53,111 bases of DNA from Gammaproteobacteria bacterium. GTDB lineage: Bacteria > Pseudomonadota > Gammaproteobacteria > Eutrophobiales > Eutrophobiaceae. Numbering within the stretch: position 1 is the first letter of the stretch; each line of letters starts with the position of its first letter. This document shows positions 1 to 53,111 of the stretch, piece by piece. The translations under genes were made by a program, and so were the position numbers. The stretch covers positions 1 through 53,111 of the forward strand of contig JAJFKK010000089.1 in the NCBI GenBank assembly GCA_021773245.1, written 5' to 3'. The notes below the pieces were generated by a model. It made no database searches and was not told the DNA's origin. It was given only the letters and a program-made list of their open reading frames with translations.

Positions 1-2
1 AT

Positions 3-104
3 GTGAATTTAGACAATATATTAATTTCAATTGGAGCTTTAGCTTGTTATACACTAGTTTATTTAGGCTGTGGCTGGTTTGTATTTAAGCGGAGGGATAT
101 GTAA
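3..104 (+). CDS. ABC-2 type transporter permease, C-terminal fragment
   Basis: An open frame runs in from the left edge and stops at 102-104. The last 33 residues form a hydrophobic helix (through LVYLGCGWFVF) followed by a basic cytoplasmic tail ending KRRDM, which is how many ABC-2 permeases end. The next gene, an ABC ATPase, starts on the base after this stop, so the two are probably translated together as an exporter. Only the tail is visible. The permease identity is inferred from the hydrophobic end and the neighbour. Confidence 0.6.
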   Translation: MNLDNILISIGALACYTLVYLGCGWFVFKRRDM

Positions 105-1034
105 ATGACGAAACATATCCAATGCGAGTCATTAACAAAAAACTATGAGGGTATAAAAGCGCTTAATGGCTTTGACCTTGAACTGAATATTACTCAACCA
201 ACAGGAATCGTTGGGCCAAACGGTGCAGGCAAATCAACTCTGTTTTCCATCTTGTGTGGATTTATAAGACCAAACTCTGGCAAGGTTCTCGTTATGGGAG
301 CTTCTCCAGACTCAAGCGAAAATAAAGGTAAGTTATCATTGCTTCCGCAAGACACTGCCATGTTTAAAGGCATTGATGTATTCTCGCAACTAAAACATTA
401 CGCTCGATTACAGGATTTTAATAAATCGAACGCGGTTAAAGAAACCGAACATGTTTTATCTTTAGTACAAGGAACTGGTTTCGCTAAACAATACCCTGAA
501 ACATTGAGTTTTGGTCAACGTAAACGCGTTATGCTTGCACAGTCGCTTATTGGCAAACCCGAATTAATATTAATGGATGAACCAACATCCGGTCTTGATC
601 CTGTTGCCGCCACAGAAGTACGTAACTTATTAAGAGAACTAGGTAATGAATACAGTGTTGTTATCAGTTCACATAATCTGGCTGAAATTGAAGATATCTG
701 CACTGATATTGTTATTATGAATAAAGGCAAACTAGTAACTCATTCTAGTTTGTCCGATTTGACCCGCAGCAGCCAATGCTTCAGTTTAGGACTAGAAAAT
801 GCCAGCGATGTGCATTTATCGGAAATACTAAGAGGGATCGACGGGATTAGCAAAATCGAGAATGATAGAAATGATATGAAATCCTGGCTTATTTATTACG
901 ATGATAAATCAGCAGAATCAATCCAAATTAAAATACTTTCGAAACTCAGTGAGCTAAATATTCCTGTTTCCGAGCTGAAGAAAGGAAAAGCGCTAGCGGA
1001 TGAAATCTCAGACGTTATTAAGAATAATAATTAA
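105..1034 (+). CDS. ABC transporter ATP-binding protein (ABC-2 exporter type)
   Basis: Cytoplasmic ATPase subunit that powers the membrane permease encoded just upstream. Walker A GPNGAGKST is at residues 37-45, the Q-loop glutamine at 82, the signature LSFGQ at 134-138, Walker B LILMDE at 154-159, and the switch histidine at 190. The 309-residue length, with about 100 residues after the ATPase core, fits the CcmA/NatA-type ATPases of ABC-2 exporters. ATG at 105 directly follows the upstream stop. The substrate cannot be told from sequence; drugs, polysaccharide precursors or ions are all possible. No clear terminator follows. Confidence 0.9.
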   Translation: MTKHIQCESLTKNYEGIKALNGFDLELNITQPTGIVGPNGAGKSTLFSILCGFIRPNSGKVLVMGASPDSSENKGKLSLLPQDTAMFKGIDVFSQLKHYARLQDFNKSNAVKETEHVLSLVQGTGFAKQYPETLSFGQRKRVMLAQSLIGKPELILMDEPTSGLDPVAATEVRNLLRELGNEYSVVISSHNLAEIEDICTDIVIMNKGKLVTHSSLSDLTRSSQCFSLGLENASDVHLSEILRGIDGISKIENDRNDMKSWLIYYDDKSAESIQIKILSKLSELNIPVSELKKGKALADEISDVIKNNN

Positions 1035-1139
1035 TTAGATTTTGTCGAATATAAATGTTTCAAAACAGGGCTTTTATGCTGGTCAATGAACGAGTATGAT
1101 CCCGTTCTTTTAGATATCATGAATTATAGGTAAAAACTG

Positions 1140-1463
1140 ATGCCATTTGTCGTTACTGAGAGCTGTATAAAATGTAAATACACCGATTGTGTTGAAGTCT
1201 GTCCTGTCGACTGCTTCCATGAAGGCCCTAATATGCTCGTCATCGATCCAGATGAATGTATCGATTGCACGCTATGTGAACCAGAATGTCCTGTAGAAGC
1301 CATCATGGCTGATGAGGATGTACCTGAAGAAATGCAAGCGTGCATCCCATTGAATGAAGAGCTATCAAGAGAGTGGCCTGTCATTAATGAAATGAAGCCT
1401 GCTCCTGCAGATGCTGATGAATGGAAAGAAAAGACTGGCAAATTAGCGCTTCTGGAACGCTAA
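1140..1463 (+). CDS. fdxA: 7Fe ferredoxin FdxA
   Basis: Small soluble electron carrier of 107 residues. Cysteines at 9, 17 and 50 match the [3Fe-4S] ligands of Azotobacter ferredoxin I shifted by one residue, and cysteines 21, 40, 43 and 46 match its [4Fe-4S] ligands. Extra cysteines at 12 and 25 are also typical. The acidic C-terminal extension after residue 60 and the total length fit FdxA. It is monocistronic here, flanked by a terminator hairpin at 1482-1503. The redox partner is not evident from the neighbours. Confidence 0.95.
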
Positions 1464-1481
1464 TCTAAATTGTTTCCTAGC

Positions 1482-1510
1482 AGGGATAGATTCTTCTATC
1501 CCTCGCTTTA
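1482..1510 (+). terminator. Terminator hairpin after fdxA
   Basis: A perfect 9-bp inverted repeat, AGGGATAGA (1482-1490) and TCTATCCCT (1495-1503), encloses a 4-base loop and is followed by a short T-containing stretch. It lies 19 bases after the fdxA stop. The T-tract is weak, so efficiency is uncertain. Confidence 0.65.
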
Positions 1511-1630
1511 ATATTCCCGATTTACCTCAAGATTTACTTCTTTTATCCCGATAACCCGTCAAATAGGGGCATAATTGGTTTACCGCCAGCTTAGCTTGTC
1601 CTTGGTTATGATACAAAAAGTGGATTGAGT

Positions 1631-3076
1631 ATGGCTAAAACACTGTCAAATTGGATAAAAACGTTTAACGACTGTGAAATCCCGATATTAAACAAAAGTA
1701 AATCCAAGCTACAAGACTTACAAGAAAATGAACAAGACATCACTGTTACTGTTCTAGCTAACATAGCCAGACAAGACCCTGGTTTTTCCATTAATATCTT
1801 GCGTCATGCCTGCAAATCAAATAGGAGAGAAATCACTACTTTATCTCATGCCATATCCCTGATTGGTATTCCATTAGTGGTTAAAATGCTGTTAAGACTT
1901 CCCGAATTGGAAAAAACACTCAACCAGACGCTTTTATCCAAAGTATTAAATGAATATTCCCGTCAATACTTTACTGCCTTTATAGCCAAAGAGTGGTCTC
2001 AGTTACGTAAAGAGTCAGAAAATCAGGAAATATATACCGCTGCTCTGAATAGAGGGTTTGTTAGGTTTATTCTGTATTTTATCGATTCAGATAAAGCCAT
2101 AAAACTCGAAAAGATTTATCTAGCGCCAGATGAGAATCACAAAATTAAGGAAAAAGAGTTACTTGGAAGCAATGTCGACGAAATTGCACAGGCCATAGCA
2201 AAAAACTGGAATCTTCCTGAACTTATTCGTGAAAATTACTCTGGTAAACATCACAATCCCAAGATAACAGGAATACGATTAGTAGCAGAACTTTTACGCC
2301 AAATATATTCTCATTCCTCAATTCAATACCCTGAAGAACTAATTAACCGTGTTGCAGAATATATTCGAATCCCTGTTGATCAAACACCAGGAAAAATAAA
2401 CTCTATTATTATTAATGCTATTCGCAATAGTGAAGAACACATCCCATGCCATCCTTTATTACAAATGATGATGTACTGCCCTTCATCTATAAAAAAAGAA
2501 AATATTGAAACAAAAATAAAGATTAAAAAACTTAAAGGTTCTCCAGGAAATGTAACATTTACCGATTACATTGAAATTATTCGTTCAAAAGACACCGATA
2601 AATCAACACAAGATCTAATAGCAGTCGCAATAAAAGCGTTGAAAGAAGGAATAGGTTTTTCGCGCGCTATTTTTATGCAGTTCGATACTAACGAAAAATG
2701 CTTGGGTGTAAAAGTTCATTTACAAGACAAGGAATTACCCAATATTAAGCAATTAAGAATATCGATGGAATTAAATAAACTTTATAGCCAACTATTGAAG
2801 AAAGAACAGACGCTCTGCATAAACCCTAAAAATCAGCATAAATATAGTCATTTATTACCAGAAAAATTACGCCCGTTAAAGTCATCGGCAACCATCATCT
2901 TAAATTCATTCTATGTAAATAATCGAATAATAGGCAGCTTTTATGTGGATTATGGTAACAAAGATAAACTACTCACTCCTTATGACCTTAAATTATTCAA
3001 AGCCATTTGCACTGAATTAAAGACAGCGATAGAGTTCTCGATAGAAAATAAGAAAGCCATTAAAAAAGTCGCTTAA
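1631..3076 (+). CDS. HDOD domain protein with C-terminal GAF-like region
   Basis: Putative cytoplasmic signalling protein of about 481 residues. The N-terminal half reads as an HDOD domain (a catalytically inactive relative of HD phosphohydrolases): motifs such as NINILRHACKSN-like helix text, LSHAISLIG and a later IAKNWNLPELI-type helix are recognisable. The last roughly 150 residues (GFSRAIFMQ, then LNSFYVNNRIIGSFYVDYG, then LFKAICTELKTAIEF) have the pattern of a GAF domain. The frame is open from a TTG at 1625, but ATG at 1631 is the likelier start. HDOD-GAF proteins occur widely in proteobacteria, usually as regulators of unknown mechanism. No partner gene is obvious beside it. Confidence 0.75.
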   Translation: MAKTLSNWIKTFNDCEIPILNKSKSKLQDLQENEQDITVTVLANIARQDPGFSINILRHACKSNRREITTLSHAISLIGIPLVVKMLLRLPELEKTLNQTLLSKVLNEYSRQYFTAFIAKEWSQLRKESENQEIYTAALNRGFVRFILYFIDSDKAIKLEKIYLAPDENHKIKEKELLGSNVDEIAQAIAKNWNLPELIRENYSGKHHNPKITGIRLVAELLRQIYSHSSIQYPEELINRVAEYIRIPVDQTPGKINSIIINAIRNSEEHIPCHPLLQMMMYCPSSIKKENIETKIKIKKLKGSPGNVTFTDYIEIIRSKDTDKSTQDLIAVAIKALKEGIGFSRAIFMQFDTNEKCLGVKVHLQDKELPNIKQLRISMELNKLYSQLLKKEQTLCINPKNQHKYSHLLPEKLRPLKSSATIILNSFYVNNRIIGSFYVDYGNKDKLLTPYDLKLFKAICTELKTAIEFSIENKKAIKKVA

Positions 3077-3103
3077 TCCGAAGATTCTTCTGAGAAAGTA
3101 ATT

Positions 3104-3544
3104 ATGTTTAAATTATTGTTAGTTAGTTTCATTTTCCTTCAAATTAACATAGCCCATTCTGAGGTTTACAAATGGATCGACCAAAGTGGAAAAACTGTTT
3201 ACGGCGATAAACCCACTTCAACTGAAGCTAATAAAATCAGTATCAAGGAAAAACCAAAACAAGATAAAGCGTATCAAGAAAGATATAAAAAGCAGAAAAA
3301 ATTACTAGATGTAATGCAAGAAGAACGTGATGAAAAAATTGCGAAAGCAAATGAAGAAAGAGAGAAAAAAGAAAAAAAAGAAAAAGAATGCTCTAAATTA
3401 ATAAAAGAATTAAATAAAATGAAAAAATCTACGCATTTATTCGAGGAAACGGAAGACCCCAATAACCCTAAAATATACACCAATGAAGAGCGCAAAACTG
3501 AAGAAGACAAACGCGAAAAATATATAAAAGAAAATTGCCAATAA
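3104..3544 (+). CDS. DUF4124 domain-containing secreted protein
   Basis: A 146-residue protein with a signal peptide (about residues 1-19, ending near AHS). EVYKWIDQSGKTVYGDKP follows, the hallmark of the DUF4124 domain common in gammaproteobacterial envelope proteins. The rest is a strongly charged, lysine- and glutamate-rich probable coiled coil (residues 55-110) with single cysteines near 98 and at the penultimate position. Probably periplasmic or membrane-attached. Function is unknown for the family. It lies 27 bases downstream of the HDOD gene, so co-transcription is possible. Confidence 0.75.
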   Translation: MFKLLLVSFIFLQINIAHSEVYKWIDQSGKTVYGDKPTSTEANKISIKEKPKQDKAYQERYKKQKKLLDVMQEERDEKIAKANEEREKKEKKEKECSKLIKELNKMKKSTHLFEETEDPNNPKIYTNEERKTEEDKREKYIKENCQ

Positions 3545-3818
3545 GCCATATAAAAGCTAATCCAAATGTAGAATAACTTTTAAGTTGAAATAGGAACAAA
3601 GTTCATTGGTCAAAGGCTTTCTGCAACTCGTCATAAATATTTAATTAATTTTGATAAACTAAGACTCGTTACACTTAAAAGGTGCTATCCAAGGCATTAA
3701 TATTCTGTATGAAACGAATCAGATAGCTTATAATCCTTCATCTTAGATACATTAAAAATGTCATAGGGCTAATTTTTATAGATCTATCTAATACATCAAA
3801 ATAATAACTATAAAGACT

Positions 3819-6329
3819 ATGGGAACATTCTGGAAAAAAGACTGGTTTGCAGGACTTATTGTTACCGTTATTTGTCTTTTAATAGCAAGTAGTCAACTAA
3901 TTGAAAAAATGGAATTTGCAAATTATGACTTTGCAATGAATCGACTTGCTCGTGACCCCCAACAAAATATTGCCATCATCGCTATCGATGACAAAAGCAT
4001 AGAAAACCTCGAGCGCTGGCCTTGGCCGCGCTCCCTCCAAGCAGAAATGATAGAAAAACTAGCTCAAGTCGGCGCTAATGTCATTGGTAATACTATCCTC
4101 TTATCAGAACCACAAACTCACATGGGTGGTAAGTATATTGATGAAGCAATCGTTAATCTTGAAGCCAAATCTGATCCTAAGCTCAACGAAGCTATTAACA
4201 TATTAAAAGAAGGACAATCAGAATTAGATTCAGATGGGAAACTGGCAAAGGCCATGCAAGAAGCAGGAAATGTAGTAATGGGTATGCAATTTCAACTTGG
4301 TACTCCACTTGGCAAACCCGATAAAGCTTTACCTGAATATGTTTCCCGAAATGCTCTCACGCTCGATAAAAGTCTTGAAAGTGGAATTTATATCTATCCG
4401 ACTATCAGTGCAACGCCACCTATCAATGTGCTTGGCAAAACAACACTTGCAATAGGACATCTTAATATGTGGCAAGATAGTGATGGTGGTATTCGATCCG
4501 ATCTATTAGCTATTGACCACTATGGTGAAATCATTCCTTCTCTTGCTGCATTGATTGCAGCATCAAGTTTGAATCTTACAAATGAAGATTTCAGAATTTC
4601 AGAAAACAAACAATTTAATCTAGGCAACCTTTCGATTACTCTGGATGATATCGGTCGAATCTACCCCTTCTTCTATCAAAACGCAGAAGGTCAATCACCT
4701 TTCACGATAGATTCATTTTATGATGTTTATGTTGGTAATATTGATATCAACAAATACAAAGATAAAATCGTCTTAATTGGCGCAAGTGCTTTTGGAGTAG
4801 GCAGTTCTTTTGTTACACCTATATCTGAATCAATGCCTCCCGTATTAGTTTTGGCCAATATCGTCGCCAGTATTTTAAATCAGGACTTTATAGAAATACC
4901 TGATTGGGCAACTTTAGTCGAAATTCTGGTTTTCATTTTTATTGCTCTATATTTGATGCTGGTACTACCTCGCTTAAATGCAAAACTAGCTGCAGCAACC
5001 AGCTTTATCTGTCTAATTTTATTAATTGGCAGCAGTCAATTACTCTTATCTTCTAGTATCTGGTTACAGTTAATGTTACCAACGACTCTGCTTGTAACCG
5101 GCTATATACTCCTTATTTCAAAACGTTACCTCGTAACAGAAAAAGGCAAAATTCAATCTGATCAAGCATCAGCTGACAGTAATAGAACATTAGGGTTGTC
5201 TTACCAACAACAAGGTCAATTGGATATGGCTTTGGATAAATTCCGACAATGCCCGCTTGATGATTCCATCATGGAGCCGCTTTATAATTTGGCTCTTGAT
5301 TTCGAACGCAAACGCCAATTCAATAAAGCCTCTTCTATTTATGAATATATGGTCAAACATGATCCTAAATTCAAAGATATTCAAGATCGAATAAAACGCA
5401 GTAATGCCATGCAAGATACTGTTATGTTTGGTGCTGCTGGCAGTTCAGCGGGTGTCAGTATTTTAGAAGATGGTTCAGTAGAAAAACCGATGCTCGGACG
5501 TTATCAAATAGAAAAAGAATTAGGCAAAGGTGCAATGGGTATTGTCTATCTTGGCAAAGATCCAAAAATTAATCGTGTCGTTGCCATAAAAACAATGGCC
5601 TTATCACAAGAGTTTGAAGATGATGAGTTAGATGAAGTGAAAGAACGTTTTTTTCGCGAAGCTGAAACCGCAGGTCGCTTAACGCATCCGAATATTGTTA
5701 CCATTTATGATGTCGGTGAAGAACATGATCTGGCTTATATCGCTATGGAATTTTTAGATGGGCATGATCTGGCTCGCTATACAAAAAAAGATAAACTTCT
5801 ACCGGTTAAAACAGTTATTCAGCTCGTTATCCTTTCTGCTGATGCTTTACAATATGCACATCAACAAAAAGTGGTTCACCGCGATATCAAACCTGCCAAC
5901 GTTATGTTGATACCCGCATCATCGACAATTAAATTAACTGACTTTGGTATTGCTCGCATTACTGATTCTAGTAAAACAAAAACGGGCATGGTTCTGGGCA
6001 CACCTTCCTACATGTCACCAGAACAGTTAGTAGGAAAGCATATTGATGGTCGCTCAGATATATTTTCTCTTGGTATTATGTTGTTTCAATTATTGACAGG
6101 ACAATTGCCCTTTAAAGGCGATTCAATGGCCTCGCTAATGTTTTGCATTGCAAATGAACCACATCCTGAAATAATAGGGATACGCAAGGGATTGGAAGGA
6201 GCTATACCAGGAATTTCTAATATAATTAATAAAGTATTAGAAAAAACACCTGAGAGTCGTTATCAAACAGGTGAAGAATTGGCTAAAGACTTACGTAACT
6301 GTCTAAAAAATATAAAGAAAAATAAATAA
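3819..6329 (+). CDS. CHASE2-domain serine/threonine protein kinase
   Basis: An 836-residue transmembrane kinase. It has an N-terminal membrane helix (about 10-30), a periplasmic CHASE2 sensor (about 35-345) and three closely spaced helices (about 362-438). A cytoplasmic stretch with TPR-like helices (about 455-535) leads to a Hanks-type kinase domain from about 562. The glycine loop GKGAMG, catalytic lysine K591, HRDIKPAN with D689, DFG at 708-710 and GTPSYMSPEQ are all present, so it should be active. It overlaps the PP2C gene by one base (TAATG), a sign of translational coupling. CHASE2 ligands are unknown. The same architecture of sensor plus three helices recurs in the adenylate cyclase downstream. 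Confidence 0.93.
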   Translation: MGTFWKKDWFAGLIVTVICLLIASSQLIEKMEFANYDFAMNRLARDPQQNIAIIAIDDKSIENLERWPWPRSLQAEMIEKLAQVGANVIGNTILLSEPQTHMGGKYIDEAIVNLEAKSDPKLNEAINILKEGQSELDSDGKLAKAMQEAGNVVMGMQFQLGTPLGKPDKALPEYVSRNALTLDKSLESGIYIYPTISATPPINVLGKTTLAIGHLNMWQDSDGGIRSDLLAIDHYGEIIPSLAALIAASSLNLTNEDFRISENKQFNLGNLSITLDDIGRIYPFFYQNAEGQSPFTIDSFYDVYVGNIDINKYKDKIVLIGASAFGVGSSFVTPISESMPPVLVLANIVASILNQDFIEIPDWATLVEILVFIFIALYLMLVLPRLNAKLAAATSFICLILLIGSSQLLLSSSIWLQLMLPTTLLVTGYILLISKRYLVTEKGKIQSDQASADSNRTLGLSYQQQGQLDMALDKFRQCPLDDSIMEPLYNLALDFERKRQFNKASSIYEYMVKHDPKFKDIQDRIKRSNAMQDTVMFGAAGSSAGVSILEDGSVEKPMLGRYQIEKELGKGAMGIVYLGKDPKINRVVAIKTMALSQEFEDDELDEVKERFFREAETAGRLTHPNIVTIYDVGEEHDLAYIAMEFLDGHDLARYTKKDKLLPVKTVIQLVILSADALQYAHQQKVVHRDIKPANVMLIPASSTIKLTDFGIARITDSSKTKTGMVLGTPSYMSPEQLVGKHIDGRSDIFSLGIMLFQLLTGQLPFKGDSMASLMFCIANEPHPEIIGIRKGLEGAIPGISNIINKVLEKTPESRYQTGEELAKDLRNCLKNIKKNK

Positions 6330-7156
6330 TGGACTTATCAACGAAACTTGAAATCGTAAATCAGTCAGATGTTGGTCGAAAACGACCACATAATGAAGAT
6401 AGTACGATTACTGACGGCAGAAATGGTTTAGTCATTCTTGCTGACGGTATGGGTGGTTATAAAGCAGGAGAAGTCGCTAGTGCACTGGCTGTGACAAATA
6501 TTTTTCATGGCATTACAGAAGGACTAAAAAAATCAAAAAAAGGCCAAGTTGATGAAACTACAGGCTTTTATAATGAATCATTAATCGTTCGTGAGACGGT
6601 AGTTCAAGCAAACTCTGATATCTATAACACCGCTAAGGCTGATCCACAATGCCAAGGAATGGGCACAACTATCGTTGTAGGTCTTTTCCACGACAATATT
6701 TTATCTATTGCACATGTTGGTGATTCTCGATTATATCGCTTAAGAAACAATGAGTTAGAACAAATCACAAAAGATCATTCACTAATTCAAGAACTTATAG
6801 ATCGTGGCCTATATACCCCAGAAGAAGCCCATGCTAATACTCCCAAAAATCTGGTGACACGCGCAATGGGTATTGAAGCTGACGTCGATGTCGATCTTGC
6901 CGAAGAAAGTGCTTTGCCCGACGATATTTACCTTCTTTGCTCGGACGGATTGAATGATATGGTAAAAGATGAAGAAATTCACTTAACCCTAAGTAAATAT
7001 AGTGCTAATCTTGCACAAACCGCAGATAAATTAGTGGAATTTGCGAACAAAAGAGGGGGCAAGGATAACATCTCGATCATCTTGGTGCGTATCCTGGAAG
7101 ATTATTCTTCACCCAAAGGTTTTTTACAAAAAATTAAGAAACGTTTTAATAAATAA
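6329..7156 (+). CDS. PP2C-family protein phosphatase (PppA/Stp-like)
   Basis: Cytoplasmic metal-dependent serine/threonine phosphatase of 275 residues, expected to reverse the action of the kinase encoded just upstream. PP2C motifs are in order: RPHNED (E23, D24), LADGMGG (D39-G43), GMGTT (110-114), HVGDSR (129-134), CSDGLND with D206, and GGKDN with D246. These supply the usual metal ligands. The length fits the stand-alone Stp/PppA class. A one-base overlap with the kinase gene and a 24-base gap to the FHA gene mark one operon. Confidence 0.95.
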   Translation: MDLSTKLEIVNQSDVGRKRPHNEDSTITDGRNGLVILADGMGGYKAGEVASALAVTNIFHGITEGLKKSKKGQVDETTGFYNESLIVRETVVQANSDIYNTAKADPQCQGMGTTIVVGLFHDNILSIAHVGDSRLYRLRNNELEQITKDHSLIQELIDRGLYTPEEAHANTPKNLVTRAMGIEADVDVDLAEESALPDDIYLLCSDGLNDMVKDEEIHLTLSKYSANLAQTADKLVEFANKRGGKDNISIILVRILEDYSSPKGFLQKIKKRFNK

Positions 7157-7180
7157 GAAATACGGGGATAGCAATTAGCT

Positions 7181-7900
7181 ATGGCTAAGTTAGTTCTAAG
7201 TATGAATGGTGTCGTTCAAGGTGAATATGAACTCAATCAGGAGCGATTGACCATTGGACGAAAACCTGACAATGACATTCCAATTGATAACCTTGCGGTT
7301 AGTGGTAAACACGCACTGGTTATAACAATACTCGACGATTCATTTCTGGAAGATCTTGGTAGTACCAATGGTAGCTATGTAAACGGAAAACTCGTTAAAA
7401 AACATGCGCTTAAAGATGGCGATGTGATTGCTATCGGTAAGCATGAGCTGAAGTATGTCAATGAACATGCAACAGCTGATGATGATGACTTTGAAAAAAC
7501 CATGATCATTAGACCGGGCTCAGCTAGTGCCGCAGTCGCTGCAGCGCAAGCTGCTGAAAAAGCTGTTCAATCAGCGGCTCCAGCCGCAGGTACAGCTGCT
7601 CCTGCAGCTGCTGCTGGTGGCGGAATGCCATTAGCTCGTTTGACTGTATTAAATGGCCCAATTGCAGGTAAAGAATTAGAACTAACCAAAGCACTCATTA
7701 CTTTAGGTAAACCGGGTACTCAAGTTGCGGTTATTTCACGTCGTCCTCAAGGCTATTTTCTGACTCATATTGAGAGTGATGGTGACGGAAAACGTTATCC
7801 TGTTGTTAATGGTGAAGCCATTGGTGCGAAAGCTTATCAATTAAAAGATAGCGATCTGATTGAGTTAGCGGGTATTAAAATGGAGTTCTCTACTAACTAA
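7181..7900 (+). CDS. FHA domain protein with degenerate second FHA-like domain
   Basis: A 239-residue cytoplasmic protein, probably the phosphothreonine-reading partner of the kinase. The first FHA domain (about 3-95) keeps the conserved GR (26-27), SGKH (41-44), STNG (61-64) and VNG residues. It is followed by an acidic patch with FEKTM, where T107 is a candidate kinase target, then an alanine/proline-rich linker (about 113-149). The C-terminal part (about 150-239) resembles another FHA fold (TLGKPG, ISRRPQGYFLTHIE, VNGEAIG, DSDLIELAGIKMEF) but lacks the canonical GR and SxxH. Last gene of the kinase operon, with a terminator after it. Confidence 0.88.
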   Translation: MAKLVLSMNGVVQGEYELNQERLTIGRKPDNDIPIDNLAVSGKHALVITILDDSFLEDLGSTNGSYVNGKLVKKHALKDGDVIAIGKHELKYVNEHATADDDDFEKTMIIRPGSASAAVAAAQAAEKAVQSAAPAAGTAAPAAAAGGGMPLARLTVLNGPIAGKELELTKALITLGKPGTQVAVISRRPQGYFLTHIESDGDGKRYPVVNGEAIGAKAYQLKDSDLIELAGIKMEFSTN

Positions 7901-7912
7901 AAAGTTATAAAT

Positions 7913-7938
7913 ACAGGGTATGTTAATTACCCTGTTTT
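7913..7938 (+). terminator. Terminator after the kinase-phosphatase-FHA operon
   Basis: The 8-bp inverted repeat ACAGGGTA (7913-7920) and TACCCTGT (7928-7935) has a 7-base loop and runs into TTTT. It begins 12 bases after the FHA stop codon. Its position ends the plus-strand operon, and it also lies just beyond the end of the small reverse-strand ORF at 7946. Confidence 0.75.
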
Positions 7939-7945
7939 AACTTAA

Positions 7946-8137
7946 CTATTTAGTAGTATGTGTAAACACACCATCCCAATCTTCTGATGGTGGCTCAATT
8001 ATATAACTGTCAATACGATCAAGATAAACCTCATAAACTTTTCTATTAGCATAAGACTCTTTCAAAAAATTGAATTTACTTTTTGCTTGTTTACAATCTT
8101 GATTATGGGTAAGCACTCTCTTTTTACCCATCGTCAC
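7946..8137 (-). pseudogene. Orphan copy of an adenylate-cyclase C-terminal tail
   Basis: A short reverse-strand frame (63 codons from a GTG at 8137, or 61 from the ATG at 8131). Its last 34 residues match the extreme C-terminus of the cyclase encoded on the other strand at 8157-10496. VYEVYLDRIDSYIIEPPS corresponds to IYNIYIERCEHYIEEPPG, and DWDGVFTHTTK to DFNGVFVHKTK. The first half looks like the preceding TPR-type helices. No catalytic domain accompanies it; an in-frame stop closes the frame about 40 bases upstream of the GTG, inside the cyclase gene. No convincing ribosome-binding site was seen. It is most likely the remnant of a former second cyclase gene in opposite orientation. A small expressed tail protein is the alternative. 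Confidence 0.55.
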
Positions 8138-8156
8138 ATTAAACTCAGGAGCTAAT

Positions 8157-10496
8157 GTGAAAAAGTTCTTTATCTATTTCGGTCTAGGGCTCATTGTTGC
8201 AGCAACAGTCATTTCCATATACGTCTTTATCCCATCACAATTTGAAGTCTTTGATAACAGACTTCGAGACATGCTCTTCATTAATCGTGGCACCATTGAG
8301 CATACTGAACAGGTTGTAATTATCGATATTGATGAGCGTTCACTCAAAGAAATTGGGCAGTTTCCATGGAAACGTAACGATGTTGCTAAAATGGTTATTA
8401 ATTTAAGTGAAGCTGGGGTTAGTGCCATTGGCTTCGATATCATGTTTCCAGAACCTGATAAATCATCTCCGCATCGTGTTATTTCTGAGCTTGGTATCGC
8501 AGATATCGTGCCCGAGGATAAACAAATTAACTATGATGAACTGTTGGCTGATGCAGTAGCGAAAACACCGACCATCCTTGCTTACACGTTTGATTTTGAT
8601 GAGAAAGAAATTTATAAGAACAAAGAGGCGCCAAAAATCCCGGCAACCTTTATCAAAAGAAACAAGGGGGAACAAGAATATCTCCGAGAAGCTGATGGAG
8701 TCATCACCAATATTCCAATAATACAGAATGCCTCTCGTACGAGTGGTTTCATAAACGTCTGGCCTGATAGCGATGGCGTAATCCGCTCTGTCCCACTTGC
8801 AGTTACATATAATTCTAAAGTATACCCATCTCTTGCATTGGAACTTGTACGCATGGTGTCCCAAGAAAAAAGTATTACGGTCAATTATGATGAATTGGGA
8901 GTGACCTCAATTAGTCTTGCTGAACTCGATATACCAACTGATATACAAGGACAAATTGCAGTTAATTACAGAGGTCCGTCTTCTACCTTTGATTACATCT
9001 CAGCCGCAGATATCATCAAAGAAGACTTCGACCCAGCTGATATAAAAAACAAGATTGTACTTATTGGCACTTCAGCAGCGGGGCTTCTTGATTTAAGAAG
9101 CATGCCTTTTGATTCAATTTACCCGGGAGTGGAAGCACATGCGAATGTAATAGACAATATCATTGAGGGTGATTTTATTCATAGACCCGCTCTTGTCGCT
9201 GGTATTGATACAGTCCTCATTCTGCTTCTAGCAATTTTTATTGTCATGGCTATTGGCTACAGTAGCGCGTTAGTTTTCCCTTTTATCATTGCGATTACCG
9301 CATTTTTGCTGCTTTACTTCATTAACTATTTACTTTTTACTGAAGGGATTATTATTAGCATTTTCTATCCCCTCTTTACTTTGATCTTTGCTGCTTTAGC
9401 ATCAATTATTACGGGCTATTTCTTTGAAACCAGGCAAAAAAATCTTATCAGAGGTAAGTTTGCTTCTAAAGTTTCTCCGCAAGTCATGGAAGACATCATC
9501 AAAAATGCCGCTAATGGCGAGGATGCTTTTATCGCCAAAGAACATGAAATTGCCGTTACATTCTCTGATGTTCGTAACTTCACTAATATTTCTGAAGCAG
9601 CGGGTGATGCGAATACATTGATTCAGTTTTTAAATCAATATATGGACGACATGACAAAAATCATCACAAAGTATGAAGGAACAGTCGATAAATTTATTGG
9701 TGATGCAATCATGTCATACTGGAATGCCCCTGCAGTTGTAAAAGACTACGTAGAGAAGTCAGTTGATGCAACACTGGACCAAATACATGCTGTCGCACCT
9801 CTAAATGTCATAGTTAAAGAAGATGAGCGTTTTACTAATATCTGCAAAATGTCAGAAAGGATGGGCGTTGAGCCAATTGAAATTGGCATAGGTATCAACA
9901 TAGGTGTAGCAACAGTTGGCGAAATGGGTAGCAGTGGACGAAGTGACTACACGGTAATCGGCGACCCTATTAATTTGGGCGCACGCCTTGAAGCGCTATG
10001 TAAGTATTACAACTCCATGTGTAACATATCTAATCATGTCAAAGAAAAAATTCCACAAGATAAATATATTTTTCGGTTTCTGGATCTGGTTACTGTTAAA
10101 GGACAGTCTATTCCTGTTGAGATATGGCAAATAGTCGATTATGCAGATCTATCTAAGACCCAATGGGATACGCCACTCTATTTGGCACGAGCAGTTTCAT
10201 ATGATGTAGATGCTGCAGGTAATACGGCTATCTTGAGTTCTGATGGCGATACAAGTGGTGCGGTAGAAAAACAACGACTATTGGATGAGTTGGAATATTA
10301 CAATAGTGGCATCAAGGCTTATAAAGAAGCAAGGTTTGAAGATGCATTAAAAATCTTCAGGGATATTCAGGACAACTGGCCTGACAAGACTAATAAAAAT
10401 ATCTACAACATCTATATTGAGCGATGTGAACACTATATTGAAGAGCCTCCTGGTGACGACTTTAATGGCGTCTTCGTACATAAAACAAAGGGTTAG
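8157..10496 (+). CDS. CHASE2-domain class III adenylate cyclase
   Basis: A 779-residue membrane cyclase making cAMP. It has an N-terminal helix (about 5-27), a periplasmic CHASE2 sensor (about 30-345), three helices (about 350-425) and a class III cyclase domain (about 460-660). Metal-binding D471 (TFSDVRNFT) and D516 (KFIGDAIMSYW) are present. So are the ATP-selecting K512 and D597 (SDYTVIGD) and the transition-state residues N606 and R610. A TPR-like tail ends with EPPGDDFNGVF. The start is GTG at 8157, supported by AGGAG at 8147-8151. The end overlaps the convergent STAS gene by four bases. The sensor matches that of the kinase upstream in layout. Confidence 0.94.
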   Translation: MKKFFIYFGLGLIVAATVISIYVFIPSQFEVFDNRLRDMLFINRGTIEHTEQVVIIDIDERSLKEIGQFPWKRNDVAKMVINLSEAGVSAIGFDIMFPEPDKSSPHRVISELGIADIVPEDKQINYDELLADAVAKTPTILAYTFDFDEKEIYKNKEAPKIPATFIKRNKGEQEYLREADGVITNIPIIQNASRTSGFINVWPDSDGVIRSVPLAVTYNSKVYPSLALELVRMVSQEKSITVNYDELGVTSISLAELDIPTDIQGQIAVNYRGPSSTFDYISAADIIKEDFDPADIKNKIVLIGTSAAGLLDLRSMPFDSIYPGVEAHANVIDNIIEGDFIHRPALVAGIDTVLILLLAIFIVMAIGYSSALVFPFIIAITAFLLLYFINYLLFTEGIIISIFYPLFTLIFAALASIITGYFFETRQKNLIRGKFASKVSPQVMEDIIKNAANGEDAFIAKEHEIAVTFSDVRNFTNISEAAGDANTLIQFLNQYMDDMTKIITKYEGTVDKFIGDAIMSYWNAPAVVKDYVEKSVDATLDQIHAVAPLNVIVKEDERFTNICKMSERMGVEPIEIGIGINIGVATVGEMGSSGRSDYTVIGDPINLGARLEALCKYYNSMCNISNHVKEKIPQDKYIFRFLDLVTVKGQSIPVEIWQIVDYADLSKTQWDTPLYLARAVSYDVDAAGNTAILSSDGDTSGAVEKQRLLDELEYYNSGIKAYKEARFEDALKIFRDIQDNWPDKTNKNIYNIYIERCEHYIEEPPGDDFNGVFVHKTKG

Positions 10497-10825
10497 TCAT
10501 CCTTTTTTTCATACTCTTCTAGGGAATCAAAAATCGGAAAAACTTGATCTAGTCTTGCCAATTTCAAAACACTCATTGCGGCATCACTGACACCGACTAA
10601 TCCAAATTGCAAAGACTGTTTTTTAGCTGTCTGATAACCTTCAACCAAACTAGCAACACCAGAGCTATCAATATAACTAACCTTACCAAGATCGATAAGT
10701 AGAGATTTATCTTTTTCTAATACACTAAGAATACTCTGTCTTGCATCCGGTGAGCATGACAAATCAACCTCACCTTCCAGTTCAATAATTGTGTATTTTT
10801 CCTTGTCCTCTGTATTGATATTCAT
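10493..10825 (-). CDS. STAS domain anti-sigma factor antagonist (RsbV/SpoIIAA-like)
   Basis: A 110-residue single STAS domain. The conserved SYIDSSGVASL contains S54, which aligns with the serine phosphorylated in SpoIIAA and RsbV. In the family, the unphosphorylated form binds the HATPase kinase and frees its target, and a SpoIIE-type phosphatase regenerates it. Both partners are encoded immediately upstream on the same strand. It shares four bases with the convergent cyclase gene, so there is no room for a terminator between them. Confidence 0.9.
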   Translation of the reverse strand: MNINTEDKEKYTIIELEGEVDLSCSPDARQSILSVLEKDKSLLIDLGKVSYIDSSGVASLVEGYQTAKKQSLQFGLVGVSDAAMSVLKLARLDQVFPIFDSLEEYEKKDD

Positions 10826-10844
10826 ATCTTAACTACTCTTTTTT

Positions 10845-11261
10845 TTAACTTATTTTTTTTATCATCTTAAGATAATTACCCTTCCCTTCCTCAAGATGGC
10901 CCATATCACATTCATCCATAATCTCATTAATAAAATGAGTGCCTAAACCTCCAGGACGTAAATCATCAAGATCACGTGGCTTAACTGAAGATAGATCAAT
11001 TGGTTTGGCGTAATCTATTAATCTGAAATGAAGCTTCCCATCATTATTGAGCATTTCAAGCATGATTTCACCCTGTTCATCATCCTGATAGGCATGTTGA
11101 ATAACATTCATACAGGCTTCATTTACGGCAAGTACTAATCTATCAGATAGTTCGGTACAGCAACCCACTACTTCAGCTGTTCTTTTAACCAACGCGCGAA
11201 TTAAACATAAGCGTTCTGCTTTAGCAGGGAATCGAATTTCGAATAATGTCTCGGTACTCAT
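10845..11261 (-). CDS. Anti-sigma regulatory factor, HATPase serine kinase (RsbW/SpoIIAB-like)
   Basis: About 139 residues with a GHKL ATPase fold: the N-box AVNEACMNVIQHAY (E48, N52), a DYAKPI G1-like motif and a GGLGTHFI G2-like motif. In the family this protein phosphorylates the STAS antagonist and holds an output protein, often a sigma factor. ATG at 11261 is chosen over the GTG at 11273 because it overlaps the upstream phosphatase stop as ATGA, typical of coupled genes. No sigma factor gene lies nearby, so the output partner is unknown. Confidence 0.88.
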   Translation of the reverse strand: MSTETLFEIRFPAKAERLCLIRALVKRTAEVVGCCTELSDRLVLAVNEACMNVIQHAYQDDEQGEIMLEMLNNDGKLHFRLIDYAKPIDLSSVKPRDLDDLRPGGLGTHFINEIMDECDMGHLEEGKGNYLKMIKKIS

Positions 11262-12538
11262 TTTGGGCAGCACTCTATAATCATAAGTGTAATATCATCA
11301 TGTTGGTCAATACTCGGATGTTGAATCTTTGCAACAATATCTTCCAAACGTTTTGAGGCAGTAACCTTGGAAGTATCTTCAATCAGTTTAATCAATCCAC
11401 CAACATCTAAAAGTTTTTTATCTTCATCCATACTTTCAGTTACGCCATCAGTGAAGAGATAAAGCGCTCCTCCCTGAAGGCAAATAGTAGAAACAGGAAA
11501 CTCTGTGCCGGGAAGAATCCCAAGAGGTGGAGCACTCGCTTCTAACTCTTCAAACTCACCTGAGTTGTGATGAAATAAAGGCGGTTGATGACCTGCATTG
11601 GAAAAATGAATCGTACAATTACTCGTATCAATAAAGCCAGATACAATAGTAACAAACATTCCATGCGAAACCGTTTCACAAATTTCATCATTAACTCTGG
11701 CAAGCAATTCACCAGGGTCATTAATATTCTTTGCTAGATGATGCAATAAACTACTGGCTTTTGCCATTAACATTGCGGCATTCATTCCTTTGCCAGAAAC
11801 ATCAGCTAAATTGAAATAAATTAAACCATCATCGCGTTTAAAAAAATCATAGAAATCACCCGAAACTTCTAAAGCAGGCACATTCATACCATTAACAGGA
11901 AAATTCGTTGCATCTGAGTCAGATGGCAACAAATCAAGTTGGATTTCTCTAGCTAGTTCAAGCTCTTTACGCATGCGTTCTTGTTCAACTAAAGAATCTG
12001 CCATGCGCGCATTGTGAATTGCTAGTGCAGCATAAGAAGCGAGTGTAGATGACAGTTGCTTATCTTGTTCATCAAATAATTCATTGTTCTTTTTATTTAA
12101 TAACTCAAGCGCACCAATGCATTCGTTGTTAACCACTAACGGCGAGCAAAGAATAGATCGCGTTTGAAATCCAGTACCCATATCCACAGTATTCGCAAAA
12201 TCTTTATCATTTAAGACATCGCTAATCATCTGACAAGTACGCAATTTAACTGTTTTACCAACAATCCCCTGACCGGCAGATAGCCTAAGTCCAGAAATAT
12301 CAACTGGGCCGGCACATTCAACGCAAATTAGTTCATTTGTATTACTTTCTAATAAGAATATTGATGCCGCTTCAGCATTCATATATTCCATAAATTGTTC
12401 AATTGCATTTCTCAAAGTCTGGGAAATATCAAGGCTACTCGAAAATCCTCGTGCAATCTCTGCAATTAACTCAAGTTGTTCTTCAAGTGTATGAGACTCA
12501 TGCCGATGAAAAAGATCAAATACATTATGACTAGCCAT
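11258..12538 (-). CDS. GAF domain SpoIIE-type phosphatase (RsbU-like)
   Basis: A 426-residue soluble protein. The N-terminal GAF domain (about 20-175) is joined by a short helical linker to a SpoIIE/PP2C catalytic domain (about 205-420) with SGDFYDFF, NLADVSGKGMNAAM and LFTDGVTE. It should dephosphorylate the STAS protein encoded two genes later, in response to whatever the GAF domain senses. ATG at 12538 is preferred: it is preceded at good distance by AAGGA and overlaps the DUF1841 stop as TGATG. An ATG seven codons earlier (12559) has no ribosome-binding site. Confidence 0.9.
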   Translation of the reverse strand: MASHNVFDLFHRHESHTLEEQLELIAEIARGFSSSLDISQTLRNAIEQFMEYMNAEAASIFLLESNTNELICVECAGPVDISGLRLSAGQGIVGKTVKLRTCQMISDVLNDKDFANTVDMGTGFQTRSILCSPLVVNNECIGALELLNKKNNELFDEQDKQLSSTLASYAALAIHNARMADSLVEQERMRKELELAREIQLDLLPSDSDATNFPVNGMNVPALEVSGDFYDFFKRDDGLIYFNLADVSGKGMNAAMLMAKASSLLHHLAKNINDPGELLARVNDEICETVSHGMFVTIVSGFIDTSNCTIHFSNAGHQPPLFHHNSGEFEELEASAPPLGILPGTEFPVSTICLQGGALYLFTDGVTESMDEDKKLLDVGGLIKLIEDTSKVTASKRLEDIVAKIQHPSIDQHDDITLMIIECCPK

Positions 12539-12963
12539 CAAGATATCCTTCTCAAACATTCAAGATAATTATTTTCATCCGGCATCGCATTATTCCGTTG
12601 TGCTTCCCACAAACTTTGACCCAAGCATTCCATCATTTTATGTTCTGCATCATGCACAGAAACTGAGTTAGTCATTAATTTTTTAAAAACAGAATTAATA
12701 CCACTTGGTCTGTCTGAATTAACTTGCTCTTTTAATGCGATATGCATTCCCATGTGTAAAAAAGGATTAGTCTGATTTTGCTCAGGTTTAAAATCACTTT
12801 GTGAAGAAGCTTCTTTATCATTCAAATAATGATGGTATTCAGGGTGCTCTAATATTACGTCTGAAATTATAGCTTCGATAGGCTCCAACGGAAGATTGTT
12901 ATTATGTTTACTCCATACCTGGAAGAAGTAATCTCGAGCTTCGTTTCTATCCTGTACGAACAT
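12538..12963 (-). CDS. DUF1841 family protein
   Basis: About 141 residues beginning MFVQDRNEARDYFFQVW and containing PLEPIEAIISDVILEHPEYH, the recognisable features of the DUF1841 family of proteobacteria, whose function is unknown. The frame is also open from a TTG four codons earlier, but the ATG at 12963 gives the usual N-terminus. The stop overlaps the next gene start by one base, so it appears to head the partner-switch operon. No membrane segment or signal peptide is seen. Confidence 0.85.
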   Translation of the reverse strand: MFVQDRNEARDYFFQVWSKHNNNLPLEPIEAIISDVILEHPEYHHYLNDKEASSQSDFKPEQNQTNPFLHMGMHIALKEQVNSDRPSGINSVFKKLMTNSVSVHDAEHKMMECLGQSLWEAQRNNAMPDENNYLECLRRIS

Positions 12964-13022
12964 AGTAGCAATCAATTATAAATTTAGGAGTATTCCACAT
13001 ATTCATATTTTACGCTTGATTA

Positions 13023-13667
13023 TCAATGTTTTACATGTTTTTTACGCTCTTTCCACTCACAATCATCAAAGATTAAGCAACTATCGCATTTAGGACTACG
13101 TGCAATACAGGTATATCGACCGTGTAAAATAAGCCAATGATGTGCATCTCTTTTGAATTCGTCAGGAACAAATTTTAATAGTTTTTTCTCAACTTCAATC
13201 ACATTTTTACCTGGTGCAATACCAGTACGATTTGAAACGCGAAAGATATGTGTATCTACAGCAATCGTCGGCTCACCAAATGCCGTATTTAATATAACAT
13301 TTGCAGTTTTCCTTCCTACGCCAGGTAGGCTTTCAAGTGCTTCTCTATCTTGAGGGACATCACCTTGGTATTTTTCGTTTAATATTCGACAAGTTTCGAT
13401 AATATTTTTAGCTTTATTATTGTAAAGACCAATCGTTTTAACATACGACTTCAATTTCACTAGTCCAAGAGAAAATATAGCCTCAGGTGTATTAGCAACA
13501 GCATAAAGTTTTTTTGTTGCCTTGTTTACACCTACATCTGTCGCTTGCGCTGAAAGTATAACGGCTATCAATAGCTCAAAAGGTGTTTGATAAACCAATT
13601 CTGTAGTAGGCGAAGGGTTCTGTTCACGTAAGGCACTAAAGATACGTGTTCGTTTTTCTTTATTCAA
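13023..13667 (-). CDS. nth: Endonuclease III (DNA glycosylase/AP lyase)
   Basis: Base-excision repair enzyme that removes oxidised pyrimidines and cuts abasic sites. The 214 residues keep the helix-hairpin-helix LPGVGRKTANV with catalytic K120, the catalytic D138 in VDTHIFR, and the [4Fe-4S] cysteines 187, 194, 197 and 203. This numbering is the same as in the E. coli enzyme. The start is a TTG: the MNKEKR N-terminus matches the MNKAKR start of E. coli Nth, and there is no ATG near. It follows the RnfE-like gene by 18 bases. Confidence 0.97.
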   Translation of the reverse strand: MNKEKRTRIFSALREQNPSPTTELVYQTPFELLIAVILSAQATDVGVNKATKKLYAVANTPEAIFSLGLVKLKSYVKTIGLYNNKAKNIIETCRILNEKYQGDVPQDREALESLPGVGRKTANVILNTAFGEPTIAVDTHIFRVSNRTGIAPGKNVIEVEKKLLKFVPDEFKRDAHHWLILHGRYTCIARSPKCDSCLIFDDCEWKERKKHVKH

Positions 13668-13685
13668 TGATGTGAAATTCTCAAC

Positions 13686-14222
13686 TTAAGAAGTTAGTTT
13701 TTTTCTATTAAAGAAATTAATCGCTGCAAATATAAAACCAGAAAGAAAAAAGAAACCGGCAGGCGAATTAAAAAGTGAAATTCTACTTAATGACTCCTGT
13801 AAAAAACCAAGTGCTATAAAAAATATTAAAATAGCGGTTCCTGTTTTAAATAACCGTTTCAATACTGATTTAAAATCCGACATTGTTAAAATTGATTCAC
13901 TTACAGATAAAACTAAACTATTAATAAGTAACAATGGTAAAAACAAACTGATTTTTTCTAAAAGAGAATAATCTTCAACATTAAGCAGCATTCTCATTAT
14001 TAATATCCAAGAGGCACTAATAATCAAGACGATAACTGTATGTTGTTGTGGATAAACAAATAGTTTTCGTGAAAAAAAGATAATGGGTGAAAGTAATAGT
14101 ATAAAGCTAAAAACAATCAAACCTAATTTTAAACCAATTAGTAATGAAGTAACGCTTAGAAAAAAGGGCGAAAAAACCAGAAGCCCTTTCAGAATATCAG
14201 CATCTTGAAACTTTTGAATCAT
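13686..14222 (-). CDS. RnfE/RsxE-like integral membrane protein, divergent
   Basis: A 178-residue, very hydrophobic protein with about six membrane segments. The N-terminal KGLLVFSPFFLSVTS resembles the KNN-LVQLLGLCPLLAVT region of RnfE, and FLPLLLINSLVLSVSES resembles its FIPLIVTNCIVVGRAEA segment. Position supports this: in many gammaproteobacteria nth is the last gene of the rnfABCDGE operon, directly after rnfE, as here. The protein is shorter than usual RnfE (about 200-230) and no other Rnf subunit gene is next to it. It may be a relict or a repurposed subunit. Confidence 0.6.
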   Translation of the reverse strand: MIQKFQDADILKGLLVFSPFFLSVTSLLIGLKLGLIVFSFILLLSPIIFFSRKLFVYPQQHTVIVLIISASWILIMRMLLNVEDYSLLEKISLFLPLLLINSLVLSVSESILTMSDFKSVLKRLFKTGTAILIFFIALGFLQESLSRISLFNSPAGFFFLSGFIFAAINFFNRKKLTS

Positions 14223-14376
14223 ACAAAATGACCCATATAAAATATTAAAACATATTCTATTTTATTTGTTAGCACTACGCACCTGCAAAAAGCACTTACT
14301 GACAGCAATACTTTTATATTAGAAGTTAAACCCTTTTTTCTGCAATAATAGACATTTAAATGGCCTATTATCAAAT

Positions 14377-15252
14377 ATGAAACTAGTTACATTCAGTTAT
14401 AACAACAATATATCCGTCGGTACCGTCATCGATAATAAAATTTATCCTGCCTCTGAAAAATATGATGGCGAAAACGGCATGATCCGATTCTTAGAAGCAG
14501 GTGAATCTGCAATTAATGAGTTAAAAAGCTTACCAAGTAATGAGCCGTCATTACTCTCTCTTGATGATGTACAAATCTTGGCGCCAATAGCGAAGCCCGA
14601 TAAATTCTTTGGTGTGGCTCTAAATTATGCAGACCACATACAAGAAACAGGACTTGACCAACCTGAGTACCCTACTTTATTTAATAAACAGAATAGTTGT
14701 GTCATAGGTCTTGATGATGCTATTCATAGACCTAAGGTTTCTGAAAAACTAGATTATGAAGGTGAATTAGGTGTAGTTATAGGTAAGCGATGTCGTAATA
14801 TCAATCGCGAAGAAGCAGCGAGTGTTATTGCCGGTTATACTATTGTTAATGATGTTAGCATTCGTGATTGGCAAATGCGTTCTCATACATGGACACTAGG
14901 TAAATCTTTCGATACACATGGCCCTATTGGCCCATGGATTGTTACTCCAGATGAAATTGGCGATCCTCATAACCTCAATATAAAAACTTGGGTGAATGAA
15001 GATTTAAGACAAGACTTCAGTACCAAACACTTAGTATTCGATTGTTATTATCTCGTTGAATATTTATCGCAAGTTATGACGCTTGAACCGGGCGATATTA
15101 TAGCGACCGGCACCAGTAGTGGCGTCGGCGTTAAAATGAAACCACGTGGCTATATGAAACCGGGCGATGAAGTAAGAATTGAAATCGAAAATATTGGCGT
15201 ACTTAGAAATCCTGTTATTGAAGAACCGGAATCAAATAAATTCATACAATAA
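14377..15252 (+). CDS. Fumarylacetoacetate hydrolase family protein
   Basis: A 291-residue enzyme of the FAH superfamily. The family cleaves or decarboxylates beta-keto acids and acylpyruvates in aromatic and amino-acid catabolism. Visible motifs are ALNYADHIQETG (H87), YEGELGVVIG with metal ligands E128 and E130, NDVSIRDWQ with D159, GKSFDTHGPIGPW, and TGTSSGVGV near the C-terminus. The N-terminal 70 residues form the small domain seen in the longer family members. The exact substrate cannot be read from sequence, and the neighbours give no pathway. Confidence 0.88.
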   Translation: MKLVTFSYNNNISVGTVIDNKIYPASEKYDGENGMIRFLEAGESAINELKSLPSNEPSLLSLDDVQILAPIAKPDKFFGVALNYADHIQETGLDQPEYPTLFNKQNSCVIGLDDAIHRPKVSEKLDYEGELGVVIGKRCRNINREEAASVIAGYTIVNDVSIRDWQMRSHTWTLGKSFDTHGPIGPWIVTPDEIGDPHNLNIKTWVNEDLRQDFSTKHLVFDCYYLVEYLSQVMTLEPGDIIATGTSSGVGVKMKPRGYMKPGDEVRIEIENIGVLRNPVIEEPESNKFIQ

Positions 15253-15253
15253 T

Positions 15254-15473
15254 AAAGAGCTTCGCCTAAAGCGCCTAATGTTGGTGCACGAGCAGGGCTT
15301 TTGTTTTCTGGCTAGGCAAAATCGCACGGAAAGAGGGAGTTTATAAATATAAATGACCGATTGAGTAGAGCCTGCCCCTCAATTAAAAATATATTTCGGG
15401 TACGATTTTACCAGCAGTAGGCGCTTTAGGCGACAACGCCAGAGGACAAAAGAACAATCGTGCTAAGCTCTTT
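15254..15473. repeat. Complex inverted-repeat element filling the intergenic space
   Basis: A 220-bp element lies between two convergent genes. Its ends AAAGAGCTT (15254-15262) and AAGCTCTTT (15465-15473) are perfect inverted copies. Inside, CGCCTAAAGCGCC (15263-15275) pairs perfectly with 15420-15432. CTTTTGTTTTCTGGC (15298-15312) pairs with 15438-15452 at 13 of 15 positions, and AAAATCG (15318-15324) pairs with 15403-15409. The paired segments are not strictly collinear. The right end touches the stop codon of the LON-domain gene. It shares a core with repeats near 30.98 and 50.93 kb. It may also act as a transcription stop. Confidence 0.7.
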
Positions 15474-16063
15474 TAAGAATAAGCTAGATCACCTGCGTCT
15501 ATTTTCTCCAACAAACTTTGCATATAGTCAAAACGATGGAGTGCATCATCCATTTCTAATAAAGCCTGTTTAGCCGACATCTCAAACGGTAATAATTCAG
15601 CTAATCGCTCACTGACCCAATTTGCTTCTGCAAAGCGTTCTGATTTTTCAAGAAAAGGTAATTCATATCGGCTTCCTATTTCTTTCAGCAAATCTGAAAA
15701 ATTCTGATAGGCATCAGGCATCGTAATATCCGTTTCATCTAACCAAATAATCTCACCGACAGACAAATTATCTTCCTGAATTTCGAAGCTATCTACTTTG
15801 AAACGACGTTCTCCTTGAACTGTAATTCCAAGCAAACCATCGTCCATTTGATCCCAATCTATAATTTTGACGTAAGTGCCCATCGGAAAAAATTCAGCCG
15901 CTTCTCCTGCTTCTTCACCTTCTTTAATCAAACATATACCAAAACCCACATTCTGACGTAAGCATTCACTGACCATATCAATATAGCGGGGTTCAAATAA
16001 GCGAAGTTGAATCTCCCCTTCAGGAAAAATTACCGTATTCAAAGGAAATAGTGGAATGCTCAT
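15473..16063 (-). CDS. LON peptidase substrate-binding domain protein
   Basis: A 196-residue protein consisting only of the N-terminal substrate-recognition domain of Lon proteases: it opens IPLFPLNTVIFPEG, then RLFEPRYIDM, and has ITVQGERRFKV. No ATPase or protease domain follows. Stand-alone LON-domain proteins are widespread in proteobacteria, and their role is not settled. Three bases separate it from mpl upstream, so it is the last gene of an operon with mpl and the membrane protein before it. Confidence 0.9.
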   Translation of the reverse strand: MSIPLFPLNTVIFPEGEIQLRLFEPRYIDMVSECLRQNVGFGICLIKEGEEAGEAAEFFPMGTYVKIIDWDQMDDGLLGITVQGERRFKVDSFEIQEDNLSVGEIIWLDETDITMPDAYQNFSDLLKEIGSRYELPFLEKSERFAEANWVSERLAELLPFEMSAKQALLEMDDALHRFDYMQSLLEKIDAGDLAYS

Positions 16064-16066
16064 TGG

Positions 16067-17419
16067 TTAGCTCAATGCTTCAATTAATTTTTTATGAATT
16101 CCACCAAAACCACCATTACTCATAATCACTATTTGATCACCTGTTTCATGTTGTTCAGAAATAAAACTAACAATCTTTTCTATATCTTTAAAGACTAGAC
16201 AGCGTTCACCAAGTTCAGCCATATGTTTGGCAATATCCCAATCGACATTGTCCGCCTGAAAGAGCAATATTTGATCAGCTTTTTCAAAAGAAGCAGCCAA
16301 GGTTTCAGAATGAATCCCCATACGCATAGTATTAGACCTTGGTTCCATTACCGCAATAATACGTGCATTTCCTGCATGTTGGCGAAGAGCTTCAAGTGTT
16401 TTAGAAATTGCTGTTGGGTGATGTGCGAAGTCATCATAGATTCGGCTACCATTAGCATCGAAAATACACTCTAAACGACGCTTAACTGACTTAAATTCCG
16501 ATAAAGCATCACAAGCCTTACTTACTGCGATACCGACATGCTCAGCAGCAATTATCGCCGCTAACGCGTTATTTGCATTATATTCTCCAATTAGAGGCCA
16601 ACTGACTTCACCTAACTCTTTTCCATCATGAGCAATTTTAAATTGGCTAAAATCCACATTTGGAGAAATAATTGACCAGTTAGCACTAACTTCGCCGAAA
16701 GTTACTGTAGATGACCAACAACCCATTTCTAGCACATTTCTTATCTCAACATCATCTATCGGATATATAACCCTGGCTTGCTCTGGCAAGATTCGTAACA
16801 AATGATGAAATTCGCGTCTTATAGCAGCAATATCGTGAAATATATCGGCATGATCGAACTCAATATTGTTAATAATTAATGTTTTAGGATGATAATGGAC
16901 AAATTTCGAGCGTTTATCAGAAAAAGCCGTATCATATTCATCGGCTTCAATAACAAAATAGTCAGAATCAGTGTAACGTGCTGATATTCCAAAGTTTTCT
17001 GCTACACCACCAATTAAAAACCCTGGGTTTAATCCGGCATATTCCAGTATCCAGCTTAAAATCGTTGTTGTGGTTGTTTTTCCATGTGTGCCAGACACGG
17101 CCAACACATGTTTATTCTGTAAAACTCCTTTGTATAGCCATTCTGGCCCAGACGTAAAAGGTATCTGCTCATTCAATACATATTCAAGAGCAGGATTACC
17201 GCGTGAGATTGTATTTCCTACTATCACTAAATCGGGTGCTGGTTCTAGATGATCTGGCTTATAACCTTGCATTAAGGTTATCCCCTGTTGCTCAAGTTGC
17301 TCACTCATTGGCGGGTAAACATTTTGATCTGATCCCGTCACCTTATGACCAAAGGCTTGCGCAATCTGAGCAAGACCACCCATAAATGTTCCGCAAATTC
17401 CTAAAATGTGAATATGCAC
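16067..17419 (-). CDS. mpl: UDP-N-acetylmuramate:tripeptide ligase Mpl
   Basis: Cytoplasmic Mur-family ligase that recycles murein tripeptide (L-Ala-gamma-D-Glu-meso-DAP) by joining it to UDP-MurNAc. The 450 residues show the Rossmann start HIHILGICGTFMGGLA, the ATP loop SGTHGKTTTT with K114, EADEYDTAF, the NNIEFDHADIF region, and DDFAHHPTAI, as in E. coli Mpl. The start is GTG at 17419, which overlaps the upstream TAG by one base (TAGTG), so translation is probably coupled to the preceding membrane protein gene. Confidence 0.95.
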   Translation of the reverse strand: MHIHILGICGTFMGGLAQIAQAFGHKVTGSDQNVYPPMSEQLEQQGITLMQGYKPDHLEPAPDLVIVGNTISRGNPALEYVLNEQIPFTSGPEWLYKGVLQNKHVLAVSGTHGKTTTTTILSWILEYAGLNPGFLIGGVAENFGISARYTDSDYFVIEADEYDTAFSDKRSKFVHYHPKTLIINNIEFDHADIFHDIAAIRREFHHLLRILPEQARVIYPIDDVEIRNVLEMGCWSSTVTFGEVSANWSIISPNVDFSQFKIAHDGKELGEVSWPLIGEYNANNALAAIIAAEHVGIAVSKACDALSEFKSVKRRLECIFDANGSRIYDDFAHHPTAISKTLEALRQHAGNARIIAVMEPRSNTMRMGIHSETLAASFEKADQILLFQADNVDWDIAKHMAELGERCLVFKDIEKIVSFISEQHETGDQIVIMSNGGFGGIHKKLIEALS

Positions 17420-17961
17420 TATTTGATCTCCAACGGTAGGATAGCTGAGGTAAAGTTAAAGATTACCCAAATATAAGTAATAGCTAAAAATAGGGCTATG
17501 GCAAAATTGATTTCAAGAGCATGCCGCAAAATATGCGACATAATGGCAATATTCCAACACGCTAACGCGGCAAGCAACAATAAACCTAAACTTTTAGCCG
17601 TGCTCGAATCAATATCGTTAAGTTCACCAACACCAATTAGAATATATACCGGAAAAGCAATGACACTAATGATAATTCCGGTACCGACCAAAGCAGTGAC
17701 CGTTTGAGTCCAACGTGATGACTTACCTGCCGTTTGTAACAAAGCCAAAGAAAAAATCATGATAAGAACAACTTCAACAACACCTGCCAGAATAGCATTC
17801 TCAACAGGCTGAGATAAACTTGCTAACAAGATCGATAAGGATCCATATATAACAGCACACAGTGTTAACAAATTTCTTGATTCAGGAATGTCTTGTGGTC
17901 GTTTAATTAAACGACAGATATCAAAAAATGCCAAAAAGAGTGCTTTGACTGTAGCTAACAT
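17419..17961 (-). CDS. Hypothetical membrane protein (Yip1-like topology)
   Basis: A 180-residue protein with about five hydrophobic segments (roughly 33-52, 57-77, 90-112, 125-142 and 150-172) after a short amphipathic N-terminus. The layout resembles Yip1-domain membrane proteins, but no motif identifies it firmly. It overlaps mpl by one base and so leads the mpl-LON operon. A role linked to envelope or murein recycling would be inference from position only. Confidence 0.7.
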   Translation of the reverse strand: MLATVKALFLAFFDICRLIKRPQDIPESRNLLTLCAVIYGSLSILLASLSQPVENAILAGVVEVVLIMIFSLALLQTAGKSSRWTQTVTALVGTGIIISVIAFPVYILIGVGELNDIDSSTAKSLGLLLLAALACWNIAIMSHILRHALEINFAIALFLAITYIWVIFNFTSAILPLEIK

Positions 17962-18173
17962 TGATTTTTGAAACCCTTAATAATTAATGCAGAGAATAAA
18001 TAATCCCTTTCACTACATATTACCGTATATCTAAAATACTTTACGATTATTCTTGACTGAGCGAACAAGTAATTTATGTATTACTCGAAAATACTTTAGG
18101 CAGAAGCTTTTCAATTTCAACTTAAATTTACTTAATAAAATTTGAAATAATTTATAACTAATATTTATATCTG

Positions 18174-19061
18174 TTAGGTATTTTTAACTCCACAGCTTGA
18201 ACAAAAATTATCATCCGTAGTTATTTCCCTATCACAACCTTGACAATTGCGATGATTAGCGTGGACTTGTTCAACGCCACAGTGAGGACAATAACCGTAT
18301 TCATCAGAAAATTTATTCATACAATTTAAACAGGCATGTGTTTTATTAACAATTTGGGCAATTTTGACAGAGATGGTGCCCGTTAACATGGCAAATATAG
18401 TGATCCCAGTCACCATCAAAATAGAAGCAATGATCTTTCCGCCCGTAGAAACAGGCACGATATCACCGTAACCCACCGTCGTCATTGTAACCAGACTCCA
18501 CCAACTTCCAATAAATGCATTTGGAATGGTTTCAGGTTCTATTGCATGAATAATGTTTCCGGAAATTGCGATAACAATGAGTATCGTAATTGCAACAACT
18601 ACCATAATCTCAATTGTGTCTTGAAGAGATGAAAGGAACAGATGTAACGCTTTGAGGTAACGAATAAGTTTTAATAAACGTAACACTCTGAGTAAGCGAA
18701 TTGCCAAGGTAGCATCGCCCATTAACAATAAAGGTAACCATGTAAGTAAATCGATTAGACCATAGAAACTAAATATATAAGCGATAGGCTTTCGTGCAAC
18801 AGCAACACGTAATATGTACTCTACTGCGAAGGCATAAGTAATAATTAACTCTGCCAACTCAATATAGCTTCTTGTAGAAGAAGAAATGTCGCCCAAGGTT
18901 CCGACCATAGACAATATGACCGTCAAAACAATAACGAATATTCCCAACAGATTTACATTTCGCCCCAAGCGACTTTCTAAATCAAACAAAGCCATATTTA
19001 AATATCGCTTAACCGGATTTTCTATAAATGCCTTGTATTGTTGTCTTTCAGATAAATGCAC
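18174..19061 (-). CDS. Voltage-gated-type potassium channel with C-terminal zinc ribbons
   Basis: Inner-membrane ion channel subunit of 295 residues. Six membrane segments are visible, including an S4-like helix with regularly spaced basic residues (R122, R125, R128, K131, R134, K137) and a pore with the selectivity filter TTVGYGD (194-200). After the pore comes an unusual cysteine-rich tail with CxxC pairs at 244/247, 258/261, 273/276 and 287/290, giving two probable zinc ribbons. The start is a GTG at 19061. ATG at codon 23 is an alternative that would still keep all membrane helices. Single gene, no obvious partner. Confidence 0.9.
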   Translation of the reverse strand: MHLSERQQYKAFIENPVKRYLNMALFDLESRLGRNVNLLGIFVIVLTVILSMVGTLGDISSSTRSYIELAELIITYAFAVEYILRVAVARKPIAYIFSFYGLIDLLTWLPLLLMGDATLAIRLLRVLRLLKLIRYLKALHLFLSSLQDTIEIMVVVAITILIVIAISGNIIHAIEPETIPNAFIGSWWSLVTMTTVGYGDIVPVSTGGKIIASILMVTGITIFAMLTGTISVKIAQIVNKTHACLNCMNKFSDEYGYCPHCGVEQVHANHRNCQGCDREITTDDNFCSSCGVKNT

Positions 19062-19178
19062 CGCTTTCAGAACCTTTTGGAATATCCATCGATTAGAATA
19101 AATAGCGGCAATTTTTGGTATTTCTAAAGCGAAAAATCGAACTGGGAAAACTAAGTTAACTACTTCGGGAATTCTTAT

Positions 19179-20324
19179 TTACAAGCGACTTCTAAAAAAC
19201 TCATAATCATATTGTTTTAATAATGTAAATTTTTTATTTTTTTCTAACAAATAAGTCGCTGGCAAGTTTATACCATTAAACATATTTGCCTTTACTTGCA
19301 TGTAAGCACCAACGTTTTCAAATACAATTCGACTCCCTATTTCAAGTGAAGAATCAAAATAATAATCACCAAACAAATCACCACTCAAACAACTGCACCC
19401 AGTTAAACGATACTCATAATCACCTTTGTCACTAGCATCTAAAACTCTCGGTTGATATTGATATTCGAACACTTCAGGTAAATGATTGATAGCTGTATCT
19501 AATACAGCAACTTGTTTTCCATCACTAACAAAATGATCAATTACTGTCGCGATCAAATATCCCGCATGACCTGTAATTGCTTTGCCTGGTTCAAAATAAA
19601 CATCAACAGCATAAGTATCTTGTAACCATTTGATAATATCGATTAACGGACCTAGTTCGGACTTATCATTTAATAAATACCCACCACCAAGATTAATCCA
19701 GTTCAAGTTTAGATCGTTCACAGAAATAGCAGTCATCATTTTTTTTACACTTTGATTCAACTCATCAAAGTTAACTGACTCACAATTATTATGAAGATGC
19801 AGTCCTTCAATAAATTGCCAATCAATTTTTATTTTTTTATTTACAATATCATTTAATGAAACACCTAACTTTGAATAACGCCGACATGGATCGTATCTTT
19901 CATCTTTAACAAAAGAAATTTCAGGATTAATTCGGATACCGCAACTTGCCACCTTATTAACTTTTTCAGAATATGTGTTTGCTTGTGTATATGAATTCAA
20001 AGTAACGTAGTCAGTTAACTCAAGAATCTTATCCAATTCATCTTCTCTATAGCCAGGAGTTGTAATATGAATCGTTTGTGACTCATCGAGAATTTCCTTG
20101 GCTAATAACACTTCATATAAAGAACTACACGAAAAACCATCAACATAAGGTTTTATCATTTCCAATAAACCCGAAACATTTGCAGATTTAATTGAATAAA
20201 GTGGAAAACAGCCTGTTCTTTCTTTTATATCAACTAATAATTCAAGCACCTCGATAATTCTATCTTGATCATAGACATAAGCTGGCGTGATTAAATCAGT
20301 GTTATTGAAAATTGAATCTTTCAT
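19179..20324 (-). CDS. nspC: Carboxynorspermidine decarboxylase
   Basis: PLP enzyme (alanine-racemase fold) that decarboxylates carboxynorspermidine or carboxyspermidine in the alternative polyamine route. The 381 residues match Vibrio NspC in layout: the PLP lysine is in YSIKSAN (K46), then DGFSCSSLYEV, GLHLHNNCES, GGGYLL, EPGKAITGHAGYL and the diagnostic GCSCLSGDLFGDYYF. The C-terminus is YDYEFFRSRL. The usual partner, carboxynorspermidine dehydrogenase, is not adjacent. It is divergent from a small secreted protein gene, with a 52-base space between the starts. Confidence 0.92.
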   Translation of the reverse strand: MKDSIFNNTDLITPAYVYDQDRIIEVLELLVDIKERTGCFPLYSIKSANVSGLLEMIKPYVDGFSCSSLYEVLLAKEILDESQTIHITTPGYREDELDKILELTDYVTLNSYTQANTYSEKVNKVASCGIRINPEISFVKDERYDPCRRYSKLGVSLNDIVNKKIKIDWQFIEGLHLHNNCESVNFDELNQSVKKMMTAISVNDLNLNWINLGGGYLLNDKSELGPLIDIIKWLQDTYAVDVYFEPGKAITGHAGYLIATVIDHFVSDGKQVAVLDTAINHLPEVFEYQYQPRVLDASDKGDYEYRLTGCSCLSGDLFGDYYFDSSLEIGSRIVFENVGAYMQVKANMFNGINLPATYLLEKNKKFTLLKQYDYEFFRSRL

Positions 20325-20376
20325 GTTATTGTTGTTCTTATTAGAGTTATTAAATTAATTAAAAGAGAGCGAACAA

Positions 20377-20748
20377 ATGAGTTACAAAAAATACTACTGC
20401 CTGATTCCCCTACTTTGCCTTTTGAGTTTGCATGTTAATGCGGAAGAATACAAAACTGGCGATATGTCACAAGAAGAATATCAAAAAATCAGAGAGGCAT
20501 CAGTTGAGCATAATGAATGTATGGATGAATTTGCTATCTCTCAGCTTGAAGTTCAATCGGACCCTCGCGTCATTACAGATCATGCCATGAAAAAATGCGC
20601 ACCAATACTTGATGATCTTTATAACTTTTTACTAACAGGTGGTTATGCACCTGAAGCAATGAGTCGTTTTGTTAGTAGTATTAGTAACAAAGGGGCAAAT
20701 AAAATATTGCCCAAACTGATGATGTATATGGCGCAAAAAAATCAGTAA
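20377..20748 (+). CDS. Hypothetical secreted protein
   Basis: A 123-residue protein with a clear signal peptide (YKKYYCLIPLLCLLSLHVNA, cleavage before EEY at about residue 23). The mature part has two cysteines, in HNECMDEF and KKCAPIL, which could form a disulfide in the periplasm. It is otherwise helical in character. AGAGAG lies upstream of the ATG at suitable distance. I do not recognise a family. It faces nspC divergently and converges on rppH with an 18-base gap. Confidence 0.7.
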   Translation: MSYKKYYCLIPLLCLLSLHVNAEEYKTGDMSQEEYQKIREASVEHNECMDEFAISQLEVQSDPRVITDHAMKKCAPILDDLYNFLLTGGYAPEAMSRFVSSISNKGANKILPKLMMYMAQKNQ

Positions 20749-20766
20749 CGTGTCGCTATCAATAAT

Positions 20767-21261
20767 CTAATTTCGGATATTACCAAAACCGGGGATGATA
20801 AAAGGGGCAAATTGTTTTAACGCTTGTTCATAGACATTGCGTTTAAAAGAAACGACTTCGTCTACTGGGTGCCAAAAATCCACCCATTTCCAAATATCAA
20901 ATTCAGGCTTCGGTGAGTGAGACAGATCGACACAACTTTCATCGACAACCAATTTAAGCAAATACCATATTTGCTTTTGGCCTATACATAAAGGATGGGT
21001 GTTGTGACGGATAAAACGTTTCGGTAACCAGTAGCGAAGCCAATCATCGGTAGATCCGATAATTTCAACATGCTCCTCATTCAATCCGGTTTCTTCTTTT
21101 AATTCACGGTACATTGCTGATTCGGAAGATTCGTGTTTTTTTATCCCTCCTTGCGGAAACTGCCACGCATCGGCACCCAACCGGCGGCACCAAAAGACCT
21201 GCCCGTCGTCATTCGTCAATATGATTCCAACGTTAGCTCGGAAGCCTTCTGAATCAATCAT
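20767..21261 (-). CDS. rppH: RNA pyrophosphohydrolase RppH
   Basis: Nudix hydrolase that removes pyrophosphate from the 5' end of mRNA and so triggers decay. The protein begins [15 protein letters not shown], the usual RppH N-terminus, so ATG at 21261 is chosen although the frame is open 22 codons further upstream. FWCRR and the AWQFPQGG motif precede the Nudix box at residues 38-60 (GGIKKHE, then RELKEETGL), with catalytic glutamates at 53, 56 and 57. The length, 164 residues, is normal. It is divergent from the HAD phosphatase gene, a pairing also known in other gammaproteobacteria. Confidence 0.95.
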
Positions 21262-21390
21262 GATTAAATTACCCGATATAATTTCATGGCTTAATTCTCC
21301 AATAATAGAACAAAACAAGCAATTCATTTGCCTTATTTGAAATAACTTCTAAACTAGCCGCTTTTATTAAATTGCTTAATATTCAATAAC

Positions 21391-22041
21391 ATGAAACTCG
21401 CTATATTTGATCTTGATAATACTTTAATCGCAGGAGACAGTGACTGCCTTTGGGGTGAATTCCTCAGTGAACAGGGCTATGTGGATTCCGAAGCATATCA
21501 GGCCGGTCACGAAAGGTTCTATCAGGAATATGTCGAAGGAACGATGGATATTCATGAGTTTCTGCAGTTTCAGCTAAAAGTGCTAGCCGATAATGATCGA
21601 AAAATTCTTGAGGAATGGCGCAAGAGTTATATTGAAAAAAAGATTAACCCCTTAATGTTACCTAAAGCGATCGAGCTTATTGACGATCATCGCCAACAAG
21701 GACATGAGTTATTAATCATCACAGCAACCAATCGCTTTATCACCGAACCAATCGCAAAAGAATTTAATATCGATAATTTAATTGCCTGCGAACCAGAATT
21801 AATTGATGGTCAATATACTGGTAAAGTTGCAGGAACACCCTCTTACGCAGAAGGCAAAGTAACAAGATTAAATGAATGGTTAGAGAACCATGAACAAGTC
21901 GAAGAATCCTGGTTTTACAGTGATTCACACAACGACATCCCACTTTTAAAAGAAGTTGAGCATGCAATAGCAGTTGATGGTGATGAGACTTTAATAACAG
22001 AAGCAAAAAAACAAAATTGGTCTATTATTAGTTTAAGATAA
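21391..22041 (+). CDS. HAD-IB family phosphatase (SerB/CicA-like)
   Basis: A 216-residue haloacid-dehalogenase phosphatase. Motif I FDLDNTLI (D7 nucleophile, D9 acid), motif II IITATN, a lysine in the EGKVTRL region and motif IV YSDSHNDIPLL are all visible. The helical cap between motifs I and II places it in subfamily IB with phosphoserine phosphatase and related enzymes. Neighbouring rppH in several gammaproteobacteria has a similar HAD gene beside it. The substrate is unknown; phosphoserine, histidinol phosphate and lipid phosphates are all possible. Confidence 0.88.
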   Translation: MKLAIFDLDNTLIAGDSDCLWGEFLSEQGYVDSEAYQAGHERFYQEYVEGTMDIHEFLQFQLKVLADNDRKILEEWRKSYIEKKINPLMLPKAIELIDDHRQQGHELLIITATNRFITEPIAKEFNIDNLIACEPELIDGQYTGKVAGTPSYAEGKVTRLNEWLENHEQVEESWFYSDSHNDIPLLKEVEHAIAVDGDETLITEAKKQNWSIISLR

Positions 22042-22102
22042 TTGTTTTATACTGCTGACAATTCAAAGCGCAAATTATAAAAAATATTATAATATCTTTT
22101 CT

Positions 22103-22489
22103 ATGCAATACTTGAAGGCATTTCTTGCGGGGTTCTTTTTTATCGTTGTCTTTGGGCTATGTATTCAGCTTGCATTCATGTTTCTGGCAATGGGCTATGC
22201 CGCGCTTGTAAAAGCATTTCCCTGGGTTCTACCATTCGGCGGGTATGTATCTTACCTCGTTGGTATTGTCGTGTATTTTTTGCTAATGGCAACCGGAGGT
22301 ATTTTGACGGCAAACATTGCGAAGAAGAATATAATTGTAATGTGCTTTCTTGTCGGATTATCAAGCACGGGCTTATCCGCGCTTTCATTACAAAATTTCA
22401 GTGAATATACAGTCTTCATTATTCTTTTTGTTGTTTCAGGAATTCTATTTACCGTCACCGGTGGTAGCTACATGAAGAAGGTACAATAA
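22103..22489 (+). CDS. Hypothetical four-helix membrane protein
   Basis: A 128-residue hydrophobic protein with four probable membrane segments (about 5-30, 43-68, 75-95 and 101-122). It contains glycines typical of packed helices and ends in a short basic tail (KKVQ). No recognisable motif. It lies 61 bases after the HAD gene and ends before a strong bidirectional terminator. Function unknown. Confidence 0.65.
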   Translation: MQYLKAFLAGFFFIVVFGLCIQLAFMFLAMGYAALVKAFPWVLPFGGYVSYLVGIVVYFLLMATGGILTANIAKKNIIVMCFLVGLSSTGLSALSLQNFSEYTVFIILFVVSGILFTVTGGSYMKKVQ

Positions 22490-22585
22490 TAATTGTAGCC
22501 GATTGCAAAATTTACCTTTCTGTCTTGCCATCAACCGAAACAAATACTAAACAAATTAAGTTTTACAGATCTAGCACCAATAAAA

Positions 22586-22617
22586 AAAGCCCTTAGCTAT
22601 TCCTAGCTAAGGGCTTT
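22586..22617. terminator. Bidirectional terminator between convergent genes
   Basis: A perfect 13-bp stem, AAAGCCCTTAGCT (22586-22598) and AGCTAAGGGCTTT (22605-22617), has a loop of about four to six bases. It is preceded by a run of A and followed by T-rich sequence. It can stop both the plus-strand membrane-protein transcript and the minus-strand gltA-mdh transcript. Confidence 0.93.
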
Positions 22618-22640
22618 GTATTTTATAAAACTTTTTAAAC

Positions 22641-23618
22641 TTAAAGAATCTTCGCTACTGCATCTCTTTCTTCTTCAAGTTCTTCCTGAGTCGCATCCAT
22701 CTTAGATTGACTAAACTCATCAATTTCCAAACCTTGCACAATAGAATAATCACCATCTTTACAGGTCACAGGAAATGAATACATCAATCCTTCTGGAATA
22801 CCATAACTGCCATCACTTGGAACACCCATACTGACCCAATCATCACTAGGCGTACCTAATGCCCAATCACGTATATGGTCAATGGCGCCACTCGCTGCTG
22901 AAGCCGCACTGGAAGCTCCACGTGCCGCAATAATTTCAGCACCGCGTTTTGCTACGCGAGGAATGTAGTCTTCTTTATACCAATCTAAATCAAGCAGATC
23001 TTTGGCAGCTTTACCACCAACCGTTGTATTAGAGATATCAGGATATTGTGTTGTGGAATGATTGCCCCAAATCGTCATCTTTTTAATTTCACTAACCGCT
23101 GAGTTAGTTTTTGACGATAATTGTGCCAATGCACGATTATGGTCAAGACGCGTCATAGCAGTAAAATTTCTTGGGTTTAGATCGGGAGCACTCAACATTG
23201 CAGTATGTGCATTAGTATTAGCAGGATTACCAACAACCAGAACTTTAACGTCTCGGTTAGCATTATCATTTAATGCTTGGCCTTGTACTTTAAAGATACC
23301 GCCGTTAGCTTCTAACAAATCGCTACGCTCCATACCTGGTCCACGTGGTTTTGCACCAACCAACAAAGCATAATCCGCATCTTTAAATGCAACATTGGCA
23401 TCATCTGTTAAAACAAACCCAGCGGCTAATGGAAATGCACAATCTTCAATTTCCATAACAACGCCTTCTAACGCTTTCATTGCCGGTGTAACTTCAAGCA
23501 ATTGTAAAATAACAGGTTGATCCGGCCCCAACATCTGACCAGAAGCGATACGAAACAGTAAAGAATAACCAATCTGTCCAGCAGCACCTGTAACAGCAAC
23601 TCTAACGGGAGTTTTCAT
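22641..23618 (-). CDS. mdh: Malate dehydrogenase
   Basis: TCA-cycle enzyme interconverting malate and oxaloacetate with NAD. The 325-residue sequence starts with [20 protein letters not shown], the NAD-binding loop of the longer cytosolic-type MDH found in many beta- and gammaproteobacteria. It contains [13 protein letters not shown] with substrate-binding arginines, TRLDHNRA, and the catalytic-histidine segment [16 protein letters not shown] lies just upstream of the ATG. It follows gltA by 27 bases and is probably co-transcribed with it, ending at the terminator at 22586. Confidence 0.96.
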
Positions 23619-23645
23619 TCATTTTTCCTCTAACTAAATTTTTAA

Positions 23646-24947
23646 TTAACTACGTTTATCTATTGGTACATAATCACGCTTTTCAGAACCAGTATAAAGC
23701 TGTCTAGGACGGCCGATTCTGAATTCAGGATCTTCCATCATCTCTAGCCATTGTGCTATCCAACCCACTGATCTCGCTAATGCAAACATAACGGTATACA
23801 TCGAGGTAGGAATACGTAGTGCTTTAAGAATAATGCCTGAGTAGAAATCAACATTAGGATAAAGTTTACGTTCGATGAAATAATCATCTTTTAATGCAAT
23901 TTGTTCCAGTTCCATTGCAATTTCAAACATCTCTTTATCAACAACTTCGTCACCTAATTCTTCCAGTAACTCATGGCAAACCTTACGAATGATTGTTGCG
24001 CGTGGATCGTGGTTTTTGTATACACGATGTCCAAAGCCCATCAATCTGAATGGATCTGATTTGTCTTTAGCTTTTTCAATAAATTTTGGAATATTTTCCG
24101 GCTTTTCAATTTCTGCCAACATTTTCAATACCGCTTCATTAGCACCACCATGCGCTGGTCCCCAAAGTGTGACAATACCTGCAGCAATACAAGCAAATGG
24201 GTTAGCTTCAGCACTACCCGCTAATCTAACAGTTGATGTAGACGCATTTTGTTCATGATCAGCATGTAAAATCAGCATCATGTTTAATGCTTTAACTGCA
24301 ATTGCAGGTGGATTGTAGTCACGCATAGGCACAGAAAACATCATGTTCAAGAAGTTTTCGACATAACCCAAATCGTCACGTGAATAGACAAACGGATGAC
24401 CGACAGAATGTTTATAACAATGTGCTGCTAATATAGGCATTTTTGCAATAACGCGTATTGCCGTAAGCTCGCGATCAACAGGATCATTAATATCCATCGC
24501 TTCATGATAGTAAGAAGAGAGTGCACCAGTCACACCAATCAACATCGACATTGGATGAGCATCATAAAGATAACCGGTATAAAAACGTTCCAGATGCTCA
24601 TGCACCATATTGCGCGAATTCAGATTCTGACGAAACCCTTCAAATTGTGTTGCAGTTGGAAGTTCTCCGTATAACAACAAATAACAGACTTCCAAATAAG
24701 AGCTTTGTTGTGCTAATTGATCGATAGGATATCCGCGATGCAGAAGAACACCCTTCTCTCCATCCAGATAGGTAATAGAGCTTCTGCAGGCAGCCGTTGT
24801 CATAAAACCAGGATCGTATGTAAACATGTTCAACTCTTTATAGAGCGACTTCATCTCAATTACAGGAGCGCCATAGACTCCATCAATAATTGGACATTCG
24901 ATCGATTTTCCAGTGCGATTATCGGTCATTGTGACTGTATCAGCCAT
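23646..24947 (-). CDS. gltA: Citrate synthase (type II)
   Basis: First enzyme of the TCA cycle, condensing acetyl-CoA and oxaloacetate. The 433-residue length fits the hexameric proteobacterial enzyme. Visible are the N-terminal domain with [26 protein letters not shown], the [10 protein letters not shown] segment, [13 protein letters not shown] with the active-site histidine, and [14 protein letters not shown]. The ribosome-binding site AAGGGAGA sits before the ATG. It is divergent from sucA across a 303-base space. Confidence 0.97.
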
Positions 24948-25250
24948 AAAATTCTCCCTTACTTATATCTTATATTTATTAGTTATATTCAAAAATTGTG
25001 CAAGGATACAGAACTTTATGGCAATGCAGCAAGAGAAGTTATTTATTATACGGCCTAAATTGTGCATATAAAGTCTTCAGATATGCCAAAAATGGTCTAA
25101 AGTTATAGGAATTATATTCAGGAAATCTTATAGTTAGAGATGATACTTATTTTAAAAAGAGTAGTTATTTTTATTCTGTCACATTTCTTTCAATTTTTTT
25201 AACTGTCATCGATAAAGTCGTGAAAAAAACAATAATTAAAGGAATAATCC
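24948..25250. other. Divergent gltA/sucA intergenic region
   Basis: 303 bases of AT-rich sequence hold the promoters of two opposite TCA operons. Ribosome-binding sites are visible at each end (AAGGGAGA for gltA, AAAGGA for sucA). I see no open frame of convincing quality, no strong inverted repeat, and no promoter pair I would defend. Confidence 0.5.
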
Positions 25251-28112
25251 ATGAAAAATAAGGTGCCATCTTACTTATATAGCGGTAATGCTTGGTTTGT
25301 AGAGGAATTATACGAAACTTATCTCGCTAATCCTGAGAGTGTCGATCAAGAGTGGCGTGATTATTTTGATTCTATGCAAAATGATGCGTCTGCAAAAGAT
25401 GTTGCCCATACTCCAATTCAACAATCTTATGCCAATGCGGCAAAACACAGTCTGCACAAAAAATTGACACCAGCTACACCAGCTGCTGATGCGGTTTCGC
25501 ACCAGAAACAAACTGCTGTTTTACAGTTGATTAATGCGCATCGATTTAATGGTCATCGCCAAAGCGACCTTGATCCACTAAAACAATATCAACGACCTAA
25601 TACACCTGAACTTGATCCCGCTTTTCATGGTTTGACTGAAGAAGATATGGATAAAACCTTTAATACAGGATCATTATTTGCTTCAGATGAAATTACATTA
25701 CGTGAAATCATCCATATTATTAAAACAACCTATTGTGGTTCTATTGGTGCGGAGTATATGCATATCAATGAAACCGAACAAAAACGTTGGATACAAAAAC
25801 GCCTTGAAGAACCTCTAGCTACACCAAATTTCGATAAAGAACAACGAATACGAATTCTGGATCGGGTTATTGATGCAAATGCACTGGAAGAATATCTGCA
25901 TACAAAATATGTTGGTCAAAAACGCTTTTCAATTGAAGGAGGTGAATCACTCATCCCATTACTGGATGAAATAATTCAGTCCGGTGGTGAACAGCATATT
26001 GAAGAAATGGTTATTGGCATGGCACATCGTGGCCGTTTGAACGTACTGGTAAATGCAATTGGAAAAAAACCAAGTGAATTATTCGATGAATTTGAAGGCA
26101 AAACATTAGACTCAATAAAGGGTTCTGGTGATGTGAAATATCACATGGGTTACTCATCAGACATTAGTACACCTGGCGGCAGTGTTCACCTGACCTTATC
26201 CTTTAATCCTTCACATTTGGAAATTATCAATCCCGTCGTTGAAGGATCAGTGAGAGCACGACAGGACAGACGTAACGATTATGCTCATAATCAAGCATTA
26301 CCTATCTTGATACATGGTGATGCTGCTTTTGCCGGTCAAGGCGTCATCATGGAAACCTTTAACCTTTCGCAAACTCGAGGTTATACCACGGGTGGAACAG
26401 TTCATATTATTATTAATAACCAAATTGGTTTTACCACTAGTGATCCGCTAGATTCGCGCTCATCACTTTACTGTACTGATGTTGCGAAGATGGTTCAGGC
26501 ACCGATCTTTCATGTAAACGGTGATGACCCGGAAGCAGTCGTATTTGTAACCAAGATCGCTCTTGACTATAGAATGGAATTTAATAAAGACGTCGTCATC
26601 GATATGGTGTGTTATCGAAAACATGGGCACAGCGAAGCAGATGATCCCATGTCGACACAACCGATCATGTATCAACATGTTCGTAAACATCCCGGCGTAC
26701 GTAAATTACATACAGACAAATTGATTGCTGAAGGTATTATTACTCAGGAAGAAGCAGATGCCATCGCCCAAAACTACATTAACTCATTAGAAAGTAATGA
26801 AGGGGTTGCCGGTACCCATACTGAACATGCAAACCCAAAATACCTGCTCAATTTTACGCGTTTTATTGGAACAGAATGGGATGATCCTGTTGATACGGCG
26901 ATTACAAAAGATGCCGTTGAAAAATTATCCGCATCAATTACAAACATTCCGGAGGATTTCAAATTAAGTCCTGCGGTAAATAAGATAATTGAAAATCGGG
27001 GAAAAATGGGTAAAGGCGAAATTCTCATGGATTGGGGATATGCGGAAACGATGGCTTATGCATCCTTAATTGACGAAGGTTACCCGATTCGTATATCTGG
27101 CCAAGATAGTGGTCGAGGCACATTCTTCCATAGACATGCCATTATTCATAATATGGAAGATGGTCGGACTCACCTGCCCTTGCAACATATAAAAGATGGT
27201 CAACCCAACTTCTTAGTGATTAATTCAACACTATCAGAAGAAGCCGTACTTGCTTATGAATACGGTTATAGTAGTGCAGAACCAAATGCATTGGTTCTTT
27301 GGGAAGCTCAGTTTGGTGATTTTGCCAATGGCGCACAGGTTGTATTTGATCAATTTATCAGCTCCTGTGAAGCAAAATGGGAACGCTTTTGTGGCTTAAC
27401 CGTATTCTTACCACACAGTTATGATGGCCAAGGGCCAGAACATTCGTCAGCAAGACTTGAACGATATTTGCAACTTTGTGCAGAAAAAAACATGCAGGTA
27501 TGTTTTCCAAGTACGCCGGCACAAATGTTTCATATGTTAAGACGACAAGTAATACGCCCTTATCGAAAACCATTAATCGTAATGAGCCCAAAAAGTTTAT
27601 TACGAAGAAAGCTATCCGTTTCACCTATCGAAGATTTAATTAATGGAAACTTTCAAACAGTCATTGATGAAATCGATGAGCTGGATAAAGATCAAATCAC
27701 ACGTTTATTATTTTGTAGTGGTAAGGTCTATTTTGATTTATTGGAACAAAGACGTGAAAGCGGTATTACCAATATTGCTATTACCCGTATCGAACAGCTG
27801 TATCCGTTTCCAAGAGATGAAGTAAAAGAAATTATTAATTCATACCCTAATCTTAAAGAAGTAGTTTGGGTACAGGAAGAACCTAAAAATCAGGGAAGCT
27901 GGTATTATATGCAATCAAGAGGAACCATGATTGGATGTTTAAAAGATCAGCATACCTTTGGTTATGCTGGACGATTCTATTCAGCTTCACCGGCAACAGG
28001 CTTAATGCCTGTTCATCTTGCTCAACAAAAAGAATTGGTATCTGATGCCTTACAGATTGATAAACTTGAAGTAACAACACATAAAAATGTTAACGAAGTA
28101 TTGCGAAGATAA
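25251..28112 (+). CDS. sucA: 2-oxoglutarate dehydrogenase E1 component
   Basis: Thiamine-diphosphate decarboxylase subunit of the 2-oxoglutarate dehydrogenase complex, 953 residues. The N-terminus YSGNAWFVEELYETYL is the E2-binding arm. GMAHRGRLNVLVN, HIHGDAAFAGQG-like text, the ThDP motif HGHSEADDP, DSGRGTFFHRHA, and the C-terminal KSLLRRKL and FGYAGRFYSASPATG segments are all characteristic. AAAGGA precedes the ATG. First gene of sucA-sucB-lpd with a 15-base gap to sucB. Confidence 0.97.
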   Translation: MKNKVPSYLYSGNAWFVEELYETYLANPESVDQEWRDYFDSMQNDASAKDVAHTPIQQSYANAAKHSLHKKLTPATPAADAVSHQKQTAVLQLINAHRFNGHRQSDLDPLKQYQRPNTPELDPAFHGLTEEDMDKTFNTGSLFASDEITLREIIHIIKTTYCGSIGAEYMHINETEQKRWIQKRLEEPLATPNFDKEQRIRILDRVIDANALEEYLHTKYVGQKRFSIEGGESLIPLLDEIIQSGGEQHIEEMVIGMAHRGRLNVLVNAIGKKPSELFDEFEGKTLDSIKGSGDVKYHMGYSSDISTPGGSVHLTLSFNPSHLEIINPVVEGSVRARQDRRNDYAHNQALPILIHGDAAFAGQGVIMETFNLSQTRGYTTGGTVHIIINNQIGFTTSDPLDSRSSLYCTDVAKMVQAPIFHVNGDDPEAVVFVTKIALDYRMEFNKDVVIDMVCYRKHGHSEADDPMSTQPIMYQHVRKHPGVRKLHTDKLIAEGIITQEEADAIAQNYINSLESNEGVAGTHTEHANPKYLLNFTRFIGTEWDDPVDTAITKDAVEKLSASITNIPEDFKLSPAVNKIIENRGKMGKGEILMDWGYAETMAYASLIDEGYPIRISGQDSGRGTFFHRHAIIHNMEDGRTHLPLQHIKDGQPNFLVINSTLSEEAVLAYEYGYSSAEPNALVLWEAQFGDFANGAQVVFDQFISSCEAKWERFCGLTVFLPHSYDGQGPEHSSARLERYLQLCAEKNMQVCFPSTPAQMFHMLRRQVIRPYRKPLIVMSPKSLLRRKLSVSPIEDLINGNFQTVIDEIDELDKDQITRLLFCSGKVYFDLLEQRRESGITNIAITRIEQLYPFPRDEVKEIINSYPNLKEVVWVQEEPKNQGSWYYMQSRGTMIGCLKDQHTFGYAGRFYSASPATGLMPVHLAQQKELVSDALQIDKLEVTTHKNVNEVLRR

Positions 28113-28127
28113 TTTAAGGAGAAAATC

Positions 28128-29459
28128 GTGCTGATTGAAGTCAAAGTTCCCGTATTAGCAGAGTCAGTCGCTGAAGCAACATTAATGACCTGGCAAAAAC
28201 GTGCCGGAGAACAAGTGAAACGCGGCGATAATTTGATTGACATAGAAACAGATAAAGTCACTCTTGAAGTATCCGCTTTGAATGACGGAGTGATTACTGA
28301 AATAATAAAAGACGACGGTGAAACAGTCCTTAGTGACGAAATAATTGCGCGTATTGATACTGAGGCAAAGGCTGGTGCTGCTGCGCCCGTTGAAACTAAT
28401 TCAGAACCGAAACAACAATCCCTACCTGAAATGGATGCGAATGCTGAAGAGTTATCTGAAACGGATTTACCAAAATTAAGCCCTGCCGTTAGAAACCTCA
28501 TGGAAGAACATAAGCTAAGCACAACTGATATCTCTACTACAGCAGAACGGATTACAAAAGAAGATGTGCTCCGCCATATTGGTGATGAAAATAAGGAAGT
28601 TGCCGCTTCACCAGCACCAAAAACTATAGCGTCTGCGCCTCCTGCTGAAGCACCAGCACCCGCACCTACTCCAGTACCTGTTCCTGTAGAGAAAGTTGAA
28701 ACAAAAAGCGCGCCTAAACAGGAAACAAGCGTACCTGTTTTGACAAGTAGTACCGGTGACCGTCCAGAAGAAAAGGTACCGATGACACGTTTAAGAAAAC
28801 GCGTTGCAGAAAGATTACTTGGTGCTCAACAAGAGAATGCAATATTAACAACATTCAATGAAGTAAACATGCAACCGGTTATGGATATTCGTAATCGTTA
28901 TAAAGATGAATTTGAAAAAACACACGGCGTTAAGCTGGGTTTCATGTCTTTCTTTACACGTGTCGTCATTGAAGCATTGAAAAAGTTTCCTGTGATTAAT
29001 GCCTCAGTTGATGGTGACAACATTATTTATCATGGTTATTTTGATATTGGTATTGCTGTAAGTTCTCCCCGCGGCTTAGTCGTACCAATAGTTCGTGATG
29101 GCGATGCACTTTCTTTAGCTGAGATCGAAACTAAAATTAGAGAATATGGCGCAAAAGCTAAAGAGGGAAAACTAGCCATAGAAGATTTAACAGGCGGTAC
29201 CTTCACTATCACTAATGGCGGTGTATTTGGTTCACTCTTATCAACACCAATAATTAATCCACCACAAAGTGCAATACTTGGTATGCATTCTATTCAACAA
29301 CGGCCGGTTGCTGAAAACGGCGAAGTTGTTATAAGACCCATGATGTATACCGCCTTGTCTTATGACCACCGTATTATAGATGGTAGTGATGCAGTGCGAT
29401 TTCTCGTATCGATTAAACAACAACTTGAAGACCCTGCACGTCTTCTTTTACAACTTTGA
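28128..29459 (+). CDS. sucB: Dihydrolipoyl succinyltransferase (E2 of 2-oxoglutarate dehydrogenase)
   Basis: Core subunit carrying the lipoyl arm. The 443 residues show one lipoyl domain with the lipoylated lysine in [10 protein letters not shown] (K43). A peripheral-subunit binding segment follows ([14 protein letters not shown]), then an alanine/proline-rich flexible linker (about residues 160-195) and the catalytic domain with RKRVAERL and [13 protein letters not shown]. The start is GTG at 28128, behind AAGGAGA. One lipoyl domain is normal for succinyltransferases. Confidence 0.97.
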
Positions 29460-29487
29460 AATAACAACAATAAAGAGTAGAGAATAA

Positions 29488-30915
<1,428 letters not shown>

Positions 30916-31489
30916 CCTATAAATCACCAAGAACTAAAGCTTCCACTCCTAGACTCTGTCTGGATAGTAGTTCCTAACATCGCCTAAACTGCCTACTTTT
31001 GGTTTCACCCGAATATGTCCTGATTCGTTCTACCTCCTGCATCATGCAGTCGTGCTATCGCTGCTTGCTTATGTCCTATAGACAACTTGTTCTAGCAAAC
31101 ATGTAAGTGTGTACATACTTCATTGACAATGATGACGCCATAAACGGAGCCCGTAGAGTAACGCAGAAATCCAAAGCCGAGCTTTAACTATGATTGCGTT
31201 CATGCGCTCACTTGAAGCAGCCTAGCCTTAATTATTACAGTAATTTATACAGATTTTGAGGATTATAAAAAAGTACACTTCCTTGTGCGAATATTCAGTG
31301 TAAACAAGAGGAGGTCATATACACTGTGTTTGTTCTACGAAGATTTAGTTCTTTCAAATAGATTGATGCCTGTGTACATCTATATCGGTATAAATCTCTA
31401 GGTGAAGAAAGATAAAGCTTTACTCTTTAGTGCACAATATCTAGTTTATTGATATATTGTTTCCATATAAGAAACAATAAGGATTCAAA
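30916..31489. other. Long intergenic region between lpd and the LysR gene
   Basis: 574 bases without a convincing gene. The first part (about 30969-31100) holds a degenerate copy of the dispersed GCCTAWAGCGCCTAC repeat with inverted flanks. The middle (31140-31260) shows nothing I recognise. Around 31273-31301, TACACT and AGTGTA form a spaced inverted repeat. GAGGAGG near 31309 precedes a minute GTG frame of 11 codons that I do not call as a gene. The last 60 bases probably contain the promoter of the LysR gene. Confidence 0.5.
30969..31100. repeat. Degenerate copy of the dispersed intergenic repeat
   Basis: TCGCCTAAACTGCCTAC begins at 30980 and continues TTTTGGTTTCACC. It aligns with TCGCCTATAGCGCCTAC at 50931 and the CGCCTAAAGCGCC core at 15263. 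Read on the opposite strand, the far side (about 31070-31095) gives TAGAACAAGTTGTCTATAGG. That resembles the left flank of the 50.9-kb copy, so this copy too has inverted arms, though degraded. Confidence 0.55.
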
Positions 31490-32398
31490 ATGGATAAAGT
31501 CATGAGTATGCGAGTTTTTTCTGCTGTCGCTAAAAATAACAGCTTTTCAGATGCCGCAAAAAAACTTTCTATTTCAAAAGCCATGGCGTCAAAACATGTG
31601 CAGAATCTGGAAAATACTCTCGGGGTCAGATTATTTAATAGGACGACACGAAAATTAAATTTGACCGATGTTGGCAATGCTTACTATGAAAAGGTTGATA
31701 GTATTCTTTCAGATATTGATGAAACTGAATTAGCCATCAGTCGACTAAACTCTGAACCAAAAGGAAAACTTAAAATAATGGCGCCTCCTTCCTTTGGTGC
31801 ATTTCACTTATCACGTGCTTTATCGGTCTATCTGAGAAAATATCCCGATGTGACAACAGAGATCGAACTAAGTAATCGAATGCCTGATCTTGTGGAAGAT
31901 GGAATAGATTTAGCATTTCATGTCGGTAAATTAGAAGACTCAAGTTTTGTTGCGCGAAAAATCGCTTCGGCACGACGAGTAGTTTGCGCTTCTCCCTACT
32001 ATTTGAAACAGAATGGCACTCCTCAAGCACCGAATGATTTATCTAAGCACAACTGTATGGTTTACGCTCCTAGAACTGCACTTAATGAATGGGAATTTAT
32101 TAAAAATAATGAACAGGTTACGGTTAAAATATCGGGTGATATCCAATGTAATGATGGTGATGCCTTACGAATTGCTGCTATTCAAGGTTGCGGTATTGCT
32201 CAATTGCCAACTTACATAGTTGGTCTAGACATTCAATCAGGACGTTTAAATGCGATACTTGAAGAATTCGAACCAGAAAATTTACCTGTATACGCTATTT
32301 ATAATCACAGAAAATACCTCTCTGCTAAAATCCAGACTTTTATAGAATTTATGTATGAACAATTTCAACCTGAAGCTTACTGGAACGAATGGACTTGA
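31490..32398 (+). CDS. LysR-family transcriptional regulator
   Basis: A 302-residue DNA-binding regulator. The N-terminal winged helix-turn-helix (about 1-60) has the classic FSDAAKKLSISKAMASKHV recognition region and LFNRTTRKLNLTDVG. A LysR substrate-binding domain (about 90-295) follows, with KLKIMAPPSFG and LAFHVGKLEDSS. The sequence is of the common CrgA/DmlR-like subgroup. The target is unknown; it sits between the 2-oxoglutarate dehydrogenase operon and the PHB genes, but LysR proteins usually act on a divergent neighbour and there is none here. Confidence 0.92.
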   Translation: MDKVMSMRVFSAVAKNNSFSDAAKKLSISKAMASKHVQNLENTLGVRLFNRTTRKLNLTDVGNAYYEKVDSILSDIDETELAISRLNSEPKGKLKIMAPPSFGAFHLSRALSVYLRKYPDVTTEIELSNRMPDLVEDGIDLAFHVGKLEDSSFVARKIASARRVVCASPYYLKQNGTPQAPNDLSKHNCMVYAPRTALNEWEFIKNNEQVTVKISGDIQCNDGDALRIAAIQGCGIAQLPTYIVGLDIQSGRLNAILEEFEPENLPVYAIYNHRKYLSAKIQTFIEFMYEQFQPEAYWNEWT

Positions 32399-32504
32399 CC
32401 TTGATCAACGCTAGCTAATATATGGATAGTAGTGTTTGCTGACTAATGGCAAACTAGGCATCATAAAATATCAATTTTTAGGATACTTAAAGAATACTGA
32501 ATGG

Positions 32505-32520
32505 GTTGCTGCATTGCAAC
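32505..32520. promoter_or_regulatory. Candidate PhaR operator, distal site
   Basis: GTTGCTGCATTGCAAC lies about 124 bases upstream of phaA and has inverted GTTGC/GCAAC arms. TGC/GCA-rich inverted repeats of this kind are reported PhaR binding sites in other PHB producers, and phaR itself is encoded downstream. The assignment is inference from pattern and context. Confidence 0.5.
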
Positions 32521-32549
32521 ATCCAATTTCATCTGTTAGGCTTACACTT

Positions 32550-32566
32550 TTGTTGCAACGCAACAA
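32550..32566. promoter_or_regulatory. Candidate PhaR operator, proximal site
   Basis: TTGTTGCAACGCAACAA is a perfect 7-bp inverted repeat around a 3-base centre, 77 bases upstream of the phaA start. It repeats the GTTGC/GCAAC arms of the site at 32505. The two sites in one promoter region suggest cooperative control. Confidence 0.5.
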
Positions 32567-32643
32567 TTCTGATCGTTTGATTGATATATTATAATAAAAG
32601 CAAATTCATATTTCGAAATTTAACTTTAGTGGGGGAATCAAAA

Positions 32644-33825
32644 ATGGCAGATAACGTTGTTATCGTAGCAGCAGCACGTACAGCAGTAGGAAATTTTGGC
32701 GGATCAATATCCAGTTTACCAGCCCATACTCTTGGAGCAGCAGTCATTGCTGACGTAATCAAGCGTGCCGGCATAAAAGCGGAGCAAGTTGATGAAGTTA
32801 TTTTTGGCCAGGTTTTAACTGCTGGCTCTGGACAAAACCCGGCAAGACAAGCTGCTATTGCAGCAGGCCTTCCAGACACTGTACCTAGCATGACCATTAA
32901 TAAAGTGTGCGGTAGTGGCCTTAAAACCGTCCACCTTGCAGCACAGGCTATAAAGTGCGGCGATGCAGATATTATCATTGCTGGTGGTCAGGAAAACATG
33001 AGTCTATCTCCCCATGTTCTACCTAAATCACGAAATGGACAAAAAATGGGTGATTGGAAAATGCAGGACTCCATGATCGTTGATGGTCTTTGGGATGCAT
33101 TTAATAATTATCACATGGGCGTCACTGCGGAAAATATAGCTAAGAAATTTGACATCTCTCGAGAGGAACAAGATGAATTTGCTGCAGCTTCTCAACAAAA
33201 AGCTGAGGCAGCAATGAACGCTGGAAAGTTTGACGAAGAGATTGTTCCTATCGAAATTCCTCAACGCAAAGGCGATCCAATTGTTTTTAATAAGGATGAG
33301 TTCCCCCGTGCTGGCGTTACTGCTGAAGGTCTGGCTAAGATGCGCCCTGCTTTTGATAAAGAAGGTACCGTTACGGCAGCTAATGCTTCTGGTTTAAATG
33401 ATGGTGCTGCTGCAGTTGTGGTGATGTCTGAAAGTAAGGCCAAGGAACTTGGTTTAGAACCATTGGCAACCATTAAAGCTTATTCTAGCGCTGGTGTTGA
33501 TCCAGAAATCATGGGTACCGGTCCAGTTCCAGCCAGCAAACTATGTTTGGAAAAAGCAGGTTGGTCTACTGATGACTTGGATATCATTGAAGCTAATGAA
33601 GCTTTTGCTGCTCAAGCAATATCCGTAAATCGCGGCCTCGAATGGGATACAAATAAAGTAAATGTTAATGGTGGCGCAATTTCAATAGGCCATCCAATCG
33701 GTGCATCGGGTTGTCGTATACTCGTTTCACTACTCCATGAAATGAAACGCAGTGATGCTAAAAAAGGTCTTGCCACACTCTGTATCGGTGGTGGACAAGG
33801 CGTTGCTCTAGCTGTAGAGAGGTAG
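32644..33825 (+). CDS. phaA: Acetyl-CoA acetyltransferase (beta-ketothiolase)
   Basis: Condenses two acetyl-CoA to acetoacetyl-CoA, the first step of PHB synthesis. The 393-residue thiolase keeps the nucleophile C89 in [12 protein letters not shown]350 in IGHPIGASG and C380 in CIGGGQG. ATG at 32644 ([16 protein letters not shown]) is chosen: it follows a GGGGG ribosome-binding site and gives the standard thiolase start, whereas the frame is open 21 codons further upstream. It is followed at once by phaB. Confidence 0.95.
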
Positions 33826-33826
33826 A

Positions 33827-34579
33827 ATGATAATGACTAATTTAGAAGGAAAAGTTGCACTTGTTACAGGCGGTACCGGAGGCATAGGGGCAGCAATCTG
33901 CTTAAATTTAGCTAAAGCGGGAGCCAAAGTTGCGACTAACTATCGTAATCAGGAAAAAGCAGAAGCATGGCAAGCAGCAGTAAAAGAACAAGGTTTTGAT
34001 ATTAAAATTTATCAAGCCGATGTTTCCGATTACGAAGCTTGCGAAGCGATGGCTGCAAAAGTTGTTTCAGATTTAGGTCCAATCGATATTCTGGTTAATA
34101 ATGCTGGTATTACCAAAGATGGCATGTTCAAGAAAATGACTAAGGATAAATGGGATGCGGTCATGAAAATCAACGTTGATAGTCTGTTCAATGTAACCCG
34201 ACACGTAGTTGAAGGTATGTCTGAAAAAGGCTGGGGACGCATTATTAACATTTCATCTATCAACGGCCAGAAAGGTCAAATGGGTCAAACCAACTACACT
34301 ACTTCCAAAGCAGCAATGCATGGATTTACCATGTCTCTAGCACAAGAAGTCGCTAGAAAAGGCGTTACAGTTAATACTGTTTCTCCAGGGTATATTGCTA
34401 CTGAAATGGTAATGGCGGTTCCTGAAGATATTCGTAATAAAATTATTGCAGGTATCCCTGTTAATCGTCTTGGCACATCAGAAGAAATTGCTGCTTTAGT
34501 CGGCTTTCTCTGTTCAAATGAAGCTGGATTTACTACCGGTGCTGACTTTGCAATGAACGGCGGACAGCATATGATGTAG
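33827..34579 (+). CDS. phaB: Acetoacetyl-CoA reductase
   Basis: Short-chain dehydrogenase of 250 residues reducing acetoacetyl-CoA to (R)-3-hydroxybutyryl-CoA with NADPH, the second step of PHB synthesis. It has the dinucleotide loop VTGGTGGIGAAI, NNAGITKDGMFKKM (a PhaB signature region), catalytic S143 in NISSINGQKGQMGQ, and Y157 with K161 in YTTSK. ATG at 33827 and a second ATG two codons later are both possible, behind GAGAGG. One base separates it from phaA. Confidence 0.95.
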   Translation: MIMTNLEGKVALVTGGTGGIGAAICLNLAKAGAKVATNYRNQEKAEAWQAAVKEQGFDIKIYQADVSDYEACEAMAAKVVSDLGPIDILVNNAGITKDGMFKKMTKDKWDAVMKINVDSLFNVTRHVVEGMSEKGWGRIINISSINGQKGQMGQTNYTTSKAAMHGFTMSLAQEVARKGVTVNTVSPGYIATEMVMAVPEDIRNKIIAGIPVNRLGTSEEIAALVGFLCSNEAGFTTGADFAMNGGQHMM

Positions 34580-34586
34580 CTTGTTG

Positions 34587-34622
34587 ATTAAGCATTTAGC
34601 ATAATAATGCTAAATGCTTAAT
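34587..34622 (+). terminator. Strong hairpin between phaB and phaR
   Basis: A perfect 16-bp stem, ATTAAGCATTTAGCAT (34587-34602) and its complement at 34607-34622, closes on the loop AATA. It begins 7 bases after the phaB stop and ends 25 bases before the phaR start. The T-rich tract after it (GTTTAATTT) is modest. It could terminate, reduce readthrough into phaR, or protect the phaAB message. Confidence 0.75.
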
Positions 34623-34647
34623 CCGTTTAATTTACGTGAGGCAAATA

Positions 34648-35124
34648 ATGGAAGACAAACGCATAATAAAAAAGTATCCAAATCGTCGTCTTTATGACAC
34701 CGAAGAAAGCAAGTACATCACGCTAGAGGATATTAAGAAATTAGTTATTAACAACAAGGAATTTATTGTCAAAGACGTTAAGTCAGAAGAAGACTTAACA
34801 AGAAGCATTCTTCTTCAAATTATCAGTGAACAAGAAGATGATGGCGAACCTCTCTTTTCTACGCAGGCATTATCACACATCATTCGTTTTTATGGTGATT
34901 CTGTTCAATCTGTTGCAGGTGATTACCTTCAAAAAAGCATTGATTTATTTGTCTCTCAACAAAAACAAATACAAGATCAACTTCAGTCTGCTGTCAGCAC
35001 CAATCCAATTAGTACAATGACAGAATTAACTGAAAAGAATTTGGATACGTGGAAAAAAATGCAGGAAAGCTTTTTTGAAAATGCAATGCAATCGCCTTTC
35101 ACTTCCAAAAAAGATAACGAATAA
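34648..35124 (+). CDS. phaR: Polyhydroxyalkanoate synthesis repressor PhaR
   Basis: DNA- and PHB-binding regulator, about 158 residues. IIKKYPNRRLYDTEESKYITLEDIKKL is the diagnostic N-terminal PhaR DNA-binding region (only its ends are quoted in comparison: KYPNRRLYDT and YITLEDI), followed by LLQIISEQEDDGEPLFS and a helical C-terminal part with glutamine-rich stretches. The ATG at 34648 has GAGG six bases before it; the frame is open four codons earlier from a GTG. In the family, PhaR represses phasin and its own gene until it binds nascent PHB. No phaC or phasin gene is in the window. Confidence 0.92.
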   Translation: MEDKRIIKKYPNRRLYDTEESKYITLEDIKKLVINNKEFIVKDVKSEEDLTRSILLQIISEQEDDGEPLFSTQALSHIIRFYGDSVQSVAGDYLQKSIDLFVSQQKQIQDQLQSAVSTNPISTMTELTEKNLDTWKKMQESFFENAMQSPFTSKKDNE

Positions 35125-35127
35125 TAT

Positions 35128-36642
35128 TTACTGGTTTCTAGTTAAATCTGTTAAGCCCTCGTCAATATTCTGTTGCTCCTTTGCAGAATCATTTCGCATC
35201 GATTCAACATGTTCTAGATAATCAGCACTAACATCTCCGGTAACATATTCACCAGTAAAACAAGATGTATCAAAGGTAGTGATAGATTCATTGCCTTTTT
35301 GCGCCGATTCAATCAAGTCTTCTATATCTTGATAAATTAACCAATCAGCACCAATTATTTCAGCAACTTCTTCAACAGTCTGATTATATGCAATTAATTC
35401 TGAAGCCGTAGGCATATCAATGCCATAAACATTTGGATAACGAACAGGTGGAGCTGCTGATGCAACATAAACACGTTTTGCACCGGCTTCTCTTGCCATT
35501 TGTACAATTTCACGTGAAGTCGTACCGCGAACAATAGAATCATCAACAAGTAATACGTTCTTTCCTTTAAACTCCAAGTCTATTGCATTCAATTTTTGTC
35601 TCACTGACTTTTTACGAATGTTTTGACCTGGCATGATGAAAGTTCGTGGTATATATCTATTTTTGACAAAGCCTTCTCTGTATTCTACGCCAAGATCATT
35701 TGCTAAAGGTAATGCAGCTGTACGACTAGAATCTGGAATAGGTATGACAACATCAATATCATGGTCAGGTTTTAATCTAAGAATTTTTTGGGCTAGCTTT
35801 TCCCCCATTCTCAGTCGTGCTTTATAAACAGAGATACCATCAATAATTGAATCTGGTCTAGCTAGATATACATGTTCAAAAATACATGGGCTATTTACAG
35901 GGTTTTCTGAACACTGAAAGGTATGGAGTTCACCATCTACAGTAATAAACACAGCTTCGCCTGGTTCAATATCACGTAGTCGTTGAAATTCTAATGAATC
36001 AATAGCGACACTCTCTGATGCAATAATAAACTCTGTCCCTATATCTGTTTTCCGTTCACCAAAAATAATTGGTCGAATTCCATTAGGGTCACGAAAACCT
36101 AAAATACCAACACCGGTAATCATTGCAACTGCTGCGTAGCCACCCTTACAACGTTGATGTAATCGTTTAACGGCTTGAAATATATCTTTGGCTTGTAGGT
36201 CACTACGAGGTTTGCCAATAGTATTTAATTCATTTGCGAGGATGTTTAATAATACTTCAGAATCTGAATTAGTATTCAGGTGTCGAAGATCATCTCGCAT
36301 GAGATCTTCTTTTAAAACTTCAGCATTCGTTAAATTACCATTATGTGCGAGCGTAATACCATAAGGTGAATTGACATAAAATGGTTGGGCTTCTGCTGAA
36401 GATTGACATCCGGCAGTAGGATAACGGACATGGCCTATGCCCATATTTCCTTTTAGATTAAGCATATGTCGAGTATGAAAAACATCTCTGACTAAACCAT
36501 TATCTTTCCTAAGATAGAGTTTATTTCCATCACAGGTCACCATCCCAGCCGCATCTTGGCCACGATGTTGAAGTACCGTTAAACCATCATAGATGGCCTG
36601 ATTAACCGGGTTTTTCGCTACAATTCCGATTATACCGCACAT
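35128..36642 (-). CDS. purF: Amidophosphoribosyltransferase
   Basis: First committed enzyme of purine synthesis: transfers the amide nitrogen of glutamine to PRPP. The 504 residues start MCGIIGIV with the nucleophile C2, contain [11 protein letters not shown] and GHVRYPTAG in the glutaminase half, and the PRPP loop [16 protein letters not shown] in the transferase half. It is the last gene of the long reverse-strand operon, directly after cvpA, as is common in gammaproteobacteria. Its end is only 3 bases from the end of convergent phaR. Confidence 0.97.
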
Positions 36643-36663
36643 AGCAATGCTCTTGAGAGATTG

Positions 36664-37173
36664 TTAGCCATTTTCTTCTGTCTGTTCATATGAATGATAT
36701 TCCGTAACTGATTCCGGTAGGAAGCGTGAGCCCCACATACTAATACGTTCAAAAGGTTCTGCCAATTTAGATTCTTCCCACCAAGCTTCTTGGGGAAAAG
36801 CAGTAAATCCTGCCAAGAAGACAATAACTGAAACAATTAATGCCCCTAAACCCATACCAAAAAATAAGCCTAAAATTCTATCCGCAGCTGTTAAACCAGT
36901 TTTACCTAATAATTTAACAATTAGGAAACTGATACCACTCATTATTAGTAAACTTAGGATAAACAAAGCAATAAATGCCAGCACCATTCTTAATATCGGA
37001 GTATCTACATGATTTTCCAATAAGGGAGAAAAATAAGGTACTAGTTTTACCGATAGGCCTAATGATATTGCCCAGGACAATAACGAAAATAAAATATTTA
37101 AAAAACCATAAAAAACACCAACTATTGTCGGTAAGGCAATCAAACAAAGAATCACTATATCGGCTGTAGACAT
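36664..37173 (-). CDS. cvpA: CvpA family membrane protein
   Basis: Inner-membrane protein of 169 residues with four hydrophobic segments (about 4-24, 26-45, 60-85 and 100-125) and a soluble C-terminal tail. DIVILCLIALPTIVGVFYGF and LLSWAISLGLSVKL match the CvpA (colicin V production) family. In E. coli it is co-transcribed with purF, as here, and contributes to envelope integrity. The stop is 21 bases before purF. Confidence 0.9.
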   Translation of the reverse strand: MSTADIVILCLIALPTIVGVFYGFLNILFSLLSWAISLGLSVKLVPYFSPLLENHVDTPILRMVLAFIALFILSLLIMSGISFLIVKLLGKTGLTAADRILGLFFGMGLGALIVSVIVFLAGFTAFPQEAWWEESKLAEPFERISMWGSRFLPESVTEYHSYEQTEENG

Positions 37174-37204
37174 TTACAATGGCCTGTTAATATATCAATT
37201 GAAA

Positions 37205-37816
37205 TTAAGGGTAATTGAGGACAATACCATCTAACTTCATTTTAGTTTTTATCTTTTTCAGTAAAGCATCAGCATCAGCTCGTAAAATTTCAGGACCAAC
37301 CCTGACTCGATAACTTGTTTTACCATTTTTTGCTAAAGGTTCAACAAATGCGGGAAAACCCGATTTTCTTAAATTTAAATTTAATTTATCCGCATTCACC
37401 TTACTCGCAAAACTACCAAGCTGAACAACCCAAGCCGTTAATCCAACTTGTTTATCCTTAATGACTTTTTCTTGAACCGGTTTCTTTATATCAGCTGTAG
37501 TTTCATTTTTTTCTTGAGTTACTTGAAGATCACCTTTGTTAGTTTGATTCTGAACTGGTGTATTTTTATTCATCTGTTGATTATCGATTACTTCCTCTCT
37601 ATCAGATGAAATATCATCTACTTCTTTTATTGGTTTTAACGAATCTGTTAGAGGCACTAATTTAGAATTAAATTTTTCTGTTGGGCGGTCAGGAATATTT
37701 GTTTTTGTAATCGATGTAGAATCTATTGGTCCAGTTAAAAGCATAGGAATAAAAATTACGGCAATAACAACCAGTACCGCTGCGCCAACTAATCGTTCTT
37801 TTAAGCGTTGATGCAT
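37205..37816 (-). CDS. dedD: SPOR domain protein, DedD-like
   Basis: A 203-residue bitopic inner-membrane protein: short cytoplasmic N-terminus, one membrane helix (about 10-28), a charged low-complexity periplasmic linker and a C-terminal SPOR domain (about 125-203: AWVVQLGSFASKVNA, then YRVRVGPE). SPOR domains bind denuded septal peptidoglycan, and DedD acts in cell division. Location between folC and cvpA is the same as in other gammaproteobacteria. One base separates it from folC. Confidence 0.92.
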   Translation of the reverse strand: MHQRLKERLVGAAVLVVIAVIFIPMLLTGPIDSTSITKTNIPDRPTEKFNSKLVPLTDSLKPIKEVDDISSDREEVIDNQQMNKNTPVQNQTNKGDLQVTQEKNETTADIKKPVQEKVIKDKQVGLTAWVVQLGSFASKVNADKLNLNLRKSGFPAFVEPLAKNGKTSYRVRVGPEILRADADALLKKIKTKMKLDGIVLNYP

Positions 37817-37817
37817 A

Positions 37818-39137
37818 TTAACACTCCGTTAAATATCGAAGGGCTGCGCCTACCGTTAAAAAAGAGCCCGTAATAACAATGCGATCTCCAGACTTAGAAG
37901 ATTGCTGCAATTGCTCTAACGCTTCATCAACGTTTTTAAATTCCGATACATTATCTTCAATACCCAATAATTGAAGATCAGACATAAGGGTTTTTGCATC
38001 ACTTCCCCTTTCTTGAGATAGCGTGACAATATTCCAACTATCTGTGACTTCTTTTAAAACTTTGAATACTTCAAGATGATCTTTATCTTTCAGCATGCCA
38101 ACCAATAAATGTGTTTTCCCCAAACAAGGCATTTTCTTTAAATTATCAACCAATGCTTTAACAGATTGACTGTTATGAGCAACATCAAGAATTTTTGCTA
38201 TCTCACCTGGAATAATTTGCATGCGTCCATTTAGGCGAAAATCACTTAAGCCCTGTTTAATATCGTTTTCACTCACTGGATATTCATGATGTATTTTATC
38301 CAATACCATTAATACACCAGCCGCATTACGTAATTGAAAATCACAATATTGCATTGGTCTTGGTAATTTTTTTAATGAAGAATCATTCGAACTCCATGAC
38401 CATGTATCGTTGTTACTCGATATTTTAAAATCTTGTCCGACTATTGACAGTGGTGTTCCTAATGCATCGGCACAATCAAGCAAACTCTGTGGTGGATTTG
38501 GATCTGAACAAATAGCTAATGCTTTGTTTCTAAAAATACCGGCTTTCTCACGAGCAATGCTTTCACGATTATCACCAAGCCATTGTTGATGATCGATATC
38601 TATACTTGTAATTAATGCAACATCCGCATCAAGTACATTGACTGCATCTAAACGACCTCCCAAACCAACTTCAAGGATAGCCAATTCAACATTATGCTGA
38701 CGAAAAAGATCCAATGCTGCTAAAGTTCCGAATTCAAAATAAGTTAAAGAAATATCACCTCGTGCCCTATCAATTCGGTCAAACGACTCACATAACTCTG
38801 CATCAGAAACCTCTTCTCCATTCACACAAATTCTTTCATTGTATTTAAGTAAATGAGGTGAGGTGTAACGACCAACTTTATAGTTTGCATTACGAAGAAT
38901 TTGATCAAGCATGGTAACGCTTGAACCTTTACCGTTAGTTCCAGCAACACTAATAACATTATATGATGGCTTGAGTAAGCCCATGTTATTTGCGACACGG
39001 CGACAACGCTCTAGACCTAATTCTATTGCAGTGAAATGCAAACTTTCTTGCCATTCCAACCACTTTTCTAATCGATTAAATCGTAACTGCCCAGTATCAA
39101 TTCCAGACTTTGATATTGATTTAGTCTTGTTAGGCAT
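37818..39137 (-). CDS. folC: Folylpolyglutamate/dihydrofolate synthase
   Basis: Mur-ligase-fold enzyme that makes dihydrofolate and adds glutamates to folates, 439 residues. It contains the ATP loop SVAGTNGKGSS, the GRYTSPHLLKYNERI segment, EVGLGGRLDAVN, TSIDIDHQQWLG with AREKAGIFR, and DVAHNSQSV. Between accD and dedD in the conserved operon, 18 bases after accD. Confidence 0.95.
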   Translation of the reverse strand: MPNKTKSISKSGIDTGQLRFNRLEKWLEWQESLHFTAIELGLERCRRVANNMGLLKPSYNVISVAGTNGKGSSVTMLDQILRNANYKVGRYTSPHLLKYNERICVNGEEVSDAELCESFDRIDRARGDISLTYFEFGTLAALDLFRQHNVELAILEVGLGGRLDAVNVLDADVALITSIDIDHQQWLGDNRESIAREKAGIFRNKALAICSDPNPPQSLLDCADALGTPLSIVGQDFKISSNNDTWSWSSNDSSLKKLPRPMQYCDFQLRNAAGVLMVLDKIHHEYPVSENDIKQGLSDFRLNGRMQIIPGEIAKILDVAHNSQSVKALVDNLKKMPCLGKTHLLVGMLKDKDHLEVFKVLKEVTDSWNIVTLSQERGSDAKTLMSDLQLLGIEDNVSEFKNVDEALEQLQQSSKSGDRIVITGSFLTVGAALRYLTEC

Positions 39138-39155
39138 CGCTATGTTTAAAACTAA

Positions 39156-40019
39156 TCAAACAATTGAAGTTTTATGTGTTAGTAAAGATAAAATATTACT
39201 AACCTTATTACGTAATTCTCTACGATCAACAATCATATCGACATCACCATTTTCAAGTAAAAATTCGCTACGCTGAAAACCTTCTGGTAAAGTTTCTCTA
39301 ACAGTTTGTTCTATCACTCGAGGTCCAGCAAAACCGATTAATGCACCGGGTTCAGCAATATTAATATCACCTAAAGTTGCTAAACTTGCTGACACGCCAC
39401 CCATAGTCGGATCAGTTAAAACAGATATATAAGGTAATTTTCTTTCGCGTAAAACAGCTAATGCGCTTGCTGTTTTTGCCATTTGCATTAATGAAAATAG
39501 CGCTTCCTGCATTCTCGCGCCACCACTCGTTGAAAAACAAACTAATGGTGAATTTTGTTCAATAGCAACATCAACAGCACGAATAAATTTTTCTCCTACA
39601 ACCGAACCCATTGAACCAGCCATAAAATCAAACTCGAATGCACAAACGACGACAGGCAAACCTTTTAAATGACCAGACATTGCAACCAAGGCATCATTTT
39701 CACCTGTTATCTTTTGCGCCTGACTTAATCTATCCTTATATTTTTTACTATCACGAAATTTTAGAATATCGACTGGTTTAACATCCGTCGCTATTTCTTC
39801 TCTATTTTCTTCATCCAGAAAACTTTCTAAACGAATACGTGCACTAATACGCATATGATGATTACATTTATCACAAACTTCCAAATTTCGCTCAAGTTCT
39901 GCACGATAAAGTGTTGCATTACACTCTACACATTTCGTCCAGATACCTTCAGGTACCGTACGACGAGAATCACCGTTAGTTTTAATGCGTGATGGTATTA
40001 TTTTTTCAAACCAACTCAT
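39156..40019 (-). CDS. accD: Acetyl-CoA carboxylase carboxyltransferase subunit beta
   Basis: Beta subunit of the carboxyltransferase making malonyl-CoA, 287 residues. An N-terminal zinc ribbon has cysteines at 30, 33, 49 and 52 (WTKCVEC and EVCDKCN). The crotonase-type core contains [26 protein letters not shown] and [11 protein letters not shown]. Length and order fit E. coli AccD. The gene starts 3 bases after trpA ends. Confidence 0.96.
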
Positions 40020-40022
40020 TTT

Positions 40023-40829
40023 TTATACACCATCCAATGCGACACGTAAGGATTTAATAAATGATGATATTTCTTTTTTCATTTTTTCATTATCTTTTGC
40101 ATGTTCAGCAATTCGTTCAACCAATGCGCTACCCACAACAACTGCATCACTGATTCTTCCTACAGCCTCAGCTGTTTGCGCATCTCTAATTCCAAAGCCA
40201 ACGCCCAATGGTAGATTTGTTTTATCACGAATCTGATTCAATTTATGAGCTACCGCCTCAACATCGAGCTGATTACTGCCTGTAACCCCTTTCAAGGACA
40301 CATAATACAGGAAGCCTGATGCAACTTCACAAATCTTCTCCAAACGCTCCTCATGTGTTGTGGGAGATATGAGGAATATTTGATCTAAACCATGAGGTTT
40401 TAGCTCTGCTATTAATTCTTCAGATTCTTCGGGTGGTAAATCAACAATAATCAAGCCATCTACACCTGCTTTAGCTGCTTTATTTACAAACTGTGCGTAG
40501 CCCATTACTTCGATAGGATTGAGATAACCCATTAGAATAATCGGCGTCATATTATTTTTAGTTCTGAATTCTTCGACAATACTAAACACATCATCAGTAT
40601 TCGTACCTTTTGCTAAAGCACGTTCACTTGCCCGTTGAATAACTGGGCCATCAGCCATGGGATCAGAAAATGGTATACCTAGCTCAATAATATCAGCACC
40701 AGCTGAAACCATTTCATGCATCAAACCTACTGTTAGATCAGGAGATGGATCGCCCGCTGTAATAAAGGGTATTAGTGCTTTTTTATTATTTTCTTTAATC
40801 GCGTTGAAACACGCTTCAATTCTACTCAT
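40023..40829 (-). CDS. trpA: Tryptophan synthase alpha subunit
   Basis: Cleaves indole-3-glycerol phosphate to indole, which is channelled to TrpB. The 268 residues keep FITAGDPS and the catalytic E49 and D60 in ELGIPFSDPMADGPVIQ, with the same numbering as the enteric enzyme, plus a GVGFGI phosphate-binding segment. It is separated from trpB by a small gene rather than adjacent to it. Confidence 0.96.
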   Translation of the reverse strand: MSRIEACFNAIKENNKKALIPFITAGDPSPDLTVGLMHEMVSAGADIIELGIPFSDPMADGPVIQRASERALAKGTNTDDVFSIVEEFRTKNNMTPIILMGYLNPIEVMGYAQFVNKAAKAGVDGLIIVDLPPEESEELIAELKPHGLDQIFLISPTTHEERLEKICEVASGFLYYVSLKGVTGSNQLDVEAVAHKLNQIRDKTNLPLGVGFGIRDAQTAEAVGRISDAVVVGSALVERIAEHAKDNEKMKKEISSFIKSLRVALDGV

Positions 40830-40884
40830 TTTGATTGGCTAAATAATGAAATAATTTATGTGGATTAAGAATATGTTGATTGGT

Positions 40885-41076
40885 TTATTCTTTCAAACCA
40901 AGCTTCAGTTCAAGCAATTCAATTGCCATATCTGGTACTTCTTTGTGATTTTTTGATTCGTTTGATAATAACCAGTGATCAACTTCATCACGTTTTACTT
41001 TCACCATTTCAGCGAGAGCCATACGATCTAAATCATGATCTACCATTATATCCATCAAACGTTCGCGATTATTCAT
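40885..41076 (-). CDS. Small helical protein encoded between trpB and trpA
   Basis: A 63-residue soluble protein (begins MNNRERLMDIMVDHDLDR). The helix pattern DRMALAEMVKVKRDEVDHWL resembles the helix-turn-helix of Cro/Xre-type proteins, with the second helix followed by LLSNESKNHKEVPDMAIE. A GGGAA ribosome-binding site sits before the ATG and the gap to trpB is 14 bases, so it is very likely translated. I do not know a function. A regulatory or structural DNA-binding role is only a guess from the fold-like pattern. Confidence 0.7.
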   Translation of the reverse strand: MNNRERLMDIMVDHDLDRMALAEMVKVKRDEVDHWLLSNESKNHKEVPDMAIELLELKLGLKE

Positions 41077-41090
41077 AAGCTAATTCCCGT

Positions 41091-42320
41091 TCAGACTGTT
41101 ATACCTTCAAGTGCAGCGACTGTATGAATATCTTTATCGCCACGACCTGATAAATTAACAATAATTATCGCATCTTTATCCATTTCTGGTGCAAGTTTTG
41201 TTGTGTAAGCAAGCGCATGACTCGATTCTAATGCTGGAATTATACCTTCTATTCGTGTCAAATCATGAAATGCTTTGAGAGCTTCAACATCAGTAACAGA
41301 AACATAGTTTGCCCGCCCTATATCTTTCAACCAAGCATGCTCTGGCCCTACCCCAGGATAATCAAGTCCTGCTGAAATTGAGTGCGTCTCAATAATTTGT
41401 CCATACTTATCTTCCATAAGATAAGTTCGGTTACCGTGTAAAACTCCCGGTTTTCCTGCGTTCAAAGGTGCTGCATGCCGTCCAGTCTCGATACCATCGC
41501 CTGCGGCTTCAACACCATAAATAGCAACCTCTTTATCATCCAGAAAAGGATGAAATAAGCCAATTGCATTCGAACCGCCACCAACACAGGCAACTAATGA
41601 ATCAGGTAGCCTTCCCGTTTGCTCCTGACACTGTTGCCGCGCTTCTCGTCCAACGACAGCATTAAAGTCTCTCACCATTGCAGGATAAGGATGTGGGCCA
41701 GCAACTGTGCCAATGATATAGAAGGTATCATCAACATTTGTTACCCAATCTCTCATTGCCTCATTCAAAGCATCTTTTAATGTTTTGGAGCCCGCTTCTA
41801 CGGAAACAACCGTAGCGCCAAGCAACTTCATTCGATAAACATTGATAGCTTGCCGCTTAATATCTTCAGCACCCATATAAACGACACATTCCATACCATA
41901 ACGTGCTGCAACAGTTGCAGAAGCAACACCATGTTGACCAGCGCCTGTTTCAGCAATAACACGCTTTTTACCCATTCTTTTTGCCAATAATGCTTGGCCA
42001 ACCGTGTTATTAACCTTATGTGCTCCAGTATGATTCAAATCTTCTCTTTTTAGATAGATTTGAGCACCGCCTAATTTTTCACTCCATCGTTTAGCATGAT
42101 AAAGTGGCGAAGGACGTCCAACAAAATGTTTCAAGTCATGTTCATACTCAGCTATAAAATCGGGATCGATAATATATTTTTTGTAAGCTTGTTCGAGTTC
42201 TTCTAAAGGCCCCATTAATGTTTCAGAAACAAAACGGCCTCCATAAATACCAAAATGTCCTCGTTTATCAGGCATCGACTTAAATGATTCAGTATCTGTA
42301 TTTTTCATAACTTCAGGCAT
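41091..42320 (-). CDS. trpB: Tryptophan synthase beta subunit
   Basis: PLP enzyme joining indole and serine to tryptophan, 409 residues. The PLP lysine is K102 in HTGAHKVNN, with GAGQHGVA and the phosphate-binding GGGSNAIG downstream. ATG at 42320 overlaps the trpF stop by 8 bases and has GAGAGG six bases before it, so it is chosen over an ATG four codons later. Confidence 0.97.
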
Positions 42321-42933
42321 TCAACGCCTCTCTAATAAAATTTTTAATTTTGACAGGATCTTTTATTCCCTTTTCAATTTCAACACCGCCACTTACATCG
42401 ACAGCATAGGGCTGCACTTGTGAAATTGCATTTTTCACATTGCTTTCATTTAAGCCACCTGCAAGAACAATAGGCTTTGATAAACCTTTTGGAATAATAT
42501 CCCAATCAAATGATAACCCCGTTCCGCCCGGCACGTCTTTTACATAAGTATCTAGTAATAAAGCACTGGCCGATGAATACTTCTCACATAGTTCAGGCAA
42601 GACTACATCTTCACTCATCCTTACAGCTTTAATATACGGTTTATTATAGATAGCACAAGCCTCTTCAGACTCTTGTCCATGAAACTGTAATGTATCAATA
42701 GCAACTCGGTTTAAAACCTTTCTAACGTAACTTTCCTCGGCATCAACAAATAAACCAATATAATTAATAAAAGGCGAAGAATTTTTAATAATATACTCGG
42801 CTGAATTAATCGCAACATAACGAGGACTGTTCTTATAGAACACTAAACCAATCGCGTCAGCGCCAGCTTCAATAGCAAATTTTGCATCTTCTAGATTAGT
42901 AATGCCGCAAATTTTTATTCTGGTACGATTCAT
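42313..42933 (-). CDS. trpF: Phosphoribosylanthranilate isomerase
   Basis: TIM-barrel enzyme of tryptophan synthesis, 206 residues. The catalytic cysteine is C9 in [33 protein letters not shown] and AVDVSGGVE with the catalytic aspartate are present. It is a stand-alone TrpF, not fused to TrpC. It lies between truA and trpB, 17 bases after truA. Confidence 0.96.
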
Positions 42934-42950
42934 TCTTTAAATTCTAGATG

Positions 42951-43742
42951 TTAATGATTAAATTCAAATTTTTCTAGCAAGCTAACCGGTCTTGGAATTA
43001 TATACTTTTCAGGGTATTTAATATCGACTAGATATAAACCATCCGGCGGTGCTGTCACACCACCTGCAGTTCTATCTTTAGCTGCCAATACTTCTTCAGC
43101 CCAACTTACTTCTTCTTTGCCTCTGCCTATCATCATAAGTACTCCGGCAATATTTCTTACCATATGATGCAGGAACGCATTTGCACATATCGTTATCATA
43201 AACCAGTCATCTATCCTTTTGATGTCTAATTTATGAATTGTACGGATAGCTGTATTAGCCTGGCAGGAAGCCGCTCTATATGAAGAAAAATCATGTTCTC
43301 CAATTAAACACTGTGATGCTTTCTTCATACTTTCAAAATCGAGTTTACGAGCTTCCCATGTGACTAGACCATTGAAAATGGCAGGGCGAGCTCGTCGATT
43401 CAATATTAAATATTGATAGGTTCTGTTTTGAGCACTAAATCTCGCATGAAAATCATCATCAACATTCAATACCCAGCTCACAGCAATATCTAATGGGAGT
43501 TTCGTATTTGTTCCTAGTAACCATGCTTTGGCGGGTCTCTCAGACGTTGTTTCGAAATGAACAACTTGTTGAATAGCATGAACGCCGGTATCTGTTCTTC
43601 CAGCACACACCACTCGAATCTTTTCGTCTGCAATTTCTGAAAGAGCTAATTCAAGAACTTCCTGAACAGTTGGAGAAATATCTTGCTTTTGCCATCCAAA
43701 ATAATGACAACCTGCATATTCAATTCCCAGCGCGATTCTCAT
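42951..43742 (-). CDS. truA: tRNA pseudouridine synthase TruA
   Basis: Converts uridines 38-40 of tRNA anticodon arms to pseudouridine. The 263 residues keep YAGCHYFGWQ, the catalytic D51 in CAGRTDTGVHA, FHARFSA, and the RNIAGVLMMIGRG segment. Order fimV-truA-trpF is the usual one in gammaproteobacteria. Confidence 0.96.
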   Translation of the reverse strand: MRIALGIEYAGCHYFGWQKQDISPTVQEVLELALSEIADEKIRVVCAGRTDTGVHAIQQVVHFETTSERPAKAWLLGTNTKLPLDIAVSWVLNVDDDFHARFSAQNRTYQYLILNRRARPAIFNGLVTWEARKLDFESMKKASQCLIGEHDFSSYRAASCQANTAIRTIHKLDIKRIDDWFMITICANAFLHHMVRNIAGVLMMIGRGKEEVSWAEEVLAAKDRTAGGVTAPPDGLYLVDIKYPEKYIIPRPVSLLEKFEFNH

Positions 43743-43786
43743 TCTTGACTGGCTGAATTATTTAGACAAAAGAGTGTGCTCGATTT

Positions 43787-43812
43787 CTAGACTGGAAATA
43801 ATTCCAGACTAG
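43787..43812 (-). terminator. Hairpin between fimV and truA
   Basis: CTAGACTGGAA (43787-43797) pairs with TTCCAGACTAG (43802-43812), 10 of 11 positions, around the loop ATAA. It starts 14 bases after the fimV stop when read on the reverse strand. No U-run follows, so it may be a partial terminator or an mRNA-processing structure rather than a full stop. Confidence 0.4.
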
Positions 43813-43825
43813 TTATTAATAATAG

Positions 43826-46800
43826 CTACACTTGTCCCAACAAGTCTTCCGCTTGCTTACGTTGTTCATCGTTACCTTCAGCCATCACTTCATCCAAAAT
43901 AGTTTTGGCACTATCCTTATCGCCTAACTCTACATAAGCTTTAGCAAGGTCTAATTTTGTAGCAATTTCATCTTCAGCTGTCTGCTCTTCTGGTTGAGCA
44001 GCTCTTGGAACAAACACTGTGTGATCATCATCATCGTCGTCAGCTTCTTCTGTAGCAGCAGTAAGCGCACTTTTTGGCAGCTCAACTGTACCATCAAGAT
44101 CAAAGTCTGCTTCTTCTGGTGTTTCTTCATCTAGACTAAAATCAAAATCAATTTCTGGCGCATCTGAGGCTACTTCAGCCTGAGCCTGAGGTTCATCATC
44201 TTCTTCAATTGAAAGATCCAGTTCAATACCACCTTCTTCTTCACCCATATCAAGATCAAGAGATTCCTCACCTTCATCACTGGTCGTTTCTTCAGCACCA
44301 ATATCCAATGAAATATCATCAACATTGCTAGAATCTTCTTCTGTATCGATATCGAGCGAAAATTCAGCCTCTGATGACTCATCTTCTATATCAAGTCTAA
44401 TAGGCTCATCTTCTTCCGCATCATCAGAAGTTGTATCTAGTTCAATTTCTAATCCGGCATCCTCAGTTTCAGAGGATTCGTCACCACTGGTATCAAATTC
44501 AATATCATTACTACCATCTGAACCCATATCAAACTCGAGGACATTATCATCTTCGGAACTATCCACTGATTGCTCTGCTTCATCAGTACCTAAATCAAAT
44601 TCTACTGTCTCATTACTCTCAACGGGCATATCAAATTCGATCTCATTCGAATCTCCTGCATCTGCGTCTGTCGCATTATTAGAATCTAATTCAATACCAT
44701 CGGGTTCTAAATCGAGCAAATCAGAACTATCTGCTCCTGCACTTGTTGCAGCAGTTACATCGAGTAGGTCTTCTTCTGAATCCAAGTCAAGATTTGCTGC
44801 CGCAGTCACATCTAATAAATCTTCGCCGGAAGATTCTTCGCCCGATGTAAGGTCAAGTAGATCGTCACCACTCGCACCAGAAATATCCAAGATATCGTCA
44901 GAACTAGTCGGCTGAGCAGTTTCAGCTTCAGAATCTATGGCTTCATCAAGTCCTACTGCAGCAGTAACATCAAGCAGATCTTCAGCCTCACTCGATCCTG
45001 TGACATCAAGCATTTCTTCATCATTTGAGCCAGTAATATCAAGCATGCCTTCTTCCATACTTGATGTTTCCTCAACAGCAGGCGCTTCTTCAGCACCGCC
45101 AATATCAAAATCTAAATCAGCATTACTATCGCCAGCTTCTTCATCAGCAGTTACGTTAACAAATCCACCTGTGTTATCAGCAGCATCGTCTTCATCTTCA
45201 TCTTCACCACCAGCTTCAAATAATGCGCGATTAGGTGACATCTCCTGCCACATAGCTGTCGCCATATTCCAGTGTTCACCTTCACCGCCAACCAGATCAT
45301 GAAGTATTTTTGCAGATTCTTCATAACTCTTTTTATTTCCGGAAGTATAAAAAACTTCTAATAACTTAGTATGATATTCAGGATTGTCTGGTGAATCATT
45401 TATTACATTTCGGACAAACTCTTCAGCTTGATCAAACTGTTCAAAGGCGAGATATGTATTAACTTCTTGCAAAGGATCCTCTTCTTCCTCTACTTCTTCC
45501 TCTACTTCTTCTTCAACAACAGGTGACTCTTCAACTGCCATAAATTGAGTTTTTGCATCATCTTCTTCTTGAAGATCTAGATCTACTGATTCTTCAGGCA
45601 AGGCTGTTTCAGCTTCTGAGTCTGGTAAAATTGTTACCGCTTCTGAATCAGGCACACCTTCTCCGGTGTCTCCCAAATCACCTGAATCAAAATCAGGAAA
45701 TGCTTCTTCTGTCATTGCATCAATATGAACCGTTTCAGCCGGTTCTTTTCTAAACTTTAAGACAACAACAATAATAATTAATAGAAGAATAAATCCAGCT
45801 ACAGCCATACCAATCATAGGATTGCCAAGAACCAAATCTTTAGCTTTAGCTATGTATTGGTTTACCATTCCCATAACTCCGTCAGAGCTTGATTCTGGTT
45901 CGGTTTTAATCACTTCCATCATTTCTTCTTCGGCTTCGGCAACTTCTTCTTCAACCTCTACCATCATTTCTTCTTCAGCCAAATCAGCAGCTGCCTGAGC
46001 TGATGCCATTTGTTCTTGTAGTGCAGCTAATTCGTCATCTTTTAGAGATAACAAACGTTTCAGATCTTCAAGTAGTGCATCTGATTCTTGCACTCGATCC
46101 TTAAGCTCGATATTTTCTTGAGTTAATACTTGAATAGTTTCTTGGGCCAAGACTAATTCTTCGCCAGAACCCGATTCAACACTTGAGACTTGATCTGTTG
46201 CTTCACCTGCATCATCCGCAGACACCAGTTTTAATTCAGCTTCAGAGACAACTTCTTCTGAGGTCGTATCAACTTGTTCTTCAACAACAGTAGGACTTGT
46301 TTCAGATACAGAGCTAACTTCCGGACGTTCACTAACCGCACTGGAGAGATTTTCTCTAATATCTCCCCATGCGCTATATTGTGATTGTGCTTCAGCTAAT
46401 GCTTCAGCATTGGAAAGCGCATTAATTTCATTTTCACTCGGCGCACGTAGAATTTGGCCTCGCTTCAAACCATTTATATTTTGATTAATGAATGCATCTG
46501 GATTTGCTCTCAACAAAGCCATCATCATTTTGTTAACACTAATAGAGTTATCAGGCCGCATTTCTGATGCAATAGACCATAAGGTATCTGCTCCTGTAGT
46601 AGGTCCATAATCACCATCGGTGTAATTTACATTAGGTGTATATGTAGCAGCAGGGCTAGGCGCAGTAGAACTTGATTTAGCAAACTGCTCGTAAGCTTCC
46701 CCATAAACAACTTGATGGTCAGGATCATCTAGAGTAACTACTTCTGATGAACTATCACTTGCAGTTACTTGAGCAAATTCGGTTTTACGTGCATTTGGAT

Positions 46801-47194
46801 CATATAAAGGCGGATCGAGTAAGACAGTATATTCGCGGAACAAACGGCCATTAGACCAACTTACTTCTACTAGAAAATTTAAAAATGGCTCTCGGATTGG
46901 ATCTTGACTATAAACTCGTATGTAATCAGGGCCATCATCAACCGAGCGTCTTAAATCAAACCTCAGTTTGCTTAGAATAAAAGGACGATCAACTTTTGCT
47001 CGAGCAAAAGCTTCATTATCTGCTAAATTAATTTTTAGAGAATCTAATTCATCGGCTGTAGGTGAAAGCAATTGAATTCTTGCGTCAAACGGCTCATTCA
47101 ATGCTGAATTTAAATCAAGTGTACCTAAACCAAACGCATTAACTAATGTTGGAGTTAAAGCTAATAAAATGACAATATAAAATATACGTTTCAT
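43826..47194 (-). CDS. fimV: FimV-family polar/type IV pilus assembly protein
   Basis: Inner-membrane scaffold of about 1122 residues. It has a signal peptide (MKRIFYIVILLALTPTLVNA) and a FimV N-terminal domain (FGLGTLDLNSALNEPFDARI through FREYTVLLDPP, about 21-130). A LysM-like peptidoglycan-binding region follows (about 195-260, with DTLWSIASEMRP), then a coiled coil (about 345-415) and one membrane helix (about 460-482). The cytoplasmic part is very acidic and ends in a TPR-like FimV C-terminal motif (AKAYVELGDKDSAKTILDEV). ATG at 47194 is chosen because it opens the signal peptide; the frame extends 14 codons further up. Eight LDVT-type repeats lie in the acidic part. Confidence 0.93.
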   Translation of the reverse strand: MKRIFYIVILLALTPTLVNAFGLGTLDLNSALNEPFDARIQLLSPTADELDSLKINLADNEAFARAKVDRPFILSKLRFDLRRSVDDGPDYIRVYSQDPIREPFLNFLVEVSWSNGRLFREYTVLLDPPLYDPNARKTEFAQVTASDSSSEVVTLDDPDHQVVYGEAYEQFAKSSSTAPSPAATYTPNVNYTDGDYGPTTGADTLWSIASEMRPDNSISVNKMMMALLRANPDAFINQNINGLKRGQILRAPSENEINALSNAEALAEAQSQYSAWGDIRENLSSAVSERPEVSSVSETSPTVVEEQVDTTSEEVVSEAELKLVSADDAGEATDQVSSVESGSGEELVLAQETIQVLTQENIELKDRVQESDALLEDLKRLLSLKDDELAALQEQMASAQAAADLAEEEMMVEVEEEVAEAEEEMMEVIKTEPESSSDGVMGMVNQYIAKAKDLVLGNPMIGMAVAGFILLLIIIVVVLKFRKEPAETVHIDAMTEEAFPDFDSGDLGDTGEGVPDSEAVTILPDSEAETALPEESVDLDLQEEDDAKTQFMAVEESPVVEEEVEEEVEEEEDPLQEVNTYLAFEQFDQAEEFVRNVINDSPDNPEYHTKLLEVFYTSGNKKSYEESAKILHDLVGGEGEHWNMATAMWQEMSPNRALFEAGGEDEDEDDAADNTGGFVNVTADEEAGDSNADLDFDIGGAEEAPAVEETSSMEEGMLDITGSNDEEMLDVTGSSEAEDLLDVTAAVGLDEAIDSEAETAQPTSSDDILDISGASGDDLLDLTSGEESSGEDLLDVTAAANLDLDSEEDLLDVTAATSAGADSSDLLDLEPDGIELDSNNATDADAGDSNEIEFDMPVESNETVEFDLGTDEAEQSVDSSEDDNVLEFDMGSDGSNDIEFDTSGDESSETEDAGLEIELDTTSDDAEEDEPIRLDIEDESSEAEFSLDIDTEEDSSNVDDISLDIGAEETTSDEGEESLDLDMGEEEGGIELDLSIEEDDEPQAQAEVASDAPEIDFDFSLDEETPEEADFDLDGTVELPKSALTAATEEADDDDDDHTVFVPRAAQPEEQTAEDEIATKLDLAKAYVELGDKDSAKTILDEVMAEGNDEQRKQAEDLLGQV
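44700..45055 (-). repeat. LDVT-type peptide repeats within fimV
   Basis: This part of fimV encodes eight copies of a short motif of form (E/D/G)(L/M/I)LD(V/I/L)(T/S/E). In protein order: GMLDITGS, EMLDVTGS, DLLDVTAA, DILDISGA, DLLDLTSG, DLLDVTAA, DLLDVTAA, DLLDLEPD. Spacers are short, acidic and of irregular length. The array sits in the cytoplasmic acidic region after the membrane helix. Confidence 0.85.
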
Positions 47195-47216
47195 TGTTAC
47201 TTCTTGTTCCTTGAAT

Positions 47217-47600
47217 TCAATTTCGTGGTGGGTCAATTAAAAATGAATATTCACGTACAACATGGCCATCAGACCAGCCAAGATCCAATGTAAACTCTAC
47301 AATTGGTTCTCGTATCACATCATGCGTTGTAATTTTGAGAAAATTACCCCCATCAGTCTTTATAACTTCGTATTTCAACTGATAGCGTGAAACGTTATTT
47401 TTCGCTGAATAACTTAATGAAACTTTAAGATCATCAAGTTCAGCAACTTGATCCGTCAAGAGCTCAATTCTAACATCAAGCTGTTGATTTAAATGAGATT
47501 TTAACTCAGCTTCAGACAATGCAAGTGCATAGCTTGTTGAGGCATAAAACCCCAAGCTAACCACCGCTGCCAACTTAAATAATATTTTGTAGGTATTCAT
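47217..47600 (-). CDS. Stand-alone FimV N-terminal-domain protein
   Basis: A 127-residue protein with a signal peptide (about 1-25, ending SYA) and a single domain clearly related to the N-terminus of FimV encoded 22 bases downstream. LDVRIELLTDQVAELDDLKV corresponds to FDARIQLLSPTADELDSLKI. IREPIVEFTLDLGWSDG matches IREPFLNFLVEVSWSNG, and VREYSFLIDPP matches FREYTVLLDPP. It stops there, so it lacks LysM, membrane helix and TPR parts and should be a free periplasmic protein. It looks like a diverged tandem partial duplication. A role in modulating FimV is inference. Confidence 0.82.
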   Translation of the reverse strand: MNTYKILFKLAAVVSLGFYASTSYALALSEAELKSHLNQQLDVRIELLTDQVAELDDLKVSLSYSAKNNVSRYQLKYEVIKTDGGNFLKITTHDVIREPIVEFTLDLGWSDGHVVREYSFLIDPPRN

Positions 47601-47706
47601 TAATTTTCACGCTATCTTATTGTATTATATAGCAATAACGTCTCCAATCCCCATAAAAGCCTAAACTTTTAAAAATAAACTAACCCTTATATTTAGCTCG
47701 ATTTTC

Positions 47707-47732
47707 AGCACATTCAAACCTACGAATGTGCT
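47707..47732 (-). terminator. Hairpin downstream of asd
   Basis: AGCACATTC (47707-47715) and GAATGTGCT (47724-47732) form a perfect 9-bp stem with an 8-base loop. It lies 24 bases past the asd stop on the reverse strand. The T-run is better in the opposite direction (CTTT), so it may only partly separate asd from the fimV genes. Confidence 0.5.
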
Positions 47733-47756
47733 TTACATAATACCTATAACTATGGT

Positions 47757-48782
47757 TTATAAATAGCGTTTTACCAGAATTTCTGCGATTTGAACACTAT
47801 TTAATGCCGCACCTTTACGGACATTATCTGAAACAACCCACATATTCAGTCCCCGTTCGTGAGAAATATCTTCACGAATTCGACCTACGAAGACAGAATC
47901 CTCTCCAGCAGCTTCCGTTACCGCTGTTGGATAGCCTCCATCTTTACGTTCATCAACTAGTGTTACCCCGGACATCTCATCAAGTAATTTCCGAGCTGTC
48001 TCAACATCAATTTTCTTTTTGGTCTCAATATGAACGGCTTCTGAGTGACCATAAAACACAGGAACACGAACCGCAGTTGGATTAACCATTATTGATTTAT
48101 CCTCAAATATTTTTCTGGTCTCCCAAACCATCTTCATCTCTTCCTTGGTATAACCATTTTCCTGAAAGGTATCAATCTGTGGCAACACATTGAAAGCTAT
48201 CTGCTTTGGATACACATTACATTCTACTTCTTTGGTATTGAGTAAATCTGCTGTTTGCTTTGCAAGCTCTTCTATCGCTTCTTTACCGCTACCTGAAACC
48301 GCTTGATAGGTACATACATTGATTCTCTCGATACCGACTGCATCATAAATAGGTTTCAACGCAACCAGCATTTGAATCGTTGAACAATTCGGATTTGCGA
48401 TAATGCCTCTGTTCTTATAATCAGCAACAGCATGAGGATTAACTTCTGGTACGACTAATGGAATATCATCGTCATATCGAAACTGCGAGGTGTTATCGAC
48501 AACAACGCAACCCGCTTCTGCTGCTTTTGGTGCATAAATAGCCGATACCGTTGCACCTGGAGAAAACAGACCAATATCTACTTTACTAAAATCAAAGGTT
48601 TCAAGGTCTTCAACAATCAGTTGTTTATTTTTAAACTCAACTCGAGAACCAGCAGAACGACTACTCGCTAAAGCATAAACTTCACCTACAGGAAAATTTC
48701 GTTGCGCTAAAATTGACAACATGATCTCGCCAACAGCACCTGTCGCACCAACAACGGCTACATTGTATTTTTTATCTGTCAT
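47757..48782 (-). CDS. asd: Aspartate-semialdehyde dehydrogenase
   Basis: NADPH enzyme producing aspartate semialdehyde for lysine/DAP, methionine and threonine. The 341 residues begin YNVAVVGATGAVGEIML, contain FSPGATVS, the catalytic C133 in NPNCSTIQML, and the YQAVSGSGKEA segment. The length is that of the shorter, non-enteric Asd type. It follows leuB by 30 bases. Confidence 0.96.
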   Translation of the reverse strand: MTDKKYNVAVVGATGAVGEIMLSILAQRNFPVGEVYALASSRSAGSRVEFKNKQLIVEDLETFDFSKVDIGLFSPGATVSAIYAPKAAEAGCVVVDNTSQFRYDDDIPLVVPEVNPHAVADYKNRGIIANPNCSTIQMLVALKPIYDAVGIERINVCTYQAVSGSGKEAIEELAKQTADLLNTKEVECNVYPKQIAFNVLPQIDTFQENGYTKEEMKMVWETRKIFEDKSIMVNPTAVRVPVFYGHSEAVHIETKKKIDVETARKLLDEMSGVTLVDERKDGGYPTAVTEAAGEDSVFVGRIREDISHERGLNMWVVSDNVRKGAALNSVQIAEILVKRYL

Positions 48783-48812
48783 TTTACTTTTTCAATATTT
48801 AATTTGTAATAG

Positions 48813-49898
48813 TTAATCAATTGATGACAGAGCTTTAACGACTGCATCACCCATTTCTTCTGTACCGACGCACGTCATACCTTCGGCATCAATATCTTTT
48901 GTTCTTAAACCCTCAGATAAAACCTGACTCACTGATTGTTCAATTTTATCAGCTATCGCTGCTTCAGAAAGTGAATACCTGAACAGCATAGATAAAGACA
49001 AAATAGTCGCCAAAGGGTTCGCTACATTTTGACCTGTAATATCAGGCGCCGAACCATGACACGGTTCATACATACCGCTTCCATCGCTTGCTAATGATGC
49101 TGAAGGTAACATGCCTATTGAACCAGTTAGCATTGATGCTAAGTCAGATAAGATATCGCCAAACATATTTGTTGTAACCATGACATCAAACTGTTTAGGA
49201 TCGCGTACCAATTGCATTGCCGCGTTATCAACATACATATGTTGCAATTCAACATCTGGATAATCTTTAGAAATACCAGTCACAACTTCTCGCCATAATT
49301 CAGTAGCTTCTAACACATTGGCTTTATCTACCGAACAAAGACGGCCTTGTCGCTTACTCGCACTTTCAAATGCGATTCGTGCAATACGTTCTATTTCACT
49401 CTCGCTATAAACTAGCGTGTTATATCCCTGACGTTGTCCATCATCGAGTTCTCTAATCCCGCGTGGTTCACCAAAATAAATACCACCGGTTAACTCTCTG
49501 ACAATCATGATATCGAGACCACTAACAACGTCTTCATTCAGAGTTGACGCACTTGCCAATTGCGGAAACAAAACTGCTGGTCGTAAATTTGCGAATAATC
49601 CCAAGCCAGAACGAATAGCAAGCAAGCCTCTCTCTGGTCGAATAGAGCGTTCGATCGTCTCCCACTTTGGACCACCAACTGAACCCAATAATATGGCTGA
49701 AGATTCTTTCGCTTTTGCCAATGTTTCTTCTGGCATAGGAACACCGGCAGCATCAACAGCACAACCACCTAATAAGCCATGTTCAAGATCTAATTTAACA
49801 CCGCGCTCTTGGATCAAAAAAGCCAAGACTTTTTCAGCTTGAGAAATAATTTCTGGTCCGATTCCATCACCGGGTAATATCAAGATTTTCTTAGTCAC
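48813..49898 (-). CDS. leuB: 3-isopropylmalate dehydrogenase
   Basis: Leucine-pathway oxidative decarboxylase, 361 residues. It shows [42 protein letters not shown] with substrate-binding arginines, [13 protein letters not shown], and the metal site [12 protein letters not shown] and [12 protein letters not shown]. leuC and leuD, often directly upstream, are not here; an EamA transporter gene is. First gene of the leuB-to-purF reverse-strand block. Confidence 0.97.
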
Positions 49899-49987
49899 GT
49901 TCTAATAAATTCCAGGTTAACTAATTACATAATTTTCAACGGGCGCAAAGGATACAGAAGAATTAGGATGGAATGAACCTTATTAGC

Positions 49988-50869
49988 TTATATTGTGCTT
50001 TTTTCCTTAATTATGCTGATTAAACCAGCCGAAATGATTAAAACACCCCCGACGTATTCAATATTACTTACAATTTCGTCAGTCCAAAGTGCGGCTGAAA
50101 TCGCACCTGCCACAATTTCTAATAAAAAAATGACTGAAGAACGTTGTATTGGTAAATGGGTGACGCCGTATTGAGCAGCCCACGTCATTACATACATGGC
50201 TGGAAACCCAATCAATAAAACCAGAAACCCAGAATGAGCAGTAATTTCGGGTACAGGAAGTTGCACGAACCACAAGGCAAACAACGTCAGTACAATAACA
50301 CCTAGCCATGATGCACCCATCTTAACGACAATGGGTGTCGAGCCTATTTTACGGACTACAATATTGGTAACCGCAAACGCCATACCTGAAGTAATCGCAT
50401 AGAATTCAACTAAGCCTATTCCATTTGAATAACTCAACTCAGGACGCCACAACATTAATCCTGCGCCGACCATTGCCAATATTAATGAACATAAACCAAC
50501 CCGTGTTAAACGTTCATGTAAAATTAAGACAGCGAGTAATATTGCCCAGATTGGTGAGAGATAAAATAAGACTAGAACTCGAACGACCTCTCCTTCTAGT
50601 ACAGCTAATATAAAAGCAAGGTTTGTCCAGCCGGCAAAAAGCCCCATTAGCAGGCATTCAACTTTAAACTTTAAAAATTCAGCTCTTTTTTTAAAACAAA
50701 CAGGAATAACAAAAATCACAGCAAAGCTATAAATAATCAGACTTGCCCATAAACCAGGCACCCCCATTTCTTCCAATAATCGAAGTGGATACCAAAACAA
50801 TCCCCATAGAACAGCAGCAACAACGCAAGCTAATGCGGGAAAATAATGTGATGTTGGTTGGGATGACAT
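49988..50869 (-). CDS. EamA/DMT-family transporter
   Basis: Inner-membrane protein of 293 residues with ten predicted helices in two EamA repeats (about 10-140 and 150-285). VAAVLWGLFWYPLRLLEE and FYLSPIWAILLAVLILHERL fit the drug/metabolite transporter family, and the second half repeats the pattern around LEIVAGAISAALWTDE. Substrate unknown; amino acids or metabolites are usual. Its start codon lies 2 bases from the inverted repeat at 50872. Confidence 0.88.
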   Translation of the reverse strand: MSSQPTSHYFPALACVVAAVLWGLFWYPLRLLEEMGVPGLWASLIIYSFAVIFVIPVCFKKRAEFLKFKVECLLMGLFAGWTNLAFILAVLEGEVVRVLVLFYLSPIWAILLAVLILHERLTRVGLCSLILAMVGAGLMLWRPELSYSNGIGLVEFYAITSGMAFAVTNIVVRKIGSTPIVVKMGASWLGVIVLTLFALWFVQLPVPEITAHSGFLVLLIGFPAMYVMTWAAQYGVTHLPIQRSSVIFLLEIVAGAISAALWTDEIVSNIEYVGGVLIISAGLISIIKEKSTI

Positions 50870-50871
50870 AG

Positions 50872-51053
50872 ATACCCAAGATACCTGAAAATACCGGTTT
50901 ATAGCACATCTGTTTTCATCTAGAACTTCGTCGCCTATAGCGCCTACAGTTGGTGCTTCACCTTACAGGGGGTGGCCATGTGCATCGTCGCGCCTAGTTC
51001 TAAATAAAAACAGACACACTCTAAAATCCTGCATTTCCATGTATCTTGGGTAT
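50872..51053. repeat. MITE-like inverted-repeat element between EamA gene and dapC
   Basis: A 182-bp element with long imperfect terminal inverted repeats (50872-50927 and 50996-51053). The outermost 23 bases match at 20 positions (ATACCCAAGATAC is shared exactly), and the inner TCTGTTTT, then AGAACT, segment (50909-50927 against 50996-51014) at 17 of 19. The 68-base centre carries the dispersed core TCGCCTATAGCGCCTAC, then AGTTGGTGCTTCACC, at 50931-50962. No open frame. It could be a non-autonomous mobile element or a large regulatory palindrome for the divergent genes. Confidence 0.75.
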
Positions 51054-51103
51054 TGCTGATCGCATATACTGCGCAACTTTCGACACCAACAGAATTAACA
51101 GTA

Positions 51104-52303
51104 ATGAATACAGGATTTAAAAATTTACATGCCTATCCTTTTGAAAGGCTCACTGCACTACTCGATGGAACAACTGCTGCTGATAAGAGTTTTATCAGTC
51201 TTGCTATTGGCGAACCGAAACATCCAACACCTGGATTTATCTTAGACTCGTTAAAAGAAAATGCAGGTGATATTGCATATTACCCAACCACGAAAGGAAC
51301 AATTGAATTAAGGCAATCAATTACAAATTGGTTATGTCAGCGGTTCAACTTACCTGAATCATCTATTGATGCTGATAAGCACGTATTACCCGTTACTGGA
51401 ACACGTGAAGCATTATTTGCTATTGCGCAAACCGTTATAGGCGAACAAGATAAAACCCCAATCGTCGTTTTACCCAATCCATTTTATCAAATCTATGAAG
51501 GCGCTGCGTTACTAGCAGGTGCCGAACCGTATTATCTAAATTGCACAGAAGACAATAATTTCATTCCTGATTTTTCTTCTGTTCCAGAAAATATTTGGCA
51601 ACGTTGTCAGCTGGTTTATTTATGTTCTCCTGGTAACCCTAGCGGTGCAGTAGTTAACCAAGATCATGTAAAACAACTATTAGAACTCGCGGAAAAATAC
51701 GATTTCATTATTGCGTCAGACGAATGTTATTCAGAAATTTATCTCGATGAAGATGAGCCTCCAGTAGGCTTACTCGAATGCGCTAATAACCTAGGTAATG
51801 ACGAATTTAAGCGCTGTCTTGTTTTTCATAGCCTTTCTAAACGTTCAAATGTGCCTGGTTTACGTTCAGGTTTTGTCGCCGGTGACAGCGAATTATTAGC
51901 TAGTTTCTTACGTTATCGAACCTATCATGGTTGCACTATGCCTTTGTATGTACAGAAGGCGAGTATTGCAGCATGGAATGATGAAACACATGTAAAAGAA
52001 AACCGAGACAAATACAGAGAAAAATTTAGTCGCTTTTGTGAAATAGTAAATCCTGTTTTAGAACTAAAAGCACCTACAGCCAGTTTTTATCTCTGGCCAA
52101 AATTGCCGGATTCCGACACAGATTTTGCAAGAAAGCTGTATACTAGCGAGAATATTAAAGTGTTACCCGGCTCTTTTCTGTCCCGCGACATAAACGATTT
52201 TAACCCCGGTGAAAACCGTATTCGAATTGCGCTAGTCGCAGAAATCGAAGAATGCGTAGAAGCAGCGAACCGAATAAAAAGATTTATAGAAACCAATTAT
52301 TAA
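51104..52303 (+). CDS. dapC: Succinyldiaminopimelate transaminase DapC
   Basis: PLP aminotransferase of the succinylated lysine/DAP pathway, about 399 residues from ATG at 51104. [20 protein letters not shown] is the usual DapC start (only the first 20 residues quoted); the frame is also open from a TTG at 51053 that lies in the inverted repeat. The PLP lysine is K246 in [29 protein letters not shown] and [11 protein letters not shown] are characteristic. The next gene is dapD, the enzyme acting just before it. Confidence 0.93.
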
Positions 52304-52320
52304 AACCAGGAAAAAAACCA

Positions 52321-53111
52321 ATGAGTGATTTAGAAAATATAATTAATGATGCCTTTGAAAACAGAGCAGAAATTGATCCCAGTGATGCTAACAAGGAATT
52401 AAAAGATGCTGTTGAAACGGCTATCTGGAAACTGGATAGTGGCGAACAGCGCGTCGCAGAAAAAGTCGACGGTGAATGGGTAACCAACCAATGGTTAAAA
52501 AAAGCCGTATTACTTTCATTCATTCTTGAAAACAACGTTGTTATCCAAGGCGGCGTTACAAATTACTACGATAAAGTACCTAATAAATTCTATGGTTACA
52601 CCAAGACGAACTTTATTGAAATGGGTGCTCGTGTTGTTCCAAACGCAGTAGTAAGACGCGGTAGTTACATTGCTCAAAATGTCGTATTAATGCCGAGCTT
52701 CGTCAATATCGGTGCATATGTCGATAGCGGTACCATGGTTGATACATGGGCATCAGTAGGTTCATGTGCACAAATTGGTAAAAATGTTCACCTTTCGGGT
52801 GGCGTTGGTATCGGCGGCGTACTCGAACCTTTACAAGCCAATCCAACCATTATCGGCGACAACTGTTTTGTCGGTGCACGTTCAGAAATTGTTGAAGGGG
52901 TTATCGTCGGTGACGGTGCAGTCATTTCTATGGGCGTTTATATTGGTCAAAGTACACGTATCTTTGATCGTGCCACTGGTAAAGTAAGCTATGGTTTTAT
53001 CCCACCAGGTTCTGTCGTTGTCTCAGGTAACTTACCTTCAAGTGATGGCACATATAGTTTGTACTGTGCAGTTATTGTTAAAACAGTTGATGAAAAGACT
53101 CTAAGCAAAGT
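52321..53111 (+). CDS. dapD: Tetrahydrodipicolinate N-succinyltransferase DapD, partial
   Basis: Succinylates tetrahydrodipicolinate in the lysine/DAP pathway. 263 codons are visible and the gene runs off the right edge of the window. The start [18 protein letters not shown], then [19 protein letters not shown], and the left-handed beta-helix hexapeptide repeats ([38 protein letters not shown]) are typical. The later [12 protein letters not shown] and [13 protein letters not shown] segments confirm DapD. It lies 17 bases after dapC in the same operon. The frame has no break in the visible part. Confidence 0.95.

Follow-up and report, generated by a model that had tools for sequence, protein, structure and literature searches.

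A 63-codon open reading frame beside a CHASE2 cyclase gene is very probably the remnant of a second, replaced cyclase

The locus described here raises the question whether a short open frame that ends like a cyclase, located next to a complete cyclase gene, encodes a small protein or is the relict of another gene. The window, i.e. the whole stretch of DNA that was analysed, is a single MAG contig with a length of 53,111 nucleotides. It harbors the gene cyc1 (8157-10496, plus strand), which codes for a protein of 779 amino acids with a CHASE2 domain and a class III adenylate/guanylate cyclase domain (Pfam CHASE2, 7e-63; Guanylate_cyc, 4e-14). On the minus strand we find a frame of 63 codons with a GTG start at 7946-8137, exactly as given in a preliminary description of this DNA.

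In a single BLASTP comparison, residues 31-63 of the frame aligned with residues 746-778 of the cyc1 product (48% identity, E=8e-12). Moreover, a profile was built from 46 CYC2 tails, taken from related cyclases, and compared with all 1011 stop-to-stop frames of the window that span 25 codons or more. The preliminary description had named such a profile search as a check of the homology, and it returned the 63-codon frame beyond chance, with E=1.5e-21; cyc1 was matched by the same profile at E=2.7e-12, while the next-best frame reached only 0.84. It is thus beyond doubt that the homology of the frame to the C-terminal tails of CHASE2 cyclases, including their conserved motif, far exceeds chance. 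The preliminary description had recognized this homology and underestimated its extent as approximately 34 residues, as 53 residues align to the cyclase CYC2 of the related genome G017 (62% identity, E=3.2e-20). No CHASE2 or cyclase domain was matched when the 63 amino acids were compared with Pfam, and a search of NCBIfam gave no match. A Pfam hit to the nuclease inhibitor NuiA (PF07924) scored 17.7 bits against a gathering cut-off of 22.1 and was not found for the homologous tail of G017; it was therefore dismissed as chance.

Several lines of evidence indicate that the frame derives from the second cyclase gene CYC2 and that cyc1 is not its source. Over the last 159 nucleotides, the tail is 74% identical to CYC2 of G017 and 47% identical to cyc1. 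Hence, the preliminary description was right in calling the nucleotide similarity to the adjacent cyclase moderate, and it is only moderate because cyc1 is the wrong parent. In a tree built from the last 91 residues, the tail in the window, a remnant in the sister species G004 and CYC2 of G017 fall into one clade (97/92), whereas cyc1 and its orthologues form a separate one (100/100). The C-terminal motif is common to both cyclases, which could be taken to suggest that the tail arose from the neighbouring cyc1 by an inverted partial duplication. However, the position in the tree, the nucleotide identities and the presence of the parent at the same site in relatives leave this origin practically without probability, and it was rejected as refuted by tree and synteny. 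The assignment to CYC2 is likewise seen at the DNA level, where the sequence can be aligned to CYC2 of G017 at 7935-8086 and to the G004 remnant at 7957-8106. Based on amino acid identity, profile, tree and DNA alignment, the CYC2 remnant is delimited to 7946-8106 on the minus strand and comprises the last 53 codons and the stop codon.

The site itself is bordered on the left by a gene encoding an FHA domain (7181-7900, plus strand; Pfam FHA, 1e-20) and on the right by a STAS gene of the anti-sigma factor antagonist type (10493-10825, minus strand), both supported by synteny. In G017, the gene order is STK> PP2C> FHA> <CYC2 <STAS <RsbW <RsbU <orf <nth, and CYC2, encoding a full-length protein of 762 amino acids with CHASE2 and class III cyclase domains, meets the FHA gene tail to tail. 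The window shows the same order, with cyc1 on the opposite strand and the tail of 53 codons in the place of CYC2. An intact CYC2 homologue is present at this site in G017, G019, G013, G015 and G047, and the remnant is, as judged from sequence and synteny, orthologous to the full-length CYC2 of G017. Among 80 FHA loci taken from public genomes (L077-L156), 24 carry a convergent CYC2-type gene directly after the FHA gene, with the G004 remnant as the 25th; 17, more distant ones, carry a co-directional cyclase, 32 have no cyclase after FHA and 6 are too short to tell. The suggestion of the preliminary description that the frame may be what remains of an inverted second cyclase is thus borne out by the complete inverted cyclase at the same site in relatives and by the stop-broken remnant in G004.

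As a side observation, the occurrence of a cyclase after STK-PP2C-FHA in either orientation, or its absence, suggests repeated inversion, loss and regain at one locus. In addition, contig C20 of G009 (L038, 7249-12081) carries a CYC2-type cyclase and a CHASE2-STK gene tail to tail, away from PP2C-FHA (C19), and this kinase and cyclase look as if they had moved together.

The fate of CYC2 differs within the genus. In G004, a CYC2 remnant of 91 codons with TAA and TGA stops is found at the same site, and in G001, another sister species, CYC2 is gone, with 92 bp left between FHA and STAS. The broken remnant and the empty site point to a loss of CYC2 from the FHA-STAS site in several lineages of the genus. 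As both losses occurred without any insertion of cyc1 at the site, a variant of the history proposed below is conceivable, in which CYC2 first decayed alone and cyc1 dropped into the remnant later. The comparison of the tail in the window with the G004 remnant speaks against this order: a pN/pS of 0.20/0.58 suggests that selection acted on both during most of their separate history and that the window lineage lost the gene late. We regard the decay-first order as less likely than not.

How did cyc1 reach this site? The protein shares 31% identity with CYC2 of G017 and 93% with its counterpart in G003. When the window was compared with G003, the synonymous difference (pS) was 0.24 for cyc1 and 0.55-0.76 for the PP2C, FHA, STAS, RsbW, RsbU and nth genes. 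In G003, G004, G005, G007 and G009, cyc1 resides in another neighbourhood, close to cysQ, HAD and, in most of them, mutY, these neighbours being named from their sequence by eye. The low pS relative to the flanks together with the other locus elsewhere in the genus points to a recent arrival, such that cyc1 appears to have passed between lineages long after the divergence of the flanking genes, probably by lateral transfer within the genus. A second cyc1 was not found in the window's genome (G000), and its cysQ and mutY contigs are devoid of cyc1; both are contig-edge pieces that show the native site in part. Independently of this, contig C48 of G004 (L043, 2-154) starts with a cyc1 tail of 51 codons that is 96% identical to that of the window. 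The DNA past its stop differs from the full copy on C63, so that it represents either another copy of cyc1 or the edge of an assembly.

The junctions between the two genes can be traced as well. By local alignment, homology to cyc1 leaders covers 8104-8156 (plus strand) with G009 and 8105-8156 with G004. The evidence for this homology at the far end is moderate: when the last 20 bases are left out, 4 of 1000 shuffled sequences score as high. Since CYC2 homology ends at 8106, as determined with the G004 remnant, and leader homology starts at 8104-8105, the left junction lies at about 8104-8106. The open reading frame is consequently read as a chimera, in which the GTG and the first ~10 codons (MTMGKKRVLT) are antisense to the cyc1 leader and the rest is CYC2. 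At the right edge, the stop codons of cyc1 and STAS overlap (TTAG). The short letters shared at the edges, TAT and TTAG, would be compatible with recombination at microhomology, as judged from very few bases.

Given this structure, we considered what the remnant might still do. A stem-loop terminator with a perfect stem of 8 bp (z about -4 in both directions) is located at 7913-7935 between the FHA gene and the remnant, 10 bases from the stop codon of the latter, and in both G004 and G001 comparable stem-loops can be recognized by eye at the corresponding position. The FHA operon would need this terminator, and the tail may survive as its neighbour. The DNA of the remnant, rather than a protein, could moreover be used as promoter or upstream region of cyc1. 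In line with this idea, the native upstream element of cyc1, of the GTGGAATTAAGTATACATTTTA type and present in the leaders of G003-G009, is absent from the window, and a weak sigma-70-like site on the plus strand, directed towards cyc1 (TTGAAT-16-TACAAT, 9/12), lies within the remnant at 8070-8097 and might speculatively serve as a replacement promoter. As such sites are no more frequent in the region than expected by chance, we consider this reuse rather doubtful; it does not conflict with the main explanation and could hold alongside it.

The preliminary description had alternatively envisaged a small protein that competes with or modulates the cyclase tail, for which we obtained no positive support. 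Such a protein would be expressed, bind the tail of the cyclase or a partner of this tail, and thereby modulate cyc1. The 63 codons are indeed open, divergent to cyc1 and contain the tail motif, whose core (EPP..DWDGVFTHTTK) is fully kept, and the low dN/dS towards G017 (0.22/0.94) would also be expected of a functional tail. However, the start and the first 10 codons stem from DNA brought in by cyc1, no clear ribosome site was visible by eye, and the sole promoter-like site nearby on the minus strand is at chance level. Moreover, a W that is near-invariant in CYC2 tails (96%) is replaced by C in the window tail, as is a conserved E (91%) by K. The two stops in G004, a sister species, likewise speak against a functional gene, by the test of stops in sister strains that the preliminary description had set. 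In 58 related genomes, no stand-alone tail was found except for the broken copy in G004 and a cyc1 fragment at a contig edge, and none at the 80 FHA loci. We therefore judge an expressed modulator of cyc1 to be very unlikely. Slightly less probable still is its translation as a trans-acting decoy for binders of the C-terminal motif of CHASE2 cyclases; in that event, a regulator derived from the displaced cyclase would have been retained by the incoming one.

The dN/dS ratio was dropped as proof of function, since the stop-broken G004 copy shows the same low value (dN 0.28, dS saturated). Because the dead copy behaves alike, the low ratio of the tail seems only to reflect selection before inactivation. 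A Tajima relative-rate test for relaxed constraint relative to G017 gave mostly the expected direction, mostly without significance at 53 residues. Nor does the open frame require selection: if 4.9% of changes create a stop, 53 codons stay open with a probability of 0.31 at a neutral divergence of K=0.15 changes per site, a value of the order of the time allowed by the divergence between cyc1 and its G003 counterpart. The open frame is therefore compatible with recent decay.

Taken together, the frame is very probably a decaying remnant that was made by gene replacement. The relatives show the ancestral order [STK PP2C FHA]> <[CYC2] <[STAS RsbW RsbU ... nth], with a full-length CYC2 on the minus strand. 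A piece of ~2.4 kb, comprising cyc1 and about 50 bp of its leader, would then have entered in opposite orientation and, judged from the aligned junctions, replaced all of CYC2 except its last ~53 codons, reaching as far as the stop codon of STAS. What was left of CYC2 would be these codons, their stop and the terminator beside it. The 63-codon frame would be an accidental fusion of the antisense cyc1 leader, providing the start and ~10 codons, with the CYC2 tail, and may still be open because the time was too short for a stop to be fixed. Of the 762 residues of CYC2 in G017, 53 have a counterpart in the frame, and the essential domains are lost. The frame most likely makes no functional protein, and its DNA would now serve only as upstream region of cyc1.

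In terms of known systems, the tail is an ordinary gene remnant. Like bacterial pseudogenes and gene remnants (PMC522871), it is a fragment at the ancestral site of a gene that is intact in relatives; unlike these, it is still open and gained its start codon from the leader of the incoming gene. With the CHASE2 class III cyclases (PF05226 and PF00211) it shares the tail Y..YL.RI...PP..DWDGVFTH..K, which constitutes the last 53 residues of such cyclases at the FHA site in many gammaproteobacteria, whereas it is devoid of the CHASE2 domain, the membrane part and the catalytic domain. The event resembles an in-situ displacement by a distant homologue, as cyc1 now stands where the lost gene had been; it differs from it in that cyc1 came in opposite orientation and not via homologous flanks. 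In the literature searched, we found no paper on CHASE2 cyclases with pseudogenes or FHA. The locus appears to provide a clean example of one CHASE2 cyclase being exchanged in situ for a distant homologue that is oriented the other way, within a conserved signalling locus of Ser/Thr kinase, PP2C, FHA and RsbU/RsbW/STAS genes. That an accidental small frame with a convincing motif can arise in this way calls for caution in the annotation of small open reading frames.

Elsewhere in the window, the minus strand encodes at 43826-47236 a protein of 1136 amino acids that looks like a FimV-type protein and contains long acidic stretches rich in D and S.
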